From Candidatus Saccharimonadia bacterium (GTDB lineage: Bacteria > Patescibacteriota > Saccharimonadia > Saccharimonadales > UBA4665), in contig JALQUD010000004.1 of NCBI GenBank assembly GCA_023268595.1, positions 1 to 33,560 of the forward strand: a stretch of 33,560 nucleotides of DNA, written 5' to 3'. Positions 1 through 33,560 of this stretch are shown one piece after another (position 1 is the first letter of the stretch; each line of letters starts with the position of its first letter). A program made the position numbers and the translations under genes. The notes beneath the pieces are model-generated. The model saw only the letters and a list, made by a program, of their open reading frames with translations, was not told the DNA's origin and searched no databases.

Positions 1-359
1 AGCATCTGTGGCCGAATCCGCTCAGCGTGGAAATCCCACTCGGTGACCGGCTGACATACCTGCACCAGGACACTGGCCGACAGGCCTACCGGGTGGTCGC
101 CGACGAGCGCGTACGCGCCATCCTGGAGCAGACCGGTCCGCTCGTGACCAGCAGCGCCAACCAGCCGGGCGAACCGGGCTCGGTAACCGTGCAGCAAGCC
201 ATCGATTACTTTGGCGACCAGGTTGATTTTTACGTCGATGGCGGCGATATGTCCGACAGTCTGCCTTCCACGATCATCAGGATCGTCGATGACGCCATCG
301 AAGTCGTACGCCAAGGCGCCGTCAAGATCGACGATAGCGGCCGTATCCAGTCAGCCTAA
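1..359 (+). CDS. Sua5/YciO/YrdC-family threonylcarbamoyl-AMP synthase, C-terminal part (5' end outside window)
   Basis: Frame is open upstream of the ATG at 27 (HLWPNPLSVEIPLGDRL...); LVTSSANQPGEP motif is typical of YrdC domains. Confidence 0.88.
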   Translation, partial: HLWPNPLSVEIPLGDRLTYLHQDTGRQAYRVVADERVRAILEQTGPLVTSSANQPGEPGSVTVQQAIDYFGDQVDFYVDGGDMSDSLPSTIIRIVDDAIEVVRQGAVKIDDSGRIQSA

Positions 360-1223
360 GCGATAGACGGTCGCGCTGTCTTGGCCGGATTCAGAGACGA
401 CCATACCCTCGCGCACCAGATCACTAAGCACAGACTCCAACCGGGCGTCCGGTTCATGTTCCGCCAGTTGCCCATACGTGGATGGTCGCTGACTCAGCAA
501 CCGAATGACCGCCCCACGCACCTTGCGCCGCGACCCCTCGAATGGCGACTGCTTAGCGTACGTCTTGCTAGCCCGCGACTTATTACCATACTGTTGTTTG
601 ATGTGCGTACCATAATCCATCAGTGCCCAGTACCACTCGCGCGCACCGCCCGTCGTCTGGCCACCGGTGGCGGCCCCCGGTAAGCTACGCTGCACCAGTT
701 CAAGCACTTCCTTATCGGAAACCGTCAGAGCTTCCGCCCCGTCATAGAAATGGTGGATGAAAACCGTCCGCACATTGGTTTCCACGAAAGTGACCGGCTT
801 ATCGTAGGCGTATGCCATGATCGCCCCGGCAGTGTTCATGCCTACGCCGGGCAACGCGGTCAAGGCCTTCTGTTCGGCAGGAAAAACTCCGCCCATCTCG
901 GCGTCGACCATCTGCGCCGCCTGCCACAGGAATTTGGCCCGCCGGTTATACCCCAGCCCCTGCCAGGCCGTCAGCACCTCGCCCAACGGCGCGGCGGCCA
1001 GGGTCGCCACGTCCGGAAACTGTTCCAGGAATGCCAGGTACTTGGGAATCACCCGCGATACCTGGGTCTGCTGCAGCATCAGCTCGGAAACCATGATCTT
1101 GTATGGATCGAACATACCGGCATCATCCGGTTGACGCCAAGGCAGGCCATCACGGCCGTGCGCATCGTAATATTTCCAGACCTCATCCTGAAAACGCTTG
1201 ATCTCATTATCGCTGACGTTCAT
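351..1223 (-). CDS. MutY-like A/G-specific adenine glycosylase (HhH-GPD), no Fe-S cysteines
   Basis: SELMLQQTQVSRV, LPGVGMNTAGAI helix-hairpin-helix, FVETNVRTV; no Cys in the whole ORF. Confidence 0.85.
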   Translation of the reverse strand: MNVSDNEIKRFQDEVWKYYDAHGRDGLPWRQPDDAGMFDPYKIMVSELMLQQTQVSRVIPKYLAFLEQFPDVATLAAAPLGEVLTAWQGLGYNRRAKFLWQAAQMVDAEMGGVFPAEQKALTALPGVGMNTAGAIMAYAYDKPVTFVETNVRTVFIHHFYDGAEALTVSDKEVLELVQRSLPGAATGGQTTGGAREWYWALMDYGTHIKQQYGNKSRASKTYAKQSPFEGSRRKVRGAVIRLLSQRPSTYGQLAEHEPDARLESVLSDLVREGMVVSESGQDSATVYRLG

Positions 1224-1232
1224 ACGACAAGT

Positions 1233-1238
1233 ATTATA
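1233..1238 (-). promoter_or_regulatory. Extended -10 (TGgTATAAT) 9 nt upstream of the mutY-like ATG
   Basis: Reverse complement reads TTGGTATAATACTTGTCGTATG. Confidence 0.6.
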
Positions 1239-1265
1239 CCAAGCGCGGCGGCATCGTCCGGGCTA

Positions 1266-3764
1266 CTATGGACCGCCGACCGTCTGCACCGACATCGGCA
1301 TGATGGCATTCTCGCGCCACACGATACCGGACTCGTCCACGCCGCCACCCTCACCCGATGGCGCGGTCACGATCTGCGGATCACAGGCGTCATCCAGCCC
1401 GTCACCATCCGCATCCTTACCGCTATTGACCACTAGGCCACAATCATCTGAACCATCCGGCACCGAATCGCCATCGATATCCCCATCATCACCGATATAC
1501 ACCGTCTGTTGCAGATCGGTCGCCGCACCATATACGGTCTTACCCACCAGATGAACCGTTTGGAAACCGGCTGCCGCGGAAACAGGCAAGGTGACCGAAG
1601 CATTCAGACTGCCGTCAGAGCCGGCCATAGCCGTACCTATCTGTACGCCATTCAGCAACAACCGGTACGTTCCACCGGGTTGCAAGTTGCCCGTTCCAGC
1701 CGGTATGGCCAGTGTGGATGGTCGGCCTATCGTCAGTACCTCCGGAAGCATATCCCCGACCACCTCTACCCTGTTTAAGGCTCGCTGCTCTTTGAGCCTG
1801 CCGACATACAGCGCGTCGGCCGGGTCGGCCGAGATCGTGGCCGTCTGTACGAATGGTTTTGGCATCGGCTTCGTCAGATCGTCAGTCTGTTCGGCTATTA
1901 CCCGCTCCAGCAGACCATGCCCATAGGCCGTAGGATGAAAACTCTCGGACATGTTCCATCGGCTGACCGGCGTCCTGGTCAGTGATATTCCGTTGACCGC
2001 AGGCTTGTTGGCATACGGCTCACACAACCGATGGCCATCAAAGGCCTGGCTGACGTCCACATAAACTACTCCAGCCTGCTCCGCCGCCGTACGTATCACT
2101 TTATTCAGATATGTCGTCAGATCGTAGGCGAACTTGGTTTCGTCGGCGTTGAGCCGCACATTGAGATCACACGCCCCACCCGGTTTGACTATCTGCGGAT
2201 AACCGATGACATATACCCGCCGCCCGTCCAACTTGTTATCTTTCAGCCTGCCGTAGAGATCGCGAAGCTTAGGTAATTGGCGGTCGATAAGGTCGGTCAG
2301 TTCCTTGCGATCCTCGTACGACGAATAACAGGTAAATCCGGAGGCCACATTGCCGGCATGTGACTCGAACGGGTTAACGCAGCGCTTGATGATGTTCGCG
2401 AAGCCGACGTCGTTCCCGCCGATTGACACCGTCACCGCATCCGGGTTGTCCTTGTCGACAAAATCGGCTTGCGCCAGATAACCCGGCAGATGTTCATCCA
2501 GCGCCTTGGTTGAGTCGCCTGAAGAGACTTCACCGTAGATTTGCGAACCCCTGCCATTTGAAGGAGAGATATTTTGTACCTTAGCGCCAGAGCAAGCCAC
2601 GCTAGCGTAGGAAGCCTGCCGCACTCCTAACAGATACGGATATGAATTGGTCGATTGATGGCAGCGGTTCCGCTCGGTATCGGTGCCGGGGCGGTAATTA
2701 GAGGCACCCTCACCGGAAGCGAACGAGTCGCCAAGCGCCACATAAGATTTCAACGACCTCATTTGGCCGTCAGCAGTCAGACTGACCGCCGTGAAGCGTA
2801 GCGGCCCTCCGACCACTTGCCGTCCTATAACCAGAGTCAGCGTGCGGTCATTAGCAAACTGTGCTTTATAGATATTCTTGATGTCCGGGAACATGGTCCG
2901 CAGATTCTGATACACATCCCTTTGCCGACACGCAGCATAATCCGGCGATGGAGAATCCGGAGTCTGTGGTTGGCTGGCATTGCAAGAGTTAATATCCGTG
3001 AACACCGCTCTGCCTTTTGCGGTATCGTATGGATCCACCGCCCCGCTGAAAGCCACCGAACCCCGGTCATTTATAGCCCAGGTCTCGCTCCCGGGGTCAG
3101 TCGAGCCTTTGAAGTATGTAAGCGACGTATCCATCACGCCTATTCGTGTATATCCCTGGGATGTTTTAGCCAGCATATACCGGCCGTTCGATGAGAACCT
3201 GAACATCTCGTTTGAGTACCTGAATTTCACCGATTCGCCATTTGGATGTTTAAAAACCAGATCTGCCATACCATCGGTGACGTTGAAATAATGATTCGGT
3301 GGCAGCCCTTGCAAACTTAAGTGGTTTGATATTTGGAACACCAAACCAAGATATATCCAGTTACCAATGCCTGAAGCACTGAAATAAATTCCGGAAGCCT
3401 GATTGGGCACAGGCTCGACGATAGGATTGCCGCCGCGCCGGTAATCAATCTGATGCGCGTACGGCCACCCTGTTGGTTGTACATAGCCCCAGTTCGTGTA
3501 CAGCTGCGACATCATTCCCATGGCGGTAGGCGTCATGCAAAAGTCGGCCGGCGTACTGCTGTTGACCATCACCTTGGTGTCCACACAGTTCCTAATCGTC
3601 AACACCGGTTGTTGAGTACCGTAATCTTGCTCTGAAACTATAGTCGGCTCTCTAGTGATCCAATCGATGGAGTCATTGGCCGCCGCACCAAATCCAACCA
3701 TCATGGCAGCTGAAGCTGAGGCTAGTACCAGTATTGCAATTGTTATAATTTTTATACGCATCAT
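1266..3764 (-). CDS. Secreted SGNH/GDSL-family hydrolase with C-terminal thrombospondin type 3-like DxDxDG repeats
   Basis: N-terminal signal/TM segment; GDSFASGEG, GGNDVGF, SFHPTAYGH blocks; DGDIDGDSVPDGSDDC...DADGDGLDDACDP. Confidence 0.85.
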   Translation of the reverse strand: MMRIKIITIAILVLASASAAMMVGFGAAANDSIDWITREPTIVSEQDYGTQQPVLTIRNCVDTKVMVNSSTPADFCMTPTAMGMMSQLYTNWGYVQPTGWPYAHQIDYRRGGNPIVEPVPNQASGIYFSASGIGNWIYLGLVFQISNHLSLQGLPPNHYFNVTDGMADLVFKHPNGESVKFRYSNEMFRFSSNGRYMLAKTSQGYTRIGVMDTSLTYFKGSTDPGSETWAINDRGSVAFSGAVDPYDTAKGRAVFTDINSCNASQPQTPDSPSPDYAACRQRDVYQNLRTMFPDIKNIYKAQFANDRTLTLVIGRQVVGGPLRFTAVSLTADGQMRSLKSYVALGDSFASGEGASNYRPGTDTERNRCHQSTNSYPYLLGVRQASYASVACSGAKVQNISPSNGRGSQIYGEVSSGDSTKALDEHLPGYLAQADFVDKDNPDAVTVSIGGNDVGFANIIKRCVNPFESHAGNVASGFTCYSSYEDRKELTDLIDRQLPKLRDLYGRLKDNKLDGRRVYVIGYPQIVKPGGACDLNVRLNADETKFAYDLTTYLNKVIRTAAEQAGVVYVDVSQAFDGHRLCEPYANKPAVNGISLTRTPVSRWNMSESFHPTAYGHGLLERVIAEQTDDLTKPMPKPFVQTATISADPADALYVGRLKEQRALNRVEVVGDMLPEVLTIGRPSTLAIPAGTGNLQPGGTYRLLLNGVQIGTAMAGSDGSLNASVTLPVSAAAGFQTVHLVGKTVYGAATDLQQTVYIGDDGDIDGDSVPDGSDDCGLVVNSGKDADGDGLDDACDPQIVTAPSGEGGGVDESGIVWRENAIMPMSVQTVGGP

Positions 3765-3817
3765 TCCAACTCGAATTGCTGGAATGGTAGCATGCGGTTT
3801 GACTTATTGCAAAAAGA

Positions 3818-4402
3818 TTATTCTGCTAATGCATACAGAGGCTTTTGTACCGATGATAAGCATTTAAAGGTATCAGAACCATCCGGACCCTCAAACCCTT
3901 CGCTTAAAGTGCAGTCATATCCAGACTTGTAACTCACTGATTGGGCAACACCTTTCACCCACAATGCCTCACCATTTTCGTCCAAACTAAAAAAACCGTT
4001 AGTCTCGTAAATGCTCTTCAACTTGCCATAGGCTAGACTTTCGCTCGATGGTAGGGTCACCGACACCAAGCAATAAAGGTCACCAGTTTGAAACTTCAGG
4101 TTCGTGTGGCCGCAGCTCTTAGTCAGCGAACTGTCAAAGCCGGTTTCACGCTTGATTGACTGGGCAAGGGCCGTCATATCGGCCTCCAGCCGGCTAAAGC
4201 GGGCCTTATCGGCAGCAAAGGCACGTTCGGCTGCTTGCTGCCGCTGGTCGTGATGATATGCCAGCAAGCCGGCCAACACTATGATGACGGCCAGCACGGC
4301 TACCGAAAGTATTTTCTTGATAGGAATATGCCGCGTCTGGGCGGCTGGCAGGATAGCTGCCGGGGCAACGCGGGGAGCGCGCGCCTGAGCTTGTTGCTTC
4401 AT
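3818..4402 (-). CDS. Hypothetical single-TM protein (start trimmed to MKQQAQARAP)
   Basis: TM segment ILSVAVLAVIIVLAGLLAY; -10-like TATTAT 8 nt before ATG; the longer ORF would overlap the divergent gene. Confidence 0.7.
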   Translation of the reverse strand: MKQQAQARAPRVAPAAILPAAQTRHIPIKKILSVAVLAVIIVLAGLLAYHHDQRQQAAERAFAADKARFSRLEADMTALAQSIKRETGFDSSLTKSCGHTNLKFQTGDLYCLVSVTLPSSESLAYGKLKSIYETNGFFSLDENGEALWVKGVAQSVSYKSGYDCTLSEGFEGPDGSDTFKCLSSVQKPLYALAE

Positions 4403-4487
4403 ATACGTACATAATACCAGAAGCGGATTCAGCAAGTCCGCAGCTGGCAGTGACAACAGATAGCCGACACTATAAAATAGAGCCTGT

Positions 4488-5324
4488 ATGATGCAATATA
4501 TCGTCCGCTTCGGCAAACGCCTGGCCGTGCTGCTGCCGGGTTTGGCCATTGCCATCTTTTCGTATTACCAGATCTTTCCGACCCTTGATAAGCGACTCAA
4601 CGGCGTTGTCGCCTTTTTGATCACCTACATATTGGCCGCCTATGTCCTGATACCCGCCCTGACGCGTCTAGTAAGCATCTTCGTGCGTCACAAGCACCTG
4701 CCGGTTTACAGCGTGACACCGGACGGCTACGCCAGCGATCCGGTCAACGTCGGCATCATCGGCACCCGCAAGCAGATGATCCGGGCCATGCGTAATGCCG
4801 GCTGGGAAGTCGCCGACGACCACTCACTAGCTAACATCTGGCGCGAAGTCATCAGCAGCCTGCTCCGGGTACCATATCCGGCCGCACCGATGAGCAACCT
4901 GTATCTGCTGGGACGCAAACAGGATATCGGCTTTGAAATTCAGATTTCCGACCGCTGGTGGCACCGGCACCACGTCCGTTTCTGGGCCACCGATTACGAC
5001 CGCGAAGGCCAACTGACCGCTGACTCCATCCACTGGATACCACGCAAGAACAAACGTGTACCGAATGACGATGAACAGCGGTACCTGTGGCTCGGCGCCG
5101 CCAGCAAGGACGTCGGCCTGGCACTGATCAAACACAACGCCCAGCTAACGCACATGATCCACCCCGACACCGATGCCGAGCGCGACCTGATAGTCGACCA
5201 TCTGGAAATCGACGGTGCTACGCATTGCGCTACCCTGACGCTCGCCAAGCCCTACCGGTTGAACAACCGCGCCTGGAGCGGTTATCTACAGACCGACGGC
5301 AAGCTCAAGATCGTTGAACTCTAA
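4488..5324 (+). CDS. LssY C-terminal-domain-like membrane protein
   Basis: Two N-terminal TM helices; DPVNVGIIGTRKQMIRAMRNAGWEVAD...RHHVRFW resembles LssY_C. Confidence 0.75.
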   Translation: MMQYIVRFGKRLAVLLPGLAIAIFSYYQIFPTLDKRLNGVVAFLITYILAAYVLIPALTRLVSIFVRHKHLPVYSVTPDGYASDPVNVGIIGTRKQMIRAMRNAGWEVADDHSLANIWREVISSLLRVPYPAAPMSNLYLLGRKQDIGFEIQISDRWWHRHHVRFWATDYDREGQLTADSIHWIPRKNKRVPNDDEQRYLWLGAASKDVGLALIKHNAQLTHMIHPDTDAERDLIVDHLEIDGATHCATLTLAKPYRLNNRAWSGYLQTDGKLKIVEL

Positions 5325-5363
5325 CTCTGTTGCTGCTGTGATCCTTTGGCGCAGACAGACGGC

Positions 5364-7430
5364 CTAGAGGCCACCGTAACCGCCGCCATAGCCACGATAT
5401 GACACTTGCGGCTTGTGATAGTCGGAGACTTTGGCCGACTCCCCGCCACTCACCGGCATGATGAACAGCTCACTACCCTTCTTGCTGACCAGCAAGTAAT
5501 CATTGCCGTACCAGCCGTACACCGCACCGTCATCGATCACGCCGACCTGCTTGGGGTTCTTAGCATCCTTGTCGCCTACGAAGAAGGTCTCGCGACCATC
5601 GCGTGATTCACTCCAGAACATCTTGGTACCATCCGGCGACGCCAGGAAGGTCGGATACGGCGTATTGAAGAATTTGTCCTGGTCGATGTCGACGTCCTTC
5701 ACCTGGCCATCTTCATATTCAAAGAAGCTGTACTTGTTGTCTACCACCGACCAGACCGCGTAATAGACGCCGCCTGGTTCGTAGACGTTAGCCTGGAAAG
5801 CGTTATACTGCACTGCCGGGAAGGTACGCAGGTCCTTCTTGGACTGGCTGCCGACGGGCACCATGCGGATAGAGTCGTTACGGTCCGCCAGATCACTGCC
5901 CGAGTAACTGAACCATTCCACGCCATACACCAGCTTATCTTTTACCAGGTACGGGTTGGTGAACTCCTGGAACTTGTTGTTGGCGCTGTCGCCTTCGGCC
6001 TGGTTCTGGTCGACGGTCAGCAGTTGCTTCTTTTCGGCATTATACGTCTTGACCGCCTGACGTCCGGCATCCCACTGCTTAGCCCCGGTCCGATTTGAGG
6101 TGAATGCGAAATCATGGCCGCTCCAGCCCACCAGACTGACATCTGAACGGCTATCATCCATGACGCTCAGCTTATCGTTCGAGGTATCCAACAGATACAA
6201 CTTGGCCGGTCCGGAGTCGCGCTTGCTATAGAATGCCAGGTACTTCCAGTCGCGTGAGGCTAACAGCACCGTGTTACGCTCATCCTCTTTACCAGTACCG
6301 TAGACGACTACCTGGCGGTCGCCGCCATCAAGGTTGGTCTTGACCAGGTCGATCTTGCCGGACTGGCCAGACAGGAAGTAGACGCGACCAGCCGGCACCA
6401 CACCGAAGTGGTTCTGCTCAACGTCCTGATCAGTCACCTTTATCCGGGCAATTTGTTGGTTATACCCGCTGCCAGATACGGTCACCTCAAGGTCGGTCTT
6501 GTCGGCCGGCAGAACGATGCTCGCCTTACCGTCCTTGTCAGTCTTGACCTCGGTGCCGGCAGCCTTGACCGATATGTCGGCGACCGCTTTACCGGTCAGC
6601 TTGTTGACCACGCTCACAGGCACCTGACGGCCGGTGGCGATCAGGTCGATATGCCGGGACCCTTTGTCGCCATATATCGGCACCACTACTTGCTGCTCGG
6701 CGTCCTTATAATACTTCTTGCTGACCCTGAGTTGCCGGTCACCCGGCTTGATGCTGTCAAAGCGGACTTTGCCATCCTTATCGGTCATGCCGGAACGGCC
6801 GTCGATGATGACGGTAGCGCTGGAGACCGGCTTGTTAGTCACCACGTCACTGACCATCACGGTATACGACTGTTTGATGAATAGCGCCGCCAGATGGAAG
6901 CGGGTATACGGCACGCCGGCCAACCAGCCGATGATCGCTATCAGTATTACCGGTATCCAGAAGGCTTTGCGCTTCCAGAACCGTTTGCGCTTCTTGGCCA
7001 CCGGTGGTGTACGGTCCGACTTGTCCGCCTTTTCAGTTTCTGACTGATCAGTTTTGGCTGGTTCGGTAAATGCGGCCTCTTCTTTGGTGTGAGTGTCGAC
7101 GGGTGATTCGGTAGATGGAACCGACTGGGTCGGACGGGGTGGCGTCGGGGTGGCCACAGGACGGGCCGGACGGAACAGTTCGGCATCCGACGGACCATCG
7201 GCGATTGCCGGTGAAGGCGCCGCCTTCAGTTTCTGCGGATTATCATCAAGCTCGAACTCGGCTTTGATACGTTCTTTCTGCATCGCAGTCAGAAGCGAAC
7301 GGTTGATTTCCGGCGCACCGGAAGGACCCGAAGGACCCGTCTGTGCTGACTGGACAGCTGAGGTTTCGTTGGTGCCGGAATCCGGCTGTTCGGCGGCGGT
7401 TAGAGCCGTCTTATCTGATTTACTAGGCAT
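5364..7430 (-). CDS. Membrane-anchored protein with PEGA/carboxypeptidase-regulatory-like domains and a TolB/WD40-like beta-propeller
   Basis: Acidic/Pro-rich N-terminus, one TM, VVTNKPVSSATVIIDGRSGMTDKDGKVRF, repeated propeller blades, GYGGGYGGL tail. Confidence 0.7.
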   Translation of the reverse strand: MPSKSDKTALTAAEQPDSGTNETSAVQSAQTGPSGPSGAPEINRSLLTAMQKERIKAEFELDDNPQKLKAAPSPAIADGPSDAELFRPARPVATPTPPRPTQSVPSTESPVDTHTKEEAAFTEPAKTDQSETEKADKSDRTPPVAKKRKRFWKRKAFWIPVILIAIIGWLAGVPYTRFHLAALFIKQSYTVMVSDVVTNKPVSSATVIIDGRSGMTDKDGKVRFDSIKPGDRQLRVSKKYYKDAEQQVVVPIYGDKGSRHIDLIATGRQVPVSVVNKLTGKAVADISVKAAGTEVKTDKDGKASIVLPADKTDLEVTVSGSGYNQQIARIKVTDQDVEQNHFGVVPAGRVYFLSGQSGKIDLVKTNLDGGDRQVVVYGTGKEDERNTVLLASRDWKYLAFYSKRDSGPAKLYLLDTSNDKLSVMDDSRSDVSLVGWSGHDFAFTSNRTGAKQWDAGRQAVKTYNAEKKQLLTVDQNQAEGDSANNKFQEFTNPYLVKDKLVYGVEWFSYSGSDLADRNDSIRMVPVGSQSKKDLRTFPAVQYNAFQANVYEPGGVYYAVWSVVDNKYSFFEYEDGQVKDVDIDQDKFFNTPYPTFLASPDGTKMFWSESRDGRETFFVGDKDAKNPKQVGVIDDGAVYGWYGNDYLLVSKKGSELFIMPVSGGESAKVSDYHKPQVSYRGYGGGYGGL

Positions 7431-7486
7431 ATGTTTACACGTGACGTGATAGTGTTATTTCTTACGCTTAGTATAGCAGATGTGCT

Positions 7487-8263
7487 TTAGGACGGCTCAT
7501 CTACGAACCACGGTATGATGGCACTCGTCCGCTGAGTATAACCGGCATACTTGGGATCCTTGGCGCGTCGCCGTTCAATCGGCGGTACACCGGACACGTA
7601 ACGGATCAGGATTGATAGCAGTAATGGTCCGGCAAGACCGATCCATCCCCATGACGTCTGCAATGCGATCAGGCCGATTCCCCACCACTGCAGCAACTCA
7701 CCGAAGTAGTTCGGATGCCGGCTGTAGCGCCACAGGCCGCTGTCCAGCAGCTTACCCTTGTTATGCGGATCGGATATGAACTGCGCCAGTTGTTTGTCGG
7801 CGTAATACTCGTAGAAAAAGCCTATTACCCATACGAAGTAACCGGCCGTGAACAACCAGCGGTTGTCCGGCAGGACCATACCGGCGGCAAAGATTATCGG
7901 TAGCCCCACCAACGAAGCCAGCACGGCCTGTGTCATGAAGATAGAAAAGAATGCCCGCAACCAGTAGTTGCCTTTCCATTTGGCGGCGATTTCCACGTAA
8001 CGCGGATCGTCTTCGCCCTTCTTGCGGGCCCGCCGGGCGATATGCGTCATGAGCCGTATGCCCCATATCGATACCAGCACGGCGATCATCAACGTCCGGG
8101 CCGTCGGTTCGGCTATAGCTACCAGCAGCGCCGTGACCACGAACGCCCCACCCCAGGCCACATCGACCGTATCCAATCGTTTACGGTACCGAGCCACCGC
8201 GAACCATACCGACATATAGAGCACGAGCGCCAATAACGAGAATACATATAATTTGAGTGTCAT
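7487..8263 (-). CDS. DUF1295 / steroid 5-alpha-reductase-like integral membrane protein
   Basis: Multi-TM; LWRYSRHPNYFGELLQWWGIGL signature. Confidence 0.88.
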   Translation of the reverse strand: MTLKLYVFSLLALVLYMSVWFAVARYRKRLDTVDVAWGGAFVVTALLVAIAEPTARTLMIAVLVSIWGIRLMTHIARRARKKGEDDPRYVEIAAKWKGNYWLRAFFSIFMTQAVLASLVGLPIIFAAGMVLPDNRWLFTAGYFVWVIGFFYEYYADKQLAQFISDPHNKGKLLDSGLWRYSRHPNYFGELLQWWGIGLIALQTSWGWIGLAGPLLLSILIRYVSGVPPIERRRAKDPKYAGYTQRTSAIIPWFVDEPS

Positions 8264-8292
8264 GGTCTATATCACGGATGCGGCATCGCCCA

Positions 8293-9231
8293 TCATAGGA
8301 CGACGATCGACTCCAGCGTGCTCCTTATTGGTTTAACGAAGTCCTTATCATCCCACATGGACGGTATGACCGTCAGTGCCGGTCCCGGTTTTTCGCATTT
8401 GGTATCCGGGCAGCTCTGGAAGGTCACGGTTATGAGCGGGTCACCATTGATGACGCCCGACTGGTCGACGTACTGGTCCTTGACGTAGCCGTTATCGCCA
8501 CTGACGTAGACCGCGTCGATTCCTTTCCGGCCGGCGTCCTGCGAACCGGCATAATTCAGAAAACTCAGATAGGTCGCGCCACGCTGCATCTGCGACGGCT
8601 TGGCGTAGTTCATCAGTTCCGATTCGTGCACCGCCTGGGCATTACCGCTCTCGAACTCAGGTATGCCGCTCTGCTTATGCTGCATAGTGACGACCGCGCG
8701 CGCACTAACCTTCTTGATATCACCATCCACTGACACTGCCTTGACGCCCAACGGCGTAGAAGTGATCGTCAGCTTGTTGGTGTCCGTCTCGGTTACTTTC
8801 CACTTCTGCGGATAATCGAATTGCAGGCCGAACGCCACTGAATTATATGTCTCGGTCGGCTCTTCGGCCGGCTTGCTGGCTGCCGGTGGCGTCGTCTGCT
8901 GACTGGTCTTCGGCTTGTCAGCCTCTACATGGCGCAGCCAAAAGTACCAACCCGCACCAGCACCGGCCGCCGTCAGTACCCCTATCAGCCCCATCCACCC
9001 CAGGAATGCCAGGAAGGGGTGCCGCTTTTTACGTTCGTCGTCATATTCACCGGAACCGGCCTCGGCTATGCGCAGCTTTTGAATCTTGTTCTGCCGCGCT
9101 TCGGTGGCGGCATCGACTTGCTGCTCCCAGTCATCACCTATCAGACTGTCCTGGTCGACGACTTCAGCCCGCACATCGTCATTGCCAGCCTTGCCGGCCG
9201 ACACAGATTTATCAGGCTTACGCTTTGTCAT
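8293..9231 (-). CDS. Hypothetical single-TM protein (start trimmed to MTKRKPDKS)
   Basis: TM segment LGWMGLIGVLTAAGAGAGWYFW; TATACT 6 nt upstream of the ATG at 9231. Confidence 0.7.
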   Translation of the reverse strand: MTKRKPDKSVSAGKAGNDDVRAEVVDQDSLIGDDWEQQVDAATEARQNKIQKLRIAEAGSGEYDDERKKRHPFLAFLGWMGLIGVLTAAGAGAGWYFWLRHVEADKPKTSQQTTPPAASKPAEEPTETYNSVAFGLQFDYPQKWKVTETDTNKLTITSTPLGVKAVSVDGDIKKVSARAVVTMQHKQSGIPEFESGNAQAVHESELMNYAKPSQMQRGATYLSFLNYAGSQDAGRKGIDAVYVSGDNGYVKDQYVDQSGVINGDPLITVTFQSCPDTKCEKPGPALTVIPSMWDDKDFVKPIRSTLESIVVL

Positions 9232-9316
9232 GCTACAAGTATACCGCTCTTGCAAGCGCTACAGATATGAGCTTTTTCACACCATACCGCCCAGCCCCCC
9301 ACTTCATCCCCGTGGC

Positions 9317-9370
9317 ACAGTCGTGAAAATATATACTTTTCATATATATTCTGTATATTTTCACGACTGT
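9317..9370. repeat. Perfect 17-bp inverted repeat with 20-nt spacer
   Basis: ACAGTCGTGAAAATATA (9317-9333) / TATATTTTCACGACTGT (9354-9370). Confidence 0.9.
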
Positions 9371-9452
9371 CGCAGGAGGGTGTGGGATAAACGTTCACGA
9401 ACTAAAAACCGGCCGCAGCATGGGCGGCCAGTCATGCGGCGTGAGCCAGCAG

Positions 9453-10784
9453 CTACGGTGCCAAGCGGTTGATGTCGCGTGGGAAGAGCGTAGCCTCTTT
9501 GACGTTAGCCAGGCCGATGGTCTTTTCGACCAACCGGTCGATACCGAAGCCACAGCCGCCGTGCATCGGCAGACCGTACTTAAAGGCCATCAGGTAGTAC
9601 TTGTAGCCAGGGTGCTCGACGTCAAGGCCGGCAGCGGTCATCTGCTCGATCATCTTCTGATAGTTGTTCTCGCGTAGTGGTACGGTAGCGATCTCCAGGC
9701 CGCGGAACAGCAGGTCACCCCATAGCACGGTGCCACTTTCCGGATCCATCTTGTGATAGAACTTACCGGCTTGGATCGGGAAGCGCACGGCGTACACCAG
9801 GTCGCTACCCAGGTTCTTGCGGGCGTGCTCGGCAATCCAGCGTTCCTCATCGGGGATAAGGTCCTTCTCATCGGTCACATCGGTGCCTGTGGCTTTGGTG
9901 TACATCTCGTGGATCTCGGCGATCGTGAAACGTGGGACTTTCACGCCACCGTCATCGGCGACCGAAAGCTTGAGTTCGGGAGCGTTCAGGCTCTTCAGGT
10001 CATCGGCATGCTCGGCGTAGGCCCGCTGCAGTACGCTGGCAGTCATACCGGCCACCATGTCCAATACCTCATCATGGTCCTTCACGAAGCCCATCTCGAT
10101 GTCGAGCATCTGCAGCTCGGTCAGGTGACGGGTAGTAGCACTCGGCTCGGCGCGGTAACTGTGGCCGATCTCGAACACGCGCTCAAAGGCACCGACCATA
10201 ATCTGCTTGTAAAGCTGCGGGCTCTGGGCCAGCGTGGCCTCCCGACCGAAGTAATCCAACTTGAAGACCTCGGCACCACCCTCGGTAGCACCAGCCAACA
10301 ACTTAGGCGTGTCAATTTCAACGAATTCACGGTCCTGCAGATATTCGCGGATGTAACGCACCAGACTGGCACGCAGCTTGAAGATCTTCTGCTCCTGCAG
10401 GTTGCGGATGTTCAGTACGCGGTATTCGAATAGGGTGTCCAGGTTCTCGGCCTTGTGCTGGATAGGTTTGTCAATCTCGATCGGCGGTTCGTCAGTGACC
10501 GGCACCAGCACTTCAAGCGTCACATCGTGCAGCTCGGCGCCGCCGGGTGCCCGTGGCTCCTCTTTGACGCTACCGCTGACACGCAGCACGGTACCGATCT
10601 GCATACCACGCAGCTTTTCGACTTCGTCCTTATCTTTGATGACGATCTGGATCAAGCCGCGGCGGTCGCGGACGTTGATGAACGTCAGTCCTCCCAGCAG
10701 GCGCTTCTTGTGCAACCAGCCTTCGATGGTAATGGTTTCGCCGATATGCTTGACGGCTTCGTCGGAAAGGGTCCGGGTAGTCAT
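9453..10784 (-). CDS. aspS: Aspartate--tRNA(Asp/Asn) ligase, archaeal/eukaryal short type
   Basis: ITIEGWLHKKRLLGGLTFINVRDRRGLIQIV, class II motifs (YRAEPSATTRHLTELQMLDIEMGF, GCGFGIDRLVEK); about 443 aa without the bacterial GAD insert. Confidence 0.92.
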   Translation of the reverse strand: MTTRTLSDEAVKHIGETITIEGWLHKKRLLGGLTFINVRDRRGLIQIVIKDKDEVEKLRGMQIGTVLRVSGSVKEEPRAPGGAELHDVTLEVLVPVTDEPPIEIDKPIQHKAENLDTLFEYRVLNIRNLQEQKIFKLRASLVRYIREYLQDREFVEIDTPKLLAGATEGGAEVFKLDYFGREATLAQSPQLYKQIMVGAFERVFEIGHSYRAEPSATTRHLTELQMLDIEMGFVKDHDEVLDMVAGMTASVLQRAYAEHADDLKSLNAPELKLSVADDGGVKVPRFTIAEIHEMYTKATGTDVTDEKDLIPDEERWIAEHARKNLGSDLVYAVRFPIQAGKFYHKMDPESGTVLWGDLLFRGLEIATVPLRENNYQKMIEQMTAAGLDVEHPGYKYYLMAFKYGLPMHGGCGFGIDRLVEKTIGLANVKEATLFPRDINRLAP

Positions 10785-11053
10785 GGGTTGTTCTCCTGTC
10801 AGTTCAGTTCAATAGTCGGGTCCGATGATCGAAAGTTCGATGATCAACGTAGGCACGGCGGCTCCGGGACCGGTAGCAAGCGGTGCGCCGTGGACACCTA
10901 CTCGCCGGCCCTGGTATTTCTGTTATCGTTCTGACCGGTGTATGACATGCAGTGTAACATCGGTACAAGTATAGCACCTTTGCGCATTGTAAGCCTGGCA
11001 GTCACGGTCGGCGGCAGGTATAATCACAAGCAGAATATGTGAGGAGAAGTTCG

Positions 11054-13423
11054 GTGAGCAGGTTACCAGTACAAGGTGGGGATGAGAACGCGTGGGGATC
11101 GGTGCTCAACGACTTCCTGATGCAGGCACACAACAATGACGGCAGCCTCAAGCCGTCCGGTGTCACCGCCGCCGGGGCGATCACCCAGGACGACGCCGAC
11201 GCCCGCTATCTGACTCCTGGCGCCGCCGATGCTAAATACCTGGACCAGGCAGCCGGCGATGCCCGCTATGTCGAAGGTTCCGGCGTCGGCATGCCCGGTG
11301 GCGTAGCATCGCTGGATGGCACTGGAAAGGTTCCTGCCGCGCAGCTACCAGCCGCTGCCGGTATTCCGGACGCGACCACTACCACCAAGGGTGCCGTACG
11401 CTTGGCCGGCGATCTGGCCGGCAGCGCGGACAGCCCCACCGTACCTGGCCTTTCAGCCAAGGCTTCGACCGCCACCGTCATCAGTGCCGGCACCGGGCTT
11501 ACCGGCGGTGGCGACCTGACCGCCAACCGTAGCCTGGCAGTCGTTTATGGCACTGCCTCCGGGACCGCGGCCGCTGGCAATGACAGCCGGATCATCGGCG
11601 CCATCCAAGCCTCCACAGCCACGACCAAAGGCGACCTGCTGGCCGCCAGCGGTCCTGGTGCAATCACCCGCCTACCCGCCGGCACCAATGGGCAGGTCCT
11701 ATCAGCCGATAGTAGCCAGACATCCGGATTAGCCTGGACCAACCCTGCGGCCGCATCGCTGTCGTATCCTAATAATTCTGGAACCGCCACCGTCACACCA
11801 CGTCTGGCTGTCACCGATGTCCGTGACTACGGCGCCAAAGGCGATAATACGACCGATGACGCAGCCGCCATCAACGCCGCCATCGTAGCAGCGCCGGAAG
11901 GCGGTACGGTTTATTTTCCACCAGGCATATATCTGGTTTCCAGTACCATCCGTCTGCGACCCTACCGCACCTACTCCGGAGGCGGCGGTCTGACCGGCCG
12001 GACAGTCATCAAAGCCACCACCGGACTGACGGACGCCGTCATGGCTTCCGAAGCCTGGTATAGCAACCAGACCACCTGTGATAACCCGATCCGCATCCAG
12101 GGCCTGATGGTCAACGGCAACAACGTCGGTACCAGCGTACGCGGCATCGTGATGCTCAACTTCTGGTCACGCATCACCGACGTCCAGGTCGTCAGCACCA
12201 CCGGCCACGGCATCGAGCTCAACGACACTACCCGTAACGGCACCAACACCATCACCAACAGCGCCAGCGAGAACACCATCACCGCCTGCCGCTTTGATTC
12301 GATTGGCGGCTGTGGCATTTACCAGCGTTCCGGCAACCAGCAGGCCAACCTTGATGGCCGCATCGAGTCATGTTTCTTCTCCACCATCGGCCAATACGGC
12401 ATCCGCTTAGGCCGCGCAGCCGGCTGGTACGTCCAGAACAACCACCTGTACGGCATCGCCTGGGACGCCATCAACACCGACAGCTGTTACGCTACCGTCA
12501 TTACCGACAACTACATCGAAGACTTTGGCGGCGCCAACCAGGCCAACCCCGGGGCGCCGACCTACGGTTACTACAACGGGATTTCGCTCAACACCATCCT
12601 GGACAGCGGCCGGGCAAGCATGGTCAGCGGTAACACCGTGACGAACAACCAGCCTTCCAGTCCCAGTGCCCAGCGCTTTAACTGTCTGTACGCATCAGCT
12701 GGCGGCAGCCAGGCCAAAGCCCGGGTCATCATCACTGGCAACAACTTCGGCTGGGCAAGCACCGGCACGCCGGCTGTCAGCCGCAGCTGGGGCGCCGAAC
12801 TCAGCGCCAACACCGGCGGTTTATTAGAAGTAAGCTGGGGTAGCGGCCAGATCCAGCGCAATGTGAACTGGCAACGGACACTGGTCTACGACCCGACCAA
12901 GGTCAATCTGATCGAGTCTGCCGGTAACGTCCAACGGCCATTTACCGGCTGGACTGCCGACCCCGCCAATGCGTCGGGCAGCAACAGCCTGACACTGACG
13001 CCCGGTACGGTCTACGTCATGGAAGCGGAGGTCAAGGCCGGTCGGGTCTCGACCATCGATTTCAGCCTTTCAGCCGGCGGCTCGGGTATAACCGGTGGTT
13101 ACATCGGCCTGTACGACCTGGACCGCAGCCGTCTGGGCACGTCATCCAACGTCAGCGGTGCTTTCGCGGCCTCGGGCACCAAGTCGGTCAACCTCAGCAC
13201 GCCGGTAGCTGTCAGCGACGGCAAGTATTACATCGCCTTCCTGGTCGTCGGTTCATCCGGACCATCCATACAATCGTCGGCAGACCTAGGTATCGCCAAC
13301 CTCGGCCGCAGTATCGCACCATATCGCTCGGCGACCGCCGACACCGGCCAGTCCAGCCTGCCGGCCAGCCTGAGCAGCACCCAGACGGCCATCGGCCAAC
13401 TACCGTTCGCAGTCATGCGCTAA
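11054..13423 (+). CDS. Phage tail-spike/tail-fibre-like exoprotein with pectate-lyase-superfamily beta-helix
   Basis: GTG start after GAGGAGAAG SD; YLTPGAADAKYLDQAAGDARYV repeats; VRDYGAKGDNTTDDAAAINAAIVAAPEGGTVYFPPGIY. Confidence 0.82.
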   Translation: MSRLPVQGGDENAWGSVLNDFLMQAHNNDGSLKPSGVTAAGAITQDDADARYLTPGAADAKYLDQAAGDARYVEGSGVGMPGGVASLDGTGKVPAAQLPAAAGIPDATTTTKGAVRLAGDLAGSADSPTVPGLSAKASTATVISAGTGLTGGGDLTANRSLAVVYGTASGTAAAGNDSRIIGAIQASTATTKGDLLAASGPGAITRLPAGTNGQVLSADSSQTSGLAWTNPAAASLSYPNNSGTATVTPRLAVTDVRDYGAKGDNTTDDAAAINAAIVAAPEGGTVYFPPGIYLVSSTIRLRPYRTYSGGGGLTGRTVIKATTGLTDAVMASEAWYSNQTTCDNPIRIQGLMVNGNNVGTSVRGIVMLNFWSRITDVQVVSTTGHGIELNDTTRNGTNTITNSASENTITACRFDSIGGCGIYQRSGNQQANLDGRIESCFFSTIGQYGIRLGRAAGWYVQNNHLYGIAWDAINTDSCYATVITDNYIEDFGGANQANPGAPTYGYYNGISLNTILDSGRASMVSGNTVTNNQPSSPSAQRFNCLYASAGGSQAKARVIITGNNFGWASTGTPAVSRSWGAELSANTGGLLEVSWGSGQIQRNVNWQRTLVYDPTKVNLIESAGNVQRPFTGWTADPANASGSNSLTLTPGTVYVMEAEVKAGRVSTIDFSLSAGGSGITGGYIGLYDLDRSRLGTSSNVSGAFAASGTKSVNLSTPVAVSDGKYYIAFLVVGSSGPSIQSSADLGIANLGRSIAPYRSATADTGQSSLPASLSSTQTAIGQLPFAVMR

Positions 13424-13438
13424 GCTAAGCGCCGGCCA

Positions 13439-14911
13439 TCACTTCAGTTTATGGTTGGCTTTCTTGTCGAAGTACTTCTTATAAGTACCGTTATTGAACA
13501 TCGTCCATGGTTTCCAGTCTTTGCCACCGTCTGACAATCCGAAGGCCACACGTGCATTGGTCAGCGGGTCGAACAGCTCGGCATTGTCCTTTAGCCCGTA
13601 CAGCTTGCGTCGCTCCGGGCCCATGTCACCAAGCATGTTGATCTGGAACAGGCCGTACGAGTCGTCACCGGTCGAAGCATCGTCATTATGGGCCTTCACT
13701 TTGGCGGATGACTCAGCCAGCGCGACCGAGAAAGCTATTTCGAGTGCTTCTCCGCGGAAACCGGCTTCGTAAATGACATGTTTGAGCGTGGCTACCGGAT
13801 ACGGGTTTTCGGGCTTAGCCTCCTCGGCAGGCTTGTCGAATACAGGATGTTGCACGGCTTCGGCTCCTTTTTTCTTACGGGCGTCATGGGCAATCTTGGC
13901 GTTATGCGCCGCCACGGCACGCACATCATCGTACTGGTCGAACTCATCGACGATCTTGCAGCCGATGACTTGCTCCAGAATATCCTCGACGGTGATGATA
14001 CCCACGAATTCCTCGAAGTCATTGACCACTACGAACAGATGGTGATGTGTCTTGATGAAAGCGTCCAATACCTGCTCCAGCGGATGGTCCTCATGAACGA
14101 AGTATGTGGTGGCATGCATCGCCTCCCGGGCAGTCCCCGTCTTCTTGAGCGTCACCAGATCACGCAGATACAGCAGCCCGACGATACCACCGGTGCCATC
14201 GTCGCTCTTATCATCGAAACCTTGCCCGGCGTAGACCGGGAAGCGTGAATGCCCGCTCTTATGCAGCTCATCTATCAGCGCCGGCGTCACCGACTGGTCG
14301 GCTGCCACGGCATTGACCGCCCGGCGTGGCACCATACAGTCGCGCACCAGCTTGTCACCGAACGTCAGCGCGTGGGCCAGCAGGTCCAGGGTTTCGGTAG
14401 AAATACGGCTGTCCGGCTGGTGTTTCTGAGCCTCGATGACATTCAACAGGTCATCGCGGTCATACAAACCGGTATGCACGGTAATGGGACGATGCTTACG
14501 TACGAATCGCACCAGTTTGTCGACCAGAGGATGTAACCGGTCCATCACCCACACGACTGCCGGGGTCACGAATACCGCTACGCGCATACCGACCTTGGTA
14601 GCCTTGTGCGCCGGCATCCACACGAAACCATAGGCCAAGGTGGCCGCCACCAATAAGAAAGCCAGGAACGCCGGTGCGACCTCTTCCAGCAGATGGAAGC
14701 TACCGGCCGCCGACAGGACGATGACCACCCACAGCACGGCACGCAGGCTGGCGCCGTATGAAGCGGCACGGAATAGCACGCTGGCGATCGGATCCTGGGT
14801 CCGCGCCCGGTGCTTCAGCTCCTTGACCGATAATGAGGCGTAAGTTTTTTGCAGCGCCATGGCCAAAAGAGCGAGCGCCAACAATAGAAGTGCGAAGAGA
14901 TATGTAGTCAT
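13439..14911 (-). CDS. CNNM/HlyC-CorC-like CBS-pair membrane protein fused to C-terminal lysozyme-like (SLT-like) domain
   Basis: N-terminal TM helices, VRDCMVPRRAVNAV...SRFPVYAG...LYLRDLV and FVGIITVEDILEQVIG CBS motifs; C-terminal EIAFSVALAESSAKVKAHNDDASTGDDSYGLFQINM. Confidence 0.85.
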   Translation of the reverse strand: MTTYLFALLLLALALLAMALQKTYASLSVKELKHRARTQDPIASVLFRAASYGASLRAVLWVVIVLSAAGSFHLLEEVAPAFLAFLLVAATLAYGFVWMPAHKATKVGMRVAVFVTPAVVWVMDRLHPLVDKLVRFVRKHRPITVHTGLYDRDDLLNVIEAQKHQPDSRISTETLDLLAHALTFGDKLVRDCMVPRRAVNAVAADQSVTPALIDELHKSGHSRFPVYAGQGFDDKSDDGTGGIVGLLYLRDLVTLKKTGTAREAMHATTYFVHEDHPLEQVLDAFIKTHHHLFVVVNDFEEFVGIITVEDILEQVIGCKIVDEFDQYDDVRAVAAHNAKIAHDARKKKGAEAVQHPVFDKPAEEAKPENPYPVATLKHVIYEAGFRGEALEIAFSVALAESSAKVKAHNDDASTGDDSYGLFQINMLGDMGPERRKLYGLKDNAELFDPLTNARVAFGLSDGGKDWKPWTMFNNGTYKKYFDKKANHKLK

Positions 14912-15015
14912 AACTTAATAGTAGCAGGAGATGCCTGGCATCCGCCACGCCGTTCGGGCGGCACATCCAGCCATTATGCTATATTTAAGAAAGTAAATCA
15001 GGGAGTTACCAGTCC

Positions 15016-15780
15016 ATGGACAAACGTTTTTGGGGTGCCATCGCCGTCATCGCGGTCATATTCATAGGCATCGTCGTCGTCAACAACCGTAACGGCAGTT
15101 CATCGGGCAATGCCGCCCTGGCCACCGAGCACTACACCGGCAAGAACAGCCAAAACGTCACATTAGTCGAATATGGCGACTACCAATGTCCGGTCTGCGC
15201 CTCGTATTACCCGGTCGTCAAGGCTATCGAAACCAAATATGCCGATGAGATCCGTTTCCAATTCCGCAACTTCCCTATCCAACAGCTGCATGCCAATGCC
15301 GTAGCCGGCGCCCGGGCCGCAGAAGCCGCCGACAAGCAGGGCAAATTCTGGGAAATGCACGACAAGTTGTACCAGAACCAGGATCCCTCCGGCCAGCAAG
15401 GCTGGGTGGTCAGCAGTAACCCACTCGACCAATACTTCACCGGCTATGCCACCGACCTCAAGCTGAACATCGACCAGTTCAAGAAGGACTACGCCAGCGA
15501 AGCGATCAACGACATCATCAACGCCGACCAGGCGGCAGGTAAGAAACTTGGCGTCTCCGGTACGCCGACCTTCTTCCTGGAAGGCAAGCAGATCGAACTG
15601 AAAGACCTGACCGATGAGAGCACCGGCCGCCCAAGCGAGCAGAAGTTCAGCCAGTTCATAGACAAGGCGATCAAAGAGAAGGGCGGTACCAGCAAGGTCG
15701 ACCCCAACCAACCGGCAACCACCGAGAACACCGGCACTGGTGCGACTCCAGCCGAACCGGCTCCTGCCGCCGGCCAATAA
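15016..15780 (+). CDS. Membrane-anchored DsbA-family thioredoxin-fold protein
   Basis: N-terminal TM; YGDYQCPVCASYYPVVK; cis-Pro region VSGTPTFFLEGK. Confidence 0.92.
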   Translation: MDKRFWGAIAVIAVIFIGIVVVNNRNGSSSGNAALATEHYTGKNSQNVTLVEYGDYQCPVCASYYPVVKAIETKYADEIRFQFRNFPIQQLHANAVAGARAAEAADKQGKFWEMHDKLYQNQDPSGQQGWVVSSNPLDQYFTGYATDLKLNIDQFKKDYASEAINDIINADQAAGKKLGVSGTPTFFLEGKQIELKDLTDESTGRPSEQKFSQFIDKAIKEKGGTSKVDPNQPATTENTGTGATPAEPAPAAGQ

Positions 15781-15800
15781 TATCGCCGGTTAGCGACACA

Positions 15801-15836
15801 TAGAGAAAGCTCCGGAATTATCCGGAGCTTTCTCTA
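15801..15836. terminator. Strong hairpin, probable bidirectional terminator between convergent genes
   Basis: TAGAGAAAGCTCCGGA-ATTA-TCCGGAGCTTTCTCTA, 16-bp perfect stem. Confidence 0.75.
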
Positions 15837-15861
15837 TGGTATGGATTCCAGTGCCGGGAGT

Positions 15862-15954
15862 TTAGTACTGGATGAATTCCTGCCAGGCCGGACGGCGCGA
15901 CTTGGTGGCGATCCGCGTCTTAGGTGACTGGAATACTTTTACGATGATGGACAT
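15862..15954 (-). CDS. Small basic 30-aa protein (sORF)
   Basis: MSIIVKVFQSPKTRIATKSRRPAWQEFIQY; strong SD GGAGAGGGGAG 7 nt upstream of ATG; ends just before the 15801-15836 hairpin. Confidence 0.6.
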   Translation of the reverse strand: MSIIVKVFQSPKTRIATKSRRPAWQEFIQY

Positions 15955-16237
15955 GATATGTCTCCCCTCTCCGCATACGCGAAGTTTTTTGGCTGACCGG
16001 CCGGTTTTTGACTGGTCATATGATTTTTTATTTTGCCTATTTTCGACGTTGACGATTTAGTTTTTTTGTCATTGTCGGCTCTCAAGGCCGTTTTTGTCTT
16101 TTATTGGTAGTCTCGCATCTACCGACAAAGTACCTTAATAGTAGCGTAAGCATAATTGACTGTCAAACGATTCTTATCACAGTCGAATACTACGGACATG
16201 ATAAACTTAAGTGGTATAAACCAATACAAATACTTTC

Positions 16238-17944
16238 ATGCATCATTCAGCTTTTTCAGAACTCAGCCTGGTCATCGTCATCACCGCCCTGGTGGCCTTG
16301 GTGATGCGCCGCCTTAAACAACCGCTCATCCTGGCCTACATCGTGGGAGGCTTTTTAGTTGGTCCGGCAGTCTTCAACCTGATCGCCGCCAACGAGACCT
16401 TTGATACGTTCTCCAGCATCGGCATCGCCCTGCTGCTGTTCATCATCGGGCTTGGATTGAACATCGGCGTCATCGCCAAACTCGGTAAAGCGGTCTTCAT
16501 CGCCGCCGGGATGGTATTACTGACCGTCGGCGGTGGCGGTTTCATCGCCCTCAAGATCATGGGTTCCGGCATGCTAGAGGCAGCCATCATCGGTTTCGCG
16601 ATGTTCTTCTCCAGCACCATCATCATCGTCAAGTTCCTAAGCGACAAGCGCGAGCAGAACCGCCTACATGGACAGCTGGCTATCGGCGTCATCCTGTTGG
16701 ACGATATCATGGCCACCATCGCCCTGCTACTGGTAGCTGCCGGTAAAGGTGGCGAACCGATAGGCCTGAATACCGTCGGCCAGCTGATGTTCAGTGGTGC
16801 GCTGTTAGCCGGCGGCCTGATCATCGCCAGTTCCTGGATATTGCCGTGGTTGGCCCGCCGGCTGGCCGACAGCCAGGAAATGCTGTTCCTGTTTGCCATC
16901 GCCTGGGGCTTCGGTGTAGCCAGCCTGTTCGAAATGGCCGGTTTCTCCATCGAGATCGGATCACTGTTCGCGGGCGTATCCTTGGCGACCCTTCCATACG
17001 CCCAAGAGATCGAAGCCCGGCTCAAACCATTGCGCGACTTCTTCGTAGTATTGTTCTTCATCGTGCTGGGCGCCAGCCTGAACATCGACCATCTGTCCGA
17101 AGCCATCATCCCGGCGCTTATCCTGTCGGCCATCGTGCTGATATTCAAACCGCTCAGCATCATATCGACACTCGGTCTGCTCGGCTTCAGTAAGAAAGTC
17201 AGCTTCAAGGCCGGCGTCAACCTATCACAGATCAGCGAGTTCTCAATCGTGCTGGTGGTGCTTGCGGTGTCCAACCAGTTGGTCGACGAAACCGCAGCCA
17301 CCATCATCACCCTGGTGGCCATCATCACCATCGCCGTGTCGTCGTATCTTATCCAGTATGACGATCAGGTATTCAAGCGCTTCGACAAGCTGCGCCTGAG
17401 AATCTTCCAGAAGGAAGCCAAGACCAAGGAAGCTAAGCACGGTCCGAAGTATCCGGTCATCATCTTTGGTTACCACAAGGGTGGGCATGAGTTCGTCAAG
17501 ACATTCAAGAAGATGCGTAAACGCTTCGTGGTGGTCGACTACGACCCTAATGTCATCGAGCACCTGACACGCCAGCACATCCCTTGCCAGTATGGCGATG
17601 CCAGCGACCTGGAACTACTGGAAGAAGTCGGCATCGACAGCGCCAAGATCGTGGTCAGTACCATCGCCGACTTCGAGACCAACCAGCAGCTGATCCGCCA
17701 CGTCAACCTGTACGATGACGACATCCTGACCGTATGTAACGCCAACAACTACAACGAAGCCTTACAGCTATACGAACTGGGTTGTAGTTACGTCATGATT
17801 CCGCACTACTCCAGTGGTGAGCGCCTGGGCAACTTCATGATGGAGAATGGCCTGGACAAGCACCGCTTTGACACGTACCGTTCCGAACATCTGCACCGCC
17901 TTTCGACCAACCACCCGGTCGATCTGGCCGACGAAGGTATCTAG
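16238..17944 (+). CDS. CPA2-family (Kef-type) cation:proton antiporter with TrkA-N domain
   Basis: LILAYIVGGFLVGPAVF, multi-TM; C-terminal VIIFGYHKGGHEFVKTF Rossmann-like region. Confidence 0.9.
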   Translation: MHHSAFSELSLVIVITALVALVMRRLKQPLILAYIVGGFLVGPAVFNLIAANETFDTFSSIGIALLLFIIGLGLNIGVIAKLGKAVFIAAGMVLLTVGGGGFIALKIMGSGMLEAAIIGFAMFFSSTIIIVKFLSDKREQNRLHGQLAIGVILLDDIMATIALLLVAAGKGGEPIGLNTVGQLMFSGALLAGGLIIASSWILPWLARRLADSQEMLFLFAIAWGFGVASLFEMAGFSIEIGSLFAGVSLATLPYAQEIEARLKPLRDFFVVLFFIVLGASLNIDHLSEAIIPALILSAIVLIFKPLSIISTLGLLGFSKKVSFKAGVNLSQISEFSIVLVVLAVSNQLVDETAATIITLVAIITIAVSSYLIQYDDQVFKRFDKLRLRIFQKEAKTKEAKHGPKYPVIIFGYHKGGHEFVKTFKKMRKRFVVVDYDPNVIEHLTRQHIPCQYGDASDLELLEEVGIDSAKIVVSTIADFETNQQLIRHVNLYDDDILTVCNANNYNEALQLYELGCSYVMIPHYSSGERLGNFMMENGLDKHRFDTYRSEHLHRLSTNHPVDLADEGI

Positions 17945-17957
17945 TCTCGCCATAGAA

Positions 17958-19403
17958 CTACGCGGCGCTCGGCGCACAGCCTATTATTTCGTAGGATCCT
18001 TGCCGGCGTCGAACATCGCCTGGCAGCGGCTGATACACACACCGCATGGTCCGACCTTGGTCTCGTTGGGACCAGCCCTTGCGCTCCGCCCGGGCCATGG
18101 CTGCGGCAGCTGATACGTCAGCCGTGCTTGCCGCTCCATCGCGGCGGTTTTCCGATTCATCACTGCCACCACTGGCGCACGACGAAGTCTTCTCGGTGCT
18201 GCGTGCCCGGTCGAGCGCCAACCGGAAACTATCCATGTCGCCGAGTTCCAGCATACGGCGGGCCTTGATGATGTGTTGGGCCGATTCCGAGCCGAAGATC
18301 CGGACATCGATCGAGCGGTCGGATATCGCCCGGTTCACTAATGCTTGCCCGGACAGATGGGCCAGGCGCTTGATGGCAGCCACCGGCGTTTCCAAGTCCG
18401 GCGCCGACTGCAACAGCTCGTCGACGATGGCTTCGACGAGCGGCTCCAGATCAGCTTCCCGTTCAAAACACTTCTGGCGGTATTCCAGATATTCCTGCCG
18501 GCTACGTTGGTACGCCAAGCCACGACGGTATTCACCGAAGAACGTGCCACCGGCGGCCTCGTCATAACGGTCCACCAGGCTTACCACGCCGTCAGGCATC
18601 TGGGCCCGCGGAACCAACACCGGCATATCCAGCAGATCGGTAGCGCTCATCCCGGCAGACGTCTCGACACCCAACCCAGTCAACATATCACGGATAGTCT
18701 TCTGGTCGTGCCGTTCGCCACCAGCCACGGCCACGCCCGACACGAACGCCGACTCCTGGACCAATGTGCCGTCACGGTAACCGACGACCTGGAGCGCGCA
18801 CGACATCGTCTCGGTAAAGAAACCGCAATCGCGCATCGCGTCCAATGACATGTCATCGGCGCTGCGCGATATGACCACCACATCATAATTTTCCAGCAGT
18901 CCGCTTCGCAGATATTCTTCTATACGCATACCGTTGCGGGTCTCAGCCTCGCTGCGGCGCCGCATCTGGCGTTGTGCCGAGGCGTAGCGCAGGCCATTAA
19001 TAAAGACGTCTTCCATCGACTGGCCATACTGGCCTAGCCTGCCATCGGCACCGACTTCCAACTCCACCTGGGTGATATGGCCGGATTTGATGGACCGCTC
19101 GACCACATCGGTCCGGACGTTATTAGCTACCGCCAGGCGCGCTTCGGTATCACCTTCGGCAGCCCGTCCGATCAGTTCGGCCAGGTTGACGGCCCCCGTC
19201 TGAGTGCGCTCCTGGGAGACATCGTCGCGGACAGACTCATCAGGCCCCACCTCAACCGTAGCGGCCACCACGGCACGGCCGGCTGAGTCCGCGATGTCCA
19301 TCAACCGCCGGGCACGCTCCCACGCGACATCCTCCCACTCGAACATGTGTGCCGGTATGGCCTGCAAACCCTCAGACTGCCCGAACGTCGTGGCTGAAGC
19401 CAT
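17958..19403 (-). CDS. Hypothetical protein of unknown family; 3' end possibly frameshifted
   Basis: Long ORF with coding-like composition; alternative-frame tail GPCGVCISRCQAMFDAGKDPTK. Confidence 0.65.
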   Translation of the reverse strand: MASATTFGQSEGLQAIPAHMFEWEDVAWERARRLMDIADSAGRAVVAATVEVGPDESVRDDVSQERTQTGAVNLAELIGRAAEGDTEARLAVANNVRTDVVERSIKSGHITQVELEVGADGRLGQYGQSMEDVFINGLRYASAQRQMRRRSEAETRNGMRIEEYLRSGLLENYDVVVISRSADDMSLDAMRDCGFFTETMSCALQVVGYRDGTLVQESAFVSGVAVAGGERHDQKTIRDMLTGLGVETSAGMSATDLLDMPVLVPRAQMPDGVVSLVDRYDEAAGGTFFGEYRRGLAYQRSRQEYLEYRQKCFEREADLEPLVEAIVDELLQSAPDLETPVAAIKRLAHLSGQALVNRAISDRSIDVRIFGSESAQHIIKARRMLELGDMDSFRLALDRARSTEKTSSCASGGSDESENRRDGAASTADVSAAAAMARAERKGWSQRDQGRTMRCVYQPLPGDVRRRQGSYEIIGCAPSAA

Positions 19404-19747
19404 CGTTGATGTATTTCCCCCGCCCTCGAGCGAAGTGTCATGGACCGGCCTGATGTGGCAGTCATAGCGTGCTTCTGCTCGGAAGACTTAACAAGCTGTA
19501 TCGGACTCTCCAGCCACGCACGACATTTTTTGCCATAGACGTGGATGGAATACCGTTGCGGCACAGTTCCCGGTTCTTCGCTTCCCTATCAGGAACAGCG
19601 AACCACGGGATTCCAGCTATATTCTTTTAATTATCCCTCGTCCATGCGTTGGAGTTAGCTGCCGGATAGTGCGGAATTTCATCCACCCATCCTGAAAGTT
19701 GACCATAAGCATGAAGCTAGTGTTAGTAGTATACCAACGCCAGGCTA

Positions 19748-19791
19748 CGCTACATATAGTGATTTTTACGTTATGCACACTACATCTAGCG
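19748..19791. repeat. Imperfect 14-bp inverted repeat, 16-nt loop
   Basis: CGCTACATATAGTG / CACTACATCTAGCG, 12 of 14 positions complementary. Confidence 0.6.
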
Positions 19792-19807
19792 TGCATTCGC
19801 CGACTTG

Positions 19808-20254
19808 TCAGTCACCAGCCGCGTACGCTTCGACCTGCCGCTGCAAGCTGCGCGCCTGGTCGCCGTACCCCAATAGCACCAATGCCTCAGCCAGTATCTG
19901 TCCGTCAGCGATGACCTCTTCGACCGTCTTGGCGCTGCGCACCCGGCCCTCCAGATGGTCGGTCATGCGGTCGAACAGCCAGTTCTCGTGGCCGTCGTCT
20001 GACGGTCCTGCCGTGGCGCTGCCGCCAGCGTCCACGCGGGTCACCACTTCCAGCGAGCGTGCCGAATGGTCACGCTTGCGCAGATGGCCGCGGGCGATAA
20101 GGTTGTTGATATGCAACGCCACCGTAGCCACCGAATTGTAATTCAGCCCGTTCATTACTTCGCGGTAGCTCGGACTATAGCCATGCTCATTGATGAATTG
20201 CTCTATAAAACTCAGCAGCTCACGCTGTTTCTTGGTCGGCCGTATATTGCTCAT
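19808..20254 (-). CDS. LexA-type winged-helix DNA-binding protein lacking the S24 peptidase domain
   Basis: RPTKKQRELLSFIEQFINEHGYSPSYREVMNGLNYNSVATVALHINNLIARGHLRKRDHSARSLEVV; start trimmed to M at 20254 with TACAAT 7 nt upstream. Confidence 0.85.
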   Translation of the reverse strand: MSNIRPTKKQRELLSFIEQFINEHGYSPSYREVMNGLNYNSVATVALHINNLIARGHLRKRDHSARSLEVVTRVDAGGSATAGPSDDGHENWLFDRMTDHLEGRVRSAKTVEEVIADGQILAEALVLLGYGDQARSLQRQVEAYAAGD

Positions 20255-20277
20255 GCCTAGTATTGTACAACAGTTTC

Positions 20278-20781
20278 CTAGCCGCGCTTGACCGGGCGAC
20301 GTTTGCGGTGCAGACGTGTGGTGAAGACCCAGCTGCGGTACCAGATGTAGTTCCATACCGTGAAGAAAGCCGCCGACACGAACTGTCCGATGTACGGTGT
20401 GATACCCAGTTGCTTGAGTCCAGCTACGATCAGGAAATCCAATACGAAGTCGACCAAGGTAATGATGGCGTAGCGCCCGGTGACTTCCACCTTCTGCTTA
20501 TTGAGCTTCTCATCGTGGAACACCCAGAAGCGTTGTAACAGGTAATTGACCGTCCAGCCCAGCACGTTGGCGGTCAGCTTGGCCCACCATAAGTTCATGT
20601 GTAACAGGCTGTCACAGATGAAGAAGACGGCATATCCGGTCCAGAAATACAGGCCGCCGCTGACCATATATTCGGCGATGCGGATGGCTTCGCGCTTCAG
20701 GCGGTTGTGTTTGCGCGTGGCCGCAGCCTTAGCCGAACGGTTGGCGATCTGGCGCTTGGTCATTTTCTTGCGTGCCGCCAT
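20278..20781 (-). CDS. GtrA-family membrane protein
   Basis: Four TM helices; NVLGWTVNYLLQRFWVF. Confidence 0.85.
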   Translation of the reverse strand: MAARKKMTKRQIANRSAKAAATRKHNRLKREAIRIAEYMVSGGLYFWTGYAVFFICDSLLHMNLWWAKLTANVLGWTVNYLLQRFWVFHDEKLNKQKVEVTGRYAIITLVDFVLDFLIVAGLKQLGITPYIGQFVSAAFFTVWNYIWYRSWVFTTRLHRKRRPVKRG

Positions 20782-20783
20782 GG

Positions 20784-22166
20784 TCATTCCTCGGTCTCTC
20801 CGTTAGCATCAAGCCGCTGCACCGGTCGTTCCGGCCGTTTCCATGGTATTGCCAGGGCGATACCCGCAAAGCCCCACCACAGCATCGCCAGCGTGTCATC
20901 GGTCCAGGCGTGCTGGACCAGGTTGACGAAGCTCAGCCCCACCAGCGCCGCCAACAAGCTGCGGGCCAACGCGTCATCACGTCGCCGCCATAAACGGCGC
21001 GCCAGCGAAGCCAGGATAGTGATGAACAGTCCCAGCCCAAGCCAACCGGTTTCCTGGCCGACCTGCAGGTAATAGTTTTCCGCGACCCGGGCCGGCCGGT
21101 CATTATGGACCGACGCCGGTCCGGCAGTGCCCGGCCCTCGTCCGAACGGCTCTGCCAGAACGTCACGGAAACCCTGGAGCATCACCGACGAACGGACTTC
21201 GTTGGAACTGGTAGCAGACGTTGAGGTCTCGTCACTATGGAACAAAGCGTTCTGTACGTAATCGTTATCGCGCAGCACCAATATGCCACCGGCAGCCAGC
21301 ACCGCTAGCACCGCCATACCCCAGACCAGACGGCGCCGGGCCATCCGGCTGGTCGCCAACAGCGCCAAAATAGCCATCACGCTCAGTGCCAAACCGATGT
21401 AGGCGCTACGCGAATAGGTGAATAGCAGCACGACGGTACCTGCCGCCAGCAGGCCTGCCATAGCCAGGTTGATGTGCCGACGGTCGCGCCCCCGGCCCCA
21501 ACCTCGTTGTAGTAAGGCCGCCACCGCTGCCAATACCAGCACTAAGTAGGCGCCTAACGGATTAGCGCCACGCAGGCTCGATTGGATCCGGATGTAATCG
21601 ATCTTATTATCGACCGTCTCGTAAGCTTCGATGGTGTCCGGGCCGTAACCGATCCGCGAAAAGGCGTCATACGGTAACACGAACGCCTGTAGCAGACCGA
21701 TGAGCATGACGATGACGGCAGGAACAAGCAACAGCTGCTTCCAGTGCCGGTATAACCATGGCGATGAAAGCGCGAATATCCAAGCCAGCAACAGGACCAG
21801 CACCGGCCGGATATTGACCACCCAGGCGTATCCCATGGCGTACAGGTTTACCTGACCCTTATATAAAGCCGACAGGCCCAGCACCAACTGAAGTGCCACA
21901 TAGCTCACCAGTGCCCAGAACAGCCAACCGCGCCGCATGGTCCGCCAGATGTCCGGTGACTTCCATAGTCTCCAGGCAGCCAACGGCGTCACAACCAATA
22001 ATAAGAACTCTTTCCAGAGGCGTAGCAGCTCGTAATGGCCGAACACCAGCGAGCCGGCCACCGTCAGCAGGGCATGGAACGGCACCAGTATCAAGATCAC
22101 AGCCAACACGGTATTGCCGACCATATCGGCCCGCGAGGTCGTTTTGGATGTGGCCTGTATCTTCAT
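20784..22166 (-). CDS. O-antigen ligase/polymerase family (Wzy/WaaL-like) membrane protein
   Basis: Multi-TM; large loop with VRSSVMLQGFRDVLAEPFGRGPGTAG...AENYYLQVGQETGWLGLGLF. Confidence 0.88.
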   Translation of the reverse strand: MKIQATSKTTSRADMVGNTVLAVILILVPFHALLTVAGSLVFGHYELLRLWKEFLLLVVTPLAAWRLWKSPDIWRTMRRGWLFWALVSYVALQLVLGLSALYKGQVNLYAMGYAWVVNIRPVLVLLLAWIFALSSPWLYRHWKQLLLVPAVIVMLIGLLQAFVLPYDAFSRIGYGPDTIEAYETVDNKIDYIRIQSSLRGANPLGAYLVLVLAAVAALLQRGWGRGRDRRHINLAMAGLLAAGTVVLLFTYSRSAYIGLALSVMAILALLATSRMARRRLVWGMAVLAVLAAGGILVLRDNDYVQNALFHSDETSTSATSSNEVRSSVMLQGFRDVLAEPFGRGPGTAGPASVHNDRPARVAENYYLQVGQETGWLGLGLFITILASLARRLWRRRDDALARSLLAALVGLSFVNLVQHAWTDDTLAMLWWGFAGIALAIPWKRPERPVQRLDANGETEE

Positions 22167-22179
22167 AGTGTTACAATCC

Positions 22180-22187
22180 ATTATAAT
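22180..22187. promoter_or_regulatory. Palindromic -10 element ATTATAAT shared by divergent genes
   Basis: TATAAT on both strands inside 33 bp separating ATGs at 22166 (-) and 22200 (+). Confidence 0.6.
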
Positions 22188-22199
22188 TGACACTAACCC

Positions 22200-23627
22200 A
22201 TGAAGAACAATACTTCTTTTGTTTATACCTTATTCCTGGCATTCGGCGATCTGATAGCCCTGGTCATCGGTTTCGTCGCAGCTTACATCTTCCGCGTCTC
22301 CATCAGCGACATCCCCATTGCCACCCCTGTACGTGCCATCGATTACCTTCAGGTTTTTCTGACCCTGCTACCGTTCTGGCTGCTGATCTTCGCCCTGCTG
22401 GGACTGTACGACAGCAATATATATGAGAAGCGTTTCAGCGAGTTCGGCCGCCTGCTGGTCGGTACGTTCATCGGTCTGCTGTTCGTGGTCTTCTACGACT
22501 TCTTGCGCCTGGATCCCATCTTCCCGGCCAAGCTGGTACCGATCTACGGCTTCGTCATCGCATTCTTCTTGTTACTACTGTTCCGGACCTGAGCCCGCGG
22601 TGTCCGTACATTATTATTCGGCTTCGACGTAGGCATTACCAACATCTTACTGGTCGGCAACACCAACATCAGCGACGAGCTGCGGGAAAGCCTGCAGGAC
22701 AGCCGCCGCTCCGGCTATCGCGTGTTAGCCGTGGTGGGCAACAATAAGGGCCATCATGCCGACTATAGGACTTTCCGGTCAGCCTTGGACCACATTGGTA
22801 GTACGCGCCAGATCCACGGCATCTTCCAGACCGAGTTATATCCGGACGAAGAGCACAACCGCGAGATCCTGGATTACGCCCAGGAGCACCACATATCCTA
22901 CCGCTTCATCCCCGGCAACACCGAGCTGTTCGTAGGTAACATCGACGTGGAATTATTCCGTTCCAGCATCCCGGTCATCGCCGTCCGGCAGACACCGTTG
23001 TTCGGTTGGGGTAACGCCGTCAAACGTGTCTTTGACCTGATAGTCAGCGGCATCCTGCTGATATTGGTCTCTCCTGTCATGTTGCTGGTAGCCGTAGCTA
23101 TCAAATTGTCAGGTGGCGGCAGCGTGTTCTTCCGACAAACCCGGCTGACCCGCTACAACCAGCGTTTCCGCGTTTACAAGTTCCGCACCCAATACGCCAA
23201 GTACGACGGCACCACGCCCGAGCAGGCTTTTGCCATGATAGGCAAACCCGAACTAGCCACCGCCTACCGCACCAATGGCGACGCCCTGGACAACGACCCG
23301 CGTATCACCCCGGTCGGCCGCTGGCTACGGGCCAGCAGTCTGGACGAGCTACCCCAATTACTGAACGTCTTCAAGGGTGACCTCAGCCTGGTCGGCCCAC
23401 GTGCACTTATTCCCGAGGAACTGGAACATTTCGATAAACGGCACACCATCCTGAGCGTCAAATGCGGCATGACCGGTCTGGCCGTCGTATCCGGACGTCG
23501 CAACATCCCCTTTGAAGAGCGCCGCAAGCTCGACATGTACTACGTCCAGAACTGGAGCTTCTGGCTGGACCTGACCATCCTGCTCAAGACCATCCGCGTA
23601 GTACTGGAACGCACCGGAGCCCGCTGA
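22200..23627 (+). pseudogene. EPS-priming polyprenyl glycosylphosphotransferase interrupted by in-frame TGA at 22590-22592
   Basis: ORFs 22200-22592 and 22722-23627 share a frame; the gap translates ARGVRTLLFGFDVGITNILLVGNTNISDELRESLQDSRRSGYRV; C-terminus KRVFDLIVSGILLI...FRVYKFRT...LRASSLDELPQLLNVFKGDLSLVGPRALIPEE. Confidence 0.88.
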
Positions 23628-23629
23628 CC

Positions 23630-24829
23630 ATGGCCGTACCCGAAGCTCCCGCCAGCGTACACGCTACCACGACCAAGCGCACCAGCAGCCAACCATGCGT
23701 AGCCATCGTCCATGACTGGCTATACGGCGGCGGCGCCGAGCGGGTCGTCCTAGAGCTGCACCGGATGTACCCCGACGCCCCTATTTACACTTCATACTGC
23801 AACGATGAATGGCGCGCCAAACTGGACGGTAAAGTCGTCACCGGCTACCTGCAGCGTTGGCCGTTCGACCGCCTACGTAAGTTCATCCCGTTCCTGCGCA
23901 TCCAGTGGTTTGGCAGCCTGGACCTGAGCGCTTACGACGTCGTCATTTCCAGTAGCGGCAACGGCGAGGCTAAGGGAGTCTGCGCTGGTTCACTATATAA
24001 CGAGAGTCAGGTCCACATCTGTTACTGCCACTCACCAGTACACTTTTACTGGCGTCATTACGACCAATACCTGCGCAGCCCCGGTTTTGGCGCCTTTGAC
24101 CCGTTGGCGCGCCTCGGCCTGCGCCTACTCGTTGGTCCGCTGCGCCGCTGGGACCTCAAAGCCTCCAAGCATCCGGACGTCTACGCCGCCAACTCCAACC
24201 ACATCAAGTCAGATATAAAGAAGTATTATGGCAAGGATTCGACCACGGTCTTCCCGCCGGTTGACACCGACCGTTTCCGCCTCGCCCGGGACCGCAAAAC
24301 CCCTGGCGACAAACCCCGCCACGGCTTCGTGACCGTCGGACGCCAGCAGCCCTATAAGCGCACCGATCTGATCATCGAAGCCTGCAACCGGCTGCAACTG
24401 CCGCTGACCGTCCTGGGCGGCGGGCCGGACCACGACAAGCTCAAAGCCCTGGCCGGACCGACGGTCACCATCATTTCTAAGGACCAGGCCAGCGACCAGG
24501 TGGTGACCGATGCCATGCAGCACGCCGAAGGTTTCATTTTCGCCGCCTTCGAAGACTTCGGCATCACACCGATCGAGGCCATGGCAGCCGGCACACCAGT
24601 CATCGGCTACCGGGCCGGTGGCGCGTTGGATTACATCGAACCTGGCGTGACCGGTGAGTTCTTTGACGAACAGACCGTCGAGTCGCTGGTTGCGGTGCTA
24701 GGCAGCTTCAAGCCCAAAGATTACGACCACGCCGCCATCGCCCGTCACGCAGAGCGCTTCTCGGCGCAGTACTTCCGTGAGCGCATGTCTGCGCTGGTCG
24801 ACCAGGCTATCGCCAAACAGCGCAGCTGA
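23630..24829 (+). CDS. GT4-family glycosyltransferase
   Basis: VAIVHDWLYGGGAERVVLEL; FVTVGRQQPYKRTDLIIEACN; EDFGITPIEAMAAGTPVIGYRAGG. Confidence 0.92.
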   Translation: MAVPEAPASVHATTTKRTSSQPCVAIVHDWLYGGGAERVVLELHRMYPDAPIYTSYCNDEWRAKLDGKVVTGYLQRWPFDRLRKFIPFLRIQWFGSLDLSAYDVVISSSGNGEAKGVCAGSLYNESQVHICYCHSPVHFYWRHYDQYLRSPGFGAFDPLARLGLRLLVGPLRRWDLKASKHPDVYAANSNHIKSDIKKYYGKDSTTVFPPVDTDRFRLARDRKTPGDKPRHGFVTVGRQQPYKRTDLIIEACNRLQLPLTVLGGGPDHDKLKALAGPTVTIISKDQASDQVVTDAMQHAEGFIFAAFEDFGITPIEAMAAGTPVIGYRAGGALDYIEPGVTGEFFDEQTVESLVAVLGSFKPKDYDHAAIARHAERFSAQYFRERMSALVDQAIAKQRS

Positions 24830-25939
24830 TTATTGGCCTTTGGCGCTACACCAGCTGCCGACATCACCGTGATACGCCAAGCTCTGACGGGTCAGGGCGC
24901 ACTTGTCGAACTCCACGGCCTTTGGCTCTGACTTGCGGGTAACGGCGCCAAGCAGACTCTGCACGAAACTGGCCTGGGAATATTCTTTGACCACGCTGTA
25001 GTCATTACCCTGCACGCCAGCCGCTCCAGCCAGCGCATCATATGCATCCTGACGGCTACCGATCTCATCGATCAACTTAAGGTCCTTAGCGGTCTTAGGG
25101 TCGTATGCCATGGCACCGATCTGACCCTTGATAGTATCGGCAGGGATATTACGACGCTCGCTGACGTACTTCACGAAGCCATCGTATTCATTATTGACCT
25201 GGGACTGTAGCTTGTTTACCTCGTCGGCTGTCAGGCGGCGGTAGGGGTTACCGACATCTTTGGATGTACCGGCCGTGATATATGAGGATTCTATGCCGTT
25301 CTGAGTGACGACACCGCCGCCCAGCAGACCACCGTCGGTAGCCACTACCTTGTCATAAAATTGGATCGGCCCCAGGATGACACCGATGCTACCAACATCG
25401 CTACCGTAGTCACTGAAGACCTTGTCGGCACTGACGGCCGCCCAATAAGCGCCGGAAGCACCGGTACCCTCGATGTGGGCGTACACCGGCTTCTTGTTGT
25501 CGGTCTTAGCCTTGAAATATTTCACACCATCAGCGATGGCCCTGGCGCCATAAATGGTGCCACCGGGTGAATCGATTTCCAGGATCACGCCATCAATGGT
25601 CGAGTCATCGGCAGCCCGATACAATTCATCCTTGATGTCATAGCCATAGGCCATGCCGGTGCTGCTAAAGAATGATAGCGAGTCGTCCGAGTGGTTCGTG
25701 CCAGCTATGACGCCGGTGACCGGCACCGACAGGAACTGCCTGGAGCCACTACCGTAGACCGGCTGATAGCCTGAGGTAGAACTCTCGCTGCCGGCTCCAA
25801 GTGCCGCGACCGCACCGAACACACCGAAGGTGATAAGGGTGCCAATCAGACACAATAGGATGACATTCCACGTTACGACGATAGTAAGCGTACGGCGGAA
25901 CAGACCGTACATCAGGGGGTGTTTTTGGCTGAAATTCAT
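24830..25939 (-). CDS. sppA: Signal peptide peptidase SppA-like (S49) membrane protease
   Basis: GVILEIDSPGGTIYGARAIADGVKYFK; VYAHIEGTGASGAYWAAVSADKVFSDYGSDVGSIGVI. Confidence 0.9.
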   Translation of the reverse strand: MNFSQKHPLMYGLFRRTLTIVVTWNVILLCLIGTLITFGVFGAVAALGAGSESSTSGYQPVYGSGSRQFLSVPVTGVIAGTNHSDDSLSFFSSTGMAYGYDIKDELYRAADDSTIDGVILEIDSPGGTIYGARAIADGVKYFKAKTDNKKPVYAHIEGTGASGAYWAAVSADKVFSDYGSDVGSIGVILGPIQFYDKVVATDGGLLGGGVVTQNGIESSYITAGTSKDVGNPYRRLTADEVNKLQSQVNNEYDGFVKYVSERRNIPADTIKGQIGAMAYDPKTAKDLKLIDEIGSRQDAYDALAGAAGVQGNDYSVVKEYSQASFVQSLLGAVTRKSEPKAVEFDKCALTRQSLAYHGDVGSWCSAKGQ

Positions 25940-26028
25940 ATGCATCAGTATGACAGTTCAGGAGGGCTTGCGCTACAGTAATCTAACGTTTTGTGTCGGA
26001 TACGTTACAAATCATTTATATGACCATG

Positions 26029-26040
26029 TGATAATTATCA
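26029..26040. promoter_or_regulatory. 12-bp perfect palindrome abutting the -35 box, candidate operator
   Basis: TGATAATTATCA immediately followed by TTGTGC. Confidence 0.45.
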
Positions 26041-26069
26041 TTGTGCAAAAAATAGTTACATGTTATAAT
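26041..26069 (+). promoter_or_regulatory. Sigma70-like promoter for the ORF at 26104
   Basis: TTGTGC-17 nt-TATAAT; SD GGAG upstream of ATG. Confidence 0.65.
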
Positions 26070-26103
26070 ATATAAATCATTATCCTACTGGAGAATTCTA
26101 GCG

Positions 26104-26910
26104 ATGTCTATTGCTACCCGTGTACGAAGCTTATATAAGCGCATAACTGTCAAAGCTACTGCTAACCGCACTGCCACGCTGCTCATTACCAGCGCTGTAG
26201 TCATCGCGGCCGCTTCGGCAGGAGCCTACGGTATGAGTGGCCGTCACGTCGCCAATACTGCGGACCCGAACCTCGACACAAGCCTGACGAACCTAACCCA
26301 CAACCCTGAAAGCGAAGACGAAACTCAGCAGTCAACAATAACCGGCCAGCGGCAGACTGATCAGACTGGCACCGACACCAAAAGTGACCAGAAGGCCAGC
26401 AGCAAGGCCACCAATTCCAGCTCAAGCACTAATGCAGCAGGCAATAACAGCCAGACCGGCAGCCAAAGCAAGACCGCATCAGCCGGCACTCCACAAGCCA
26501 AGGCGCCGGCATCTGGCCCGACGAGTAGTTATAAGCAACCGACGGTCGCCATGACTATAGTCTCCGCAACCATCAGCACAAGCGGCCGGGCGTGTGTCGA
26601 CGGAGAGGTTCGAAGTGGTTACCAATATAACCTGCAATTCCCAAACAACCATACCGGAGGACAAGTCAGCTATACGTGGGAATACCGCCAGATTCCTGGA
26701 CAGGGCCTACCCCGTGAGCCGATCATGCCATCATCAGCTTCACTCCAGGTACCCGCGGGTCCTTACTCGATGAGCGATACTGTCAGTCCTGCTTACGGCC
26801 TCATGTCTTTCGGCATCCAATCGTACGAGGCCCGATTACGCGTTTCCGGCCCCAATACCGTGTATTCGAACTGGGTTACCGTGCCCGCCATCAGCTGCTC
26901 GCAGTTGTAG
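26104..26910 (+). CDS. Hypothetical membrane-anchored protein with Ser/Thr/Gln-rich linker
   Basis: TM segment LLITSAVVIAAASAGAYGMSG; low-complexity linker; SD plus promoter upstream. Confidence 0.75.
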   Translation: MSIATRVRSLYKRITVKATANRTATLLITSAVVIAAASAGAYGMSGRHVANTADPNLDTSLTNLTHNPESEDETQQSTITGQRQTDQTGTDTKSDQKASSKATNSSSSTNAAGNNSQTGSQSKTASAGTPQAKAPASGPTSSYKQPTVAMTIVSATISTSGRACVDGEVRSGYQYNLQFPNNHTGGQVSYTWEYRQIPGQGLPREPIMPSSASLQVPAGPYSMSDTVSPAYGLMSFGIQSYEARLRVSGPNTVYSNWVTVPAISCSQL

Positions 26911-27079
26911 CAGTTGACGTCTTAAGTACTTGTGCTCTCACATAGTGAGTTACGTTAAAACCAGATCTTTCTCCCAGCGCATCATCTTCACTGCAATCGC
27001 TATGCAACCATTCGAGGTGCCTTGATTTTCATTGCCTTCATCGAGATTTTTCAACGGTCACCCGATTTATCACTTTTAC

Positions 27080-27238
27080 TTAGAGTAGGTGTTGAGGCAA
27101 GACCTTAGAAGCGTCTAAAACTTCTATGCCGCAAAGCTTCCCCGTCGCGTCAAAGTCAAGATTAATTTCTCCATTCCCTATCTCATCAACTGAAATCGTA
27201 AGTGATGATCTTCTTTGATGTCCTATTTTGAGATACAT
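27080..27238 (-). CDS. DUF2283-like small protein (52 aa), missing from the ORF track
   Basis: MYLKIGHQRRSSLTISVDEIGNGEINLDFDATGKLCGIEVLDASKVLPQHLL; INLDFDxxGKLxGIEVLDASKxLP matches the DUF2283 pattern; GGGAAG upstream. Confidence 0.75.
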   Translation of the reverse strand: MYLKIGHQRRSSLTISVDEIGNGEINLDFDATGKLCGIEVLDASKVLPQHLL

Positions 27239-27332
27239 ACAGTGTCTTCCCGGAAGTCATTGTTACGATCACCAGAGTCATAGAGCCAGCTGGTATGATT
27301 ACCATTCGAGCTGGTCCATAGCACGTCGTATT

Positions 27333-27728
27333 CTAATTAGCTAGGAGTTTAATGACGACATCCCGAAGCACAAGACTAACGATAAGAATAGCAATCAGGA
27401 TAGGCAGCCAACTTACCACATAGGCAAACCTTATGTTATGCCGGGATATCTTTTCATGGCTAACTCCTCGGGCTTCTAATTCGCTTAGCATCTTTGAAAG
27501 TCTTAATAACGTAAAGCCGAAACTGTCCTTTTCATTATCAGACGCTATGTGGATGGCGCCCGTCTTCATTACGGAAACTTGTTTTATTGATGCAATCGGT
27601 ACGGTATGGAGCGTTGAACCTATTCGTAGGCTTATCGTCGTGTCATTGAGCGTAAGGAGCGCCCATGGCCATGTAACGCTACCCGTCCCCTTATCGGCTC
27701 CATACAGTTTCTCTATATTACTATCCAT
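27333..27728 (-). CDS. Hypothetical PH-like protein with C-terminal TM
   Basis: NDTTISLRIGSTLHTVPIASIKQVSVMKTGAIHI beta-rich region; C-terminal YVVSWLPILIAILIVSLVL. Confidence 0.65.
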   Translation of the reverse strand: MDSNIEKLYGADKGTGSVTWPWALLTLNDTTISLRIGSTLHTVPIASIKQVSVMKTGAIHIASDNEKDSFGFTLLRLSKMLSELEARGVSHEKISRHNIRFAYVVSWLPILIAILIVSLVLRDVVIKLLAN

Positions 27729-27960
27729 GAACGAAGCGCCAATATAGCCCCCGACATTCTTAACTATAGTTCTCAGTGCATTTCTCCTGCAGCCGTGAAG
27801 ATATCCTAAAACCTCAACTGTGTAATTAGCTTTCGGGTTTAAGCGTGGCGACCATCGTATTGAGTATTATCCTATGAGTCATGCTACACCTAACAATAGC
27901 GGTGTCGCTAATGCCATGTAACAGCTATCGAAATGCCGTGAAACTCACTTACGGCAATAC

Positions 27961-28080
27961 CTATGTAGAGTTATCCTTCTCAAGGTTCTTTTGTCGCTTC
28001 TTTTCAGAGCGATATCCAAGGTACATACCGCCGAATGCGCTTATTAGTGCTAACGAAACGCTTATGATTACATCTTTCAT
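27961..28080 (-). CDS. 39-aa single-TM small protein translationally coupled to the RHS gene
   Basis: MKDVIISVSLALISAFGGMYLGYRSEKKRQKNLEKDNST; ATG overlaps the RHS TGA as ATGA. Confidence 0.65.
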   Translation of the reverse strand: MKDVIISVSLALISAFGGMYLGYRSEKKRQKNLEKDNST

Positions 28081-31000
28081 TTTAAACTCTCGCAATAAGT
28101 ATTAGTAAATACATATTCAGTAGCAGCAATTCCAATTCCTACAGGTGTCGCGTATTTCGTGATCTTATATGCAGTCAACAGTTTGCCTGCGGCATAACCT
28201 GTCGATGTACTAGCCACAAAGGCTGTCGCATCACAAGCGCCGCCAAGTATCCCAGGACCGGTGCCGGTTCCCGCACTTGGATTTTGGTAGCTTCCAGACG
28301 CATTCACCAAATACGGCTGAGTCAACGCCAACCCACTAGGATCAACAAAGTTCACCGGATTATCGTTAGCGTACAGATACCCGAAGTCCTGACCGCTTGG
28401 GTCTAGTTGTGTCCAACGGGCATCACTTGGATTGTAGTATCTTGCACCATATTTGTAAAGATTTGTCGAGGTGTCGAAGTAGCCGTTGGCGTAGCGGATG
28501 GCGTTGGGCGTGGTGCCGGTGCTGCTGATTTGTTGGCCGTAGGGTTCATAGTCGTAGGTGTTGACGACGTTACCGCTGGCATCGGTCATCTTGACGGTGG
28601 AGCCGCGGAGGTCGGTCAGGTAATAGTAGTAGCTACTGCCGATGGTCTGGGCGGTTATCGGGTTGGATCCAGCGGGTAGGCGGGTGTAGTAAGTGCTGGT
28701 CGTACCGGTAGTGTCACTGTACAATCCAAGTAATCCGTTCAACTGAGACATGCTGCCGAACTGGCTGCGGCCCTCCTGGCCGGAGTCGGCGTAGGTCGCA
28801 TTGATGGCTGGTTGGCCGGGTTGCTGGAACGAGCTGGTCTGGTTCTTGGCATTGTAGAACATCGACAGTCCGGCGCCGTTGGATGTCTGGTTGCCGGCAT
28901 TGTCGTAGGTGCCACTTGGCGCGCCGCCATCAGTGACGAGCTGGTTGGCGGCATTGAAGCCGTATATGCCACTGTAGACGCCGTTCTTGGATTTCTGGGT
29001 ACGGTTACCGGCTGCGTCATAGCTATAGGTAAAGCTGCTGGCGCCATTGGAGCCGGCTACGTCGGTCAGGCGGCCCATGCCGTCGTATGAATAGGTGTAG
29101 GTGCCGGTATTGATGTTGTTGATCTCTTTTTGCAGGTACTCGGTATCCTTGGTGCCGGCGGCGTTCATGTAGGTACCAGTGTAATCGGTAAGGGTGGTGA
29201 TACCATTCTTGACGGCTTTGACTGACGTCTGGCGGCCCGCTTGGTCATAGCTCATGGTCTGGACGATGTTGCCCGGTAGCCAGGCGGTGGTTATCTTGCC
29301 GTCAGTGTAGGCGAAGTCCTGGTTGGCGCCGTTCGGTTGGTTAATGCGCGTCACCTGGTTGGCATCGTCGTAGCTGTAGGTGACGGTGCCGAACGGACCC
29401 TGTTCGGTCTTGAGGTTACCAGCGGCATCATAGGTGTAGTTCAGGTCCGGCTTACCGGTTTGCTGGATCTTGGTTATGCGGTTATATCCGTCGTACGTCC
29501 AGTTGGTCGTGCCGGTAGCATCGGTGCGCTGCGTCAGATTACCGGCGTTGTCGTAGGTGTAGCCGATGACCGATCCGCCGGTGGCGTAGGTCATGTTGGT
29601 AGGGCGGTCGGCGTTGTCGTAGGTCATGGTGACTTTGGAGCCGTTACCGTCGGTGTAGGTCTTGATGCGCGACAGGCTGTCGTAAGTGTACGTCTTAGCG
29701 CCGAGCGGCCCAGGAGGCGTTACGGTAATCACATTACCGAGGCTGTCGTAGGCGAAGGTAGTGACGTTACCACGGGCATCGGTGGAGGTACATATCTGGC
29801 CGGCTTTGGCGCCGCAGCTGATCGTGCCGCCCGAGCCGTTAGGGTCACCCTGGTATTTGTTGGTGATGGTGCCCATGGCGATGCCACCGGAGCTGGCGCT
29901 TGCCGTGCTGGCCACGCTGCCGTAGGCATTATAGCTATAGCTGACGGTGTTGCCGGCGGCGTCGGTCTTCTTGGATGGCTTGTAGGGTAAGGTCGTGTTG
30001 GTGTAGTCGTATTGCTCTTTCGCGCCAGCTACGCCTCCGGCGGCGGTCGGTTTCTGGACGGAAGTCAGGTTGTTGAGCGCGTCGTAGGTGCTGGTGTTGG
30101 CGCGGTTGAAGGCGTCCGAAGTCGTCGTGCGGTTGTTGCTGGCGTCCCAGGTCGCACCTTTGTTGTCGCCGACGGCATTCTTAGTGTTAGTGATGCGTCC
30201 CGAAGCATCATACGTGTAGGTGCTAGCGTGGCCGAGCGGGTCGGTGACGACGGTTTTGGCGTTGGGGTTGTCGTAGCTATAAGTCCAAGTGGTCTTGTTG
30301 GCAGTGTAGTCGTTGTAGTTGATGGTGGTGACGCGGCCGCTGCCGTCATAGCTAAGGGTGGTGGAATTGTTGCGGGGGTCGACGATCCAGGTGACGTTAG
30401 TACCGTCCCAGTATTCGAAGTGCCAGGTCTTGCCGTTCGTGTCGGTGACGTCGCTCAGTTTGCCGGAACTGTCATAAGTGTATTGGACGGTGCGCCCGGC
30501 CGGGTCGGTGATGGTGCCGACTTTGGTACCACTGTAATTACTGAAAGTGGTGACCTTGCCCTGGCTGTCGGTAGCGCTGGCTAGCGTGCCGTTAGTGTTG
30601 TAGGCGTAGTTGATTGCCAGGCCGGCGGTGTTAGCCTCCTTAGTGAGCTTACCGCTGGCATTGAAGGTGTAGACCTGGCCGCTTTGGTTATAGGTTAGCT
30701 TCCAGCCTCCGCCGGAGACGTTCTCCAGTTTGCCGGCAGTGAACTCGGCTGGTGATGTATAACCGCCGCTACCGTTGGACGGGAACGTGACTTTGAATCC
30801 GGATGGTCCCTGGTATGTGGCTGAACCGCCGGCTCCGGCAGTTATCGAGACATCCGGTCCGACGCTCAACGTACCGTGGTGGCCGGTCTGGCCGGCACCG
30901 GTTGCCTGGCCGTTGAAGTAACGGGTGACCGATAGTGACGGTCCGGCGCTAGCGACCGTCAGGTCCTGCGTCTTAAGTATGACGTTGCCGTTAGCGACAT

Positions 31001-31256
31001 TGACGAGCAGACCGGAACGGTCGGTCAGCGTCTGGGAAACGGTTGTCTGGTAGGGCAGCTCACCGAGTACGGTTGGTGGGGTTATAGCGTTGGCGTAGTG
31101 GGTCCATACCGAAAAACTGGCAAGGCTCATCGCCAGTGCGATAAGGGTTACGCTGGCGGACCTTAGGGTTAATCTTGAGGCTAAACGTTTATGCTTTTGT
31201 ATGCGTAGTTTTCTAGCTGCGTCTATCTTTGACTGTATGAGCTTATGCCTGTACAT
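28077..31256 (-). CDS. RHS-repeat protein with RHS core and short variable C-terminal tip
   Basis: Many YDxxGR/YxYDxxGN repeats; YYYYLTDLRGSTVKMTDASGNVVNTYDYEPYG and DPSGQDFGYLYANDNPVNFVDPSGL core; start trimmed to MYRHKLIQ at 31256 with a TM segment after it. Confidence 0.88.
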   Translation of the reverse strand: MYRHKLIQSKIDAARKLRIQKHKRLASRLTLRSASVTLIALAMSLASFSVWTHYANAITPPTVLGELPYQTTVSQTLTDRSGLLVNVANGNVILKTQDLTVASAGPSLSVTRYFNGQATGAGQTGHHGTLSVGPDVSITAGAGGSATYQGPSGFKVTFPSNGSGGYTSPAEFTAGKLENVSGGGWKLTYNQSGQVYTFNASGKLTKEANTAGLAINYAYNTNGTLASATDSQGKVTTFSNYSGTKVGTITDPAGRTVQYTYDSSGKLSDVTDTNGKTWHFEYWDGTNVTWIVDPRNNSTTLSYDGSGRVTTINYNDYTANKTTWTYSYDNPNAKTVVTDPLGHASTYTYDASGRITNTKNAVGDNKGATWDASNNRTTTSDAFNRANTSTYDALNNLTSVQKPTAAGGVAGAKEQYDYTNTTLPYKPSKKTDAAGNTVSYSYNAYGSVASTASASSGGIAMGTITNKYQGDPNGSGGTISCGAKAGQICTSTDARGNVTTFAYDSLGNVITVTPPGPLGAKTYTYDSLSRIKTYTDGNGSKVTMTYDNADRPTNMTYATGGSVIGYTYDNAGNLTQRTDATGTTNWTYDGYNRITKIQQTGKPDLNYTYDAAGNLKTEQGPFGTVTYSYDDANQVTRINQPNGANQDFAYTDGKITTAWLPGNIVQTMSYDQAGRQTSVKAVKNGITTLTDYTGTYMNAAGTKDTEYLQKEINNINTGTYTYSYDGMGRLTDVAGSNGASSFTYSYDAAGNRTQKSKNGVYSGIYGFNAANQLVTDGGAPSGTYDNAGNQTSNGAGLSMFYNAKNQTSSFQQPGQPAINATYADSGQEGRSQFGSMSQLNGLLGLYSDTTGTTSTYYTRLPAGSNPITAQTIGSSYYYYLTDLRGSTVKMTDASGNVVNTYDYEPYGQQISSTGTTPNAIRYANGYFDTSTNLYKYGARYYNPSDARWTQLDPSGQDFGYLYANDNPVNFVDPSGLALTQPYLVNASGSYQNPSAGTGTGPGILGGACDATAFVASTSTGYAAGKLLTAYKITKYATPVGIGIAATEYVFTNTYCESLK

Positions 31257-31323
31257 CCGTTCCACCCTATCCCACTCTGACCGCTTCCGTCTTATTGTAA
31301 ATAGCTCTACGCGAATAATACTG

Positions 31324-31340
31324 CCGCTTAGCATAAGCGG
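31324..31340. repeat. Short inverted repeat upstream of RHS start
   Basis: CCGCTTA-GCA-TAAGCGG. Confidence 0.4.
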
Positions 31341-31428
31341 TATGTATGATATTTCCTTGCAACTTTATTATAGTTGTGCTTATCGGTCTTGGAACCGAGC
31401 AGTTAGCTGCTCGCTCTAAGCCTTTTGA

Positions 31429-31434
31429 TATAAT
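31429..31434 (+). promoter_or_regulatory. Extended -10 (TGaTATAAT) 9 nt upstream of ATG 31444
   Basis: TTTTGATATAATCAGATTATTATG. Confidence 0.6.
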
Positions 31435-31443
31435 CAGATTATT

Positions 31444-31619
31444 ATGGACAAGCAAACGAGCAAGCGGCAAAAAAAGTAAACCAAGCTGTCGCGAACGAAT
31501 ATTTGGAAGGACTTGTAGTCTCCAAGGAGTCGCGATCGATCGCCAATAGTTATGTAGTCGGTAAAGCGAGTGCCAAGAATGCTGCCGACAAGATACGAAA
31601 ACGTTACGAACTCCGCTGA
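31444..31619 (+). CDS. VbhA-like antitoxin, needs a -1 shift at A_AAA_AAG (31470-31476) or is a frameshifted pseudogene
   Basis: Frame of ATG: MDKQTSKRQKK then UAA; -1 frame: VNQAVANEYLEGLVVSKESRSIANSYVVGKASAKNAADKIRKRYELR*; together 58 aa. Confidence 0.65.
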
Positions 31620-31737
31620 TACCACCGGCACGACCAGCACCTACTATACCCGCCTGCCTGCTGGATCCAACCCGATAACTAGCCAGACCATCGGCAGCAA
31701 TTACTACTATTACCTCACCGACCTCCACGGCTCCACC
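31618..31737 (+). pseudogene. RHS-core fragment, inverted relative to the intact RHS gene
   Basis: DTTGTTSTYYTRLPAGSNPITSQTIGSNYYYYLTDLHGST aligns without gaps to 28596-28715 (-); 106 of 120 nt identical by hand count. Confidence 0.9.
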
Positions 31738-32084
31738 ATGTCAGGGTGAAGTGCTTTTAAGTGAGTTTGGGACCACGTCCCCAACCCCTCGATGACAGGC
31801 TGCAGATCCCTGCCGCTCTTTGTGAGTTGGTAGGTGTTGTTCCGAGCAGCTGCTTCCGGGTTTGTCCGCTCAATGATGCCGGCGGCGGTGAGGGAGCGAA
31901 GCCTGGAGGCCAGGATGTTCGAGGAGATGTGTTCGGGTGCGGTGAGGAACTCTGAGTACGTTAGGCGGCCGTGTGCCAGCAAGTCCCGCACGATGAGCAA
32001 GGACCATTTGTCGCCAAGGCAATCAAGCCCGGAACTTACGGGACAGACAGACCGCCATCCGTCACGCGCTATTTCTTTGCTCAT
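31710..32084 (-). CDS. HxlR-family winged-helix regulator, C-terminus probably replaced at the junction
   Basis: CPVSSGLDCLGDKWSLLIVRDLLAHGRLTYSEF; last residues (VEPWRSVR) are encoded antisense to the RHS fragment. Confidence 0.85.
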   Translation of the reverse strand: MSKEIARDGWRSVCPVSSGLDCLGDKWSLLIVRDLLAHGRLTYSEFLTAPEHISSNILASRLRSLTAAGIIERTNPEAAARNNTYQLTKSGRDLQPVIEGLGTWSQTHLKALHPDMVEPWRSVR

Positions 32085-33078
32085 TGGTCCCCTGGGTCGA
32101 CAGAGAAGCAGCCATGTCCAAGAAGGAGGTTTTCATTGGGGTGGCTCGCCAGTCAAGAACTTGTGACGTTGTTGTTGTGTCGAGGGTGGTTCGCTTTCCC
32201 AGCATCGGCACGGCGCCGCGTGCTTCTCGACTAAACAGGCCCATCGCCTTGAGGAGCACCGTCGGTGCTTTGCGCGTTGAGACCCTTGAGTAGCCGGCTT
32301 GCTTGAGAATCTCGGCAAGTTCCGTGTAGGGCACGGGGTCTGAGGTGGCCGCGATGAAACGTTGCCCTGCGGCGAGAGGTGTGGTCATCGCTTTCACGTG
32401 GAGCTTTGCCACGTCCCGGACGTCGACCACGTTCAGAGCAATGTCTGGGAGCATCGGCATCTTGCCACCGATCATGTCGGACATCATCGAGACGCTTGAG
32501 CTGCTGAGTTCAGGGTCTAGCGGTGGTCCAGAGACCCCACCGGGATTAATGACGGTGAGTTCCATGTCACCCCCCTGAACGGCTTCCCAGGCAGCTTGCT
32601 CAGCGAGCGTCTTGCTCTTGGCGTAGGCGCCGATGTTTGCGGTGGTGTCCGACCAGGAGTCAGGGCCGTAGCGGCCGTTGCTCCGGCCGGCAACCATCGC
32701 GAAGGTGGATGATGTGAGAACGAGGCGGGTCACTCCAGCCCGTTGCGCAGCCTTGATCACGCGGACGGTCCCATTGACCGCCGGAGCAATCACGTCATTT
32801 TCATCTTTCGGCTCGGTCAGGATGAATGGAGACGCGACATGCATGACGTATGTGCATCCAGACATGGCATCGTCCCAGCCAGCATCGGAGACAAGATTCG
32901 TCTCCGCGAAGCTAAGACGGTCTACCGGGGCTACGGCTGCGATCGCGTCCTTCGTTGCTTCGGTCTTTGATTGTGAGCGAACAGTCCCAATGACCTCGTA
33001 GTTACTTCGAAGCAATTCGGCTGCGATGTGCTGCCCGATGTAGCCGCTAATGCCTGTAACGAGGACTCTTTCGGTCAT
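32062..33078 (-). CDS. Extended SDR / NAD-dependent epimerase (dihydroflavonol-reductase-like)
   Basis: VLVTGISGYIGQHIAAELL, GAYAKSKTLAEQ (YxxxK), VVDVRDVAKLHVKAM. Confidence 0.92.
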   Translation of the reverse strand: MTERVLVTGISGYIGQHIAAELLRSNYEVIGTVRSQSKTEATKDAIAAVAPVDRLSFAETNLVSDAGWDDAMSGCTYVMHVASPFILTEPKDENDVIAPAVNGTVRVIKAAQRAGVTRLVLTSSTFAMVAGRSNGRYGPDSWSDTTANIGAYAKSKTLAEQAAWEAVQGGDMELTVINPGGVSGPPLDPELSSSSVSMMSDMIGGKMPMLPDIALNVVDVRDVAKLHVKAMTTPLAAGQRFIAATSDPVPYTELAEILKQAGYSRVSTRKAPTVLLKAMGLFSREARGAVPMLGKRTTLDTTTTSQVLDWRATPMKTSFLDMAASLSTQGTNEQRNSA

Positions 33079-33143
33079 GTCTGATCGCTCCTAAGGATTG
33101 AGTTGGGCGTGGTCGGTGCTGTCCGCAGGCGTTGCGGATTATT

Positions 33144-33160
33144 ACTTGCAAAATGCAAGT
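33144..33160. promoter_or_regulatory. Candidate HxlR-type operator upstream of SDR gene
   Basis: Perfect inverted repeat ACTTGCA-AAA-TGCAAGT, 66 nt upstream of the SDR start. Confidence 0.5.
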
Positions 33161-33560
33161 TAACAAACACCTTCGATTTCTGCAAGGCTGAGTTAGGTCG
33201 ATGTCTAAATGCGCCCGAGCAAGTGATCGGACTCGACCCCTGTTCTTACGTGCGTCTAGTAATCCATCCCCGTACCCGGCGTGCCCTCTGGTCTGGTTGT
33301 GGAAGCCGTGACTGTGAGCGTTGAGAAAAACAAGGGTCGACGAAAGGGCGAGGGGAGTAGGTGAGAACTCGTCCCTCTCGACAACTGGATCCCACACGCA
33401 AGGGGAGTCGCTACCCGCTCACCAACCGGCAGCCGTGGTGCCTGTTGTGCATCAGGAAGCGCACCCACGAAACCCAACGCGGCCAGCGGTTCAGTTGTCG
33501 TTCGACCGGACGGTGCGTCGTGCGCGGGCAGGGTCGTGCGTGTCAGCGGAGTTCGACGGG

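Follow-up and report, generated by a model that had tools for sequence, protein, structure and literature searches.

Is an antitoxin gene whose initiation codon and conserved body lie in different reading frames a device of programmed recoding, a product of sequence error, or a gene in decay? This question is raised by a locus in a 33,560-nt stretch of DNA (hereafter, the window), for which an initial annotation proposed two readings, namely an antitoxin dosage set by ribosomal frameshifting or transcript slippage and, alternatively, a decaying orphan. The comparison with related loci points to the second one, and the gene is best explained as the probable toxin-less remnant of a class I FicTA operon (VbhA/VbhT type), carrying a recent frameshift and undergoing ordinary decay.

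Anatomy of the Antitoxin Gene

The features of the locus are collected in Table 1. Re-reading of the sequence places each element where the initial annotation had located it, including the −10 hexamer ahead of the ATG, the short zero frame closed by UAA, the heptamer in phase ahead of this stop, and a body in the −1 frame with no ATG of its own. Joined, the two parts give a product of 58 aa, a length equalled by four of the five relatives that were compared in this respect. The position of the −10 element implies a predicted leaderless or near-leaderless antitoxin transcript. The −1 frame is open from 31434 to 31616, and an alternative start within it was rejected, since the stretch from the upstream TAA to the conserved core contains no ATG, GTG or TTG. 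Hence, no single translatable frame runs through the gene from an initiation codon: the frame of the ATG closes at 31477 and that of the body is startless.

Table 1. Features of the frame-broken antitoxin locus and its surroundings (positions within the window).
Feature	Position	Strand	Remarks
Putative −10 element TATAAT, preceded by TG	31429–31434	+	TGATATAAT; read from sequence, 9 nt 5' of ATG 31444
Antitoxin zero-frame start, MDKQTSKRQKK then UAA (31477–31479)	31444–31479	+	In register with the N-termini of intact relatives
A7 run, site of the frame break	31469–31475	+	One-base gap in the DNA alignment against seven in-frame relatives
A_AAA_AAG heptamer	31470–31476	+	Correct phase for a −1 shift, UAA directly behind
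VbhA family antitoxin body, −1 frame	31473–31619	+	LEGL (inhibitory Glu-Gly) retained; ends at TGA 31617–31619
RHS gene fragment	31617–31749	+	Inverted copy of 28586–28716; 121-nt inverted repeat at 88%; 133-column alignment (86–88% identity)
Intact RHS/YD-repeat protein gene	28077–31334	−	1085 aa; local source or relative of the fragment
HxlR regulator and NAD-dependent epimerase/dehydratase (SDR) pair	31710–33078	−	SDR at 32062–33078

Family Identity and Intact Relatives

The antitoxin body matches the Pfam profile PF18495 (VbhA) with an E-value of 1.2e-7 and 32 bits, above the curated cut-off of 25.9 and along profile positions 3–47 of 47, which bears out the VbhA-type resemblance noticed initially. 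Judged by its sequence, it is a genuine member of this family by descent. NCBIfam and PADLOC profiles gave no useful match to the antitoxin itself, phage records gave none, and plasmid records yielded one weak Corynebacterium match. The inhibitory motif of VbhA is defined as (S/T)xxxE(G/N) (PMC3667792). The Glu-Gly pair of this motif, aligned with the SQRLEG of VbhA, is retained in the window, while the Ser/Thr position is occupied by Asn both here and in all close, intact relatives.

Relatives were found by searching related genomes with the antitoxin body and then with a profile. Seven intact copies were recovered, six of them in the window's own family of genomes (G012, G032, G044, G052, G296 and G304) and one on a contig labelled Micrococcales; outside that family, a 382-genome sample of the phylum contained only a marginal match. 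Within the set searched, the window's genome was the sole representative of its genus. All seven encode the antitoxin in one uninterrupted ATG-to-stop frame of 58–60 aa, and directly behind it lies a class I Fic ORF of about 200 aa, which overlaps or abuts the antitoxin stop. The Fic proteins of these relatives carry HPFREGNGR, and both of the two tested match PF02661. Moreover, six of the seven (L002, L003, L004, L005, L021 and L022) have TATAAT 6–9 nt 5' of the antitoxin start codon and the remaining one (L009) has TAAAAT, which suggests that leaderless transcription of the antitoxin–Fic operon may be conserved among the six. The Fic partner in L002 also matches the model of the candidate defence Fic PDC-S04 (PADLOC-DB PDLC04838) at 5e-62; the corresponding gene is absent from the window.

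The zero-frame peptide of the window is in register with the relatives' N-termini MNKQALKRKNN, MNKQSLKRTKN and MNKQSLKRKKN, and the −1-frame body continues in register; therefore, the two are halves of one ancestral frame. In the DNA alignment with the seven intact relatives, they are separated by a single one-base gap, which lies within the A run and is found only in the window.

Loss of the Fic Toxin and the Right End of the Contig

With the class I Fic module VbhA/VbhT of Bartonella schoenbuchensis (PDB 3SHG and 3ZC7; PF18495), the locus shares a small antitoxin with an LEGL inhibitory-helix core and, in its relatives, the placement of this antitoxin directly upstream of a Fic gene. However, the window differs in that the antitoxin frame is broken and no HxFx(D/E)GNGRxxR Fic gene follows it, as one does in each of the seven relatives; tblastn detected no Fic gene of their class in the whole window, in agreement with the initial annotation. 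Because both the adjacent Fic gene and a translatable frame are missing, this is not a working VbhA/VbhT module. Nor was a close relative of the lost Fic found elsewhere in the organism's own draft genome, which is 86% complete. The strongest Fic match there lies on contig C100. As candidate targets on which the antitoxin might act in trans, two others were considered and set aside: contig C11 encodes a Doc-like Fic, and contig C147 contains a Fic fragment with HPFMEGNGR that is 33% identical and cut by the contig end. This last protein presumably resembles the class III Fics, which carry their own inhibitory helix.

The place of the toxin is taken by a piece of RHS sequence. The RHS homology starts exactly at the first base of the antitoxin TGA, so that the fragment supplies the stop codon and occupies the point at which the Fic gene begins in all relatives. 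Apart from the local RHS gene, no other copy of the fragment was found in the genome. An RHS-linked immunity gene, in which the antitoxin would counteract an RHS toxin, was considered and rejected, since the relatives all pair the antitoxin with Fic, while the RHS piece is inverted and no more than 133 nt long.

Beyond the fragment, the SDR gene has no relative at E ≤ 1e-20 among 99 related genomes, and the HxlR/SDR pair may have been acquired horizontally or may mark a foreign contig end. A chimeric end, in which the assembler would have joined antitoxin, RHS piece and HxlR/SDR genes of different genomes or loci at a short RHS stretch, therefore has to be weighed, and in that case the loss of the toxin would be an artefact. 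The junction segment is only about 133 nt long, and in tetranucleotide composition the right end gives a correlation of 0.55, compared with a median of 0.83 for the other segments. Nevertheless, the right end does not stand apart from the remaining contig in GC or third-position GC, some other segments (~25.8–28.8 kb) are even less typical in composition, the RHS fragment is only 86–88% identical to the local copy without another copy in the genome, and the frame break would be left unexplained. Taken together, we regard a misassembled end as rather improbable.

As for the remainder of the contig, the region with the tetranucleotide composition least like the rest (~25800–28800) lies to the left of the RHS gene and overlaps its end, and GC is low between 27.0 and 28.5 kb (about 42–47% where measured). 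A second broken gene is also present, which encodes a WcaJ/EPS-type sugar transferase (22200–23627, + strand) and is interrupted by one in-frame TGA (22590–22592); TIGR03025 is matched on either side of this codon, and the frame stays open past it.

The Slippery Heptamer and the Question of Recoding

A ribosomal −1 shift, or a slip of RNA polymerase on the A run, might in principle produce the 58-aa antitoxin in useful amounts, whether the shift is a correction that the cell tolerates or a device for setting dosage. Such functional recoding would agree with the right phase of the heptamer, the stop codon directly behind it and the conserved antitoxin body. Moreover, when stimulators accompany it, A_AAA_AAG ranks with the most efficient −1 motifs of E. 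coli (PMC4066793), and in some endosymbionts 12–50% of the transcripts of broken genes are corrected through transcript slippage at long poly(A) runs (PMC5009743). The site has the identical heptamer, in the identical phase, as the −1 sites of dnaX and the IS3 family, but it differs from these in that no stimulator rises above chance, homologues do not conserve the site and a second product of known role is lacking. In the same way, the locus shares with the poly(A)-tract frameshifted genes of reduced-genome endosymbionts (PMC5009743) a one-base break in an A run and a possible bypass by slippage, although its run is only seven bases long and the bypass is hypothetical; selection against transcript slippage at A/T runs is evident in many genomes only from about nine bases (PMC1088944).

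Regarding stimulators, downstream folds scored z-values of +0.2 to −1.2 against shuffled controls and −0.2 in a longer segment, while the hairpin begins about 11 nt from the shift site. A structural stimulator was consequently rejected, the fold scores not being significant. The initial annotation had suggested a downstream pairing, of which the TCGCGA copies are indeed present (31489–31494 and 31530–31535), but the hairpin is no better than that of shuffled sequence. No Shine–Dalgarno-like stimulator was seen upstream of the heptamer. Thus, among the hallmarks of programmed −1 frameshifting, the slippery heptamer in phase is present, whereas stimulator and conservation in homologues are absent. 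The heptamer itself is no rarer than chance, AAAAAAG occurring twice in the window against 1.5 occurrences expected from shuffles; it is the homology of the two halves that goes beyond chance expectation. In addition, the loss of one base from a Lys-Lys pair AAA AAA followed by G creates heptamer and phase together, and the site is therefore no independent evidence of programming.

The homologous loci are more telling, as none of the seven intact copies carries A_AAA_AAG at the corresponding place or an interruption of the frame, the very outcome that the initial annotation had set against its own dosage proposal. In two of them (L003 and L005) an in-frame A_AAA_AAC stands there, and the gene runs on uninterrupted. 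Moreover, the toxin whose dosage would need tuning is gone, and nothing supports regulated dosage control. We consequently hold functional recoding to be unlikely, to about the same degree as a misassembled contig end. Residual adventitious −1 slippage may yield some full-length protein without being a selected device. The more specific idea that the toxin-less antitoxin is retained as a low-dose anti-addiction protein, made only through −1 slippage at A_AAA_AAG, is very improbable; if true, it would represent a toxin–antitoxin antitoxin expressed through recoding in a small-genome lineage.

Sequence Error and Constraint on the Antitoxin Body

The main alternative to real decay is a base-call or assembly error in a homopolymer of a draft MAG, in which case the real gene would be an intact, toxin-less orphan VbhA, perhaps serving anti-addiction against incoming Fic toxins. 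In favour of this, the draft genome consists of 174 contigs, of which the window is one in its full length, the break amounts to one base of a homopolymer, the body is highly constrained, and promoter and ATG are kept. However, no frame break was noticed at the other homopolymers of 6–7 bases in the window (few of which were compared against relatives), a one-base error in an A7 run would be uncommon if the assembly derives from short reads, and the adjoining loss of Fic makes real decay plausible. On balance, an error is unlikely, albeit somewhat less so than recoding.

The body contains no in-frame stop and retains LEGL, along with 21 columns at which the window and its relatives do not vary. 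Its pN/pS against the intact relatives is 0.24–0.49, compared with a mean of 0.19 between intact pairs and 0.38–0.60 for a decayed copy in genome G295, these being rough figures from only 42 codons with synonymous sites near saturation in most pairs. Selection on the body thus appears only mildly relaxed, and the values fit a frame that was selected for most of its history and was then recently broken or is still partly decoded. A body so well kept, with pN/pS far below 1, therefore indicates that the break is recent, an error, or partly bypassed.

A Probable Decaying Fic Module and Its Implications

The decaying orphan of the initial annotation is favoured by the absence of Fic, the RHS piece at the junction and the one-base gap relative to intact relatives; at the level of sequence comparison, the loss of Fic, the frame break and the homology of the body are demonstrated. 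The ancestor would have encoded a leaderless 58-aa antitoxin with a Fic toxin of about 200 aa right behind it, the two genes either overlapping slightly or nearly abutting. Recombination would then have deleted Fic from its first codon onward, inserting the inverted RHS piece that now supplies the antitoxin stop. Left without a toxin to hold in check, the antitoxin would have lost its selective value, and the one-base break could have arisen in the A-rich Lys-Lys stretch, so that normal translation would end after 11 residues. That the toxin was lost before the frameshift, and that the gene lacks a function, we infer.

An independent parallel is provided by genome G295, where a decayed antitoxin copy (L024/L028; G295:C13 at ~26000, − strand) has a premature TAA and a frame break, and adjoins a Fic remnant that contains a stop and is recognisable only in its first ~38 residues. 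As read from these sequences, this copy shows that such decay occurs in the lineage.

Demonstrated recoding would amount to an unusual mode of antitoxin expression, but the comparative evidence points the opposite way. The locus also calls for caution, since an indel in the A run of a Lys-Lys pair will by itself leave a perfect slippery heptamer next to a stop. Of the eight carriers found within the window's family of genomes, two have decayed independently of one another, which would represent a recurrent route by which Fic toxin–antitoxin modules die in a small-genome lineage.
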